This document shows, piece after piece, positions 1 through 49,012 of a stretch of 49,012 nt of DNA. Position 1 is the stretch's first letter. Each line of letters opens with the position of its first letter. The position numbers and the translations under genes are program-made. Source of the stretch: an uncultured Clostridia bacterium (GTDB lineage Bacteria > Bacillota_I > Bacilli_A > RF39 > UBA660); NCBI GenBank assembly GCA_948433435.1, contig CAOJDX010000009.1, positions 1 through 49,012 of the forward strand, written 5' to 3'. The notes under the pieces are model-generated. The model was not told the origin of the DNA and searched no databases. It saw nothing but the letters and a program-made list of their open reading frames with translations.

Positions 1-21
1 TTACTTTTTCCTTTTCAATAC

Positions 22-49
22 AAAAAAGAACATTTTTTTCTTGTTCTTT
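22..49 (-). terminator. Terminator downstream of ddl
   Basis: On the minus strand an 8-bp stem (25-32 pairs with 42-49) is followed by a T-run. It lies about 25 bases past the ddl stop and would end the rbfA-hydrolase-murF-ddl transcript. Confidence 0.7.
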
Positions 50-73
50 CTTAGTATAGGTAATAGAAATACT

Positions 74-1294
74 CTATTTTAATTTTCCTTTCATCCCTTT
101 ACTTCCATTCATGGCAAAGCCTGCTAAAATATTACTATCGAAGGAATGAGTCTTACTAGATCTCTTTTTATAATCTTTGATTCCAATATTAATCATATCA
201 TCTAATAATTCTGTATATTTCTTATTTTTAGGTTCCCATAAATAGAAAGCTAAACTTCCAGGAATAGAATTAATTTCATTAATATAAACTTTTTTGGCTT
301 TTTCGTCTACTAAGAAATCTATTCTACATACCCCAGATGATCCTAGTGCTCTAAAGGCTTTAATTGCTATACTTTCTATTTCTTCTCTTTCCTTATCAGT
401 TAATTCAGCAGGAATTTTTCTAGTGGCAGAAAGCATTCCTTTAGAGGCCTTATTAGGATTAGGTACTTTGAACCCTTGTTTTCCTTTTATTTTTCCGCTT
501 CCAATATATTTTTCTTCAAAGGTTAAGAATTTTTCAGCAGAAATTACCTCTTCAATCTCGCTTAATTTTTGATGTTCGTAATTTCCTAAGACACTAATAT
601 TTACTTCTTTTAAATTTTGAACCATTTCTTCTACTAAAATTTTTGAATCATAATTTATGGCTTCATCTATTGCCTTTATTAATTCTTCATCAGTCGCTGC
701 GATTCCAATTCCAACACTACTTCCAGTTGTTGCTGGCTTTATAATTACTGGATATTTTAGTTTTTTCACTCTTTTTAAAGTTTCTTCTTGACTATTTTTG
801 TAATCAATATCATAAAACCAAACGAATTTAGTCATTGGAAGTTCTTCGCCCTCAAAAATTCTTTTCATATAAACTTTATCTTGTCCAGTTGCTGCTGCAT
901 AAACATTTGGTCCAACGTATGGAATTCCAATTGTTTGAAAATATCCTTGTAGTGCTCCATCTTCAACATTCGTTCCATGAACAATTGGAAAAATAATATC
1001 AATATCTGTTACTACTTTATTAAGCATACCTTTCTTTTGCTTTAAAATATATTTTCCCTTTTCACAATATAAAACAACATTTTTTGCGTATTTTTCGATT
1101 AAAGATAAATCTTGATATGATTCTACATCTCTTAACATTTCTCCAGTATACCATTCTCTATTTTTGGTCATATAAATAGGAATAATTTCATATTTTTCCT
1201 GATCAATTTTATTCATAGCCTGGATAGCTGAAATAATGCTAACTTCATGTTCTACTGTTTCTCCACCAAAAATAACACCTAGTTTAATTTTCAT
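74..1294 (-). CDS. ddl: D-alanine--D-alanine ligase
   Basis: Joins two D-alanines with ATP in the cytoplasm to make the dipeptide that MurF adds to the peptidoglycan precursor. The 406-residue protein has the Ddl N-terminus GGETVEHEVSIISA (residues 10-23), a VHGTNVEDGALQGYF segment, an ATP-grasp central domain and the metal-binding NEINSIPGS block at about 339-347. It is longer than a typical Ddl (about 300-360), through an insert before the C-terminal half and a lysine-rich tail. The ATG at 1294 has a strong AAGGAGG 8 bases upstream, which overlaps the murF stop. It is the last gene of the rbfA-hydrolase-murF-ddl unit, directly after its pathway partner. The final motif reads SIPGSLAFYLW rather than the commoner TLPGFT, as in one Bacillota subgroup; I see no reason to call it a Van-type D-Ser or D-Lac ligase. 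Confidence 0.95.
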   Translation of the reverse strand: MKIKLGVIFGGETVEHEVSIISAIQAMNKIDQEKYEIIPIYMTKNREWYTGEMLRDVESYQDLSLIEKYAKNVVLYCEKGKYILKQKKGMLNKVVTDIDIIFPIVHGTNVEDGALQGYFQTIGIPYVGPNVYAAATGQDKVYMKRIFEGEELPMTKFVWFYDIDYKNSQEETLKRVKKLKYPVIIKPATTGSSVGIGIAATDEELIKAIDEAINYDSKILVEEMVQNLKEVNISVLGNYEHQKLSEIEEVISAEKFLTFEEKYIGSGKIKGKQGFKVPNPNKASKGMLSATRKIPAELTDKEREEIESIAIKAFRALGSSGVCRIDFLVDEKAKKVYINEINSIPGSLAFYLWEPKNKKYTELLDDMINIGIKDYKKRSSKTHSFDSNILAGFAMNGSKGMKGKLK

Positions 1295-1308
1295 TATTTT
1301 TTCCTCCT

Positions 1309-2925
1309 TTATTCATTATAAGTATCTGGTAAATCATTTTCAAATAAGGCATACACTTCTTCTTTGGAATTTTGTTTAATACTATTTATAAAAGTATATG
1401 CTTCTTTGACATCATTATATATCACAACGTTATCAAAATTATAGTTTTTCTTTTTTAAACCATTTTGTATTGGTTTTGTTTTTTCTTTACCAATTAAAAC
1501 TACGTAATCTGCAACCTCAGAAATTTGTTCCCCTAATATTTCATTTAATTCGTCTTCTTTTTCTCCTAATTCGATCATTCCTGGAGTAACGACAATTTTA
1601 ACTCCTGGCATCATTCCCAAAACAGAAATAGCATTTTTAGCCCCTACTGGATTAGAATTATAGGCATCATCGATCATATAGAAGTTGCCCAATTTTTTTA
1701 ATTCTAGGCGGTGTTCTACTGGTACTACTGATTTAACGGCAGATTGTAAATCACTAATTTCAATATCAAAATAACGTCCTAAAGCTAGAGCTGCCAAAAT
1801 ATTGTAAACGTTATGGTCTCCTAATAACTTTGTTTGAAATTTATATTTTTCTTTGTCACCCTTAAAGGTTACATCGAATGTTGTTCCAACATTAGAACAT
1901 TTTATGTTGCTAGCATGAACATCAACATCCTTATTATTTATTCCTATCCAAATAATTTTGCATTTATTTTTTAATTTGTAAGAGGTTTGTTTTGGATCAT
2001 CTCCATTTAATACTCCCACCCCATCAAGTGGTAAAGATTCTATTAATTCAAATTTTCCATCAATAATATTTTGTTCACTTCCAAATGACTCTAAGTGGGC
2101 TGTTCCAATTCTAGTTAAGATTCCATACTTAGGATTCACCAAATTACATAATCCCTTAATCTCACCTTTTACATAAGCTCCCATTTCAGCGATAAAAATT
2201 TCTGTAAATTTATCCATATGATTATTAACTGTCATTATTAACCCGTTGTATGTATTCAAATTTCTTGGTGTTGGTAAAGCATTATATTTTATATTCAAAA
2301 TATCGCTTAAAATATTTTTACTACTAGTTTTTCCATAACTTCCTGTAATTCCAATAATCTTTAAATTTGGCATACTTCTAAGAGTTGTTTGAGCTTTTCT
2401 TTTATAATAGTTATAAACTCCTCTTTCATATGGGTGATTAATAATATTTGATAGAAATATAATCAAGTTATTTAGAAAAATTGTGATACTTAAAATTAAT
2501 ATCATTAACCAGGCTACTTTAGCATTTCCATGATTTAAAATTAATATTACTATAGGAATTAAATATAAAACTGTTGTCGTAATAATTAATCTGCGAACTC
2601 TTTTTGTTACTACTAGTGGTTTTTTTGTTTGTTCATTTGCTAATAGATTTTGCCATTTATAAGTTAAAATTGCATAAACGATTAAAATTAATAATTCGGC
2701 TACTATAGCATAACGATTTAAATCATAGATTACAAATAGTCCTACTGCAGCCATAATTATTGCAAGAAGCTCTATATTTAAAAAACTCTTTATATTTTTA
2801 GCTACCCATTTTAAGTAACGATTATTCTCATTGTATAAATTTTGTTGTAACATATGAAGTGATTTTTTTGATTTAAAAAACAATTCCATAATCATAGCGA
2901 TTATGATTAAATAAAATAATAACAT
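1309..2925 (-). CDS. murF: Membrane-anchored MurF-type Mur ligase
   Basis: Likely UDP-MurNAc-tripeptide--D-Ala-D-Ala ligase, the last cytoplasmic step of precursor synthesis. The catalytic Mur-ligase part begins near residue 185: P-loop GITGSYGKT at 192-200, then ETFIAEMGAY-like and LNGDD segments and the C-terminal binding domain with AYNSNP. It is preceded by about 160 residues holding around five hydrophobic segments (roughly 2-16, 52-68, 72-88, 112-130, 137-160), which classical soluble MurF lacks. That would tether the ligase to the membrane. The start has GGTAGGAG upstream and its stop runs into the ddl SD. The pairing with ddl, which supplies the D-Ala-D-Ala substrate, supports MurF over another Mur ligase. 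The substrate is inferred, not proven. Confidence 0.85.
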   Translation of the reverse strand: MLLFYLIIIAMIMELFFKSKKSLHMLQQNLYNENNRYLKWVAKNIKSFLNIELLAIIMAAVGLFVIYDLNRYAIVAELLILIVYAILTYKWQNLLANEQTKKPLVVTKRVRRLIITTTVLYLIPIVILILNHGNAKVAWLMILILSITIFLNNLIIFLSNIINHPYERGVYNYYKRKAQTTLRSMPNLKIIGITGSYGKTSSKNILSDILNIKYNALPTPRNLNTYNGLIMTVNNHMDKFTEIFIAEMGAYVKGEIKGLCNLVNPKYGILTRIGTAHLESFGSEQNIIDGKFELIESLPLDGVGVLNGDDPKQTSYKLKNKCKIIWIGINNKDVDVHASNIKCSNVGTTFDVTFKGDKEKYKFQTKLLGDHNVYNILAALALGRYFDIEISDLQSAVKSVVPVEHRLELKKLGNFYMIDDAYNSNPVGAKNAISVLGMMPGVKIVVTPGMIELGEKEDELNEILGEQISEVADYVVLIGKEKTKPIQNGLKKKNYNFDNVVIYNDVKEAYTFINSIKQNSKEEVYALFENDLPDTYNE

Positions 2926-2939
2926 CTTTTTTCTCCTAC

Positions 2940-3659
2940 CTATAAAAATTTATTTAATATGTTGATAACCTGATTTAGATTTTCTAAATAAGCGTAATGT
3001 GTTCCTGGAAGAATGACTAAGCCTGCATCGGGCATAACCTGTTCTAGTATATGAGCATTTTCAATACTGGCTTCTTCATCATAATCTCCCCAAACTAACA
3101 AGGTTGGTTCTTCTATTTTCTGAGCATATTCTGTTAAGTCCTTATTAACTGTATTTACTAATACTTGCCTCATTATAGTAGATGCGGCTTTATAATCTCT
3201 TGATCCTATATATTTTTTCATTTTCTCAGCAATATTATTCATACCAGGTAACTTTTTTAATGATTTTAAAGTTTTTACTTTTAAAGATTCTGAGCTTTTT
3301 TCTGGTTTAATTGGGCTTCCAAACAGTACTAACTTTTCTATCACATTGTTACTAGAAAAGTTAATGGCAAGTCTTCCTCCAAAAGAGTGACCTATTACAA
3401 TGGGTTTGCTAATTTTTAGCTGATCCACAAATGTTTCCAACATTTCTGAATAATCATTTAGGGTCCAAGCAAATTTGGGTTCTTCACTTGCTCCAAAACC
3501 TGGAAGATCCAAAATAGTAATTTTAAATTTTTTTGCTAAAGCATCACCAATAGGTTTCATCATCTCAATATTTTGTCCCCATCCATGAAGGAGTAAAACA
3601 TCTTTCCCTTGAATATTACCATATTGAATATAATTAATTGTAGTATCCTTTATTTTCAA
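2940..3659 (-). CDS. Alpha/beta hydrolase
   Basis: A 239-residue soluble alpha/beta hydrolase of unknown substrate. The fold is clear: LLHGWGQN oxyanion region near 23-30, nucleophile elbow GHSFGG with Ser92, acid residue in GDYDEE (Asp194 or Asp192) and catalytic His221 in GTHYAYLE. The start is a TTG at 3659 with AGGTG just upstream; no better ATG exists. It lies 23 bases after rbfA and 14 bases before murF, so it is co-transcribed with wall-precursor genes. A conserved place in such a cluster could mean a wall or membrane-lipid role, but that is inference. Esterase, lipase or lactonase activity are all open. Confidence 0.85.
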   Translation of the reverse strand: MKIKDTTINYIQYGNIQGKDVLLLHGWGQNIEMMKPIGDALAKKFKITILDLPGFGASEEPKFAWTLNDYSEMLETFVDQLKISKPIVIGHSFGGRLAINFSSNNVIEKLVLFGSPIKPEKSSESLKVKTLKSLKKLPGMNNIAEKMKKYIGSRDYKAASTIMRQVLVNTVNKDLTEYAQKIEEPTLLVWGDYDEEASIENAHILEQVMPDAGLVILPGTHYAYLENLNQVINILNKFL

Positions 3660-3682
3660 TGTATCACCTACTAAGTATAATT

Positions 3683-4024
3683 TTAACCTTTTAACTCTTT
3701 AATAATTTTATCGATTTTTCGGCCATATTCTTCACTTTCGTCATAGATAAATTTTAGCTCTGGCGTATGTCTTATCTCAATTCTTTCAGATAGTTTTCCT
3801 CTAATAAACGAAGCTGCATTTTTTAATGATGCTGATACCTCTTGTTTTTTTTCACTATTATACAAAGTAAAATATACTTTAGCATAACTTAGATCTTTAG
3901 TTACATCTACCCCCGTTATAATTACATTTTTTAACTCTTCATCTTTTACTTCTTCCATTAAAATCATACTTATTTCTTCCATATAAGTGTGATTTAATCT
4001 CTGAATCCTTAAATTATTAGCCAT
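3683..4024 (-). CDS. rbfA: 30S ribosome-binding factor A
   Basis: RbfA binds the immature 30S subunit and helps 16S 5'-end processing and cold growth. The 113-residue protein matches the usual length of about 115 and carries the KH-type core, including ISMILMEEVKDEEL, the VDVTKDLSYAKVYFT strand and the RHTPELKFIYDES segment typical of the family. The ATG at 4024 has a good AGGAGG. In most Bacilli rbfA follows infB directly. Here a plus-strand gene occupies that gap, so rbfA has its own promoter at 4042-4070 and leads a new unit with murF and ddl. Confidence 0.95.
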   Translation of the reverse strand: MANNLRIQRLNHTYMEEISMILMEEVKDEELKNVIITGVDVTKDLSYAKVYFTLYNSEKKQEVSASLKNAASFIRGKLSERIEIRHTPELKFIYDESEEYGRKIDKIIKELKG

Positions 4025-4041
4025 GTTATCCTCCTGAATTT

Positions 4042-4093
4042 AGTATATCATTAGATTTTCTTTATTGCAATTTAATTTAAAATTTGTTATACT
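4042..4093. promoter_or_regulatory. Divergent promoter pair sharing one palindromic -35 box
   Basis: The hexamer TTGCAA at 4065-4070 is its own reverse complement. Leftward, exactly 17 bases on, lies TATACT (plus-strand AGTATA, 4042-4047), ahead of rbfA. Rightward, exactly 17 bases on, lies TATACT (4088-4093), ahead of the HExxH gene at 4123. Both are close to sigma-A consensus. If both are active, one polymerase bound to the shared -35 excludes the other. Seen directly; use of the promoters is inferred. Confidence 0.75.
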
Positions 4094-4122
4094 ATATCTC
4101 GTTTTTTAAGGAGCTAGTGAAA

Positions 4123-5220
4123 ATGGAGAAAAAAAGAGCAAATAAAAATTGGAATTATAAAAAAATGTTTTTTCTTTATTTTTCTTCCTTATTCTGTTAT
4201 TTCTTTGTTCCACCACAAGATTTAAGTTATACTAGTCATTATTACACAGTAGAAGACGAAGAAAATCATATGAAAATTGGCTATAAAAATTTGTGGTTTT
4301 CACATCATATTCAAACTATTGAAACGGAAAATGAGGCCTTTGAACGTGGATATTTAGAGCCTAATCCTACTTTTGAACGTTTAATCAAGGCAGTTGATGA
4401 AAATAAGAACATTCCATATAAAATGAAAGATTACTTTTATTACTATATTAAAGGCTTATATAAAGATGGTAAAACTAATATTAAAAATAGTTCTATTTTA
4501 CTTAAAAACATCGAATTATTAGATGGAGTTTATTCTATGCCTCAAAACTTTATAAAAGCTATTTCTGGTTCAAGTCAAACTGTTGGATGTTTTCTATCTA
4601 GTTATAATGAGCATTTTATTTGTTTGAGTAAGAAAAGAGAAAGCTATCACCAATATATACTTAATCATGAATTTAACCACATGCGAAAAACTTTGCTATT
4701 TCAAGATACTGAAACTAATACAATCATTAATATTTCTTTTGATAAGGAAGCTGGATACTCTCTAGATGAAGAACTAAATTCTTATTATACTTCTTTATCT
4801 TTTGTTGAATTTGGTGGTTATCCATATGAAAATATGTACTTATTAGAAAATATTTTAACAGAGCAAGAATTAGAAAATATATATTTTTATGGTAATATTG
4901 ATACTTTGCAATACAAATTAGAGGAAATTAATTCTTCTATTAATTTTGAAAGATTTATTCAGTGTAGTGATTTACAAGTAGATTATATTTTTGATAATGA
5001 TCCTTCTAATGATTACGATATAGACTATGAATTGTATAGTATATATATTGACTACTTTTTTAGTAAAGAAAAACAAGATAATTATCAAAATTTTTCAAAT
5101 AATTTTAATGATTTTTGTGATGTTATTATCCATGATATCCCTACTTCAAGGGATATTAAAGAACAGCTACTTCAAGATCTAAAAAAAGAAAGAGTCAAAA
5201 TTTTAGAAAAAAGAAAATAA
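4123..5220 (+). CDS. Putative anchored or secreted HExxH metallopeptidase
   Basis: I do not recognise the family. The 365-residue protein has a basic N-terminus and a hydrophobic stretch at about 14-30, which would act as a signal anchor or signal peptide with the rest outside the cell. His182-Glu183-x-x-His186 forms a zincin HExxH motif (LNHEFNHMRK), and a downstream EELNSYY segment could supply a third zinc ligand. The tail is acidic and Asn/Asp/Tyr-rich. An upstream in-frame TTG at 4084 exists, but it overlaps the -10 box, while the ATG at 4123 has AAGGAG upstream, so I use 4123. It is transcribed away from rbfA and converges on infB. Peptidase activity is an inference from the motif and location. 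Confidence 0.7.
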   Translation: MEKKRANKNWNYKKMFFLYFSSLFCYFFVPPQDLSYTSHYYTVEDEENHMKIGYKNLWFSHHIQTIETENEAFERGYLEPNPTFERLIKAVDENKNIPYKMKDYFYYYIKGLYKDGKTNIKNSSILLKNIELLDGVYSMPQNFIKAISGSSQTVGCFLSSYNEHFICLSKKRESYHQYILNHEFNHMRKTLLFQDTETNTIINISFDKEAGYSLDEELNSYYTSLSFVEFGGYPYENMYLLENILTEQELENIYFYGNIDTLQYKLEEINSSINFERFIQCSDLQVDYIFDNDPSNDYDIDYELYSIYIDYFFSKEKQDNYQNFSNNFNDFCDVIIHDIPTSRDIKEQLLQDLKKERVKILEKRK

Positions 5221-5249
5221 CTCATTTTTTTCAAATGAGTTATTTTTTT
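5216..5249. terminator. Bidirectional terminator between the HExxH gene and infB
   Basis: A 12-bp perfect stem (5216-5227 with 5233-5244) with T-runs on both strands. It begins in the last codons of the HExxH gene and lies about 40 bases past the infB stop, so it can serve both converging genes. Confidence 0.85.
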
Positions 5250-5286
5250 CGAAATTACAATAACTGGATATACTTCATAATATTGA

Positions 5287-7416
5287 TTATCTTGGTCGTT
5301 CTACGAGTTCATAAACTTCTATTATATCATTTTCCTTATAATCATTACATGATTCTAAAGTAAGACCACAATCCATATCTTTTTTTACTTCTTTTACTTG
5401 GTCTTTTTCATGCTGAAGGGTTTTGATCTTTCCATCATATACTACAATATTGTCTCTTATTATTCTAGCACTGGCATTATTTTTAATTACTCCATCTAAA
5501 ACATGACATCCTGCTATTAAACCTACTTTAGAAAATTTGAATAGCTGCCTTATTTCTATTTTTCCAATTACTTTTTCATCATATACAGGCTCTAACATTC
5601 CTTTCATAGCACTTTCAATATCTTCTACTAATTTATAAATAATATTATAAGTTTTTATTTCGACACCATTTTCTTTTGCGGTATCCATAGTTTTAGTAGC
5701 TGCCCTTACATTAAATCCTATTACTAAAGCATGAGAAGCTTGGGCTAATACAATATCACTTTCAGTTATGGCACCTACTCCTGCTCTAATAATTGATAAT
5801 TTTACACCTTCTATGTCAATTTTTTCAAGAGAAGATTTTACAGCCTCCATACTACCATTAACATCAGCCTTTAAAACAATATTAATTTCCTTCATACCTT
5901 CCTGTATTTGGCCAAACAAATCTTCTAAAGACATTCCTGATTTATTGGTATCCTTTGCTCTTCTTCTTAATGTTCTTTCTTCAGCTATACTTTTGGCATT
6001 TTTCTCTGATTCAAAGGCCATAAACTTATCTCCTGCTTCTGGAATACCTGAAAGTCCTGTCACTTCTACTGGAGTAGAAGGAAGAGCTTCTACAATATTT
6101 TCAGCTAAATCATTTTTTAAAGTTCTTACTTTTCCGTATACTGTTCCGACAACAATAGGATCACCTAATCTTAAAGTACCATTTTGAATAATTAAACTTA
6201 CTACATTCCCTATTTGTTTGTCTTGACGGGACTCGATTACAGCTCCTGTTGCATAACGATTTTTATTGGCTTTATATTCGTTCATTTCTGCTACTAATAA
6301 AATACTTTCTAGAAGTTCATTAACACCTTCACCTGTGTGAGCAGAAATTTTGTTAACAATAACATCGCCACCCCATTCTTCTGGAGTTAGACCATTTTCT
6401 ACTAAACCAGACATTACTCTATCAATATTAGCCTCTGGCTTGTCAATTTTATTAATTGCTACAATAATAGGAACCTTGGCTGCTTTTGCATGGTCAATAG
6501 CTTCTTTTGTTTGAGGCATAACCCCATCATCTGCCGCTACTATAATAATAACAATATCCGTAATAGAAGCTCCTCTAGCTCTCATTTGAGTAAAGGCTTC
6601 ATGTCCTGGTGTATCTATAAAAGTCATTTTCTTATCATTACAAGTTACAGAATAAGCTCCTATTGCTTGAGTAATACCACCAGCTTCTCCACTGGCTACA
6701 TGGCTTGATCTAATATAATCAAGCAAGGTTGTTTTTCCATGGTCAACATGTCCCATTATTGTTACAATTGGTGGACGAACATCTAAGTCTTCTTCTTTAT
6801 CTTCTATTTCATATTCTTCAAAATTTGAAATGTCAGCAGTTTCTTCTCTTTTTAAACTTTTACCATAGTCAGTTACAAGTACTTCTGTTGTTTCAAAATC
6901 AATACTTTGATTTTGATTGGCCATAATTCCTAATCCGATTAATTTTTTTATGATATTAGTAACAGAATCATTTAATGAATCAGCTAATTCTGATACGGTC
7001 ATTCCATCTTTGTATAGAATAACATCTTCGGCCACTGTTTTTTGATTACTAGTTAGTTTTTCACGGTTTTTATACATTTTCTTTCTTTCTGCTTGAAAGC
7101 TTTTCTTAGCATCATTTGCTCTTTTTTGTTTAGATTTTACCTTTTGAAAACTAACATTATTATCTAAATCAATATTAGTTCTAGAAGCGATTTCTACTGC
7201 TTTTTCATATGTCTTTTCCTCTTCTAACTCTTCTTCACTTATAATAGATTCAGTAGTTAATTCCGCCTCACTTATATTCCTATCTAGAAGAGTTATTTCG
7301 GTATCACTTAGTAGGTAATTTTCATCTTCATAAATTATTCCTAATTTATCACATATTTTCTTGATTTCTTCAATGTCTAAGTTTACATCATTTGCATAAT
7401 CTAATAAACTCATCAT
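5287..7416 (-). CDS. infB: Translation initiation factor IF-2
   Basis: GTPase that brings fMet-tRNA to the 30S subunit and promotes subunit joining. Order of parts: two short IF2_N-like helical modules (near 1-45 and 135-185) separated by a charged, Lys-rich linker; G1 GHVDHGKT at about 222-229; G3 DTPGHEAF; G4 NKIDKPEA; then domains II-IV ending in ELVERPR. At 709 residues it is a compact form compared with E. coli (890). The open frame begins at a GTG (7425) inside the SD. The ATG at 7416, 8 bases after GAGG, is the likely start. Last gene of rimP-nusA-rnpM-infB; ylxQ, usually between rnpM and infB, is absent. Confidence 0.97.
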   Translation of the reverse strand: MMSLLDYANDVNLDIEEIKKICDKLGIIYEDENYLLSDTEITLLDRNISEAELTTESIISEEELEEEKTYEKAVEIASRTNIDLDNNVSFQKVKSKQKRANDAKKSFQAERKKMYKNREKLTSNQKTVAEDVILYKDGMTVSELADSLNDSVTNIIKKLIGLGIMANQNQSIDFETTEVLVTDYGKSLKREETADISNFEEYEIEDKEEDLDVRPPIVTIMGHVDHGKTTLLDYIRSSHVASGEAGGITQAIGAYSVTCNDKKMTFIDTPGHEAFTQMRARGASITDIVIIIVAADDGVMPQTKEAIDHAKAAKVPIIVAINKIDKPEANIDRVMSGLVENGLTPEEWGGDVIVNKISAHTGEGVNELLESILLVAEMNEYKANKNRYATGAVIESRQDKQIGNVVSLIIQNGTLRLGDPIVVGTVYGKVRTLKNDLAENIVEALPSTPVEVTGLSGIPEAGDKFMAFESEKNAKSIAEERTLRRRAKDTNKSGMSLEDLFGQIQEGMKEINIVLKADVNGSMEAVKSSLEKIDIEGVKLSIIRAGVGAITESDIVLAQASHALVIGFNVRAATKTMDTAKENGVEIKTYNIIYKLVEDIESAMKGMLEPVYDEKVIGKIEIRQLFKFSKVGLIAGCHVLDGVIKNNASARIIRDNIVVYDGKIKTLQHEKDQVKEVKKDMDCGLTLESCNDYKENDIIEVYELVERPR

Positions 7417-7434
7417 TAAAACCACCTCACTTTC

Positions 7435-7701
7435 TTAATTATTATTTATTGTTTTTCTGATATTTTCATATCCCTCATCACTGATGGAAGTTTCTAGTCG
7501 TCTTTCTAAAATTTTACTTTTTTTTGCCTTTTCTAAAACTTCTAAGTCTTTTTTAATATATGCTCCTCGACCATTAATCTTTCCTGTTAAATCTGGTATT
7601 ACTTCACCAGTTGTCGTTCTGACAATGCGAAGTAATTCTCTTTTTTCTAATTTTTCGTTAGTAACCACACAGGTACGCATAGGAATTTTTCTTACCTTCA
7701 T
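7435..7701 (-). CDS. rnpM: RnpM (YlxR) RNA-binding protein
   Basis: Small YlxR/DUF448 protein, known in Bacilli as an RNA-binding modulator of RNase P. The 88 residues show the family core RKIPMRTCVVTNEKLEKREL, the GRGAYI turn near residue 47 and a basic C-terminal half. The SD AGGAG overlaps the nusA TAG stop. Either the TTG at 7704 or the adjacent ATG at 7701 could start it; I list the ATG. Its place between nusA and infB is the standard one, and co-transcription with both is expected. Confidence 0.93.
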   Translation of the reverse strand: MKVRKIPMRTCVVTNEKLEKRELLRIVRTTTGEVIPDLTGKINGRGAYIKKDLEVLEKAKKSKILERRLETSISDEGYENIRKTINNN

Positions 7702-7716
7702 CAATAGTTATCACTC

Positions 7717-8913
7717 CTATTCTTCTGATTTAATATTGATTCCATCTTCACGAGCTTGCTCTGTTGTCTTAATATCAATTTTATAATGAGTTAATCTACT
7801 AGCTAGACGAGCATTTTGTCCCTTTTTTCCTATTGCTAATGGGAAATTCTCTTGGTCTGCTATTACCATCGCTTCTTGTTTTTTTGGATCAGTTATCACC
7901 ACTGTTAAATTTTTAGCTGGTGATAAAGCATTACTGATAAAGATTGCTGGATCTTTGTCATATTTTACTACATCTAATTTTTCACCATGTAACTCTTGAA
8001 TAATACGAGCAATTCTAGTTCCTTTTTCTCCAATACAGGCTCCAATTGGATCGATATTATAGTTTTCTGAATAGACTGCTACCTTACTTCTAGAACCAGC
8101 ATCTCTTGCTACACTATAAAGTAATACTGAGCCTTCAGATAATTCTGGTATTTCAAGTTCGAATAAACGCTTTACAAAGCCATAATGATTTCTAGAAAGT
8201 AATACTAATAAACTCTTTCCGTTATTATCTACTTTAGTAACATATACTTTTATCTGACTACCCATTTCTATTTTTTCACCAGGGATAATTTCCTTTTTTG
8301 GTAAAATTCCATTGGTACGTCCCAAATCAATATAATAATTATCAGGATCTTCTAAGGCAACTGTTCCTACTAGCATTTCGTCTTGTTTATCTCCAAACTC
8401 TCCCATAATACTTGCTCGCTCTGCTTCTCTTATTTTTTGAACAACTACTTGTTTGGCTGTTGATGTTGCAACACGACCAAAATCATGTGGAGTAACTTCT
8501 GTATCAATAGTATCGCCCACTTCTAAAGTTTTGTTTATTTTTTTGGCTTCACTTAGTTTTATTTCAATTTCAGGATTAAAGAAAGATATTTTTTCTTTTT
8601 CTGCTGGTTCATCATCTTCTTCAGTCTCTATTTCTTCCTCTTCATCCTCATCTTCATCTGTATAATGTTCAAATAAATAATCTTCGTATTCCTCTTTAGT
8701 CATTTTATTATCGTCTACAACAGTTAAATAGGAAAATACTTTAATATCTCCTGTATCTCTGTTTAGTTGAACTTTTACATTTGTTTTTGAATTAAAATTT
8801 TTCTTATAGGCTGAAGTTAGAGCTAATTCCATAGCTTCATAGACAATTTCAGGATCGATATTCTTTTCTTTGGTAATATTATCAACTGCTTTTAAAAATT
8901 CTTTACTATTCAT
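7717..8913 (-). CDS. nusA: Transcription termination/antitermination factor NusA
   Basis: Binds RNA polymerase and nascent RNA to control pausing, termination and antitermination. The 398-residue protein has the N-terminal polymerase-binding domain (about 1-140), S1 domain (VGTVALEDPDNYYIDLGRTNG) and two KH domains (IGACIGEKGTRI and AIGKKGQNARLA), and lacks the acidic C-terminal repeats of Gram-negatives. Odd: a run of about 23 residues (84-106) made almost only of Glu and Asp interrupts the N-terminal domain. The ORF opens at a GTG (8922), but AGGAAG sits 8 bases before the ATG at 8913. The reading frame overlaps the end of rimP by 8 bases, implying coupled translation. Confidence 0.96.
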   Translation of the reverse strand: MNSKEFLKAVDNITKEKNIDPEIVYEAMELALTSAYKKNFNSKTNVKVQLNRDTGDIKVFSYLTVVDDNKMTKEEYEDYLFEHYTDEDEDEEEEIETEEDDEPAEKEKISFFNPEIEIKLSEAKKINKTLEVGDTIDTEVTPHDFGRVATSTAKQVVVQKIREAERASIMGEFGDKQDEMLVGTVALEDPDNYYIDLGRTNGILPKKEIIPGEKIEMGSQIKVYVTKVDNNGKSLLVLLSRNHYGFVKRLFELEIPELSEGSVLLYSVARDAGSRSKVAVYSENYNIDPIGACIGEKGTRIARIIQELHGEKLDVVKYDKDPAIFISNALSPAKNLTVVITDPKKQEAMVIADQENFPLAIGKKGQNARLASRLTHYKIDIKTTEQAREDGINIKSEE

Positions 8914-9163
8914 TATCAACACTTCCTTTTTCTTTTGAATGAATATCTAAAACATAGTTTTCTTCTTCTATATCCATTTCATCAATAATTTCATTAATTA
9001 TTTTAGAAGCTTCAGTAATTCTTTCAATATCAATTATTGTATCACTATCTAAAACAATGTTTAAATTTTTTACTTTTTCTTCTTCAGAAAAATAGACATC
9101 GTCAACAAACATATTTAATTGTTTGATCTCTTTGTCCACTTTTTCTTTGATTTCTTCTTTCAA
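8906..9163 (-). CDS. rimP: RimP-like protein, N-terminal domain only
   Basis: RimP assists 30S maturation. Only 85 residues are present, about half the usual 140-155. The visible part matches the N-terminal KH-like domain: an ILNIVLDSD-like strand, DIERITEASKIINEIIDEMD and a final YVLDIHS in place of YxLEVSSPG. The C-terminal SH3-like domain is missing, with no frame continuing it downstream because nusA starts immediately. The start is a TTG at 9163, with a perfect AGGAGG 7 bases upstream. First gene of the nusA operon, overlapping nusA by 8 bases. The position strongly supports the identity even though sequence similarity is weak. Confidence 0.75.
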   Translation of the reverse strand: MKEEIKEKVDKEIKQLNMFVDDVYFSEEEKVKNLNIVLDSDTIIDIERITEASKIINEIIDEMDIEEENYVLDIHSKEKGSVDNE

Positions 9164-9191
9164 ATTAACACCTCCTATTTGGAAACATAAA

Positions 9192-9212
9192 GAGTGGGAT
9201 CTTTTCCCACTC
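9192..9212 (-). promoter_or_regulatory. 5'-UTR hairpin ahead of rimP-nusA
   Basis: An 8-bp GC-rich stem (9192-9199 with 9205-9212) begins about seven bases after the predicted start of the minus-strand transcript, followed by TTTATGTTT and then the rimP SD. It could stabilise the 5' end or act as a weak attenuator; the sequence alone does not decide. Confidence 0.5.
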
Positions 9213-9225
9213 CTTTCTCTAGTTA

Positions 9226-9253
9226 ATTATAACATATTTTTTTTTAATTACAA
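9226..9253 (-). promoter_or_regulatory. Promoter of the rimP-nusA-rnpM-infB operon
   Basis: Minus-strand TTGTAA (9253-9248), 16-base spacer, TATAAT (9231-9226). The transcript should begin near 9219, about 55 bases before the rimP TTG. Confidence 0.75.
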
Positions 9254-9350
9254 AGTTTTTTCTTAATTTTATTCATATTTATATAAGAAAAATAGTATTA
9301 ATCACATACTATTATTGGGTTGACGTTCTAACTTTTAATGTTAATTCATC

Positions 9351-9687
9351 TTATAGGTGAAATAGTTTCCTTAGAAACACAATTCTATTCCAGTTTTTAT
9401 ATTGCTCTTTAACTAAGTTTAAGCCTTTTTTAGATAATTTAGCTCTTCTATATACTACTTCATCGTATTTCAATCCTTTTAAATTACAGGTTATTCTATA
9501 ATAGTAGATAGTGTTGTTATTTTCATTTCCAAGTATTAAATTATTGTCCAAAAAATAATTCATTATTAAAATTGTTATCGTGTTTTCTATTAATATGATC
9601 AAGGGAAGTTTTTTCATTTGTTATTACAGCATTATTGAGATTTTCGGGATTATACAAAACTGTAAGTCTTTTTTCAATTAAAAAAAT
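9351..9687 (-). pseudogene. Probable gene remnant downstream of tsaC
   Basis: An 88-codon frame (9351-9617) lacks any ribosome binding site. A second open frame, in phase with and directly after the tsaC TGA, runs from 9687 to 9541 and reads like protein (IEKRLTVLYNPENLNNAV, then more) before stopping. Its sense continues in the 88-codon frame (TIYYYRITCNLKGLKYDEV). The simplest reading is one small decayed gene with a frameshift near 9540-9560 and no start. I do not recognise its family. An intact 88-residue protein is possible but poorly supported. Confidence 0.35.
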
Positions 9688-10326
9688 TCAATCGATTAAA
9701 GGTATTACTTTAGCTATTTCTTCCTTTTTTATTTTACCTTCTCTTATAATGATTGCTTTTTCATTAATTACTTCCACAATCGTAGAAGTTGTATCATAAT
9801 CTACATTTCCACTATCTATAATGTAATCCACTTTATTATTTAATTCATTAATAATATTTTTAATATTGATACCTGTAGGGTTCCCAGATAGATTGGCACT
9901 TGGAGCAACAAGAGGAACTCCTGCAGCTTCAATAAGTCTATAAACAACACCATCTTTTAAAAGTCTCACTCTAATAAATTCATCGCCTGCAGAAATAATG
10001 TCGGGTAAAACATTTTCTTTTTTTCTAAATTTTATTGTCAATGGTCCAGGCCAAAATGTATCAATTAGTTTTTTCTCCGCTACACTAATATAATCTACCA
10101 TTTTTTTTAACATACATATATCGGAAATTAATACACACAGTGGTTTTTCTTCAGGTCTTCCTTTTATTTCATAAACTTTCTTACAAGCTTTCTCATCAAA
10201 AGCATTTGTTCCAATACCATATACTGTATCCGTTTTAAAAACTGCTATTTTACCTTTCTTTAAAGCAGTTGATATTTCAAGTATAGTATTATCATGTATC
10301 TCTTCTTCTTTTATATATTTTGTCAT
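9688..10326 (-). CDS. tsaC: L-threonylcarbamoyladenylate synthase
   Basis: Makes threonylcarbamoyl-AMP from threonine, bicarbonate and ATP, the first step of t6A37 formation in ANN-reading tRNAs. The 212-residue protein is the short form (Sua5/YrdC/YwlC fold) without the extra Sua5 C-terminal domain. Visible are KTDTVYGIGTNAF near 30-42, KGRPEEKPLCVLI, FWPGPLTI, the VPLVAPSANLSGNPTG nucleotide loop and a REGKI strand. The ATG at 10326 has AGGAG about 13 bases upstream, a long spacing, but no better in-frame start is present. It stands alone between remnants; other tsa genes are not in this window. Confidence 0.93.
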   Translation of the reverse strand: MTKYIKEEEIHDNTILEISTALKKGKIAVFKTDTVYGIGTNAFDEKACKKVYEIKGRPEEKPLCVLISDICMLKKMVDYISVAEKKLIDTFWPGPLTIKFRKKENVLPDIISAGDEFIRVRLLKDGVVYRLIEAAGVPLVAPSANLSGNPTGINIKNIINELNNKVDYIIDSGNVDYDTTSTIVEVINEKAIIIREGKIKKEEIAKVIPLID

Positions 10327-10526
10327 TTTGAAATTTCATCTCCTACCAGTTTTACTATAATCATATTTATATTATATACTAAACAAACACATAATTTCTA
10401 ATTTTAAAAAATCTGAAATCCGTGTCCTTTTTGTGCTTTTTCAGTATATCCATAATATCATACAAATTTATAAAGTTGTAAATTAGTAGTAAAATAACTT
10501 AAAAAAATTACATATGTGCCTTAAAA
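10327..10526. other. Non-coding stretch upstream of tsaC
   Basis: About 200 AT-rich bases. On the minus strand a TATAAT lies some 25 bases before the tsaC SD and a loose CTGAAA/TTTCAG inverted repeat with a T-run lies near 10410-10445. No gene is visible. Confidence 0.4.
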
Positions 10527-10808
10527 TTAAGAATTTTTATCAAAAAGTTTTCCATCAAAATAGCCTACTTGACTGGTTACTTTATATTCTTTATATTCTT
10601 TATTACCAACTTTATATATAATAACCAGATAGTAGTATACTTTTCTACCTTCATCAGATAAAGTATGTCCCTTTTTTATATAGTCTATAACTTTGGCTAT
10701 TACCTTCTTGTATCCATTAGCTTCTTCACCTAATCTTTTTAATTTTATTATAGAATTATTAAAATCATGATTATGATTACAATAATTGTAGGCATGTTCA
10801 GAATTGTT
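10527..10808 (-). pseudogene. Start-less open frame, decayed gene
   Basis: A minus-strand frame stays open for 93 codons, from just after a TAA (10811-10809) to a TAA at 10527. It translates to protein-like sequence (KLKRLGEEANGYKKVIAKVI, then DYIKKGHTLSDEGRKVYYYL and so on) but contains no ATG, GTG or TTG near its beginning and no SD. I read it as the C-terminal part of a lost gene; the family is unknown. Together with the 9351-9687 remnant it makes the surroundings of tsaC a site of gene decay. Confidence 0.45.
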
Positions 10809-11032
10809 TTATGATTTAATTTATTAATTAATAATTTGTAATAATCATATTAAAAATAATCAATTGATTATATTAAGTTAATTATTATGAAAGTTTTGAT
10901 TATAACCATATAAGAAAAATACTTTATATAGTTTTTCAACTATTAATGGATGTATAAATACAATATTTTTTTAGTAATCTTAATTAGTTAAGGGATATGT
11001 CATTATAATTTTTTATTTTTTTCAAAAAATTG
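10809..11032. other. AT-rich non-coding stretch
   Basis: Mostly A and T, no convincing frame on either strand. It ends at the promoter of the small RNA at 11033. I see nothing else in it. Confidence 0.5.
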
Positions 11033-11061
11033 TTGACAAATTAGAAGTAAATGATTATTAT
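11033..11061 (+). promoter_or_regulatory. Promoter of the small-RNA locus
   Basis: Perfect TTGACA at 11033-11038, 17-base spacer, TATTAT at 11056-11061. The start should be near 11068, right before the first hairpin. No plus-strand gene follows. Confidence 0.75.
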
Positions 11062-11067
11062 AGTAAT

Positions 11068-11212
11068 CACCAATTCGGTTATTAGGCGAATTGGTCGCTA
11101 GTATCACACTAGCCAACCCCTTTTTATTCTTTTTTAAGAAGTTGCTCTTCAGGGGGAGCAGCTTCCATTATGAATTTAAAAGAAGACAGCTAATCAGTTG
11201 TCTTCTTTTTCT
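11068..11212 (+). ncRNA. Structured small RNA with predicted pseudoknot
   Basis: About 145 bases between a consensus promoter and a strong terminator. Stem 1: 11069-11077 with 11087-11095, 9 perfect pairs, 9-base loop. Stem 2: 11097-11102 with 11108-11113, 6 pairs. A single-stranded CCCCT (11117-11121) can pair with AGGGG (11151-11155) in the loop of stem 3 (11138-11147 with 11156-11165, 10 pairs with one G-U), making a pseudoknot. A terminator hairpin (11181-11190 with 11197-11206) and T-run follow. No open frame of note is inside. The size, 3' pseudoknot and Bacillota host make the raiA-motif RNA worth testing, but I cannot assign a family from memory. Confidence 0.65.
11178..11212. terminator. 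Terminator shared by the small RNA and nifJ
   Basis: Stem 11178-11190 with 11197-11209 (13 pairs, one G-U) and a T-run on the plus strand. The nifJ TGA (11194-11196) lies in the loop, so the right arm is nifJ coding sequence read the other way. The minus strand has a shorter T-run after the stem, so termination of nifJ here is plausible but weaker. Confidence 0.75.
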
Positions 11213-14200
11213 TTTTGATTTAATGATAATTTTTCATAATAAGTATATCTATTTATAGCATTTTCCTTATTTTCTTCTAAAACTTTTTTATAATCTTTAT
11301 TAATATTTTTTAAAGTTCTATATCTATCCTCTCCACCAACAAAATCCGAATATTTTGAAAAATCTGCTTTGGAGTCTAAAGAAAATTTTTCTGTTTCAGG
11401 ATGATAATGAAATAACGGAAAATAACCACAATTAGTTGCTTCTTTTTCCTCTTCAATACTATTTGACATCCCTTTGATAATTCCTTGAGCAATACAAGGA
11501 GCATAAGCAATGATTATAGATGGTCCATCATAGTGTTCTGCCTCTGTTAATACTTTAATTGTCTGCATGGGATTGGCACCCAAGGAAATTGTCGCAACAT
11601 AAACATGGGGATAAGTTAAAGCAATTTTAGCTAAATCTTTTTTAGCTGTTTCCTTTCCACTTGCGGCAAACTTAGCTATTGCTCCTCTTCTTGTTGATTT
11701 AGAGGATTGACCTCCTGTATTAGAATATACTTCTGTATCTAGAACTAAAATATTAACATTTTCTTTATTGGATAAAACATGATCTATTCCATTGTAACCA
11801 ATATCATATGCCCAACCGTCTCCGCCTACCATCCAAATAGATTTTGGTTTGATAAAACTTTTTAATTCTTTCAATCCTTCTATTTTGGTTTTCTCTACTA
11901 TGTCATATAAGTTATTTGCTGTTTCATCTGTAATTTCTTCTACATAGGCATTATAAATCTTTTGTTCACTTTTCTTTACTTCTTTGATATTATTTTTAAT
12001 CATGGTAACGATTTTATTTTTCATTGTGATATCGGCAATTTTCATTCCATAACCGAATTCAGCATTATCCTCAAACAATGAATTAGCCCAAGGAATAGAG
12101 TATGGCATAGAAGGAGAACTTGCTCCATAAATTGAAGAACAGCCTGTTGCATTAGCAATTACTAATTTCTCACCAAATAGTTGTGTTAGAAGTTTGATAT
12201 AAGCTGTCTCTCCACATCCTGCACAGGCTCCACTAAATTCAAATTTCGGCTTAATCATTTGACTGCCCTTAATGGTGTTTTTTGGTAAAACTTCTTTTTG
12301 TGTTACTTCATTGAATAAATATTCTGCTTCTTTTTCAATTTCCTCTTCTTGTTTCTTTTCTACCATAGTTAAAGCTTTTTCCTTCTTTTTACCAGGACAA
12401 ATATTACTACATAAACCACATCCTGTACAATCTTTCAAACTGATTCCTATTGTGTATTTTAAATTTTGATCCTTTATATTGGCATCTAGTAATTTTGTTT
12501 TTAAAGACTCAGGGGCATCTAAGACTTCATCTTCTGTTAAGAGAAAAGGTCTAATTACCGCATGAGGACAAACTAGGCTACACAAGCCACATTGAATACA
12601 ATTTTCACTATTATAATATGGACAAATATCCATAATGTTTCTTTTTTCTAATTTTGAGGTTCCCACGGGGGTGCTACCATCTACTTCATTTAAAAAGCTA
12701 CTAACAGGTAATATATTCCCTTCCATTTTACTAATCAATTCAAACATTGATTGTTTCTTAGGCATTTCAGGAATATAGTCTACGTTTGGTATTTTTACTT
12801 GAATAATATTTGTTAAAGCCTGATCAATTGCCTTTATATTTTTAGTTGATAAGTCTCCTCCCTTACCAGCAAATCTTGCAATAATATTTTCTTTTACTTT
12901 ACTAATAGCAAATTCAAAGTCAATAATTTTTCCTAACTTGAAAATTAAGGTTTCCATAATAGCACTTATTTTACCACCTAAGTCGTTATTTCTAGCAATT
13001 AAAGAAGCGTCTACAATATAGAATTTTATATTTTTCTTTTTCATAATATTTTTGTCATAATTACTAATATATTTCAAAATATCATCTTTATTTTTGGAAG
13101 TATTTAATAGAAAGATTCCATTATTGTCAATATGATCTAAAATATGCATTTTTTGTAAATAACTTTCTTTAGTACAGACAATTAAACTAGCTTTATCAAT
13201 ATAATAAGTCGATTTGATTGGAGTTTTTCCAAATCTTAAATGGGAAATTGTAATTCCTCCGCTTTTTTTAGAATCATACTGAAAGTAGCCTTGAACATAA
13301 GCTTTTGAATAGGTACCAGTTATCTTCATTAAGTCTTTACTGGCACTTACCATTCCATCTGAACCATAACCATAAACCATAAAACTGGTGTTTGCTGTTG
13401 GCAAAATGAATTTTTTGTCATAGGCAATACTTAATTTCGTAATATCGTCTTCAATTCCTAGGGTAAAGTTATGATGACATTCTTTACTATCTAGAAAATC
13501 AAATACTCCTTTTATCATGGCTGGAGTTGTATTTTTTCCTGATAATCCATATCTGCCACCAATAATTTTAATTTTCTCATTTACTTCTTTTACCGTTTTT
13601 ACGACATCTAAATATAGTGGTTCTCCTGTTGAACCAGCCTCTTTTGTTCGATCCAAAACGGCAATTTTTTTCACTGTTTTAGGAAGAGATTTTAGGAAAT
13701 ATTTACTAGCAAAGGGACGATATAAATGAACTTCAATTAACCCTACTTGTTCTCCTTTTTCTATTAAGTAATCAATTGTCTCTTTAATTGTTTCATTAAC
13801 TGAACCCATTGCTACTATGATTTTAGTCGCTGAAGAAGAACCGTAATAATTAAACGGTTGGTAGTTTCTACCTGTTATTTTATTTATCTCTTGCATATAT
13901 GAGTTTACAATATCTGGTAGCTTTTCATAGTATTTATTACGAGCTTCTGTTATTTGAAAATAAATATCCTCATTTTGACTAGTTCCTCTTATGACTGGTT
14001 TTTCTGGGTTAAGTGCCCTATTTCTAAAGTCTTGTAGAGCTTCTTTATCAACTAATTTTTTGATTTTATCCATATCAAGGACATCTATCTTTTGAAGTTC
14101 ATGGCTAGTTCTAAAACCGTCATTAAAATTAATAAAGGGCACTTTTCCTTTTATTGTTGAAAGATAGGCAACTGCTGTTAAATCCATTGATTCTTGAACT

Positions 14201-14625
14201 GAAGAAGAGGCTAAAATAGCAAAACCAGTTTGACGAGCAGCATAAATATCTTGATGGTCTCCAAATATTGATAAAGCATGAGTCGCTAAACTTCTAGCAG
14301 CTACATTAATCACACATGGTAACAGTTCTCCTGCAATTTTATACATATTAGGAATCATTAAAAGAAGCCCTTGGCTAGCTGTATAAGTGGAAGTTAAGCA
14401 ACCTGATAAAAGGGATCCATGGACTAACCCTGCAGCTCCCGCTTCTGATTCCATTTCTACTACTTTTACAGGAGTATCAAAATAATTTAATCTTTTTTGT
14501 TGAGCCCAAAGGTCAGTAAGTTCAGCCATAGGTGATGCTGGTGTTATTGGATAAATTCCCGCAACCTCAGTAAATTTATAGGCAACATGAGCACAAGCTT
14601 CATTTCCATCCATTATTTTTTTCAT
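11194..14625 (-). CDS. nifJ: Pyruvate:ferredoxin (flavodoxin) oxidoreductase
   Basis: Oxidises pyruvate with CoA to acetyl-CoA and CO2, passing electrons to ferredoxin; a marker of anaerobic fermentative metabolism. The single-chain 1143-residue enzyme has the usual domain order: N-terminal transketolase-like region (AYKFTEVAGIYPITPASPMAE), FINFNDGFRTSHE, domain III, two 4Fe-4S clusters (CIQCGLCSLVCP and CTGCGLCSNICP), CAGCGETAY and the thiamine-diphosphate site GDGWAYDIGYNGIDHV with EVYSNTGGQSSKST. All cluster cysteines are present. The ATG at 14625 has AAGGAGG upstream. It appears monocistronic. Its 3' end overlaps the terminator of the convergent small RNA. Confidence 0.97.
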   Translation of the reverse strand: MKKIMDGNEACAHVAYKFTEVAGIYPITPASPMAELTDLWAQQKRLNYFDTPVKVVEMESEAGAAGLVHGSLLSGCLTSTYTASQGLLLMIPNMYKIAGELLPCVINVAARSLATHALSIFGDHQDIYAARQTGFAILASSSVQESMDLTAVAYLSTIKGKVPFINFNDGFRTSHELQKIDVLDMDKIKKLVDKEALQDFRNRALNPEKPVIRGTSQNEDIYFQITEARNKYYEKLPDIVNSYMQEINKITGRNYQPFNYYGSSSATKIIVAMGSVNETIKETIDYLIEKGEQVGLIEVHLYRPFASKYFLKSLPKTVKKIAVLDRTKEAGSTGEPLYLDVVKTVKEVNEKIKIIGGRYGLSGKNTTPAMIKGVFDFLDSKECHHNFTLGIEDDITKLSIAYDKKFILPTANTSFMVYGYGSDGMVSASKDLMKITGTYSKAYVQGYFQYDSKKSGGITISHLRFGKTPIKSTYYIDKASLIVCTKESYLQKMHILDHIDNNGIFLLNTSKNKDDILKYISNYDKNIMKKKNIKFYIVDASLIARNNDLGGKISAIMETLIFKLGKIIDFEFAISKVKENIIARFAGKGGDLSTKNIKAIDQALTNIIQVKIPNVDYIPEMPKKQSMFELISKMEGNILPVSSFLNEVDGSTPVGTSKLEKRNIMDICPYYNSENCIQCGLCSLVCPHAVIRPFLLTEDEVLDAPESLKTKLLDANIKDQNLKYTIGISLKDCTGCGLCSNICPGKKKEKALTMVEKKQEEEIEKEAEYLFNEVTQKEVLPKNTIKGSQMIKPKFEFSGACAGCGETAYIKLLTQLFGEKLVIANATGCSSIYGASSPSMPYSIPWANSLFEDNAEFGYGMKIADITMKNKIVTMIKNNIKEVKKSEQKIYNAYVEEITDETANNLYDIVEKTKIEGLKELKSFIKPKSIWMVGGDGWAYDIGYNGIDHVLSNKENVNILVLDTEVYSNTGGQSSKSTRRGAIAKFAASGKETAKKDLAKIALTYPHVYVATISLGANPMQTIKVLTEAEHYDGPSIIIAYAPCIAQGIIKGMSNSIEEEKEATNCGYFPLFHYHPETEKFSLDSKADFSKYSDFVGGEDRYRTLKNINKDYKKVLEENKENAINRYTYYEKLSLNQKEKEDN

Positions 14626-14687
14626 AAGTATTACCTCCTTATAATCCTAAATATATTATATAATAAATTTTTAATAATTTAAATATG

Positions 14688-15962
14688 TTAATCAGTGATA
14701 TATGGATTTTCCTCTGTTCCCGTTCCTTTGTCATTAATTATTTTTTTATTTAAACAGATAACAGGAATGATTTTGTTCAAGGTGGTAGTTTTTTCTTCTA
14801 TAATGGTTCCGAATTTATTATAGACATAGGCAGTATTTGAATTTTTAGCATTTGTATTGATTAAATAATAATCCGTTAAATAATTAGATATATTTAAATC
14901 AAAGATGTTAGGCAGGCCAATTTTAGTACTACTAGTAGAAGTATAAATATTTAGATAGTTTTGTTCTTCTTTTAATTCACCTGTCAAAAATTTGCATTTA
15001 GTTAATGAATCCTTATAGGAAAGAGAATGATAATATTCATTATTCAAATAATAAGCTATATTATTTTTATTTAGAGGATTAAATCCTGATAATTTGTTAT
15101 TAAAACTTTTCTTTTCTTTTAAGTAAGTAGAAAGCCTTAATTTTAAAACATCCTCTTTTTCCTCAATTATCTGATAAAGATCATCCCCTAATTGAACATA
15201 CTTATTGATATCATTTTCATTATTTTCTTGATCAATTATATATGGATCTTTAAAAGTTCCTGTTCCTTTTTTTATCTTAATATTTTTCTTTAACGTCATT
15301 ACTACTCTAATACCTGATGCTTTATGATCTATTACATTTAAAGAACCATTTTCTTCTTTATTTAAAATTTTATTCTGTTCATCATATCCTAGAATATATG
15401 ATGATGTTCCATTATTTAAAAAACTTTTTTTAGCTCCTGTTTTTAAATAGTCTTCTATAGTTAGAATGGAAAAGTAGTCATGTTCTTTTTGGGAACAATT
15501 CACTTTAGAGTCAATATATGTATTTATACAATATTCTGTTGGAATCAATAGATTTTCTACTCCTGGTATGGAATTATAGTAAATTCCTGTATTTTCTTGT
15601 TCTGTTTTATTTAACCATTTATAGATATTAGATTCTATATAAGTTGCACCGTTTCCATAATAAAAGACTGCTTCATTATTATTAGATACAATTTTTACTT
15701 TTTTATTCTTTATTGAAATAATTCGATAAAGACGATTAAATATTTTAACGTAATTGTTACGTGTTTCTCCCTTAAAGTAATATGTATCATTTTCCTTTAT
15801 TAGACCATTATCTTTTACTAGGTTATTATTGTTTATAATGACACTTTCTAAAGTATTACTTTTTTTCTTATCCATTTTTTTTTGATAGGAAAATCCTTGA
15901 TAAATAAAAAAAATACCTGATATCAATAAAATTATAAATATGCTTAAAATACTTTTCTTCAT
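14688..15962 (-). CDS. Membrane-anchored surface protein with two repeated modules
   Basis: Unknown function. The 424-residue protein starts with MKK and one hydrophobic helix (4-22), with the rest predicted outside. Two similar modules follow. Each opens with an aromatic-rich strand pair (YVKIFNRLYRIISIKNKKVK near 71-90; YVQLGDDLYQIIEEKEDVLK near 256-275) and ends with a GTGTxxxPYI motif (233-242 and 413-422). This resembles the short extracellular modules of DUF6273-type surface proteins in gut Bacillota, a low-confidence comparison. Two cysteines at about 145 and 156 might form a disulfide. It has its own promoter (15985-16013). No sortase motif or lipobox is seen. Confidence 0.75.
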   Translation of the reverse strand: MKKSILSIFIILLISGIFFIYQGFSYQKKMDKKKSNTLESVIINNNNLVKDNGLIKENDTYYFKGETRNNYVKIFNRLYRIISIKNKKVKIVSNNNEAVFYYGNGATYIESNIYKWLNKTEQENTGIYYNSIPGVENLLIPTEYCINTYIDSKVNCSQKEHDYFSILTIEDYLKTGAKKSFLNNGTSSYILGYDEQNKILNKEENGSLNVIDHKASGIRVVMTLKKNIKIKKGTGTFKDPYIIDQENNENDINKYVQLGDDLYQIIEEKEDVLKLRLSTYLKEKKSFNNKLSGFNPLNKNNIAYYLNNEYYHSLSYKDSLTKCKFLTGELKEEQNYLNIYTSTSSTKIGLPNIFDLNISNYLTDYYLINTNAKNSNTAYVYNKFGTIIEEKTTTLNKIIPVICLNKKIINDKGTGTEENPYITD

Positions 15963-15984
15963 AAAATCACCCTATTTTAAGTCA

Positions 15985-16013
15985 ATTATATAAAAGAAAA
16001 AAGTATCTTTCAA
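15985..16013 (-). promoter_or_regulatory. Promoter of the surface-protein gene
   Basis: Minus-strand TTGAAA (16013-16008), 17-base spacer, TATAAT (15990-15985), 23 bases before the ATG at 15962. The -35 lies in the loop and right arm of the terminator at 15996-16025. Confidence 0.75.
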
Positions 16014-16025
16014 CGAGAAAGATAC
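15996..16025 (-). terminator. Terminator left behind the phosphatase remnant
   Basis: Nine-pair perfect stem (16003-16011 with 16017-16025), 5-base loop, then TTTTTTC on the minus strand. It lies 30 bases past the remnant's stop codon and overlaps the next gene's promoter. Confidence 0.8.
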
Positions 16026-16055
16026 CCTATATTTTGACATTTATTTTTAGCTTGG

Positions 16056-16340
16056 CTATAACCATATTTCACTACAACTAGGTTTACAATACTTTTTGAC
16101 TTTGTTATTTTCTTGATAAAAATTATTAATTTTTTCCAAATCAGTTATTTCGTCCTCTATCATCCAAATGCATTTACAAATAAAATTATGAGTCACGATT
16201 AGTACTTTTTCATTTGGATAGGTGTTATGAATTTCATTTAATATGGATCTCGTTCTAATTAGCCCTGTTTTTAGAGTTTCAGTATTTTCTGGAGTTTTAT
16301 CTAATGAAAGGCTATTCCATATTTCTTTATTTTCTTTCTT
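16056..16340 (-). pseudogene. C-terminal remnant of a histidine phosphatase
   Basis: A 94-codon frame opens directly after a TAA (16343-16341) and ends with TAG at 16058-16056. It has no usable start codon. The translation contains TETLKTGLIRTRSILNEI and then KVLIVTHNFICKCIWMI, matching the second half of phosphoglycerate-mutase-like histidine phosphatases, in which the VTH histidine is catalytic. The N-terminal RHG half is missing; that side is occupied by the greA terminator. The reading frame has no internal stop, so the loss may be recent. Confidence 0.7.
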
Positions 16341-16342
16341 TT

Positions 16343-16377
16343 AAAAAAACAATAGTTCTTTTCTCTATTGTTTTTTT
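16343..16377 (-). terminator. greA terminator
   Basis: Thirteen-pair stem (16343-16355 with 16365-16377) including flanking A/T pairs, ending in a T-run on the minus strand, about 10 bases after the greA stop. Confidence 0.85.
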
Positions 16378-16386
16378 ATTATTCTA

Positions 16387-16863
16387 TTAGTTGATTGCGG
16401 TAATTTCTACTTCATAGGATCCATTAGGAGATTCTACTGTAACCACATCTCCTACCTTATGAGATAATATTGCCTGAGCTATCGGAGACTCATTAGAAAT
16501 TTTACTTTCAAATGGATCAGCTTCTTGACTTCCTACTATTTTATATTCATCTGTTTCATCATCATCTATATATTTTATCTCTACAGTACTACCTAGGCCA
16601 ACTATATCTTTAGGAATGTCCGTGATAATAGAGACATTTTCCAACATTTTTTCGATAGTTTTAATTCTTCCTTCAATTTGAGCTTGTTCATCTTTAGCAG
16701 CATCATAATCTGCATTTTCGGATAAATCTCCTAAACTTCTAGCTTCTTTTATCGAAATAATATTTTCAGGACGTCTAACATTTATTAAATTATCAAGTTC
16801 GGCTTTTAGTTCTTCTAATCCTTCCTGTGTTAAGTAAACTGTATTACTAGTTTTTTTTGCCAT
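16387..16863 (-). CDS. greA: Transcription elongation factor GreA
   Basis: Rescues backtracked RNA polymerase by stimulating cleavage of the RNA 3' end. The 158-residue protein matches family length. It has an N-terminal coiled coil with the tip acidic pair in ARSLGDLSENADYDAAKDEQ (about residues 41-60), then the FKBP-like C-terminal domain (GLGSTVEIKY to SPNGSYEVEI). The frame opens at a GTG (16872) inside the SD; the ATG at 16863, 8 bases after GAGG, is preferred. In Bacillus greA ends the yrr operon. Here dgt lies upstream, followed by trhP2/trhP1, so part of that order is kept. Confidence 0.95.
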   Translation of the reverse strand: MAKKTSNTVYLTQEGLEELKAELDNLINVRRPENIISIKEARSLGDLSENADYDAAKDEQAQIEGRIKTIEKMLENVSIITDIPKDIVGLGSTVEIKYIDDDETDEYKIVGSQEADPFESKISNESPIAQAILSHKVGDVVTVESPNGSYEVEITAIN

Positions 16864-16950
16864 TTTCTTCACCTCAATTAATATTTATATATATGTTTAT
16901 ACATAACATTGCTTAATTATACTATAAATATCAAAAAAAATCAATAAAAT

Positions 16951-18078
16951 TTAACTTATTTTTACGATTTCACTTAAAAGTAGTTCATCTGTCATACCTG
17001 CTATAAAGTCTAATACTTTTCTTTTATTATTAGTATTTTCTAAATACTCTTTTGATTGGGTATTTAGGAAAATGGTATAAATAATATTGCTTTTTTCCTT
17101 TTTTTCCAAAGCCTCTAAGTAGTGTTTATATAGTTTATTAATTCCTGCTTTATAATATTCTCTTTCTTTATCACTCATTGACTTAGCATAAATATGTTGG
17201 TAGTTATATTTTTTTAGTGCTAGTAAAGCTTGAAACACTTCACTACTCATTTTTATATATGGCTTATTCATACTTTCTTTAATAATATCTGTTGTAATAT
17301 TATTGATTATTTCTTTATTAGAATTTCCTAATATTTTGGTAATTTCTTCTGGTAATTCTTCCCTTTCAAATAGGCCTAAATTAATTGAATCTTCTATATC
17401 TCTTCCAACATAAGCGATCATATCAGATATTCTTACCACACAACCTTCCAAAGTCATCGGAGAACACTTACTAGTATTTTTTAAATTGGTATAACTTTCA
17501 TTGAATTCTTTTAAAAATTCTTCTTGATCTTTTGCCATTGGTTTATAAATTGGCTCTAATATTTCTCCATTATGACACATAATACCATCTAGTACTTGAA
17601 CAGTTAAATTTAACCTCTTTCCATTATTTTCAACAATCATATAATGCCTTACACTTTGGATATTATGAGCGAAAAATTGTCCCATTTCTTTTAGAGAGAT
17701 TTCATTTAAAATTTCTTCTCCCGCATGTCCTAATGGAGTATGACCGATATCATGACCTAGAGCTATAGCTTCAATTAAATCAGTATTTAATCTCAAAGCT
17801 CTTCCTATGGTTCTAGCGATTTTACTAACAAACTGAACATGAACGATTCTTTTAGAAATATGATCATTTTCTTTAAAAGAATATACTTGAGTCTTATTCA
17901 TGTATCTAGTATAAGATAGAGCATGAATAATTCTATCAGTATCTCTAGCAAAAGGAGTTCTTAAATCATTTTCTTCTTCTTTTAAGCGATAAGCTGTCAG
18001 AGATTTGGTCGCATACTCTGATAAGTTATTATCAATTAATAAAAAATTTTTTTTAGCTATTTCTAAATTATTATTCAT
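16951..18078 (-). CDS. dgt: dGTP triphosphohydrolase-like HD-domain protein
   Basis: HD-superfamily phosphohydrolase of the dGTPase type, removing triphosphate from deoxynucleotides and so tuning dNTP pools. In the 375-residue protein the entry motif RTPFARDTDRIIHALSYTRY lies at about 40-59, then His80, the HD pair His109-Asp110 in ALGHDIGHTPLGH, and an RISDMIAYVGRDIEDS helix near 227 supplying the last metal ligand. The N-terminal region is short, so nucleotide preference cannot be set. The ATG at 18078 has GAGG upstream. It sits 20 bases after trhP2 and 88 bases before greA, in the place taken by udk in Bacillus. Confidence 0.9.
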   Translation of the reverse strand: MNNNLEIAKKNFLLIDNNLSEYATKSLTAYRLKEEENDLRTPFARDTDRIIHALSYTRYMNKTQVYSFKENDHISKRIVHVQFVSKIARTIGRALRLNTDLIEAIALGHDIGHTPLGHAGEEILNEISLKEMGQFFAHNIQSVRHYMIVENNGKRLNLTVQVLDGIMCHNGEILEPIYKPMAKDQEEFLKEFNESYTNLKNTSKCSPMTLEGCVVRISDMIAYVGRDIEDSINLGLFEREELPEEITKILGNSNKEIINNITTDIIKESMNKPYIKMSSEVFQALLALKKYNYQHIYAKSMSDKEREYYKAGINKLYKHYLEALEKKEKSNIIYTIFLNTQSKEYLENTNNKRKVLDFIAGMTDELLLSEIVKIS

Positions 18079-18098
18079 ATTTACCTCAACTTTTTTCT

Positions 18099-19286
18099 TT
18101 ATGCTTTTTTGATTAATCGTATCATAGAATATTCTTCTATTTCTATATCTGTGTCCAAGTAGATGTAATAAATATCATCTGGGTGCCTTGCAACATCTAA
18201 TTCTTCTTTTTCTTCATTATATAATTTTTCTACAGTAAACTCTATATTTTTTCCACTAGGGGTAAATAACTCTACAATATCCCCTAGTTTAAAATAATTT
18301 CTTTCATATATTTTTACTAATTTTTTTTCTTTATCGTAAGAAATTACTTGACCCAAGTAATCTTGATTAGAAATTTCTTGTCTTCCTGTATAATACTGAT
18401 CAGTCTCATCTGCTTCATGATCTATATATTGGGTAGAGGTTTCTCTATTAGCTACCTTAGAAAGAATTTCTATTTGTCTTTTTAACACTTCTTCTGTTAA
18501 GTTCTTATTGTAATAGTGATCAATTATTTTTCTGTAGGAACCTATTACGGTTGCTAAATAGTAAAGAGAGCGCATTCTGCCTTCTACTTTAAAACTTTTG
18601 ACACCAATTTCTATTAAATCAGGAATATATCTGGCTAGGTTTAAATCTTTTGTCGCCATAGTAAAGTCATGTTTATTAGCTGTTTTAAAACTAAATCTAC
18701 ATACTTGAGCACAGCCTCCACGATTAGCATCTCTATTAGTAACATAATTAGAAAGCGCACATCTTCCACTAAAGCAAGTACACATTGCACCATGGATAAA
18801 AACTTCCGTATCAATAGCTGTTTTATCAATGATTTCTTTAATTTCTTCTTTGGATAATTCTCGCGCCAAAACAACTCTATCTATACCCTCATTTTTAAAG
18901 TATTCTATTGTTTTATAATTTGTTGTTGAATTCTGAGTAGATAAATGAACTTCTACTTGAGGATAATTATTTTTTATATAACTAATAATAAAGGGGTCAC
19001 TTACGATGAAAGCATCTATTCCTGTTTCTACTACCTCATTAATGTATTCTTCTACCTTTTCTATATCTTGATTATGGAAAACGATATTTAAAGTTAAATA
19101 GACTTTTTTACCCAGTTGATGAGCAAAACAACAGCCTTCTTTTAGTTCTTCTATAGTAAAGTTGGTAGCATTTGCCCGTAAACCATATTTTTGTCCACCA
19201 ACATAAACAGCATCTGCCCCATATAATAAATCAATTTTTAATCTCTCTAAGTCCCCTGCTGGTGCAAGTAATTCTACTTTATTCAT
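18099..19286 (-). CDS. trhP2: U32-family tRNA U34 hydroxylation protein TrhP2
   Basis: Member of peptidase family U32, YrrO/TrhP branch, needed for prephenate-dependent formation of 5-hydroxyuridine at tRNA position 34. The 395-residue protein has the opening LLAPAGDLERLKIDLLYGAD, the signature IHGAMCTCFSGRCALSNY, and a cysteine set (C169, C171, C176, C192, C196) fitting an iron-sulfur site. A C-terminal beta-barrel ends it. Its ATG at 19286 lies within the end of trhP1 (8-base overlap), so the two are translationally coupled. TrmR, which would methylate the product to mo5U34, is encoded about 18 kb away at 37120-37722. Confidence 0.9.
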   Translation of the reverse strand: MNKVELLAPAGDLERLKIDLLYGADAVYVGGQKYGLRANATNFTIEELKEGCCFAHQLGKKVYLTLNIVFHNQDIEKVEEYINEVVETGIDAFIVSDPFIISYIKNNYPQVEVHLSTQNSTTNYKTIEYFKNEGIDRVVLARELSKEEIKEIIDKTAIDTEVFIHGAMCTCFSGRCALSNYVTNRDANRGGCAQVCRFSFKTANKHDFTMATKDLNLARYIPDLIEIGVKSFKVEGRMRSLYYLATVIGSYRKIIDHYYNKNLTEEVLKRQIEILSKVANRETSTQYIDHEADETDQYYTGRQEISNQDYLGQVISYDKEKKLVKIYERNYFKLGDIVELFTPSGKNIEFTVEKLYNEEKEELDVARHPDDIYYIYLDTDIEIEEYSMIRLIKKA

Positions 19287-20127
19287 CTTTTTTCACCTTA
19301 TATATTGTTTCTTTCTTTAAAAAACCTGTATTATTTCCTATTAAATGGTAAATTTCATCTAGTGGAGTATTTTTCTCTATGTTTTGATTAATACTGTCTA
19401 ATACTTTTAAGAAAATAGAATGATTGATTCCATCTTCTATTAAAATTAGATAGGGAAAATCTACTTGTTTTAATTTTTCTAAGGCTTCTATATTATTTAA
19501 AATCTTACCATATTTAAAAGTAGTGCCAAATTCATTTTCATAAAGATAGTATTTTTCTTTGGTTATTTTTTCTTCTACTTCTAATCGTTCATTATTTTTT
19601 AAGTTATGCATTTTATGATAATTGGTAATTAGGTGCCTATTACTCATGGCAACAGTAGGATACCCTATTAATGTGATCATGGGTATAATCTTTGATTTTT
19701 CTTTTATTTCTAGAACTTCCTCTAACGTAATTTCATTAGATAAATAGGCATATTTTACTTTTTTTTCCTGATAATAATTACAAGTTTTATAGTTAGTGGT
19801 CATATGAGATGCATTCCAAACTAAATCTGTTTTTAACTCTAATTCTTCTTTTAATTTTAATAATGATAAATCGTAAAAGAAAATTCCAGTTATCTGGAAT
19901 GTTTCAATTTCCTTTAACACTTCTTTTAAATGATCTATATCTTTATTAAAAATCATTTTATTAATGACAATAAATATTTCTTTAGAAAAATTTTCTTTTA
20001 TTTTTCTTATTTCTGCTATAGAATAATCATTTTCATATTCTACTGAATAATTTTTTAGAGGGAGTATAATTCCGTCTATATTTTGATATTCCTCTATTTT
20101 TTTTGTTGGTTTAATCAGTATTTTCAT
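19279..20127 (-). CDS. trhP1: U32-family partner protein TrhP1
   Basis: Shorter, more divergent U32-like protein (282 residues), corresponding by order to Bacillus YrrN/TrhP1, which acts with TrhP2 in U34 hydroxylation. It has a TIM-barrel-like pattern (ITGIFFYDLSLL, KTDLVWNASHMTTNYKTCNY, IIPMITLIGYPTVAMSNRHL) but lacks the cysteine cluster, as expected for this subunit. The SD GGAAGTG precedes the ATG at 20127. It forms a two-gene module with trhP2. Identification relies on weak U32 similarity plus strict gene order. Confidence 0.8.
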   Translation of the reverse strand: MKILIKPTKKIEEYQNIDGIILPLKNYSVEYENDYSIAEIRKIKENFSKEIFIVINKMIFNKDIDHLKEVLKEIETFQITGIFFYDLSLLKLKEELELKTDLVWNASHMTTNYKTCNYYQEKKVKYAYLSNEITLEEVLEIKEKSKIIPMITLIGYPTVAMSNRHLITNYHKMHNLKNNERLEVEEKITKEKYYLYENEFGTTFKYGKILNNIEALEKLKQVDFPYLILIEDGINHSIFLKVLDSINQNIEKNTPLDEIYHLIGNNTGFLKKETIYKVKKDE

Positions 20128-20159
20128 GACATCACTTCCGTATATCTATATTAACCTAA

Positions 20160-20210
20160 AAAAGAAAAAAAGAAAAGATTTTAATTTTATGTAGTTTATT
20201 TCTTTTCTTT
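20160..20210 (-). terminator. Terminator of the kinase-like gene
   Basis: Ten-pair stem (20201-20210 with 20169-20178) followed by an A-run on the plus strand, i.e. T-run on the minus. It begins five bases after the stop at 20215 that closes the restored frame of the kinase-like gene. Confidence 0.65.
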
Positions 20211-20214
20211 ACTT

Positions 20215-20977
20215 TTAATGAAGTATTTTCTTCATTTTTTGATGAGCGTATTCTTCTATTGGCAAGGTATAATCTCCCTTTATATCATTTATCAACTCTT
20301 TTATATATCCCCTTGAATTACACTGTTTTTTTTACCCAATTTGATAATTTTTTCAAATCATCTTTATTGATATTTTCTGTCTTTTTCATTTCATAATATA
20401 AAAATTTGGCAATTACAAAGTTTAAACTTCTTTTATTTAAATCATCTACACTACTACTAGAACTTTTGATTAAATACTTATCCATGTCACATAAATGCAT
20501 GAAGTCTGTTGTATAGATATAACTTCCTCTGTTTAAGTCTTTTGCTTGTACTCTATTTTTTGTTAATTCATTGAAATCCTCTTCTAAATCAAGTACTGAA
20601 CAAACTAAATCTCCACAGGTAAAATCTCCTGTTTTTTTATATCTCGGTGTTCCTTTTTTCTTTTCGCTTGTAACATCATCCAAATACTCCATTACTGGAC
20701 CAATGTATATTCCATTAATATCCAACATACTATCAATAGGTGTAGTTATTCTTTTTAATATTAAATTTTTTTCAAAGTATATCGCCTTATCAAATGTCAT
20801 TAAATTTTTATTTTTTCTTGTTTCAATATTATACTTTAATAATTTTAATACTCTATTTTGATATTTAAATACTTGTCCATCGTGTCCTGATCCAACCATC
20901 TCTAAATCATAAATATTTGGAATTTCTTCTAGGTTATTTTTTAAAATGACCGTTATTGGTTCATGTTTTTTGTTCAT
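20215..20977 (-). pseudogene. Kinase-like protein gene with a frameshift in an A8 tract
   Basis: From the ATG at 20977 (SD GGGAGGG, 7 bases upstream) the frame runs 219 codons to TAA at 20318. A run of eight A sits just before that stop. Removing one A lets the frame continue to TAA at 20215, giving 253 residues whose tail (QCNSRGYIKELINDIKGDYT and so on) looks coding, with a terminator right after. The protein resembles a divergent protein-kinase fold: glycine loop GSGHDGQVFKYQNRVLKLLKY near 29-49, hinge-like GPVMEYL, and DLNRGSYIYTTDFMHLCDMD recalling the catalytic and DFG loops. It may be a mutation, polymerase slippage, or a base-calling error. Substrate unknown. Confidence 0.65.
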
Positions 20978-21054
20978 TCTTATTCCCTCCCTTTTTAATT
21001 TTTTCATATTATAATACATTTTTATTGATTTTTAAAGTAAAATTTGTATTTTTA

Positions 21055-21086
21055 CGCAAAAAAGATTGTGTTTATCCCCACAATCT
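21055..21086 (-). terminator. ileS terminator
   Basis: Eight-pair stem (21063-21070 with 21079-21086) then TTTTTT on the minus strand; the ileS stop lies at the base of the stem. Confidence 0.8.
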
Positions 21087-24000
21087 ATACTTTTTCTATT
21101 ATAATTTTACATTTATGATTATTTAACTCACATTCATCAACGGTTAATTCTTGCTTAATAATTTCTTCTGCTAAAGTTTCTCCTTTTATATATTCTTGAT
21201 ATAACTCTAACATTTTGTCAACGTCATAGTCTCCCTGGTAATACACTTTAATGTGATCTGTGACAATAAAATCAGCATCTTTTCTTAGACTCTGAATAGT
21301 ACGAATCATTTCTCTTGCTAACCCTTCTAAGATTAGTTCTTCGGTTAAAGTAGTGTTTAAAACAACGCATACACCCTTATCAGAGGAAGCTGAATATCCT
21401 TCTTTTACATGAATTGAAGTTAAAGTATTAATACTATCTAGAGTAAAGTCTTCTTCTTGTAACTTAATAGTTAATGGTTCTTTACTAACAGATGAGGCTT
21501 CTTCACTAGATAAATTTTGAAGAATAAGCTGTAAATCTTTAATCTTAGCACCTAATTCTTTTCCTAGAACTTTAAAATTTGGTTTTAAAGAATAAGTTAA
21601 GTAATTAGTCATATCGCTTTTATAAGTGATTTCCTTGATATTTAACTCTTCTTTAATAATGATATCTAGTTCTCCTATAATACTTTTCATATCCTCTGAT
21701 AAAATAATTTCTTTAATTGGTTGACGTACTTTAATATTAGATGTTTCTCTAGCATCCCTTCCTAGACGACAAATATCCCTTACTAAGTCCATTCTCTCTT
21801 CAATCTTTTCATTAATTAAGCATTCCTCCACATCAGGAAAGTTTGCTAAATGAACGGATTCTTCATTTGTTAGTTTAGTGTATATTTCATCAGAAATGAA
21901 AGGAGTAATTGGAGCGGTTAGTTTGGCAAGAATTACCAATACTTCGTAAGTCGTTTGATAAACACTTTTTTTCGATAGTGAAAGTTCACTTTCCCAAAAG
22001 CGACGACGATTACTTCTAATATACCAATTCGATAAATCATCGTTTAAAAATGGAATAATTGCTTTAACTACTTTATTTAAGTCATATTCTTCGTAACCTT
22101 CTGTCACGTTTTTGATTAGCCGATTTAATTTGGATAATAACCATTTATCAATTAATTCTCTATCTTTTGTTTCTACATGATAAGTACGAGGATCAATTTT
22201 ATCAGCATTAGCATACATTTCAAAGAAAGAATAGGTATTTTTAAAAGTAGAAATGTATTTTGAGTAAATTTCTTTCATTCCCTCCGTATCAAAGCGAAGT
22301 GGTGTCCAAACTGGAGAAACGTATGGTAGATAAAATCTTACAGTATCTGCACCATATTCTTCAATTGTTGTAAATGGTTCTACTATATTTCCCTTTGACT
22401 TAGACATTTTTTTGCCATATTTATCTAATAATAAATCATTTACTAGGACATTTTTATATGGAGCCTTTCCTGTTATGAAAACGGAAATTACTAAAAGAGT
22501 ATAAAACCAACCTCTTGTTTGATCAATTCCCTCTGCAATAAAGTCTGCTGGAAATTGTTCCTCCCATAACTTTTGATTTTCAAATGGGTAATGAAATTGA
22601 GCGAAAGGCATAGAACCAGAGTCAAACCAACAATCAATTACATCTGTTACTCGACTCATTTTTTCTTGACATTTTGGACAAATAATATGAACTTCATCTA
22701 CAAATGGACGATGCAGATCAATTGTTTCATCAATATCTTCGAGAGCTTTTTCTACTAGTTCTTTACGAGAACCAATCATTTCCATATGACCACAACTGCA
22801 TCGCCAAAGCGGAAGTGGAGTTCCCCAATAACGGTTTCTAGAAATTGCCCAATCTTTCATATTTTCTAACCAATTGCCAAAGCGTTTTTCTCCAACAAAA
22901 GCTGGATGCCAGTTGACTGTTTTATTAGCCTCTATGATTCGATCTTTTAGCTTAGTAGTTTCAAGATAAAAACTTGGTTTTGAATAGTAAATAAGCGGAG
23001 TGTGACATCTCCAACAGTGTGGATATTGATGAGTTATTTTTTGTTTTTTAAATAATTTTCCATTTGCTTTTAAATATTGAATTATTTCTATATCAGCATC
23101 AAAAACTAAGGTATCTTTCCATCTTCCATCTAGATACTTTCCATCTTCTCCTACTGGGTTTAAGTAAGGTAGATTATAGTCTTTTCCAACCTTCGCATCA
23201 TCTTCTCCAAAGGCTGGTGCGATATGAACAATACCTGTTCCATCTTCCATGGTTACATAATCAGCACAGGTGACAAAAAAAGCTTTTTTATTTACTTCAA
23301 AATCATCAATTAATTGCTCATATTCTAAATATTCTAAGTCTTTTCCAGAATATTCTTCTATTATTTCTACTTCTTCTCCTAAAACTTTAGCTTGCAAAGC
23401 TTTGGCTAGAATAAATTGGTTTTCTTTGACCTTTACTTTAACATATTTTTCATTAGGATTGACACATAAAGCTACATTACTAGATAATGTCCAAGGAGTT
23501 GTTGTCCATACGAGAAAATAACAATCTTCATCTTTCTTTTTAAATGGTACAATAACTGTATTAGCAACTGACTCCTCATAACCTTGAGCAACTTCATGAG
23601 AAGCTAGACCTGTTCCACATCTTGGGCAGTATGGTAAGATTTTGCTACCTTCATAAAATAAGCCTTCTTCAAAGAATTTTTGAAGGATCCACCACTCTGT
23701 TTCAATATATTTATTATCATAAGTAACATAAGGATCTTTTAAATCTATAAACTGTCCCATTTCTTCAGTAAGACGAGTAAAAGCTTCTTCGTTTTTCCAA
23801 ACAATATTCCGACATTCTTTATTAAATTTTTCTACTCCATACTGTTCAATATCTTTTTTGCCAGAAAAACCTAATTCTTTTTCTACTTGTAATTCTACTG
23901 GAAGTCCATGAGTATCCCAACCTACTTTACGTAAAACTTTATGACCTCTCATCGTTTGGTATTTACAAAAAGAATCTTTTAAAAATTTGGCCATCATATG

Positions 24001-24174
24001 ATGTAGCCCTGGAAAACCATTAGCTGTAGCTGGTCCATCATAAAAAACAAATTTTTCGCCATCTTTTCTATTTTCAATTGTTTGATTTAAAATATTATAA
24101 ATACCACCCCAATTATTGGCAATTTCTTTTTCTATTTCTGATATTTTTCCACTTCTTAATTTTTCAAAACTCAT
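21085..24174 (-). CDS. ileS: Isoleucyl-tRNA synthetase, eukaryote-like type
   Basis: Charges tRNA-Ile. The 1029-residue enzyme has a HIGH-type motif written PGLHH near residue 55-59 within DGPATANGFPGLHH, the GWDTHGLPVE block, editing-domain sequence (TTTPWTLSSN), a WFDSGSMPFAQ block and KMSKS in DKYGKKMSKSKGN. The pattern and length fit the IleS2 (eukaryote-like) class, known in other bacteria for mupirocin tolerance; the drug phenotype here is inference. The frame opens at a GTG in the SD; the ATG at 24174, 8 bases after GAGG, is preferred. It follows a CaCA antiporter gene by 21 bases, and both lie behind an Ile-type T-box. Confidence 0.96.
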   Translation of the reverse strand: MSFEKLRSGKISEIEKEIANNWGGIYNILNQTIENRKDGEKFVFYDGPATANGFPGLHHMMAKFLKDSFCKYQTMRGHKVLRKVGWDTHGLPVELQVEKELGFSGKKDIEQYGVEKFNKECRNIVWKNEEAFTRLTEEMGQFIDLKDPYVTYDNKYIETEWWILQKFFEEGLFYEGSKILPYCPRCGTGLASHEVAQGYEESVANTVIVPFKKKDEDCYFLVWTTTPWTLSSNVALCVNPNEKYVKVKVKENQFILAKALQAKVLGEEVEIIEEYSGKDLEYLEYEQLIDDFEVNKKAFFVTCADYVTMEDGTGIVHIAPAFGEDDAKVGKDYNLPYLNPVGEDGKYLDGRWKDTLVFDADIEIIQYLKANGKLFKKQKITHQYPHCWRCHTPLIYYSKPSFYLETTKLKDRIIEANKTVNWHPAFVGEKRFGNWLENMKDWAISRNRYWGTPLPLWRCSCGHMEMIGSRKELVEKALEDIDETIDLHRPFVDEVHIICPKCQEKMSRVTDVIDCWFDSGSMPFAQFHYPFENQKLWEEQFPADFIAEGIDQTRGWFYTLLVISVFITGKAPYKNVLVNDLLLDKYGKKMSKSKGNIVEPFTTIEEYGADTVRFYLPYVSPVWTPLRFDTEGMKEIYSKYISTFKNTYSFFEMYANADKIDPRTYHVETKDRELIDKWLLSKLNRLIKNVTEGYEEYDLNKVVKAIIPFLNDDLSNWYIRSNRRRFWESELSLSKKSVYQTTYEVLVILAKLTAPITPFISDEIYTKLTNEESVHLANFPDVEECLINEKIEERMDLVRDICRLGRDARETSNIKVRQPIKEIILSEDMKSIIGELDIIIKEELNIKEITYKSDMTNYLTYSLKPNFKVLGKELGAKIKDLQLILQNLSSEEASSVSKEPLTIKLQEEDFTLDSINTLTSIHVKEGYSASSDKGVCVVLNTTLTEELILEGLAREMIRTIQSLRKDADFIVTDHIKVYYQGDYDVDKMLELYQEYIKGETLAEEIIKQELTVDECELNNHKCKIIIEKV

Positions 24175-24195
24175 ATACTTCACCTCTCATTTTAT

Positions 24196-25146
24196 TTAAC
24201 CTATTATAACAAAACTATAGTAGATTATGAATATTAGTAAAAATACTATTCCTTCTTTTCGATCAATTTTATGATCTTTTAAGCTAAAAATAAATAGAAG
24301 AAAAGAAGATAAAAATAATACAAACAAATCAATATAATTGAATGTAATAGAGGAAATTGTTCCAAATATAATTAAAGGAACTCCTAAGACAATACTGATA
24401 TTAAAAATATTACTTCCTACAACATTTCCTATTGCGATATCATATTCTCCCTTTTTGGTAGCTATTACACTGGTTACTAACTCTGGCAAACTAGTTCCAA
24501 AGGCAATAATAGTTAGAGAAATCATTCTTTCACTAACACCTAATTCTTTAGCAATAAAACTAGCAGCATCTACAACGGCATTACTTCCTAGTATTAAACA
24601 GATAATGCCTCCTATGGTAAACAATATAGATTTTATAATTCCAAATTTAGGTTGTTCTTCTTTTTCTTCCACCTTTTTTCGCATTACTGTTAGAAGATAA
24701 TAGATGAATACCAAGAAGAATAATAGAATAATAATTCCATCTGCTCTTGTTAGAGCATTACTAGTAGAATTGGCTAAAAGACGATCACTAATAAGAACAA
24801 TTAATAAGGTTGAAATTAAAATGGTAATTGGTAATTCTTTTTTTACGGTAGCATTTTTTACATTTAAGGAATGAATACAGCTGGAAATTCCTAATATTAG
24901 TAAAATGTTTAAAATATTACTACCTATTACATTTCCTAGTACGATGTCTCCACTTCCACTAAGCATTGATTTTATTGATACTGCAAATTCTGGGGCACTA
25001 GTACCAAAGGCTACTATGGTTAGTGCTATAAGCATTTTCGAAATATGAAAGTTTTCAGCTAGTGATGATGCAGCATCGACAAATAAATCGGCTCCTTTGA
25101 CTAGAACGATAAAGCCTATTATTAAAATAATGAAATTGATTAACAT
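24196..25146 (-). CDS. CaCA-family cation antiporter (YrbG-like)
   Basis: Integral membrane Na+/Ca2+ (or H+/cation) exchanger of 316 residues with about ten hydrophobic segments. The two inverted alpha-repeats are plain: AFGTSAPEFAVSIKSML with GNVIGSNILN near 47-90, and AFGTSLPELVTSVIATKKG with GNVVGSNIFN near 215-260. They carry the paired acidic residues that bind the cation. Between the halves is a short charged loop (MRKKVEEKEEQPK). The ATG at 25146 has AAGGAGG. It is the first gene behind the T-box leader and is co-transcribed with ileS, so its expression should follow isoleucine supply, an unusual coupling. Confidence 0.92.
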   Translation of the reverse strand: MLINFIILIIGFIVLVKGADLFVDAASSLAENFHISKMLIALTIVAFGTSAPEFAVSIKSMLSGSGDIVLGNVIGSNILNILLILGISSCIHSLNVKNATVKKELPITILISTLLIVLISDRLLANSTSNALTRADGIIILLFFLVFIYYLLTVMRKKVEEKEEQPKFGIIKSILFTIGGIICLILGSNAVVDAASFIAKELGVSERMISLTIIAFGTSLPELVTSVIATKKGEYDIAIGNVVGSNIFNISIVLGVPLIIFGTISSITFNYIDLFVLFLSSFLLFIFSLKDHKIDRKEGIVFLLIFIIYYSFVIIG

Positions 25147-25200
25147 AATTCCTCCTTTTGAATTAGAAATAAAACTTATTATTTTTCTATTAACTTCAAA

Positions 25201-25421
25201 TAAATAAAAACAACTATAAATTTAAGGACGATTAATCCGTGGTACCACCTTAATTTATAGTTATTACTACACTCTTTGATCTCTATAACGTGAGAAACGT
25301 TTTTAGCTTATCCCTAAAACGCACTTGAAAGTGATTCAAAATATTTTACTTGTAGCTTTATTTCACCTACCTAAAGCTCTCTAAATACGTTCAAATATTT
25401 TTGGCTTTCGCATTTGCTTTC
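25201..25421 (-). promoter_or_regulatory. T-box leader, probably isoleucine-specific
   Basis: Minus-strand leader with the T-box sequence AGGTGGTACCACGG (plus 25237-25250). A terminator follows whose arms are 25248-25262 and 25212-25227, then a T-run. The T-box overlaps the 5' arm, so uncharged tRNA bound to it would favour the antiterminator. A stem-I-like part with an AGCTTTA/TAAAGCT distal hairpin lies upstream. The best specifier is ATC (Ile) at 25335-25333, followed by AC. Reading one base later gives TCA (Ser), but the downstream ileS favours Ile. Confidence 0.9.
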
Positions 25422-25427
25422 TCTGAT

Positions 25428-25456
25428 AATATATCATAAACTAATTTCGTTTTCAA
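25428..25456 (-). promoter_or_regulatory. Promoter of the T-box-antiporter-ileS operon
   Basis: Minus-strand TTGAAA (25456-25451), 17-base spacer, TATATT (25433-25428). Start expected near 25421. Confidence 0.75.
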
Positions 25457-25465
25457 TGATTTATT

Positions 25466-25492
25466 AAAAAAACAAGTCGTTTTAATTACTTG
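25466..25492 (-). terminator. Probable divIVA terminator
   Basis: Short 5-pair stem (25473-25477 with 25488-25492) enclosing the divIVA stop, followed by seven T on the minus strand. Weak stem, so moderate support. Confidence 0.5.
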
Positions 25493-25919
25493 ATAATTCT
25501 AATTCATCTATTTCTTCTACTACAGCTTGCTGTTGGTCCATGATTATTTTTAATTTTCTTTTAAAAATTTTCATATTTTTTTCTAATAACTCACTTCTAT
25601 TTTCTATTTTTTCAGCTTTTAAAAGTGCTTCATTTACAATTCTACTGGCATTATTTTTAGAGTCTGCTACAATTATACCAGCTTCTTCTCGAGCTATTTT
25701 TTTTATGTTATCAGCAGTTACTTCTGCTCTTACTATAGCATCTTTAATTCCATTCTCCATGTTTTTATAATGAGCCAACTCCATTTTAAGCTTTTCTATT
25801 TCTTGTTGCTGGGCTCGACATTTTTTAATTATTCCTTCTGTTTCATCTATGACATCACTTATAAATTGATTTACTTCTTTACGATTATACCCGTTAGGCT
25901 CATAATTAAATTTTTCCAA
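25482..25919 (-). CDS. divIVA: DivIVA-domain division/pole protein
   Basis: Coiled-coil protein that senses curved membrane and recruits division or wall-growth partners. The 145 residues begin with the lipid-binding segment FNYEPNGYNRKEVNQFI, matching DivIVA/GpsB N-termini, followed by a long predicted coiled coil (about 25-140) rich in Glu, Lys and Ile. The start is a TTG at 25919, with GAGG 8 bases upstream and an in-frame TGA just before it, so no longer form is possible. It follows sepF by 31 bases, the common divisome gene order. GpsB is an alternative, but that protein is usually shorter. Confidence 0.88.
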   Translation of the reverse strand: MEKFNYEPNGYNRKEVNQFISDVIDETEGIIKKCRAQQQEIEKLKMELAHYKNMENGIKDAIVRAEVTADNIKKIAREEAGIIVADSKNNASRIVNEALLKAEKIENRSELLEKNMKIFKRKLKIIMDQQQAVVEEIDELELSSN

Positions 25920-25950
25920 ATTGCCTCACCTCTGGCATATAAATTTCTCT

Positions 25951-26391
25951 TTACCAGTTGAAATCGTCTTCCTCTTCTTCTACTGTTTTTTTCGTTTTTG
26001 TTGGAGCTGTCTTTGTTGCAGTTTCATCTGATATTTTTCCCTCTACATTTACATTATTTGGTGTACATAAAAATATTCCTCCACCTAATTTTTGAAGATT
26101 GCCTCCTATTGCATAAATTGTTCCACTTAGAAAGTCTACTATTCTTTTTGCTTGGTCAGGGGTTACTCTCTTTAAGTTTACTACTACTGCATTTCTTGCT
26201 TTTAAGTAATCTGCTATTTGTTGTGATTCTGAGTATGCACGAGGCTCTAAAAGCATCATTTTACTTCCTGCTATTCCATTTTCCTCATGATAGGTCTCAC
26301 GTGATGTTGAGTAAAATTCTTCATCAACAGAAACTTCTTCCTCTGCTGCTTCTTCCCCACTAAATATGTTTTTTAATTTATCTAATGCCAT
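25951..26391 (-). CDS. sepF: Cell division protein SepF
   Basis: Anchors FtsZ to the membrane and bundles its filaments. The 146-residue protein has the N-terminal amphipathic helix ([12 protein letters not shown]), an acidic linker, and the SepF core [20 protein letters not shown] followed by [35 protein letters not shown] charged Thr/Lys/Glu tail ends in DDFNW. The ATG at 26391 has GGAGG 9 bases upstream. A TATAAT preceded by TG (extended -10) lies upstream near 26433-26443. It forms a two-gene division unit with divIVA; ylmG and ylmH, usual neighbours, are not seen. Confidence 0.94.
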
Positions 26392-26514
26392 AAATCCAAT
26401 CCTCCAATTTTAATATTTTTAACTATATAGTATTATAACATACTTTTTTAGAAGATAAAAGTTTTTTTTACTGTGTTTAGTTTTTTCTAAAGAAAATTAT
26501 GTGGTAATTTATTT

Positions 26515-27396
26515 TTAAATATCTGCCAATTTTTTCCCTTTTAATTTTGGTTTGATTTTATTTTTTTCTTTAATTACTATTGATTCATTTGCCATTAAGT
26601 ATATCACACTTATTCCTAATAATATTAAAGAGATAAATAGTAAATTAGTTAGAAAGTATTGTAAATAAGGAAATAAAATTGTTTGTAAAAATTTATTGGA
26701 TATATTAGAAAATAAAATGTGTGGTGTAAATATCGAAATAAATAATTCTAAAATACTACAGATGATAGTGGGAATAAAAATATATGGGAGTAACTTTTCT
26801 TTATTAATCATTAGTTGTAGTAATATGGAAATAATAATTAAGCATAAAAGAATTACTTTAAATTTACTACTTAGTAGATAGTGAATTATCTTTAGTTTAT
26901 TAGAAGAAATATTATTGATATTACTTCTTATTATATTTTCTATTGTAAGTATTTTAGAACTACTATGATGTAGAATAGTTATTATTGTTTGTTTTTCTTC
27001 TTCTGAAAGTTTGGACATTTTTTGAATATCTTCTTCTATTATTTGATTTAGATCAGTAATAGTATATGTCTTTAAATTTTTTCCTGTTAATAAATAGTTT
27101 GACTCTACATCAATAATCTTTGCTGTTATTTTTTGAAAAAAATCTTGCTTATATACTTCTTCTATTGTTTCTTTAGAAATTCCACCTTGTTGTAGAGATA
27201 AATAAAGTGAATCATATGTTTCTTTTAACTCATTTTCTTTCATCTTAATATTGATCAAATCTAAGTAATTAATATTAGAAGCTATTTTATTGATTGTTTT
27301 AGAATTTATCATTATATTAAAATTAATGACTATAGTTAGACTAATTAAAGAGATTAAAATTATAAATGATAAAGTAATAGATATTATCTTTTGCAT
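26515..27396 (-). CDS. Unknown four-helix membrane protein
   Basis: Not recognised. 293 residues, very rich in Ile and Leu. Hydrophobic segments lie at about 5-27, 180-198, 203-228 and 238-266, with a roughly 150-residue soluble part between the first and second, predicted outside and containing many Lys, Glu and Ser. The C-terminal tail is strongly basic (KEKNKIKPKLKGKKLADI) and should be cytoplasmic. The ATG at 27396 has AGGTG upstream. It precedes sepF-divIVA on the same strand but is separated from them by about 120 bases, with a promoter for sepF, so a shared role is only possible. Confidence 0.7.
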   Translation of the reverse strand: MQKIISITLSFIILISLISLTIVINFNIMINSKTINKIASNINYLDLINIKMKENELKETYDSLYLSLQQGGISKETIEEVYKQDFFQKITAKIIDVESNYLLTGKNLKTYTITDLNQIIEEDIQKMSKLSEEEKQTIITILHHSSSKILTIENIIRSNINNISSNKLKIIHYLLSSKFKVILLCLIIISILLQLMINKEKLLPYIFIPTIICSILELFISIFTPHILFSNISNKFLQTILFPYLQYFLTNLLFISLILLGISVIYLMANESIVIKEKNKIKPKLKGKKLADI

Positions 27397-27467
27397 ATGA
27401 TCACCTATTTTAATTATACCATAGATATTTAGGTAAAATTAAATTTTTATTAATTTTCAAAAAAGTA

Positions 27468-27496
27468 TTGTCAATTTTATTTTGTTTTGATATACT
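27468..27496 (+). promoter_or_regulatory. tRNA-Met promoter
   Basis: TTGTCA (27468-27473), 17-base spacer, TATACT (27491-27496), 14 bases before the tRNA 5' end. Confidence 0.8.
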
Positions 27497-27509
27497 TTTA
27501 TTGTTTCGT

Positions 27510-27586
27510 GGCGCTGTAGCTCAGTTGGCTAGAGCAATCGGTTCATACCCGATAGGTCGTGAGTTCGAATCTCTCCGGCGCTACCA
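27510..27586 (+). tRNA. Elongator tRNA-Met (CAT)
   Basis: A 77-base cloverleaf with encoded CCA. The anticodon loop TTCATAC carries CAT. The acceptor GGCGCTG pairs with CGGCGCT, the D-arm has AGTTGGCTA, and the T-loop TTCGAAT is standard. The anticodon stem ends in only two G-C pairs, not the three of initiator tRNA, and the body closely follows the Bacillus elongator tRNA-Met. The T-stem has one T-T mismatch. An Ile2 (lysidine) tRNA is the alternative and less likely. Confidence 0.93.
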
Positions 27587-27683
27587 TTTAAAAAGTTACT
27601 AGATTTATTTCTAGTTTTTTATTTGTAGAAAAATGATATGAGTATTTCACAAATAAATAGTAATTTAGAAATGGAGTCAAAGA

Positions 27684-28127
27684 ATGAAAATAATCGAGGT
27701 AAAAGAGCGAACAACAACTTTAATCAATCAACTATTGGAAGTATGGGAAGATTCAGTAAAAGCAACTCATCTGTTTTTATCAAGCACAGAAATAGAAAAT
27801 ATAAAAAAATATGTACCTCAAGCATTAAAAGAGGTATCATTTCTAGTAATTATAGGAAATGAGAATCATGTGCCTATTGCTTTTATGGGAATTGAAAATC
27901 AAAAGCTTGAAATGCTTTTTATCAAAAATAGTGAAAGAGGAAAAGGCTTAGGAAAACAATTATTAAACTATGGTACTAAAAATTACAATGTTAACGAATT
28001 AGTAGTAAATGAACAAAATCCTTTAGCATTAGGTTTTTATGAATATCTAGGATTTAGAACTTATAAAAGAGCAGAACTAGATGAACAAGGAAATCCCTAT
28101 CCAATTTTATATATGAAATTAGACTAA
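27684..28127 (+). CDS. GNAT-family N-acetyltransferase
   Basis: A 147-residue acetyltransferase using acetyl-CoA; substrate unknown. The GNAT fold is visible: N-terminal VWEDSVKATHLFLSSTEI, strand beta-4 KLEMLFIKNSERGKGLGKQLL with the pyrophosphate loop (RGKGLG near 90-95), then ELVVNEQNPLALGFYEYLGF, the classic end of the domain. The pattern resembles the YjaB/PhnO-like subgroup. The ATG at 27684 is preceded by GGAG. A terminator follows at 28184-28230. A different plus-strand frame at 27638 overlaps it and is not real. Confidence 0.9.
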   Translation: MKIIEVKERTTTLINQLLEVWEDSVKATHLFLSSTEIENIKKYVPQALKEVSFLVIIGNENHVPIAFMGIENQKLEMLFIKNSERGKGLGKQLLNYGTKNYNVNELVVNEQNPLALGFYEYLGFRTYKRAELDEQGNPYPILYMKLD

Positions 28128-28183
28128 TCGTTATTTTCTTCTCTTAAAAATTTATATTCTTCCTAAGATTATATTGATTAAAA

Positions 28184-28230
28184 ACTCTTTAAGTAAACTA
28201 GTAAAATAGTTTATCAAAGAGTCTTTTTTA
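28184..28230 (+). terminator. Terminator of the GNAT gene
   Basis: Long hairpin: 28184-28200 pairs with 28207-28222 with a small internal loop, followed by CTTTTTTA. Confidence 0.8.
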
Positions 28231-28260
28231 TTATATTAAGATTACTAAAAAGTAAAATGA

Positions 28261-29376
28261 TCAATCATTAACATTTTCTTCTGATTCCCAATTTACCTTT
28301 TCTAAAAATTTAGTAGGACATTTTCCGGATTTAAAACTGATTCCAATATGGTTTAATGTACTAAAATTCATTTCGATTTTATCATCGTATTTTGAAAAAT
28401 ATTCCTCTTTTGTCACCCTTTCATAATAACTTCTATCTAGCAACTTATTATTACTATCGTTCATATCATATCCATAAAATATATCTATTATCTCTTTTTG
28501 TAATTCTTCATCATTTATGTTAATCCTATAAATATCTTTATATTTAGATAATTCAGTAATCCTACTCCCTAATTTTTTATATGGTGCATATTTAAAAAAG
28601 TAGATATAATTGGGACCTTCTTCTTTTCTATAAATCTTTAAGGCATTAAGATATTCCTCCCTTGTTAGATCCTTTTTTCCTTTATACTTCTCAATATTCC
28701 AACTATTTAATATTCGACTTTTGTATTTTAAAATATTTTTATCAAATAGATCATTCATTTTATGGTCATACATATATTGAAGACTTAGTAATCCCTGATC
28801 TATATTACATTCCTTATTTACTAAATGATAAAAATATAACGGCTCGTTTATCTTAATTAGTTTTTGTGTTTCAATATATTGATAAAATTCATCACAAGTT
28901 ATATGTTTTGGGGGCTTTTGGTACTCATAAATATATAAGAAGTAATTCACACTAACATAATTATGCTCTTTTTTAAATATTTCTTTTACATCTAATAATA
29001 AAGCTAATTCACTTTCATATTCATGAATACCTTTATATTTTCCCCAAGAATGCTCAAACCAATAATATTTATTATACAATTTATAGGTTAAAAAAGTATG
29101 AGAAGGCAACATATCATTGTCTACTATATAAATAAAATAGGTTTTACATTTTATTTTGTTTTCTTGAAATAATTCTCTTTGTAACTCAACTTGATCCCAG
29201 CAAACTCCACATTTTGACTCTAATAATTCCTCTTTGGTTTGTAAATAATAAAATTTATCAAACTCTTCTTCCCATTTTTTTGGATTTGTATGAATTATAT
29301 TTTGGCCTACTTTATCTTTAAATCCATATTCAATAGAATCCATTATTTTCATTATACTTTTAATTTTCTTATTCAT
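28261..29376 (-). CDS. Transglutaminase-like cysteine-fold protein
   Basis: A 371-residue soluble protein. The N-terminal half carries the pieces of a transglutaminase/papain-type site: KCGVCWDQVELQRELF with Cys56 and Cys59, His93 in LPSHTFLTY, and EHSWGKYKGIHEY with Glu108/His109 as possible third members. The C-terminal half (about 225-371) is a separate, Lys/Tyr-rich domain I do not recognise. No signal peptide, so it acts in the cytoplasm. The family could be a protease, a deamidase or a non-catalytic relative. The ATG at 29376 lacks a strong SD (CTAAGAGAGG). An extended TATAAT lies about 50 bases upstream. Confidence 0.7.
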   Translation of the reverse strand: MNKKIKSIMKIMDSIEYGFKDKVGQNIIHTNPKKWEEEFDKFYYLQTKEELLESKCGVCWDQVELQRELFQENKIKCKTYFIYIVDNDMLPSHTFLTYKLYNKYYWFEHSWGKYKGIHEYESELALLLDVKEIFKKEHNYVSVNYFLYIYEYQKPPKHITCDEFYQYIETQKLIKINEPLYFYHLVNKECNIDQGLLSLQYMYDHKMNDLFDKNILKYKSRILNSWNIEKYKGKKDLTREEYLNALKIYRKEEGPNYIYFFKYAPYKKLGSRITELSKYKDIYRININDEELQKEIIDIFYGYDMNDSNNKLLDRSYYERVTKEEYFSKYDDKIEMNFSTLNHIGISFKSGKCPTKFLEKVNWESEENVND

Positions 29377-29591
29377 ATGTCCTCTCTTAGCAAAAATATT
29401 CCTACTTTCTTTTTTGTATTATACCATAAAAATATTTTTATAGTATTTAAATCATTTTTATGATATAATAAGTTCGTTTCTCAAATTGTCTTTTTACTAT
29501 TCTTAAATAAAAGATCACTTTAGTTGAGAGAAAAAAGTTTTTACTTGGAATTAACAGGTATTTAAATTATATAAGAAAGGATAAACGATAT

Positions 29592-30107
29592 ATGCAAAAA
29601 GAAATTATTGAATATGAAAAGTTAAGATCAATTGATATTAGTTATGAACAATATACTTATACTGAGTCTATTAAAACAGAAAGTAATGGAGATTATACTG
29701 AATTTTTTAATATGATAAAAGGTCAGAATTACACTTTTTATTATTGTAATGCAGTAGGTAACCCAAAAGATGGAAAGTTTACAATTGAACATGATTCTAT
29801 CTTTATTCAGCCATTTTTAACATTAGTTCAAGAAAAAAATTCATTTAAAGTTATGGATGACCATAGTGAAAAGTTTATCGAGTTTTCGAAAAATGAAAAT
29901 AATGGAGTGGATATTTCTATTCATTTATTACCAAATATGATGGATGGTACTATTTGTGTTAAAAATATCATGTTTGATCTTAGAAGTAGAACGGATGCTA
30001 TGGAAACTGATGTAAAAAAAAGACTTTCTATGTTCTTTGACGAACTTATTAAGCTAATGCCCCTATTAGAAGAAAAGACTTCTCAAAAAGTTTTTGTAAA
30101 AAAATAA
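29592..30107 (+). CDS. Unknown 171-residue protein
   Basis: Not recognised. Soluble, acidic, no signal peptide or membrane segment. It alternates beta-strand-like stretches (YTFYYCNAVGNPKDGKFTIE, SIFIQPFLTLVQ, GVDISIHLLPNM) with a C-terminal helix (AMETDVKKRLSMFFDELIKL), suggesting a small alpha/beta domain. The ATG has AAAGGAT 10 bases upstream. It lies 30 bases before the 145-residue gene on the same strand and is probably co-transcribed with it. A possible promoter TTGGAA-17-TATATA (29546-29574) precedes it. Confidence 0.65.
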   Translation: MQKEIIEYEKLRSIDISYEQYTYTESIKTESNGDYTEFFNMIKGQNYTFYYCNAVGNPKDGKFTIEHDSIFIQPFLTLVQEKNSFKVMDDHSEKFIEFSKNENNGVDISIHLLPNMMDGTICVKNIMFDLRSRTDAMETDVKKRLSMFFDELIKLMPLLEEKTSQKVFVKK

Positions 30108-30137
30108 AACGATGAGTTTAATAGGTGTTAAGTCATT

Positions 30138-30575
30138 ATGAATAAAACAAAGTTAAAAGCTATTCGTGAGTATTTAGAACAAAATAAAGATCCTCTTTCT
30201 CCTTTTCGACTTGATCTTCACTTACAGGAATTTAAAACGGTATATGGTGCTATTGAAGATAAAATAGCAATTTCTGATCAGGATAGCTTCTATTTACTAA
30301 ATGATCAATTTTCTAAGAAAATAAAAAGAATAACAAAGAAAAGTATTTATATGCCAAATATTTCTAGATGGTATTATGATATTCTTACTTACTGTATTGA
30401 TGAAGATTATCTATTGCCTATTAATATCGATCTTTTAGCTCTTTCTAATCTGCAACTTAAATTTTATTGGGAGTTTCTTGGGAAAGAAACAACTAATTTT
30501 TATGATAATAAAAATAATATTTTAGCTGCAAAAAGTGCTTTAGGTAGTGGATATCTTTATACAAAGAAAAAATAG
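30138..30575 (+). CDS. Unknown 145-residue protein
   Basis: Not recognised. A basic, mostly helical soluble protein with aromatic-rich middle (MPNISRWYYDILTYCIDEDY) and a lysine tail (YLYTKKK). AGGTG lies upstream of the ATG. It directly follows the 171-residue gene and ends 8 bases before the convergent SDR stop, with no clear terminator between. The two plus-strand genes may form a pair; I cannot name a function. Confidence 0.65.
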   Translation: MNKTKLKAIREYLEQNKDPLSPFRLDLHLQEFKTVYGAIEDKIAISDQDSFYLLNDQFSKKIKRITKKSIYMPNISRWYYDILTYCIDEDYLLPINIDLLALSNLQLKFYWEFLGKETTNFYDNKNNILAAKSALGSGYLYTKKK

Positions 30576-30582
30576 TAACTGA

Positions 30583-31371
30583 TTATCTATACAATAACAC
30601 ATATAATTTAGTCATTAAAGATTGAAAAAGGGGTTTTTTTATTTTAAACTGTGGCTTTTCCTTTAACATTTCTGTTACTATTTTGTCCACTAACTTTTGA
30701 TAATTCTTTTTTTCTATCAAGGTAAATAATCTTTTTTGAAGTTTATTTATTTTTTTTATATTTTGATAGAATTCACTATTTTCTTCTAAATATTTTTCTT
30801 TATTATTAATCATTACATCATTGAACCCTGTTTGATAAGCACCAGGTTCAATTAGGGACATTGAGATATTGCTATTTATTTGTTTTAGTTCTTTCTTTAA
30901 TGTAAAACATAATATAGATAAGGCTGCTTTGGATGAAGTATAACAAGATAAGTAAGGTAATGGAAGCATTCCAGCTAAGGAAGAGGTTACAAATATTTTT
31001 CCCTTAATATGTTCCCGTTTAAATTTTAAATAAGATCTTCTAACTACTTCCATTGTTCCGAAAACATTAGTTTCATAATTATCTCTTAATACATCAATAT
31101 CCATAGCCAGTAAGGTGCCTCCATTTCCAATTCCAGCATGAGCCCATACAATATCATAAGATAGCTTATCTAAAAGATTCAGATCCTCTTTATTAGTGAT
31201 ATCTAATTTTAAGGGAATGATATTATTACTTCTTATTTCTATATTTTCTTTTAAAGATTTTAATTGTTTTGTTGTATGAGTACATAGATAAACTGTATGT
31301 CCTAAGTTAGAAAGTTTTTTTGCTGTTTGATAGGCAATACCTCCTCTCCCACCTGTTATTAGGATGCGCAT
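30583..31371 (-). CDS. Short-chain dehydrogenase/reductase
   Basis: NAD(P)-dependent oxidoreductase of the classical SDR family, 262 residues. TGGRGGIA (6-13) is the dinucleotide loop, DIT near 58 and the AHAG stretch near 78 replace the common DVxx and NNAG motifs, and the catalytic set is Ser131, Tyr144 and Lys148 (SCYTSSKAA). A C-terminal region of about 60 residues with basic and hydrophobic character (PQFKIKKPLFQSLMTKLYVL) could touch the membrane, as in acyl-lipid-acting SDRs. The ATG at 31371 has GTGGTG upstream. Substrate unknown. It follows the two-component genes but lies beyond their terminator. Confidence 0.9.
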   Translation of the reverse strand: MRILITGGRGGIAYQTAKKLSNLGHTVYLCTHTTKQLKSLKENIEIRSNNIIPLKLDITNKEDLNLLDKLSYDIVWAHAGIGNGGTLLAMDIDVLRDNYETNVFGTMEVVRRSYLKFKREHIKGKIFVTSSLAGMLPLPYLSCYTSSKAALSILCFTLKKELKQINSNISMSLIEPGAYQTGFNDVMINNKEKYLEENSEFYQNIKKINKLQKRLFTLIEKKNYQKLVDKIVTEMLKEKPQFKIKKPLFQSLMTKLYVLLYR

Positions 31372-31402
31372 ATAATCACCACTTATATTATTTCCTAGAA
31401 AT

Positions 31403-31432
31403 AAAAAAAGAAACCTATTATTTATGGTTTCT
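31403..31432 (-). terminator. Terminator of the two-component operon
   Basis: Seven-pair stem (31409-31415 with 31426-31432) and TTTTTTTATT on the minus strand; the kinase stop is inside the hairpin. Confidence 0.8.
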
Positions 31433-32689
31433 TGTTATTATAAAGGAAACTCCTTTTTTTTCATTCTTAACAACAATATTATAACCAATTATATTTAGAG
31501 TCTTCTTAACAATTGAGAGACCTAGACCAAACTCTCCTTTGATTCCCTTTCGGAACGGAGTAAAGATTCCTTCTAGTAAATCATTGTCAATATTTGATCC
31601 ATCATTATATAGAATTAATTTATTTTGTTTAGCAGTGATTTTTATTGTTTTACTAGCATATCTCATAAAGTTATTTAATAAGTTATCTAATATTGTCTCC
31701 CAATGCTCATAAGTTCCGACGAATTTTGATTTATGGTCTAAAATTATTTTAAATTCTATATCCTTTCTTTTCCATTTAAATTTATCTACTTCGTCTTGAA
31801 TTAATTTTTCCATATCAATGGGAACAATTTCTACCTTACTACTTTTTAGATAATCTAGTTTATTTAAGTAAAGAAGTGAGTGTACTTTTGTTTCTAATTT
31901 TTCTGTTTGGTCTTTGATCACTTGAAGGGCATTAGTGGGATCTTCAACTTGATCATCGACCGCTTCGATATATGATTTTATAACTGTGAGAGGTGTTTTA
32001 AAATCATGTGAGATATTTTGATACATTTGATTGCGATATTCTTCTTGGTTTTTTAGAGAAATTCGCATATCTTCCATTGCTAAACCTAAAGACTTGATTT
32101 CGTCTGATGTTTTAAAGTCTATTTTATGGTTATAATCAGGATTATCAATATTATCAACTTTTTCTTTTAAACGCTCTATTTTAATTACAATAATAGAACT
32201 CCAAATTCCTAATATTAATCCGATTAAAAGGAAGGTTCCTAATACTATTGGCAAAATAGCATTTAATATTTCTGCTTTAATTTCTTGAATGTATAAATCG
32301 TCTGTTAAAGCAATTTTAGTTATTCCATTTCTTTGTATTTGATAGTAATAATATGTTTTATGTTTATAAACAAATTTTCCGTATGTATTTGTTATATATT
32401 TTATTAGTTCTTTAGTATTTTTTACTTTTAATACTTCTGAGAGATTATCGCTACTTACTACTTGGTTATCTATAATATAAAGATAAGCTACTGTAGATGT
32501 GGTTAAATCTTTCTCAAAATCTGATTGCATTAGTTTTAAAGGTTCACTAAGATAGGAGTAAATATTTTTTTCTGCAACAGGTATTAACATTTTAGGTAAA
32601 ACAATACCTAGGGAAATAAAGACTATTACAAAAATTAAGACGATGATGAAAGCTAACTGCTTACTTAAATTACCATTTTTATAATTCAT
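31418..32689 (-). CDS. Sensor histidine kinase
   Basis: Membrane sensor of an OmpR-type pair, 423 residues. Transmembrane helices at about 12-32 and 145-168 flank an extracytoplasmic sensor of about 110 residues. A HAMP linker follows, then the HisKA phospho-acceptor His228 in NISHDFKTPLT, and an HATPase domain with N-box (ILDNLLNNFMRYA) and GEFGLGLSIVKK lid. The ATG overlaps the regulator stop by 4 bases and has no clear SD of its own, implying coupled translation. The signal is unknown; a PhoR/WalK-like envelope role is possible. Confidence 0.93.
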   Translation of the reverse strand: MNYKNGNLSKQLAFIIVLIFVIVFISLGIVLPKMLIPVAEKNIYSYLSEPLKLMQSDFEKDLTTSTVAYLYIIDNQVVSSDNLSEVLKVKNTKELIKYITNTYGKFVYKHKTYYYYQIQRNGITKIALTDDLYIQEIKAEILNAILPIVLGTFLLIGLILGIWSSIIVIKIERLKEKVDNIDNPDYNHKIDFKTSDEIKSLGLAMEDMRISLKNQEEYRNQMYQNISHDFKTPLTVIKSYIEAVDDQVEDPTNALQVIKDQTEKLETKVHSLLYLNKLDYLKSSKVEIVPIDMEKLIQDEVDKFKWKRKDIEFKIILDHKSKFVGTYEHWETILDNLLNNFMRYASKTIKITAKQNKLILYNDGSNIDNDLLEGIFTPFRKGIKGEFGLGLSIVKKTLNIIGYNIVVKNEKKGVSFIITRNHK

Positions 32690-33345
32690 GATAGACGGTA
32701 GCCAAAACCATAAATTGCAGAAATTTTAAGTTTTGGCATTTTCTTTCTAAGTCTTCTTACTAAGTCATCTACTACTCTGTCTGTTCCAAAATAGTCTTGC
32801 CCCCAAATTGTATTTAAAATTTCATCTCGGGAAAAACCCTTTCCGATATTATTGATAAATAATAATAAAAGATCGAACTCAAGAGTTGTGAGAGTAAGTT
32901 CCTTTTCTTCCCTTTTGACTACTCTTTTATTTACATCTATTTTATAAATTTCATAATTTATAAAATTATTATCTTCATTTTTATAAACTCGTTTTATGAT
33001 ATTGTTTACTCTTAAAACAAGTTCTTTACTTGAATAAGGTTTCGTTATGTAATCGTCACTACCAAGTTCTAAGCCTAGAATTTTATCTAAATCTTGATCT
33101 CTTGCAGATGTAAATATAACGGGTACATTTAGATCTGTTTTTCTTATAGCACCAATTACATCATAGCCACTGTAATCATCTCCTAACATGATATCTAGTA
33201 TCCATAAGTCTACTTTATTACCGATATAGTTTATTGCTTCTTTTCCTTTGGTGAAACATACTACGTTATATCCAGCTTTTTGTAAGTATACTTTAACTAG
33301 ATTAGAAAGATCTATTTCATCTTCCACAAAACATATTGTATACAT
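32686..33345 (-). CDS. OmpR-family response regulator
   Basis: DNA-binding partner of the downstream kinase, 219 residues. The receiver domain (1-120) has the acidic pocket Glu8/Asp9, phospho-acceptor Asp51 in LWILDIMLGDD, and the TSA and KPYSSKEL switch residues. The C-terminal winged helix (about 125-219) contains TLTTLEFDLLLLFINNIGKGFSRDEIL and the recognition segment VDDLVRRLRKKM. The ATG at 33345 has AGGTG 6 bases upstream. A promoter with extended -10 (TG, one base, TATACT at 33376-33371) and a weak TAGAAA -35 lies just upstream. Confidence 0.95.
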   Translation of the reverse strand: MYTICFVEDEIDLSNLVKVYLQKAGYNVVCFTKGKEAINYIGNKVDLWILDIMLGDDYSGYDVIGAIRKTDLNVPVIFTSARDQDLDKILGLELGSDDYITKPYSSKELVLRVNNIIKRVYKNEDNNFINYEIYKIDVNKRVVKREEKELTLTTLEFDLLLLFINNIGKGFSRDEILNTIWGQDYFGTDRVVDDLVRRLRKKMPKLKISAIYGFGYRLS

Positions 33346-33683
33346 ACTATCACCTACTTTTCTAATAGTTAGTATAGCACTAAATCATTATTTTTTCTAA
33401 TCTTATCGTCATTACCTCCATTTTATATATAAAGTAAGTATATTTATATTTGCTCTTTTCTTTTTCTTATCGGCATCCCTTCCTTTCTACAAATTCATCA
33501 TATCGAAAAATTATCGATGAATTATCAAATTTTTATGGGAAATTATGGGATTAAATAAATATATGAGTATCATGTAAAATGAGTAATTACCAACCACTAT
33601 TATTTATTTATTTTTGATTCTACCTCTCTACAGTCCATTTTAGGCTTAAAGATGCCATAAAGTCATAATTTATACTTAATATA
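33346..33683. other. Non-coding region between murC and the regulator
   Basis: About 340 AT-rich bases. It holds the response-regulator promoter near 33371-33399. A seven-base inverted repeat (33493-33499 with 33516-33522) surrounds two ATCGA boxes near 33502-33518, a conceivable regulator site. Two tiny SD-led frames of ten codons occur on the minus strand, with nothing to show they are used. Confidence 0.45.
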
Positions 33684-33715
33684 TAAAGAAAAAGAATACT
33701 AGTAATTCGTATTCT
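33684..33715 (-). terminator. murC terminator
   Basis: Stem 33694-33699 with 33709-33714 followed by TTTTTCTTT on the minus strand, 7 bases after the murC stop. It is the first clear terminator of the ireB-to-murC run. Confidence 0.75.
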
Positions 33716-33721
33716 GATTCT

Positions 33722-35026
33722 TTATTTTAATAAATTTTTATATTTTTCTATCAGATGATCAACAGAGGCACATCCCATGAAGCATATAACTGATTTTTTT
33801 TCATTTTCTAGTTTATTTATTGTTTCTTCTGAAATAATCTCGGCATTTTCTATTTGATCTATTATTATAGAAGAGTTTATTCCAGGATAATCTGTTTGTT
33901 GTTCTCGATTACAATCAATTTCTGTTAAGTATACTTTATCCGCTATCTTTAAAGATTCAATAAATTCCTCTTTAAAATCTTTTGTTCTAGAATAAGTATT
34001 TGGTTTAAATATTGCTACTAAACGTTTCTCTGGGTATTTTTCTTTAATTGATTCTAATACAACCTTTATCTCAGTTGGATGATGGGCATAATCATCAATA
34101 ATGATGGACTTTCCTATTTTTTCTTCGGCAAAACGACGTTTGGCATTTTGAAAAGTTAATAAAAGTTCTTTGATTTTGGAAATTTCAATTCCATACTTTA
34201 TACAGATAATAATTGCTGCTGTTGTATCTAATATCATATGATTGCCATATAAAGGTACTGAAAAATTTTCTACAAATTGTCCTTTTTGATATAAATCAAA
34301 ATTAACTCCTTCCTGGTTTACTTTATTATTTTTTATGATATATTCATTATTTTGATTAAACCCGTAATATATAATAGGCGTTTTTGAATGTATTTTTCTA
34401 ATATTTTCATTATCTCCACAAGCAACTATTGCTTCTGTAGTATGGCTTGCAAATTCTTTAAATGTTAAAATAATATCATTTAAGTCTTTATAACATTCCA
34501 TATGTTCTTTTTCAATATTAGTAATTACAGAGTATTTAGGATAATAAGTCAAAAAGTGTTTATTAAACTCATCTGATTCTAATACAAATATCTCATTTTC
34601 TTTCTTGGCATATCCGTCACCAGCACCAATAAAATAATTGCATCCTACTGTATTATATAAAATATGTTTAATAATTGAAGAAGTAGTTGTTTTTCCATGA
34701 GTTCCACTTACTGAAATTGTATTGAATTGTTTTGTAAGATCACCTACTATTTCGTTATATTTTTTAATTTTAAGTCCCATTTTCTTTACTCTTTGCAATT
34801 CAGAATGGTCTTCTTGAAGTGCTACTGAATAAGTTACTATGGTATCTTTATCTAGGTGATGGTCATGGTCGTAATAAATTTTAATATTTCTTTCTTCTAG
34901 ACCTTTCTGAGTAAATTTATAATCTTTGGCATCATCGTAACCACTGACTTTTGCTCCCAAATCATATAATATTTGAGCTAAAGTTGACATACCTGTTCCC
35001 TTTATTCCTAAGCAATAATATTTCAT
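33722..35026 (-). CDS. murC: UDP-N-acetylmuramate--L-alanine ligase
   Basis: Adds L-alanine to UDP-MurNAc with ATP, starting the peptidoglycan stem peptide. The 434-residue protein has the N-terminal UDP-binding loop GIKGTGMSTLAQIL (8-21), P-loop SGTHGKTT with Lys112, NIEKEHMECY, FAEEKIGKSIIIDDYAHHPTE and a C-terminal domain with PNTYSRTKDF. All catalytic motifs are intact. SD AAGAAGG precedes the ATG at 35026. It closes a run of minus-strand genes that includes mltG and an NlpC/P60 enzyme, and is well separated from murF and ddl. Confidence 0.96.
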   Translation of the reverse strand: MKYYCLGIKGTGMSTLAQILYDLGAKVSGYDDAKDYKFTQKGLEERNIKIYYDHDHHLDKDTIVTYSVALQEDHSELQRVKKMGLKIKKYNEIVGDLTKQFNTISVSGTHGKTTTSSIIKHILYNTVGCNYFIGAGDGYAKKENEIFVLESDEFNKHFLTYYPKYSVITNIEKEHMECYKDLNDIILTFKEFASHTTEAIVACGDNENIRKIHSKTPIIYYGFNQNNEYIIKNNKVNQEGVNFDLYQKGQFVENFSVPLYGNHMILDTTAAIIICIKYGIEISKIKELLLTFQNAKRRFAEEKIGKSIIIDDYAHHPTEIKVVLESIKEKYPEKRLVAIFKPNTYSRTKDFKEEFIESLKIADKVYLTEIDCNREQQTDYPGINSSIIIDQIENAEIISEETINKLENEKKSVICFMGCASVDHLIEKYKNLLK

Positions 35027-35069
35027 TTTTTTCCTTCTTTCCTACTGTATTATATGCCTAAATAATTTT

Positions 35070-35495
35070 TTACTTCAATGTTGTTAGCTTTTTTTGTTCT
35101 TCATCTTTAATCGTACTACTAGTGGATTCGTTAGCAGAATCCATTTCGTTTTGTTTTTCATCAACTGCCAGCCAACAACTACTAATATCAAGGGTTGTCA
35201 CTATTTCATCATTTACAATACCAAAATCGTTACTAGTATTAATCACACTCATTGTTGTATTGATGATTAGAGGTAAAAAGAAGATGATACAGGCTGCTAA
35301 AATGGAATTTCCAAAAGCTTTTAACCCTTTTTTATCCTTATCGGGATTTATCGTTAATTTAGTGAATTGTAATATTCCTGAGACTAGTAAAATGATTGGT
35401 ACTACAAATTGAATTATAGTAAGTCCCCTTTTAATTATACTTAAAATTGTTGCTAGTGTATAATCTGCACAAACTGATTCTGCAATATAAAGCAT
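35070..35495 (-). CDS. VirB2-like two-helix membrane protein, paralogue of the adjacent gene
   Basis: A 141-residue protein of two hydrophobic helices (about 15-46 and 61-85) around a positively charged turn (NPDKDKKGLKAFGNS), the layout of VirB2/TrbC-type pilin-like small membrane proteins. A Cys near the start (Cys9) and a Cys in SSCW (Cys107) match the neighbour exactly and could face the same side. It is about 60% alike over 110 residues to the N-terminus of the next gene upstream, but ends in a short charged tail instead of an enzyme domain. ATG at 35495, SD AGAAGGTGG. Function unknown. Confidence 0.75.
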   Translation of the reverse strand: MLYIAESVCADYTLATILSIIKRGLTIIQFVVPIILLVSGILQFTKLTINPDKDKKGLKAFGNSILAACIIFFLPLIINTTMSVINTSNDFGIVNDEIVTTLDISSCWLAVDEKQNEMDSANESTSSTIKDEEQKKLTTLK

Positions 35496-35508
35496 ACTAC
35501 CACCTTCT

Positions 35509-36375
35509 TTAATTTAATACTCTTCTAATTGTTATTACAGATTTTTTCCCATAAAATGGAGTGGCATCTTCAACTATTCCTGTTTTGGAACTTTTGGCAT
35601 GGACAATTTTTTGTCCATCTCCTTCAAATAAGGCAACATGGCCAGCATAACAGATTATATCTCCAGCTCGGGCTTCGTTAATACTTGGTACCTCTGTACC
35701 TACTGATCTAAAGGCCAAAGATTGTCTAGGAACATCTATTCCAAAATTAGCATATACCAAATGGATAAATCCACTACAATCAGTTCCATTTGTTAGACTG
35801 TTTCCACCCCAAACATAAGGTCTACCAATAAACTGTTTGGCATAATTCACAATCTTAGTCCCCATTTCTGTATTTTGAGTATTAGAGGTTGTAGGGTTAT
35901 TTGATGTATTATTAGAAGGAGGAATATTACTAGTATCATTCATTATAGTTACTTTGGTATACTCGTCACTTATCGTTGAACTGTATGAACCACCACTTTC
36001 TCTAACTGAGTCCATCTCTGCTTGTGTATTTTCCGCTGCTGTCCAACAACTTGATAAATTTAAAACAGTCAAATCATTATCATCGCTTATTCCCACTTCT
36101 CCAGATTCATTTATAATATTCATCGTTAAATTTATTGTAAGTGGTAAAAAGAAAATGATACATGCTGCTATAACAGAGTTGGTAAAAGATTTTAATCCCT
36201 TTTTATCATTATCGGGATTTAATACTAATTTGATAAATTTAACCATTCCTGAAATTAATAAAATCAACGGTACAGCAATTTGAACTAGGTTGAGTGTTCT
36301 TCTTATAATTACTAAAATTGTTGCTAAAACAAAGTCTGAACATATACTTGCATTAGCTATTAAACTGAAAGACAC
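35509..36375 (-). CDS. VirB2-like membrane module fused to an NlpC/P60 peptidase
   Basis: Two-helix membrane region (about 17-50 and 63-90, with NPDNDKKGLKSF between), then Cys110 in SSCW, a Ser/Thr/Asn-rich linker (about 125-170) and a C-terminal NlpC/P60 domain. This has PYVWGG, catalytic Cys200 in TDCSGFIH, His246 in YAGHVALFEG and His259, fitting cleavage of peptidoglycan stem peptides. The domain should lie outside the membrane. The frame opens at a GTG overlapping the SD (36384); the next in-frame GTG at 36375, 6 bases after AGGTG, is the more likely start. It sits beside its domain-less paralogue and murC. Confidence 0.85.
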   Translation of the reverse strand: MSFSLIANASICSDFVLATILVIIRRTLNLVQIAVPLILLISGMVKFIKLVLNPDNDKKGLKSFTNSVIAACIIFFLPLTINLTMNIINESGEVGISDDNDLTVLNLSSCWTAAENTQAEMDSVRESGGSYSSTISDEYTKVTIMNDTSNIPPSNNTSNNPTTSNTQNTEMGTKIVNYAKQFIGRPYVWGGNSLTNGTDCSGFIHLVYANFGIDVPRQSLAFRSVGTEVPSINEARAGDIICYAGHVALFEGDGQKIVHAKSSKTGIVEDATPFYGKKSVITIRRVLN

Positions 36376-36416
36376 ATTTATCACCTACTTTTTTTGATTT
36401 ACTTCTTCTATTATAC

Positions 36417-37130
36417 TTATTTTATTAAAAATTTAAAGTCGTTTCTTGTAAAATATTCTTCTTCTCCAAAAACAGAATAAACTTCAAAAGCTCTATAGAC
36501 TATTAAGTGAGAGTTTTCGATGTAATAATTAGCATGATCAATATAGTTTGTTATATTTCTATGTTCTAAATAACAACTATAATTGCATTCATTTTTATCA
36601 ATATATCCTTTTTCTACTTCATCTAGATATTTTTCTTGCATAGTTTTGGCCATAATTTCGTTTATTTCTGCATAAGTTATATTAAATTTTCTGATAATTT
36701 CTTCGTTGGTTAGCAATTTACAATTCTCTTTTAAATCAAAGACATATGTTTTATAATTGTATGAAAGCTGTTCTAATTGGTCAACATCTCTAAAGGTCAA
36801 AACTATGGATAGGATATTTTTATTTTGATTATAGCGATATGTAACTGTTTTATTTTTATTTTTGGAGTTCAAGTAATCTTTTGTTAATGTGATTATTTCT
36901 TCATTAACTTTTTTTGCTTGCTCTCCTTTTATATTGATATATGGTACCTTAGCATTATTTACTGAAGAATATTTTGTGTAAACATATTCTTTTGTATTAT
37001 CTATCTTGTAATTTGTATAAGTACTTTCTTTTTGATTTTTTACGATTTGTAAGATCACAAATAAACCAATTACTATAATTAGTAAGACCAATAATTTTTT
37101 ATTATATTCTATTTTCCTATTAGTTTTCAT
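36417..37130 (-). CDS. Membrane-anchored protein with DUF3298/RsiV-like domain
   Basis: A 237-residue protein: basic N-terminus, one transmembrane helix at about 13-29, and an extracytoplasmic domain. The pattern VPYINIKGEQAKKVNEEI..., then a FRDVDQLEQLSYNYKTYVFD strand and LLTNEEIIRKFNIT is typical of the PdaC/RsiV-type DUF4163-DUF3298 fold; I am moderately sure. Two close cysteines (CNYSC) follow a Glu/Asn-rich stretch. ATG at 37139 or 37130; the latter is 10 bases from AAAGG. The gene overlaps the end of trmR by 11 bases and so is translationally coupled to it. Confidence 0.72.
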   Translation of the reverse strand: MKTNRKIEYNKKLLVLLIIVIGLFVILQIVKNQKESTYTNYKIDNTKEYVYTKYSSVNNAKVPYINIKGEQAKKVNEEIITLTKDYLNSKNKNKTVTYRYNQNKNILSIVLTFRDVDQLEQLSYNYKTYVFDLKENCKLLTNEEIIRKFNITYAEINEIMAKTMQEKYLDEVEKGYIDKNECNYSCYLEHRNITNYIDHANYYIENSHLIVYRAFEVYSVFGEEEYFTRNDFKFLIK

Positions 37131-37722
37131 TCTCCACATTCCTTTTACTTATGGCTATTCCATCTCCTACTTCATAAAAAGTTGTTTGATAGGATTGATT
37201 TGTTGTTAAAAACTCTATATAACCTTGAATCTTTCTCACTAATGCTCTTAAATTTTTGCTTTCTATCTCTTCTAATTCTTTTTTTACTAATCCATGAAAA
37301 TTTATATTATCTGTTATGATATAACCCCCTTTTTTTAAATTATGTTCAAAGGTTAAAAAAAACTTTTTGTTTTGAGCTTTAGCAGCATCAATAAAGATTA
37401 AATCATACTTTTCTTCTAAATTCACATTACTAGCATCGTTGAACATTAAAGTTATTCTGTGTTCTAAATTAAATTTTTTAATATTTTTTAGAGCTTCTAG
37501 ATATCTTTCTTCATCTCTTTCAATTGTTGATATTTGAATGTTTTCATTTATTAAAGCCATTCTAATTGCTGAATATCCAATTGCCGTTCCAATTTCTAAG
37601 ATTTTGATAATCTTATTTTTTTGAATAAAATCTGTTAAAAATTCTATTCCATCGTCTTGCATAATAGGAACTTTATTTAGTTTAGCATATTCTTTTATTT
37701 TTTCTAGTTCTTCATTTACCAT
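37120..37722 (-). CDS. trmR: tRNA 5-hydroxyuridine methyltransferase TrmR
   Basis: SAM-dependent O-methyltransferase (YrrM family) that in Bacillus converts ho5U34 to mo5U34. The 200-residue protein has the SAM loop KILEIGTAIGYSAIRMA near 33-50, an acidic ISTIERDEERY strand end, DLIFIDAAKAQNKKFF carrying metal ligands, and ITDNINFHG. The frame opens with TTG (37728); the ATG at 37722, 8 bases after AGGA, is preferred. It overlaps mltG by 7 bases, as in Bacillus, where yrrL-yrrM are neighbours. Its partners trhP1/trhP2, adjacent in Bacillus, lie at 18099-20127 here. Confidence 0.9.
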   Translation of the reverse strand: MVNEELEKIKEYAKLNKVPIMQDDGIEFLTDFIQKNKIIKILEIGTAIGYSAIRMALINENIQISTIERDEERYLEALKNIKKFNLEHRITLMFNDASNVNLEEKYDLIFIDAAKAQNKKFFLTFEHNLKKGGYIITDNINFHGLVKKELEEIESKNLRALVRKIQGYIEFLTTNQSYQTTFYEVGDGIAISKRNVENEN

Positions 37723-38801
37723 ATCCAATTTCCTGCTTCCTTAATTTCTTGTACTTTTTGCAAGTGTTCATTACTATTTTTGGTATAATAAATATTGCCA
37801 AGTTTATCTGCTACAAAGTAATAATATGAACTTGAAGTTGGTGCTGTAGTGGCTTCTAGAGATGATTTGGAAATACTAGCTATAGGTCCCACAGGAAGAT
37901 CTTTCATATTCATATCTCTTGTATTATAAGGATTTTTAGTAGCAAATTGTTTTGAGGTTAAATCACTTGTCATAGGAAGTTGTAATGCATAATAAGTAGT
38001 AACATCACTACCTAAATTCATTTTTACTTTTAATCTATTTTCAAAAATACCTATTATCATTTTTCTATTTTCGGTAGTCGTTCCTTCTAATTCGGCCATA
38101 CTAGCTAAAGTAATATATTCATGGATAGTATGTTTTTTATTTTGTAAGTTTTCTTGGTAGGATGATAATACTTTATCTGTTTGATCAAGCATTTTTTCTA
38201 TAATTGTTTTTATAGCTACATCTTTATTAGCAAATTGATAAGTATCAGGAAATAAATATCCTTCTAAGGGATAATAAATACTAGCATTTAAAATATCCTC
38301 TGTTAAAAACCAATACTTATCTATTAATTCTTGAATATAAATATTATCCTTCATTACATTTATTACTTCTTCATAGCTATTAGAGGTTTTTTCACTAATT
38401 ACTTTTGCATAATCGGTAATTCTTTTTCCTTCCTTAAATGTGATATTAATTACTTCTTTATTCATCACATTTCCAGTACAAATTGTATCGATTATTTCAT
38501 TTAAGGTCATCTTCTTTTTTAAATCATAGGTTGCAGCTTTTAGAGAAGCACAGTTATTCAATTTAGTATACACTAAAAAGAAATTGCTATCTCTTATTAA
38601 TCCTTTTTTTTCTAAAAGTTGACCAATTTTTTTAGTTGACATTCCTGTTTCTATTTTTACTTCTATGATAGCTTCTGAAGTCTTATCCATTGGACTCACT
38701 AAATAACAATAAACACCACTACTAGCGATAAGAAGAAGGCCTAATATTACTAAAATAGCAATTATTGCTTTAACCTTTTTTTTCATTTTTCTTCTTCTCA
38801 T
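37716..38801 (-). CDS. mltG: Endolytic murein transglycosylase MltG
   Basis: Cuts nascent glycan strands at the membrane, releasing them from synthesis. The 361-residue protein has a basic cytoplasmic start, one transmembrane helix (about 11-32), a LysM-like region and the YceG domain. The catalytic glutamate is Glu237 in LASMAELEG, where the usual form is ASIVExE; the flanking NPYNTRDMNMKDLPVGPIAS block is intact. Several cysteines occur in the extracytoplasmic part. AAAGGGAG precedes the ATG. It stands between the DUF1292 gene and trmR, the standard Bacilli order. Confidence 0.94.
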   Translation of the reverse strand: MRRRKMKKKVKAIIAILVILGLLLIASSGVYCYLVSPMDKTSEAIIEVKIETGMSTKKIGQLLEKKGLIRDSNFFLVYTKLNNCASLKAATYDLKKKMTLNEIIDTICTGNVMNKEVINITFKEGKRITDYAKVISEKTSNSYEEVINVMKDNIYIQELIDKYWFLTEDILNASIYYPLEGYLFPDTYQFANKDVAIKTIIEKMLDQTDKVLSSYQENLQNKKHTIHEYITLASMAELEGTTTENRKMIIGIFENRLKVKMNLGSDVTTYYALQLPMTSDLTSKQFATKNPYNTRDMNMKDLPVGPIASISKSSLEATTAPTSSSYYYFVADKLGNIYYTKNSNEHLQKVQEIKEAGNWIW

Positions 38802-38832
38802 ATTCTCCCTTTCATAACAAACAACGAGCTAG

Positions 38833-39117
38833 TTAGTTTTGCTCGTCTTGATTATTCTTTAATTCATCTTGAATTGTTTTTAAGATCGTATCAATGATTT
38901 TCCATTCTTGATCTGTTTCTATTGCTTCTAGTTTAGAATGTTCCTCTTCAGGGTGGTAAATTGAGGCATATACTTGTACATTTCCTTCCTCGTCCTTAGT
39001 GTTGTCTGTATATACGATATAATCTTTATTAGTTTCTTCACTTTGAAAAGTAAATAAAACATCATATTTTACTTCTTTTCCTTCTTCATTAATAATTGTA
39101 AAACTATTTTGTTCCAT
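38833..39117 (-). CDS. DUF1292 protein (YrzB-like)
   Basis: A 94-residue acidic protein of the DUF1292/UPF0473 family: TIINEEGKEVKYDVLFTF, then KDYIVYTDNTKDEEGNVQVY and a C-terminal helix with EWKIIDTILKTI. Function unknown in any organism, though the ireB-ruvX-yrzB order is kept in most Bacilli. The ATG at 39117 has AGAGAGG. It starts 2 bases after the ruvX stop. Confidence 0.9.
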   Translation of the reverse strand: MEQNSFTIINEEGKEVKYDVLFTFQSEETNKDYIVYTDNTKDEEGNVQVYASIYHPEEEHSKLEAIETDQEWKIIDTILKTIQDELKNNQDEQN

Positions 39118-39119
39118 TT

Positions 39120-39536
39120 TTATTTTCCTCTCTTATCTAAATAACTTTGTAATATAATAGTTGCTGCCATACTGTCAATTACTTTTTTTCTTTTTTTTCT
39201 TGAGGTATTATTACTTATTAGAATATCAGTTGCCTGCTTGGTTGTTAATCTTTCATCTTGTAAGTAAACATTAAGGTTACAATTTTTTTCTAATTTTTCT
39301 TTAAAGGTTTCACTTAATTTGGCTTTTATTCCTATCGAGTTATTCATGTTCTTTGGATATCCTAAGACAATTGCATCTACTTTCTCTTCTTCTATTATCT
39401 TTTTTATTTCCGAAATAAGTAAATCGTAATTTTCTTCATGTCTTATTATCCTTAAGCTTCTAGCAATTGTGCCCGATTGATCAGAAATTGCAATTCCTAA
39501 AGTTCTTGAGCCTAAGTCTAGACCTAAATAACGCAT
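39120..39536 (-). CDS. ruvX: RuvX/YqgF RNase H-fold nuclease
   Basis: YqgF-family protein (138 residues, normal length), proposed to resolve Holliday junctions and to trim the pre-16S rRNA 5' end. The RNase H fold has Asp7 in GLDLGSRTLGIAI, VLGYPKNMN near 80 and the acidic DERLTTKQA near 112, followed by DSMAATIILQSYL. All three acidic positions look intact. Its ATG overlaps the ireB stop by one base (TAATG). Confidence 0.94.
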   Translation of the reverse strand: MRYLGLDLGSRTLGIAISDQSGTIARSLRIIRHEENYDLLISEIKKIIEEEKVDAIVLGYPKNMNNSIGIKAKLSETFKEKLEKNCNLNVYLQDERLTTKQATDILISNNTSRKKRKKVIDSMAATIILQSYLDKRGK

Positions 39537-39787
39537 TATTTTCTCTTTTGAAATTCTTCTAAAAGAACTTCTACAATTTTAGCTCTATCAATTGTCTGCA
39601 TTTTTTTACGAGCATCTTTATAACTAGAAATATATCCTAAATCTCCACTGATTAGATAACCTACGACTTGATTTGTGGGATTATATCCTCTTTCTTCTAA
39701 AGCATTATATACTTCTTTTAAAGTATAACGAATCTCCTCAATATTCATATCCTCAATATGAAAAAGACTTGTTTCTTCTAAATTCAT
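39536..39787 (-). CDS. ireB: IreB family protein
   Basis: Small UPF0297 protein (83 residues), a target of the PASTA kinase IreK in Enterococcus, where it restrains cephalosporin resistance. The family block reads IRYTLKEVYNALEERGYNPTNQ, then VGYLISGDLGYISSYKDARK, ending LLEEFQKRK. A threonine near the N-terminus (LEETSLF) is in the place of the known phosphosites. The frame opens at a GTG (39796) in the SD; the ATG at 39787, 8 bases from GAGG, is preferred. First gene of the ireB-to-murC run, behind promoter 39820-39848. Confidence 0.93.
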   Translation of the reverse strand: MNLEETSLFHIEDMNIEEIRYTLKEVYNALEERGYNPTNQVVGYLISGDLGYISSYKDARKKMQTIDRAKIVEVLLEEFQKRK

Positions 39788-39819
39788 TAAGTTCACCTCA
39801 CTATCTTTATTCTAATTTT

Positions 39820-39848
39820 ATTTTATCATTAATTTATTTTTTAAGCAA
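39820..39848 (-). promoter_or_regulatory. Promoter of the ireB operon
   Basis: Minus-strand TTGCTT (39848-39843), 17-base spacer, TAAAAT (39825-39820), with the ireB SD about 25 bases downstream. Confidence 0.55.
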
Positions 39849-39854
39849 ATTTCT

Positions 39855-41009
39855 TTACATTGTATATGTAAATGCCATAAAAGTTAAAAATACTAAGTAG
39901 ATCAAGGAGATGATATATCCATTTATTTTTTCAAAAGTACTACTCTTATATTTTACTCCTAAAGCCATGGTAATTAATAGCCCTCCTATTAAACCACCGA
40001 TATGAGCAAAGTTATCGATTCCAGTTATCATTAGTCCTAATAAAAGATTAGTAGCAATTAAGGGAATGATTTGACTTTTGACAATACTTCCTAAATATAC
40101 TCTATAATAGTAACCAAAATAGACCAAACTTCCCATTAGACCGAATATTGCTCCACTAGCTCCGACACTAACATTATTTCCTAAAAATATCATAGACATT
40201 AAAGAGGCGGTTACAGCACTGAATAAATATACTAAAAGATATTTTGTTTTTCCTAAAAAGCTTTCTAATTGAATTCCTATTACATAAAGAGCATAACAGT
40301 TAAAAAAGACATGAAAAATATTGGCATGTAGAAAAGTACCTGTTAGTATTCTATAATACTGTCCACTTTTAATTAAGGGATTATATATGCAGAATTTATT
40401 TAAAAAGTAGTTACTTTCGTTAAAAAGAAAGGGAATTAAATAAAGTAAAGTATTTATGGCAATTAATATATAAGTGATTATTGGATATTTAGGACGAAAT
40501 ATTTCCTCTACTTTTCTATTGTCTCTTACATTATGCTTATTAATATCATTAGTAATTTTTAGAAATAATTGTAATCCTTCTTCAGAGTATCTTAATTTAT
40601 TTGATATATCAGGAAAGGACTTTTTTAAAATAGTACTTTCTTTAATATCTTTTTCTTTTCCTATTTTTAAACAAGTAATATCTTTTGCTGAATTTTCCAT
40701 AAATGATTCTTCTATATCAAGAAATATACTTAATGTATTTATTTTAAATGTTAATGTTTTAGCTTTTATTTTTTTGACAATTCTTTTAGTTTTAAAGAGA
40801 TCAAAACCAAATTGTTCTTTATTTAGTATATTACCAGAGACAATTCTAACTATTTTATAATCCTCTTGTAAATTTTCAAGCCATATTTCATTATCTACTC
40901 CCTGTAAAATTACAGGATTATAGTTTTTTTCCGTTATAAAATAATGTAATAATTTCATAATTAACATATTCTTATCATCCAGTAATGACTCATCTACTTC
41001 ATATTTCAA
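39855..41009 (-). CDS. Rhomboid intramembrane serine protease
   Basis: Cleaves transmembrane substrates within the bilayer. In the 384-residue protein a soluble N-terminal domain of about 170 residues precedes six or seven helices. The dyad is Ser285 in GASGAIFG and His336 in NFAHIGG. HANIFHVFFNCYAL carries the helix-2 HxxxHxxxN-type motif. The large N-domain resembles that of Bacillus GluP/YqgP. The frame opens at an ATG (41027) that lies before the SD; GGAGG 7 bases upstream of the TTG at 41009 marks the real start. It is 58 bases upstream of ireB's ATG on the same strand. Confidence 0.9.
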   Translation of the reverse strand: MKYEVDESLLDDKNMLIMKLLHYFITEKNYNPVILQGVDNEIWLENLQEDYKIVRIVSGNILNKEQFGFDLFKTKRIVKKIKAKTLTFKINTLSIFLDIEESFMENSAKDITCLKIGKEKDIKESTILKKSFPDISNKLRYSEEGLQLFLKITNDINKHNVRDNRKVEEIFRPKYPIITYILIAINTLLYLIPFLFNESNYFLNKFCIYNPLIKSGQYYRILTGTFLHANIFHVFFNCYALYVIGIQLESFLGKTKYLLVYLFSAVTASLMSMIFLGNNVSVGASGAIFGLMGSLVYFGYYYRVYLGSIVKSQIIPLIATNLLLGLMITGIDNFAHIGGLIGGLLITMALGVKYKSSTFEKINGYIISLIYLVFLTFMAFTYTM

Positions 41010-41222
41010 TGTATCTCCTCCAGTCATATTATATTATATACTATAAGTTTGAATTAGAAAAGGACTAAGTTCTAAACTTTAAGTGAATTTTTATAAATAA
41101 AATCTCTATAAAAAAAGCATCATTCATCGTCATTTTATTTTTTTAATTCATTATTACTATAATAAAATTTAATTTTTCATAATTTAATATTTTTTATCAT
41201 AATATTTTTTAAGGAGAAAAAT

Positions 41223-41687
41223 ATGAAAATAGTTAATTTTTTTAGAAATTTTTTGATCATTTTTTTTATTTTTGGTTTTTGTTTATTATTTAGGCTTGAC
41301 TATCATTTTTATACAAGGTTAACTTTTCATCTATTTAAACCTTCTCTTTCTTTTTTTCAAATTTTTAATCTAGTTTATGCATTTCTTATTTCTCTATCAC
41401 TTTCAGAAATTATTTCTTTATATCATTTTAAAGATTTAAGTAAATCATTTTTTTTAAAATTTTTTATTAACCTTAGTAGTTTTATGTTCATTCGATTTTT
41501 CTTTAATTTTCATTATCTTTTATTTACCTTCCTTAGTAGTCTTTCTTTATTTATTAGTTTACTCTATCTTTATGAGGAGATTTCCTACTTAAATGAAAAA
41601 AGTACTAAGTATTTAGATATTAATGTTCTTTATAGTTTACTTCTTAGTGCTTTTACTTTTTGTTTATATGTATTAAATTGCTCTTAA
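41223..41687 (+). CDS. Phe-rich small membrane protein
   Basis: Not recognised. 154 residues with four or five hydrophobic segments (about 8-23, 43-63, 75-95, 97-115, 135-150) and an unusually high share of phenylalanine (runs such as FFKFF and RFFFNF). Only short loops, some basic. AAGGAG lies 6 bases before the ATG. It is followed 34 bases later by the 189-residue gene on the same strand, possibly one unit, though a TATAAT-like box at 41692-41698 may give the second gene its own start. Confidence 0.7.
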   Translation: MKIVNFFRNFLIIFFIFGFCLLFRLDYHFYTRLTFHLFKPSLSFFQIFNLVYAFLISLSLSEIISLYHFKDLSKSFFLKFFINLSSFMFIRFFFNFHYLLFTFLSSLSLFISLLYLYEEISYLNEKSTKYLDINVLYSLLLSAFTFCLYVLNCS

Positions 41688-41721
41688 TTATGATATAATT
41701 AGTTCATATGGAGGTGGAAGT

Positions 41722-42291
41722 ATGAAGCAAATTATTAAAAATGAAATGATTCAATATCATACATTATCGATTGAGGATAACATATCGGTCTTAGATTTTT
41801 TAATTAAAGATTGTTCTTTCAATTTTGTTCTTCAAAAAGTTGATACGACTTTATTTGAGCAAATGTTAAACAGTCCAAATGAACATTTATATTTAGAACA
41901 TCAATCTTTTATAGCAGGATATAATCCTAATTGTAGAGATGATTCCTATAGAAGTAGTGGTGGTTTAAAGTTGTCCGATGAAAAAGAGAAAGTATTAGGC
42001 TCTTTCTCTATTTTTCCAGATAAAGTTATTTATAATCCCTTTGGTGGTTTTTTTCACAAAGAGCGAGATTGTTTTGTCTACTTTGGCACATATTATTATA
42101 CTACGATGAGTATGATTGAAATTTTAATGGAAGTTTTGGATGGAAAAGATCTTTTAGTTTGTCTGGGAAATGATTATAAGCATCTTAATTATGTTCCTAT
42201 TTTAGAAAAAATTTCTATGGAAGAAATGGTAGCCTATGCTACTGATCCATTAAAAGGAGAAAAATTGTTACAAAAAAGAAGATCCTATTAA
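41722..42291 (+). CDS. Unknown 189-residue protein
   Basis: Not recognised. Soluble, no signal peptide. Features: a Cys/Asn/Arg/Asp segment (NPNCRDDSYRSSGG), a Gly/Phe-rich stretch (IYNPFGGFFHKERDCFVYFG) and a C-terminal helix with LLQKRRSY. AGGTGG precedes the ATG. It may be co-transcribed with the 154-residue membrane protein and ends at a terminator at 42310-42331. Confidence 0.65.
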   Translation: MKQIIKNEMIQYHTLSIEDNISVLDFLIKDCSFNFVLQKVDTTLFEQMLNSPNEHLYLEHQSFIAGYNPNCRDDSYRSSGGLKLSDEKEKVLGSFSIFPDKVIYNPFGGFFHKERDCFVYFGTYYYTTMSMIEILMEVLDGKDLLVCLGNDYKHLNYVPILEKISMEEMVAYATDPLKGEKLLQKRRSY

Positions 42292-42309
42292 CCTTAATAA
42301 CATCTCCTT

Positions 42310-42331
42310 AATAGCTTAGGCTATTTTTTTA
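42310..42331 (+). terminator. Terminator of the plus-strand pair
   Basis: Six-pair stem (42310-42315 with 42320-42325), 4-base loop, seven T. It overlaps the last codons of the convergent GNAT gene, which therefore supplies the T-run. Confidence 0.7.
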
Positions 42332-42884
42332 TTAATGAATATAGTTTTTGATCATAATATTGGTCACCTAATTTATAACTTTCTCTTTTAGTTGACTCAT
42401 AAGTCATGCCCAGACTTTCTATTAATTTAATAGAATTTAGATTATTTACTACTGATTCTGCTTCTACTCTATGAAAATTTAATTCATCAAAGTTATAATC
42501 AATTAGTCGTTGTACCGCTTCTTTGGCATAACCTCCTCCAGTATGGTTATAACTCAAAATGCAAGCCAATTTACTACTTTCATTTAAAATATCTGGAATA
42601 TTTTGAACTATTCCAATAATCTCATTTTCACTTTTGGTAACAATTCCCCAACGAAAATTTTCTTTTTTAGCATACCATTCTTGATATTTCGCTATTAATA
42701 TTTGAAACTTTTTAAAACTATCAAACGGTATTTGAGAATAGTATTTATGCCATTCAAAGTTATTATAAATATTATCATATAATGCCTTGGCATCACTATT
42801 TTCTAATGCCTTGGCATCACTATTTTCTATTCTTCTTAAAATTAGTCTTTCTGTTTCTAATACTTTTAATTCTATTTTATTCAT
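42321..42884 (-). CDS. RimJ/RimL-type GNAT acetyltransferase
   Basis: A 187-residue acetyltransferase of the ribosomal-protein-acetylase-like branch: LETERLILRRI near 10-20, WGIVTKSENEIIGIV, HTGGGYAKEAVQRLIDYNF (acetyl-CoA loop GGGYAKEA) and NLNSIKLIESLGM. Substrate unknown. Odd: ENSDAKAL is present twice in tandem right after the LILRRI strand, from an exact 24-base duplication (42781-42828). The promoter -10 is so close that a start at 42902 would precede the transcript; the ATG at 42884 is therefore the start. Confidence 0.9.
   Translation of the reverse strand: MNKIELKVLETERLILRRIENSDAKALENSDAKALYDNIYNNFEWHKYYSQIPFDSFKKFQILIAKYQEWYAKKENFRWGIVTKSENEIIGIVQNIPDILNESSKLACILSYNHTGGGYAKEAVQRLIDYNFDELNFHRVEAESVVNNLNSIKLIESLGMTYESTKRESYKLGDQYYDQKLYSLIKK
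42781..42828. repeat. Exact 24-base tandem duplication inside the GNAT gene
   Basis: Bases 42781-42804 and 42805-42828 are identical, adding eight in-frame residues (ENSDAKAL twice). Each unit holds the near-palindrome ATGCCTTGGCAT. Confidence 0.95.
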
Positions 42885-42902
42885 ACCCCTCACCTGTCGC
42901 AC

Positions 42903-42931
42903 ATTATACTACAAAGTTGTGTATTTGTCAA
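42903..42931 (-). promoter_or_regulatory. Consensus promoter of the GNAT gene
   Basis: Minus-strand TTGACA (42931-42926), 17-base spacer, TATAAT (42908-42903): a perfect sigma-A match, giving a very short leader. Confidence 0.9.
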
Positions 42932-43071
42932 TCTTCTGATATGATTGTAATTACTTTTATCTATGATAAATTGCTAAAATTATTTATTTTAAATCAATAA
43001 AATAGTTATTACTTTACTATAATGTTCCTTTTCTTCAGTATAAGTTTAATTAGTAAATATATTTATAAAAT

Positions 43072-43099
43072 TTGACGAAACTTGACTGCGAACTATACT
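43072..43099 (+). promoter_or_regulatory. Promoter of the triple winged-helix gene
   Basis: TTGACG (43072-43077), 16-base spacer, TATACT (43094-43099). Start near 43106. The -10 box is inside the inverted repeat at 43092-43124. Confidence 0.75.
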
Positions 43100-43124
43100 T
43101 TGCTTTATTATAAAGCAGTATAGT
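43092..43124. promoter_or_regulatory. Inverted-repeat operator over the -10 box
   Basis: Left arm 43092-43108 and right arm 43110-43124 match over 15 bases except for a two-base insert (TT) in the left arm. It spans the -10 and first transcribed bases. Because the left arm lies before the RNA start, this is better read as a DNA operator than an RNA hairpin. Confidence 0.65.
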
Positions 43125-43177
43125 ACTTATATTTTTAACTTATACAATCTTATTAATTATTCAAGGAGAGGAAAATT

Positions 43178-44392
43178 ATGAATTATAATTGTCTTACAGA
43201 AATTCAAAAAGAAATATTAAAAAAAATAGTTGACTATTCTCCAATTGAAAAGGAAAAACTATCTCATTTAATTGGTATACATGGGATTGAGTTAGAAAAA
43301 TATTTAAGAACTCTTATTGAATATAATTTTATAACTACTGATTGGAAACAAAAACAAATTATTTTAAATGTCACCGAAAATTTTATTCAGCATAATCCAG
43401 TTTTTTTCTCAGAAGAGAAAAAAATGTTTCAACTAAGAAATAGAATTGAATTATTACAAAGTATATCTGGTGATGATTATGATCAAGACTATTTAATCAC
43501 AAAAAAAGAAAAAGAAGTTTTAACTTTTATTATTAAAAATCCTGGATTATCTCATAAAGAATTAGCCCTATCTTTAAAAATGAAGCCTTCTGCATTAACA
43601 AACAAAATTAAAATTTTAAAAGAACATTTTCTTGTCCAATCAATTAAATTAGGAAGGAATGTTTATTATTATATTAATTGTAAATTTTTAGAAAATAATC
43701 CCACCTTTTTATTGGATTACCAAGAACAAAAAAGTACTTTGGTTGATAACGAAAAAATATTATTAGATATCAAAAATAAGTTATTAGAAAATATACCTGC
43801 TCATGAATATGATCAAGGTTATTTAACCACAAAAAAAGAAAAAGAAGTATTAACTTTTATTAGTAAAAATCCTGGATTATGTCATAAAGAATTAGCCCTA
43901 TCTTTAAGAATGACACCTTCTGCATTAGATCATAAACTTAAAATCTTAAAAAAACATTTTCTTGTCCAATCAATTAAATTAGGAAGGAATGTTTATTATT
44001 ATATTAATTGTAAATTTTTAGAAAATAATCCCACCTTTTTATCGAGCTATCAAACAGAAAGAAAAGAATCTTTAATTGATAATGAAAAACAAATCTTCTC
44101 TTATCTTAAAAATATTTTAATATTTTCATCCTCTGTGCATTCTAAATTATTATTAGATCATCTTGATTTTTTTCAACTATTTTTCTCTATATATGAGTTA
44201 ATTCACCTAATAAATCTATTAGATATTTATAGATTAGATATAGATCCTTCTTTTTCTAACCTAAACCTACTTAAATTAAAAGATGAGAATTTTCAAAATA
44301 TCAACAAAAAAGAATTATTAATTAAATATAAGATAGTTTGTCTTTATTTAAGTAATGAATATAATGATCAGAAAGTAAGAACCATGAAATAA
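43178..44392 (+). CDS. Regulator-like protein with three tandem winged-helix domains
   Basis: A 404-residue protein with no enzyme domain seen. Three units of about 100 residues each have a MarR/ArsR-like winged-helix pattern: residues about 5-80 (diverged), 105-180 and 215-290. Units 2 and 3 share KKEKEVLTFI, KNPGL, HKELALSL and the wing LGRNVYYYINCKFLENNPTF. The last 110 residues are helical and unlike the repeats. AAGGAGAGG precedes the ATG. The promoter is covered by an inverted repeat, suggesting self-repression. It could bind DNA as a monomer carrying several helices. Target genes are unknown; no clear partner gene is adjacent. Confidence 0.75.
   Translation: MNYNCLTEIQKEILKKIVDYSPIEKEKLSHLIGIHGIELEKYLRTLIEYNFITTDWKQKQIILNVTENFIQHNPVFFSEEKKMFQLRNRIELLQSISGDDYDQDYLITKKEKEVLTFIIKNPGLSHKELALSLKMKPSALTNKIKILKEHFLVQSIKLGRNVYYYINCKFLENNPTFLLDYQEQKSTLVDNEKILLDIKNKLLENIPAHEYDQGYLTTKKEKEVLTFISKNPGLCHKELALSLRMTPSALDHKLKILKKHFLVQSIKLGRNVYYYINCKFLENNPTFLSSYQTERKESLIDNEKQIFSYLKNILIFSSSVHSKLLLDHLDFFQLFFSIYELIHLINLLDIYRLDIDPSFSNLNLLKLKDENFQNINKKELLIKYKIVCLYLSNEYNDQKVRTMK
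43481..43712 (+). repeat. Internal repeat, copy A (winged-helix unit 2)
   Basis: About 230 bases repeated exactly 330 bases downstream (43811-44042). The last 90 bases (43623-43712) are identical to copy B, including third codon positions. Confidence 0.95.
43811..44042 (+). repeat. Internal repeat, copy B (winged-helix unit 3)
   Basis: Second copy of the 43481-43712 repeat. The first 140 bases have scattered changes (for example, TLTNKIKI versus LDHKLKI in protein), while the wing part is unchanged. Confidence 0.95.
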
Positions 44393-44577
44393 CATAATTA
44401 TTATCAATAATCACTTTCTTAAATACTTACAAGCCTAAGACATAAAAATAGGTTATGAAGGAATTAATTGTGTTCTTCTATGCTTCTAGTAAATATTTGA
44501 ATATCTTTATCTTATTTATCAAAATTTTTACTTAAACTAACATCTTGTTTCATGATAACTGGAAATTTTTCTTCATG

Positions 44578-45471
44578 TTAATTGCTTCCTTCTATTCTTT
44601 CTAAATACTCTTGAAATTCCTTTGGTAATTCCTTTTCAAACTGTAAATGTTCCTTAGTTATTGGATGAATAAAACTGATACTTTTTGAGTGAAGCATCTG
44701 TCCAAAATCTGTTGCCTTTTTTGTGTTATATATTGGATCATTTACTACTGGATGTTTAATATAAGATAGATGTACTCTTATTTGATGTGTTCTTCCTGTA
44801 TCTAGAATACATTCTAATAAAGTATTTTTATCATATCTTTTTAAGACTTTAATATGAGTTATAGCATTTTTGCTATTTATATCTGTAATACACATTTTTT
44901 CTCTATTATTTTTATCTCTACCAATAGGAGCATCAATTGTAGCCGTTTCTGGAATAATAGTTCCTTCTACTAAGGCTAAATAATGTCTTTCTACTTTTTT
45001 CTCTTTAATCATATTAGATAATTTTTCTAATACTTCTTCTGTTTTAGCAACTAACATTAAACCACTTGTATCTTTATCTAAGCGATGAACAATTCCTGGT
45101 CTAGTATTCGTAGTTTCACCTAAATTTAAGTAATATAGAAGAGCATTGACTAATGTATGAGAATAATTTCCAGCGGCTGGATGAACAACCATACCGCTTT
45201 TTTTATTAATCACCATCAAGTATTCATCTTCATAAATAATATCAAGAGGAATATTTTCCGGTTTTATTGTTATTGTAAAATCAAGTTGATCATTGATTGT
45301 AATTATATCTCCTTTTTTTATTTGGTAGCTAGCAGAAACAGATTTATCATTTACCATTATTTTTTGTTGTTTGATTAATTTTTGAATTTTACTACGGGAT
45401 ATTTCTAATGTTACTGCTAAGTAACTATCTACTCTTTCTAAAATATCATCTTCTATTTTTATTTCTTCCAT
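44578..45471 (-). CDS. rluD: RluD-type 23S rRNA pseudouridine synthase
   Basis: RluA-family enzyme isomerising uridines in 23S rRNA. The 297-residue protein has an N-terminal S4 domain (SRSKIQKLIKQQKIMVND near 20-37), the catalytic HRLDKDTSGLMLVAKT with its aspartate, and the conserved RTHQIRVHLSYIKHPVVNDPIY. GGAG lies 8 bases before the ATG, inside the end of lspA (26-base overlap). The dnaE-lspA-rluD chain is translationally coupled. Whether it acts at the RluD sites or elsewhere cannot be told from sequence. Confidence 0.93.
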   Translation of the reverse strand: MEEIKIEDDILERVDSYLAVTLEISRSKIQKLIKQQKIMVNDKSVSASYQIKKGDIITINDQLDFTITIKPENIPLDIIYEDEYLMVINKKSGMVVHPAAGNYSHTLVNALLYYLNLGETTNTRPGIVHRLDKDTSGLMLVAKTEEVLEKLSNMIKEKKVERHYLALVEGTIIPETATIDAPIGRDKNNREKMCITDINSKNAITHIKVLKRYDKNTLLECILDTGRTHQIRVHLSYIKHPVVNDPIYNTKKATDFGQMLHSKSISFIHPITKEHLQFEKELPKEFQEYLERIEGSN

Positions 45472-45928
45472 TTACTTCACTCCTTATTATATCTAACATT
45501 AATAAACTAGTTCCTATTACGATCGCAATATCTGCTATATTAAATATAGGAAAATAATAATTTATTATTTTAAATGATAAAAAATCAATCACAGCATTTA
45601 AAAAAAGGCGATCGAGTAGATTTCCTATTATCCCACCAATAATTAAAGAATAACTAATTAAGGATAATTTTGTAGAATTCTCTTCTTTTTTAATATAAAA
45701 AATTAGTCCTATTAGAAAGATTATGCTTATTAAAATTAAAAATAGTTGATTGCCTTCTAAAATAGACCAGGCTCCTCCCGTATTTTCAGTATGTGTTATA
45801 TAGAAAAATTTGGGAATTATCGTAATAGTTTCTAGAAGCTGTAAATTAAATCTAATCATTGTTTTGAGGATTTGATCTATAATAATTATAATTAATGATA
45901 TGGTTATTATTTTCCTATTTTTCATCAT
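45446..45928 (-). CDS. lspA: Lipoprotein signal peptidase (SPase II)
   Basis: Membrane aspartyl protease that removes signal peptides from prolipoproteins. 160 residues with four hydrophobic helices. Family motifs are seen in order: NTGGAWSIL, GNLLDRLFLNAVIDFL (first catalytic Asp) and FNIADIAIVIG (second catalytic Asp). The C-terminus is basic. The frame could start earlier (45943), but GGAG 9 bases before the ATG at 45928 favours that start. It overlaps dnaE by 14 bases and rluD by 26 bases. Confidence 0.94.
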   Translation of the reverse strand: MMKNRKIITISLIIIIIDQILKTMIRFNLQLLETITIIPKFFYITHTENTGGAWSILEGNQLFLILISIIFLIGLIFYIKKEENSTKLSLISYSLIIGGIIGNLLDRLFLNAVIDFLSFKIINYYFPIFNIADIAIVIGTSLLMLDIIRSEVNGRNKNRR

Positions 45929-48878
45929 CTTTACTTTCTCCATTTAGTAATGTTATTTTATTCACAATTATTTGCAATTCATTTAATCTTTTTTCTAATT
46001 TTCCATCTACTTTAACAATATTTCCCTTTTCTATATCATTATATAAGTTATAGATTTTCGGAAAAAGAATATACTGAACACTAGCTTTATCATCACTTCC
46101 TGTAAAAAAAGCCATATCATCTCCTTTTTTTGTTTTAGCATTCCTTACTTTATCAATGAAAACCAAAGTTTTGATTTTTTGATTCAAGTGCTTATTTAGT
46201 TCTATTAAAGGAATAATATCTTGATTTTCTTTAATATATTTTATGGTAGGATGATGAGTTAAATAAAAACCAAATAATTTTTTTTCTTCATGGAGAAGTA
46301 TTTCTGGGCTAAATTCTTCTTTTTCCATAATAATAGGCTTCATTACAAGTGAAGGATCTAAGTCCTTTGTTAATGTTGCATAGTTCATCAAATTATCTAA
46401 GTTCTCTACTAATGTTGCTATATTAAAGCCAAAATTTCTAAAAGCAGAAGCATATATTAACGACTCAATCGTCTTCTTAGTCACTCCTCTTAGTACTAAG
46501 CGACTGAAACAATCAAAAATATCAGTAAAATGATTAGATTTTCTAGCCTCTATTATTTCTTTTGTCGCTACACTTCCAATTGAGGTGATGATAGAAAATG
46601 GCAAATAGATTGTATTTTCTTTTACCAAATAACGATCTGTACTAAGCAGAATATCTGGCTTTGCTAATTTCATATTTTTAGTCTTCATTTCTAAAATATA
46701 TTCATAGGTTTTACTAGAATCATTTATTACATTAGACAATAAATTACTATAAAATATTTCTGGATAATATACTTTAAAGTAAGCTAATTTATAAGCAATC
46801 AGAGAATAAGCTACTGAATGTGAACGATTAAAACCAAAACTTGCAAAATTTAAAATTAGATCAAATATCTTTTTTGCTGTTTCATAATCATGCCCTTGTT
46901 CTTGACTTTTTTGAATAAATTTGGCCTCTTCTTGTTGTAGAAGATTTAATTTCTTTTTACTCATTGCTCGTCTTAGAATATCAGCCTCACCTAAAGTATA
47001 TCCTGCGTAAATATTGGCTATTTGCATAATTTGCTCTTGATAAATAAAAATACCGTAAGTATTTTCTAATACTGGTTTTAAGGAAGGATCAAGATAAGTT
47101 ATTGGTTCTTGCTGGTGCTTTCTTTTAATATAGGAATCTATATTAACAGCCGGTCCAGGTCGAAAAAGAGCGATCGCTGCAAAGATATCTTCAAAAGTGT
47201 TTGGCTTTAATCTTTTTAAAAAATTACGCATTCCAGGTGACTCAAATTGAAATATTCCTGTTGTTTCTGCAGTGGCAAAAACATTCAATGCTTGTTGGTC
47301 ATTTAAAGGAATATCATTAAAGTTTATTTTAGTATGCTTATTCTTTTCTATATCTGTTATAATATTGGCAATAATGCTTAAGTTTTTTAAGCCTAAAAAA
47401 TCCATTTTTAAAAGGCCCAGCTCTTCTAAATATTCCATAGAATAACTAGTAAGATACATATTATCACTTACTGTTAAAGGCAGTACTTCATCTAACTTTT
47501 TTTCACACATCACAATACCTGCAGCATGTGAAGAGGTGTGTCTGGGAAAGCCTTCAAATTTTAAAGCAATTTGGAAAAGAGTTGTTAAAGTGGTATCACT
47601 ATCTACTAGTACTCTTAAATTTTGATTTTTTTGGTAAATTGCAGATAACTTATCTTTGGTCATGGCAGGAATTATTTTAGCTAGATTATCTATTTTATAT
47701 ATAGGAATATTTAAAACTCTGCCAACATCGCGTATTACTTGTTTAGCTCCTAGTGTCCCAAAGGTAACGATTCCAGCAACATGTTTTTTTCCATATTTTT
47801 CTTTGACATAGTTAATAACTATTTCTCTTTTATCATCTGGAAAATCAGTATCAATATCGGGCATTGTTTTTCTTTCGGGATTTAAGAAACGTTCAAAAAG
47901 TAAATCATATTTTAAAGGATCAATTTCTGTAATTCCTAAAGTATAAGCTACCAAGCTTCCAGCTGCTGATCCTCTGCCTGGTCCAACTAATATATTATTT
48001 TTCTTAGCAAATTTGATAAAGTCATAAACTACAAGAAAATAATTACAGAATCCCATCTCATTAATGATTTTCAATTCATAACTTAGTCTTTTTTTATATT
48101 TTTCAGGAATATTTTCTCCTATCCTTTTTCTAAGACCAAATTTTGTTAATTCAAAAAGAAAATCAGAAGGAGCCATTTTATTTTCTGGATGATAAATGGG
48201 TAATAATAATTCTGCTTTAGGAAAATTCAAATTACATTTAGCTATTATTTTTTCTATGTTCATTAAACTTTCATTACTGGTAAAATCCAAAATATTTTGT
48301 ATATCTAATTCGTGATTTAAATAATCATAAGTAATCTCATCTGTAATTGTTTTTCCATCACGTACTCGATATAAATACGGTAAATATGAAGCATCTTCTT
48401 TATTTAAATAAAGACATTCTCTAAAAAAAACAATATTAGTAGTAATAGTTTGAGCTATTTTCTCTTCTTCTTTTGTTGAATACCCTAAATAAAGATCTTC
48501 ATAATACTCTTTTAAGCTAGAGAACAACTCTTTTTTAGAAAAATTTACTATGCATATTAAATTGTCTTTATATTCTTTTAAATCCTCTAGTTTTACTATT
48601 CTTTCATTTTGAATTGTTGACAATTTAATTAATGATTGATATCCTCTATAGTCTTTTATATATAAACAAATATCTAATTCGTCTGTTTTAATTTCTAGAC
48701 CTATTATTGGTTTCAAGTTATTCTTTATACATTTTTGATAAAAGTTCATTACTCCATACATATTATTATCACATAAAGAGGCTGTTAGTTGATTATTTTT
48801 TATTGAATACTCTATAATATCATCAATTCTTAACATACTGGAAAGGAGTGAATAATTGCTTTTTATATTTAATATCAT
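45915..48878 (-). CDS. dnaE: DNA polymerase III alpha subunit
   Basis: DNA polymerase of the DnaE1 type. The 987-residue protein is compact compared with the 1100-1160 of many bacteria. Order: degenerate PHP domain (1-200), catalytic block GPGRGSAAGSLVAYTLGI and PDIDTDFPDD with the acid pair at about 341-345, FPRHTSSHAAGIV, the fingers region LLKMDFLGLKNL and a C-terminal OB domain (KTLVFIDKVRN). The PHP begins LNIKSNYSLLSSM, so the HxH metal motif is lost. ATG at 48878, 7 bases from GGAG; a closer ATG at 48884 is less well spaced. First gene of the dnaE-lspA-rluD run. PolC is not in this window. Confidence 0.95.
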   Translation of the reverse strand: MILNIKSNYSLLSSMLRIDDIIEYSIKNNQLTASLCDNNMYGVMNFYQKCIKNNLKPIIGLEIKTDELDICLYIKDYRGYQSLIKLSTIQNERIVKLEDLKEYKDNLICIVNFSKKELFSSLKEYYEDLYLGYSTKEEEKIAQTITTNIVFFRECLYLNKEDASYLPYLYRVRDGKTITDEITYDYLNHELDIQNILDFTSNESLMNIEKIIAKCNLNFPKAELLLPIYHPENKMAPSDFLFELTKFGLRKRIGENIPEKYKKRLSYELKIINEMGFCNYFLVVYDFIKFAKKNNILVGPGRGSAAGSLVAYTLGITEIDPLKYDLLFERFLNPERKTMPDIDTDFPDDKREIVINYVKEKYGKKHVAGIVTFGTLGAKQVIRDVGRVLNIPIYKIDNLAKIIPAMTKDKLSAIYQKNQNLRVLVDSDTTLTTLFQIALKFEGFPRHTSSHAAGIVMCEKKLDEVLPLTVSDNMYLTSYSMEYLEELGLLKMDFLGLKNLSIIANIITDIEKNKHTKINFNDIPLNDQQALNVFATAETTGIFQFESPGMRNFLKRLKPNTFEDIFAAIALFRPGPAVNIDSYIKRKHQQEPITYLDPSLKPVLENTYGIFIYQEQIMQIANIYAGYTLGEADILRRAMSKKKLNLLQQEEAKFIQKSQEQGHDYETAKKIFDLILNFASFGFNRSHSVAYSLIAYKLAYFKVYYPEIFYSNLLSNVINDSSKTYEYILEMKTKNMKLAKPDILLSTDRYLVKENTIYLPFSIITSIGSVATKEIIEARKSNHFTDIFDCFSRLVLRGVTKKTIESLIYASAFRNFGFNIATLVENLDNLMNYATLTKDLDPSLVMKPIIMEKEEFSPEILLHEEKKLFGFYLTHHPTIKYIKENQDIIPLIELNKHLNQKIKTLVFIDKVRNAKTKKGDDMAFFTGSDDKASVQYILFPKIYNLYNDIEKGNIVKVDGKLEKRLNELQIIVNKITLLNGESKDDEK

Positions 48879-49012
48879 TAGCATTCTCCTTTCTAATTCA
48901 CTATTATTTTATCATATATTTTGCTTTTATTAATAAAATATTGATATTTTATTATACAAAAATGTAGAGTTACAATAGATGTGAAACAATTTTATATAAA
49001 AAAAGTGAATCA

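Follow-up and report, generated by a model that had tools for sequence, protein, structure and literature searches.

A conserved small RNA gene in a family of uncultured gut Bacilli and its probable base pairing with the rsmH message

It is clear that the window, that is, the whole stretch of 49,012 nucleotides analysed here, carries the gene of a structured small RNA (sRNA). This RNA is probably a trans-acting, Hfq-independent regulator that controls the rsmH message by base pairing and so, probably, the mraZ-rsmH division and cell-wall operon. The gene, its structure, its complementarity to rsmH and its co-evolution with rsmH are all read from the sequences themselves. The RNA is previously undescribed, being absent from Rfam 15 and not described in the papers searched; its novelty is worded in this way because the literature searched was open-access. 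The features of the locus, in window coordinates, are the following.

11033-11061, plus strand: sigma-A type promoter, with TTGACA at 11033-11038, a spacer of 17 nt and TATTAT at 11056-11061
11068-11212, plus strand: putative sRNA transcript, placed from the promoter and the terminator
11069-11095, plus strand: hairpin 1, ACCAATTCG...CGAATTGGT, covarying
11084-11091, plus strand: second putative rsmH-pairing segment, in the 3' arm of hairpin 1, AGGCGAAT against rsmH AUUCGCCU
11097-11113, plus strand: hairpin 2, GCTAGTATCACACTAGC, almost invariant
11114-11135, plus strand: linker, C/U-rich and invariant, CAACCCCTTTTTATTCTTTTTT, the main putative pairing segment
11117-11121, plus strand: 5' strand of the pseudoknot, CCCCT, facultative
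11138-11165, plus strand: hairpin 3, without a U-run here, an intrinsic terminator in most relatives
11151-11155, plus strand: 3' strand of the pseudoknot, AGGGG, in the loop of hairpin 3, facultative
11178-11209, plus strand: intrinsic terminator hairpin of 14 pairs, followed by a U-run
11194-14625, minus strand: convergent neighbour, the pyruvate:ferredoxin oxidoreductase gene

The promoter matches the consensus at 11 of 12 positions, which is the joint best value within the 3 kb scanned, and it is kept upstream of nearly all homologues as TTGACAAA...TTAGTATA. The transcript is taken to start approximately 7 nt past the -10 box and to end at the terminator. As is characteristic of trans-acting base-pairing sRNAs, the RNA has a separate gene with its own promoter and intrinsic terminator. 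A preliminary description of this DNA had placed the promoter, the hairpins and the terminator at these same coordinates and had proposed an independent small RNA, possibly of a new class. This proposal stands, given that the RNA is conserved, covaries and belongs to no Rfam family. The strong terminator reported there is also present, but it overlaps the stop of the convergent oxidoreductase gene and, for this reason, is probably shared by the two genes in the window; moreover, in most homologues it is hairpin 3 that acts as the terminator, given that a U-run follows it in 104 of 135 loci.

The segment of 145 nt folds with a minimum free energy of -51.8 kcal/mol (z = -7.0), a value that none of 200 shuffles equals, and hairpins 1, 2 and 3 and the terminator hairpin are all part of this fold. 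It is the most stable fold of its length in the window, since none of 978 windows of 145 nt taken from both strands of the 49 kb equals it; the best unrelated one is a tRNA region, at -37.5. Among homologues, both sides of hairpin 1 have changed in four pairs, with 99.4% of cells paired, while hairpin 2 shows a compensatory change in one pair. The covariation measures of these two hairpins are higher than in every slid control and in every, or nearly every, shuffle. For hairpin 3 the covariation is strong, with all Watson-Crick types found at most positions. The covariation on which the preliminary description had made its structure depend is, therefore, present in stem 1, strong in stem 3, limited to one pair in stem 2 and absent from the pseudoknot.

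The complementarity between CCCCU and AGGGG does exist and is predicted to contribute -9.7 kcal/mol as a helix; in the minimum free energy fold, two Gs of AGGGG are engaged in wobble pairs of a hairpin 3 with 12 pairs. Across homologues this helix shows no covariation and is not conserved, as an H-type pseudoknot should be. AGGGG is found in 106 of 145 parsed loci, approximately three quarters of the sRNA loci, and the CCCC of the linker never changes, even in homologues that lack AGGGG. This means that the pseudoknot, which had been put forward as a defining feature, is not an essential element but a facultative one, and that the linker also serves a separate function. Indeed, the linker core CAACCCCUUUUUAUUCUUUUU is nearly invariant among homologues. 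Some of the sequences had been collected because they contain the exact linker, which makes that part of the sample favor invariance, but the sample obtained by BLAST was not collected in this way and shows the linker equally unchanged.

According to BLAST, the RNA occurs in most genomes of the same family and not clearly outside it. The covariance model R1, built from hairpin 1, hairpin 2 and the linker, matches 49 of the 54 genomes of the family and only two of 341 genomes from elsewhere in the class (E of approximately 6e-4 to 7e-4), both of which proved on inspection to be chance matches. The complement of the linker and a hairpin 2 arm, allowing up to three mismatches, was found in 253 of 291 family genomes. 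The named relatives are uncultured Bacilli of the gut and rumen, deposited as Bacilli, Tenericutes, Mollicutes or Erysipelotrichaceae bacteria. The gene is usually present in single copy; at L132 (5054-5300) the complete gene is duplicated in tandem, and in the second copy hairpin 3 has AGAGGAG instead of AGGGGG. A recG gene, identified by eye, lies upstream and divergent in 86 of 135 sRNA loci, its place in the window being taken by a Sua5/YrdC gene, and the pyruvate:ferredoxin oxidoreductase gene lies downstream and convergent in 44 of 135, approximately one third. No Hfq was detected in 40 genomes, comprising family members and sampled genomes of the class, while five of 14 control genomes were positive. 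Given that the family has no detectable Hfq, this is probably not an Hfq-dependent sRNA.

Two other readings of the locus were rejected. There is no plus-strand gene downstream for a riboswitch or leader to control, the downstream gene being convergent. A small protein could be encoded by a frame of 55 codons at 11091, but the third positions of the conserved segment are invariant and the spacing between hairpins 1 and 2 varies from 0 to 3 nt, so that no reading frame is kept among homologues, which bears out the earlier statement that no coding frame is present.

Searches with the complement of the linker repeatedly gave one gene, rsmH (mraW), identified by Pfam Methyltransf_5 with an E of 1e-117 and located directly after mraZ in the division and cell-wall cluster. 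In the genome of the window, the position complementary to the linker corresponds to rsmH codons 36-46, and the linker together with AGGCGAAU from the 3' arm of hairpin 1 complements codons 36-49. The complementary stretch of rsmH is one continuous run in the right antiparallel order: the two segments, which flank hairpin 2 in the sRNA, adjoin each other in the mRNA. The joint fold of the sRNA and rsmH of the window's genome has an energy of -57.8, versus -43.5 for the two apart, with both segments paired and hairpins 2 and 3 intact in the predicted complex. For this pair the site is the best in the gene by a narrow margin (ddG of -14.9, the next being -14.7). At 30611-30640 of the window there is a further stretch, AAAAAGGGGTTTTTTT, with -17.8 kcal/mol; it is the second best site complementary to the linker outside the sRNA gene, looks intergenic and is probably due to chance.

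The homologous position of rsmH was taken from 63 family genomes, mostly one per genus. It is the best match of the gene to the linker in 46 of them and reaches -15.5 kcal/mol or lower in 36, the lowest value being -29 kcal/mol. When synonymous codons are shuffled such that the protein is preserved, the site is significant (p<0.05) in 32 of the 63 genes, where approximately three are expected. The mean z of the site is -5.1, versus -0.6 +/- 0.6 for 60 shuffled linkers, the best of which gives -2.3. After the linker site many genomes continue with TTC GCC TTT GAC/T. The hexamer TTCGCC, which shows complementarity to AGGCGAAU from the 3' arm of hairpin 1, stands at the site in 31 of the 63 genes and only four times elsewhere in 44 kb of the same genes. 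The exact bipartite pattern is found in 38 of 145 family genomes and never with the reversed control; in the genome of the window it has a single match, which falls within rsmH, and wherever a match could be checked against the coordinates of rsmH it lies in that gene, except for an extra one in genome G057.

The two partners were compared in 44 genomes for which both sequences were available. Of these, 23 have both GGCGAA in the sRNA and TTCGCC in rsmH, 15 have neither, six have the sRNA hexamer only and none has the rsmH hexamer only (Fisher p 2.4e-7). On a tree of RsmH proteins from which the pairing site had been removed, the two traits change 13 and 14 times; among the independent contrasts on well supported branches, approximately six of seven agree and none disagrees (sign test p of approximately 0.03). 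When sRNAs and targets are re-paired at random, the predicted duplexes become weaker (p 0.0004). Confounding by base composition was rejected, given that GC and GC3 are equal in genes with and without TTCGCC. Three genera (G012, G046 and G386), which have lost both hexamers, have a longer linker duplex that extends into GGCU, with ddG of -27 to -30. A conserved unpaired segment of the sRNA is, hence, complementary to an unlinked mRNA and co-evolves with it. The fact that the sRNA and the rsmH stretch have changed in step indicates that the RNA very probably works by pairing with the rsmH message, and the word "orphan" in the preliminary description does not hold with respect to function, since the rsmH mRNA is a co-evolving partner in trans.

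We infer that this pairing takes place in the cell and lowers expression, in the following manner. Hairpin 1 would open, and both segments would pair with rsmH over roughly 28-33 bp, with hairpin 2 remaining folded between the two duplexes. Such a long duplex within the gene would stop ribosomes and thereby lower expression. It would also make the message a substrate for RNase III or another nuclease that cuts double strands, and the downstream part of the operon would be lost. As an optional brake, the CCCC of the linker may be masked by the AGGGG in the hairpin 3 loop. Hfq would not be needed.

Approximately one third of the rsmH genes have little or no complementarity, yet the sRNA linker is unchanged in those genomes. 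Conservation of the linker cannot, therefore, be caused by rsmH alone; something else must be targeted by the linker or bind to it. This is what would be expected if the pairing stretch of rsmH, either in place or as a cleaved fragment, were a sponge that titrates the sRNA, with other mRNAs as the main targets. The same operon offers precedents: RybB is sponged by FtsO, which is an RNA from within ftsI (PMC7815308), and decay-derived RNAs lie within mraZ, ftsL, ftsI and murE of E. coli (PMC6156199). Nonetheless, in a sample of 30 loci that carry the seed complement no target other than rsmH recurred, and the hairpin 1 segment tracks rsmH specifically, so that a sponge is unlikely, although it retains some plausibility. 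The element predicted here resembles these RNAs in being an RNA pairing element within a dcw coding sequence. FtsO-RybB differs in that the RNA from the coding sequence is the sponge, the gene is ftsI, the process is Hfq-dependent and the sequences are others.

C-rich sRNAs are known from Bacillota in which Hfq has no global role, namely RoxS, FsrA and CsfG (PMC8216469). Like RoxS/RsaE, FsrA and CsfG of Bacillus and Staphylococcus, the RNA is short and autonomous, with hairpins, an unpaired CCCCUUU and a terminator (PMC8216469); these parallels, together with CCCCUUUUU being single-stranded and invariant and a few seed matches directly before start codons (e.g., L379), favor a mode of action in which CCCCUUUU pairs with many Shine-Dalgarno regions and blocks translation, rsmH being one target. 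This mode of action is rather improbable. The motif AAAAAGGGGTT(A/C/T) is not above its reversed control in 98 genomes, counted over ribosome-binding-site and other positions together, the invariance of more than 20 nt exceeds what a seed for ribosome sites needs, and the best supported target site lies approximately 106 nt into the coding region. General targeting of ribosome-binding sites is likewise disfavored, given that the complement of the 11-12-nt seed is not enriched overall and that rsmH alone recurred among the loci sampled. In addition, the RNA differs from these sRNAs in sequence and Rfam match, in having one long invariant linker, in its two-armed best target site inside a coding sequence, and in its occurrence in a family with no detectable Hfq. 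The covariance model RF01820, which we take to be that of the RoxS/RsaE family, does not match the sRNA.

The exact core of 40 nt, hairpin 2 plus linker, is also found in two phage contigs and a prophage. There it lies in the 3' part of a conserved non-coding region of 700-900 nt (L061 7380-8292; L054 1484-2180; L060, minus strand), flanked by an ArpU-like gene and the terminase genes. This region holds a tRNA-like element (a tRNA with a long insert), matches no Rfam family except tRNA and is a candidate large phage RNA. A phage attachment site is an unlikely explanation, given that the phage copy in G011 lies between phage genes inside the prophage and the host copy is intact. This recurrence of the module, and an invariance of hairpin 2 and linker beyond the needs of rsmH pairing, would agree with a binding site for a protein or larger complex, to which rsmH pairing would be secondary. 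It would leave the co-evolution with rsmH unexplained, and we regard it as distinctly improbable.

Complements of parts of the core, and an element resembling the phage RNA, were seen at other places. At L055 (approximately 2000-2040), L056, L059 and L120, the complement of the linker lies between ppdK and a helix-turn-helix gene, on the strand of the latter, and is followed by a terminator-like hairpin (in L120 as judged from sequence alone). It may be a sponge or an attenuator controlled by the sRNA. This leader was rejected as a general antisense target, since it is confined to four loci and is not conserved at other homologues of the gene, which show no pairing. At L259 (approximately 2001-2041, G392) an exact hairpin 2, GCTAGTATCACACTAGC, stands in antisense just upstream of the ribosome-binding site of a gene. 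At L177 (7951-7999, minus strand), the end of a contig that carries Cas9, Cas1 and Cas2 genes, CAACCCCTTTTTATTCTTTT precedes a hairpin and a long-range stem that resemble those of the phage RNA. It is conceivable, although doubtful, that the sRNA is the hub of a family-wide cell-division switch in these Hfq-less gut Bacilli, that phages (L054, L060, L061) took over hairpin 2 and linker to pair with host rsmH or to displace the sRNA, and that the complementary leader of some hosts (L055, L056, L059, L120) is a counter-sponge.

A raiA-motif RNA (ModT), as suggested in the preliminary description, would also be an autonomous structured RNA of Bacilli within the Bacillota, but with no Rfam family matched by the sRNA region at gathering threshold or with permissive filters, no covariance-model match to raiA up to E 5 and a best plus-strand match of 14.8 bits versus a cut-off of 38.9, the RNA is not raiA, and a member of this or another Rfam family diverged below the gathering score has practically no probability.

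With respect to its predicted target, a known parallel in kind is StsR of Rhodobacter sphaeroides, which uses base pairing to act on the dcw cluster (PMC8307010), as the present RNA is predicted to do. StsR-UpsM differs in that StsR is alphaproteobacterial, Hfq-bound and RNase E-dependent, and pairs with the 5' UTR and UpsM rather than with rsmH codons. EcpR1 of Sinorhizobium meliloti is an Hfq-independent cell-cycle sRNA that works by way of a conserved single-stranded region (PMC4414408), as is predicted for the RNA described here; its seed is GC-rich, its targets are dnaA and gcrA, and its sequence is unrelated.

The RNA would provide a large, uncultured, genome-reduced gut lineage, in which Hfq is not detectable, with a near-universal regulatory RNA, and it comes with a specific and testable partner, rsmH, beside mraZ in the division and cell-wall cluster. 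Co-evolution in trans between a segment of an sRNA and the codons of its putative target is rarely so clearly visible, which suggests that family-wide collections of metagenome genomes can by themselves yield sRNA targets. Since the core recurs without change in phages, it may be asked whether they too make use of this control.
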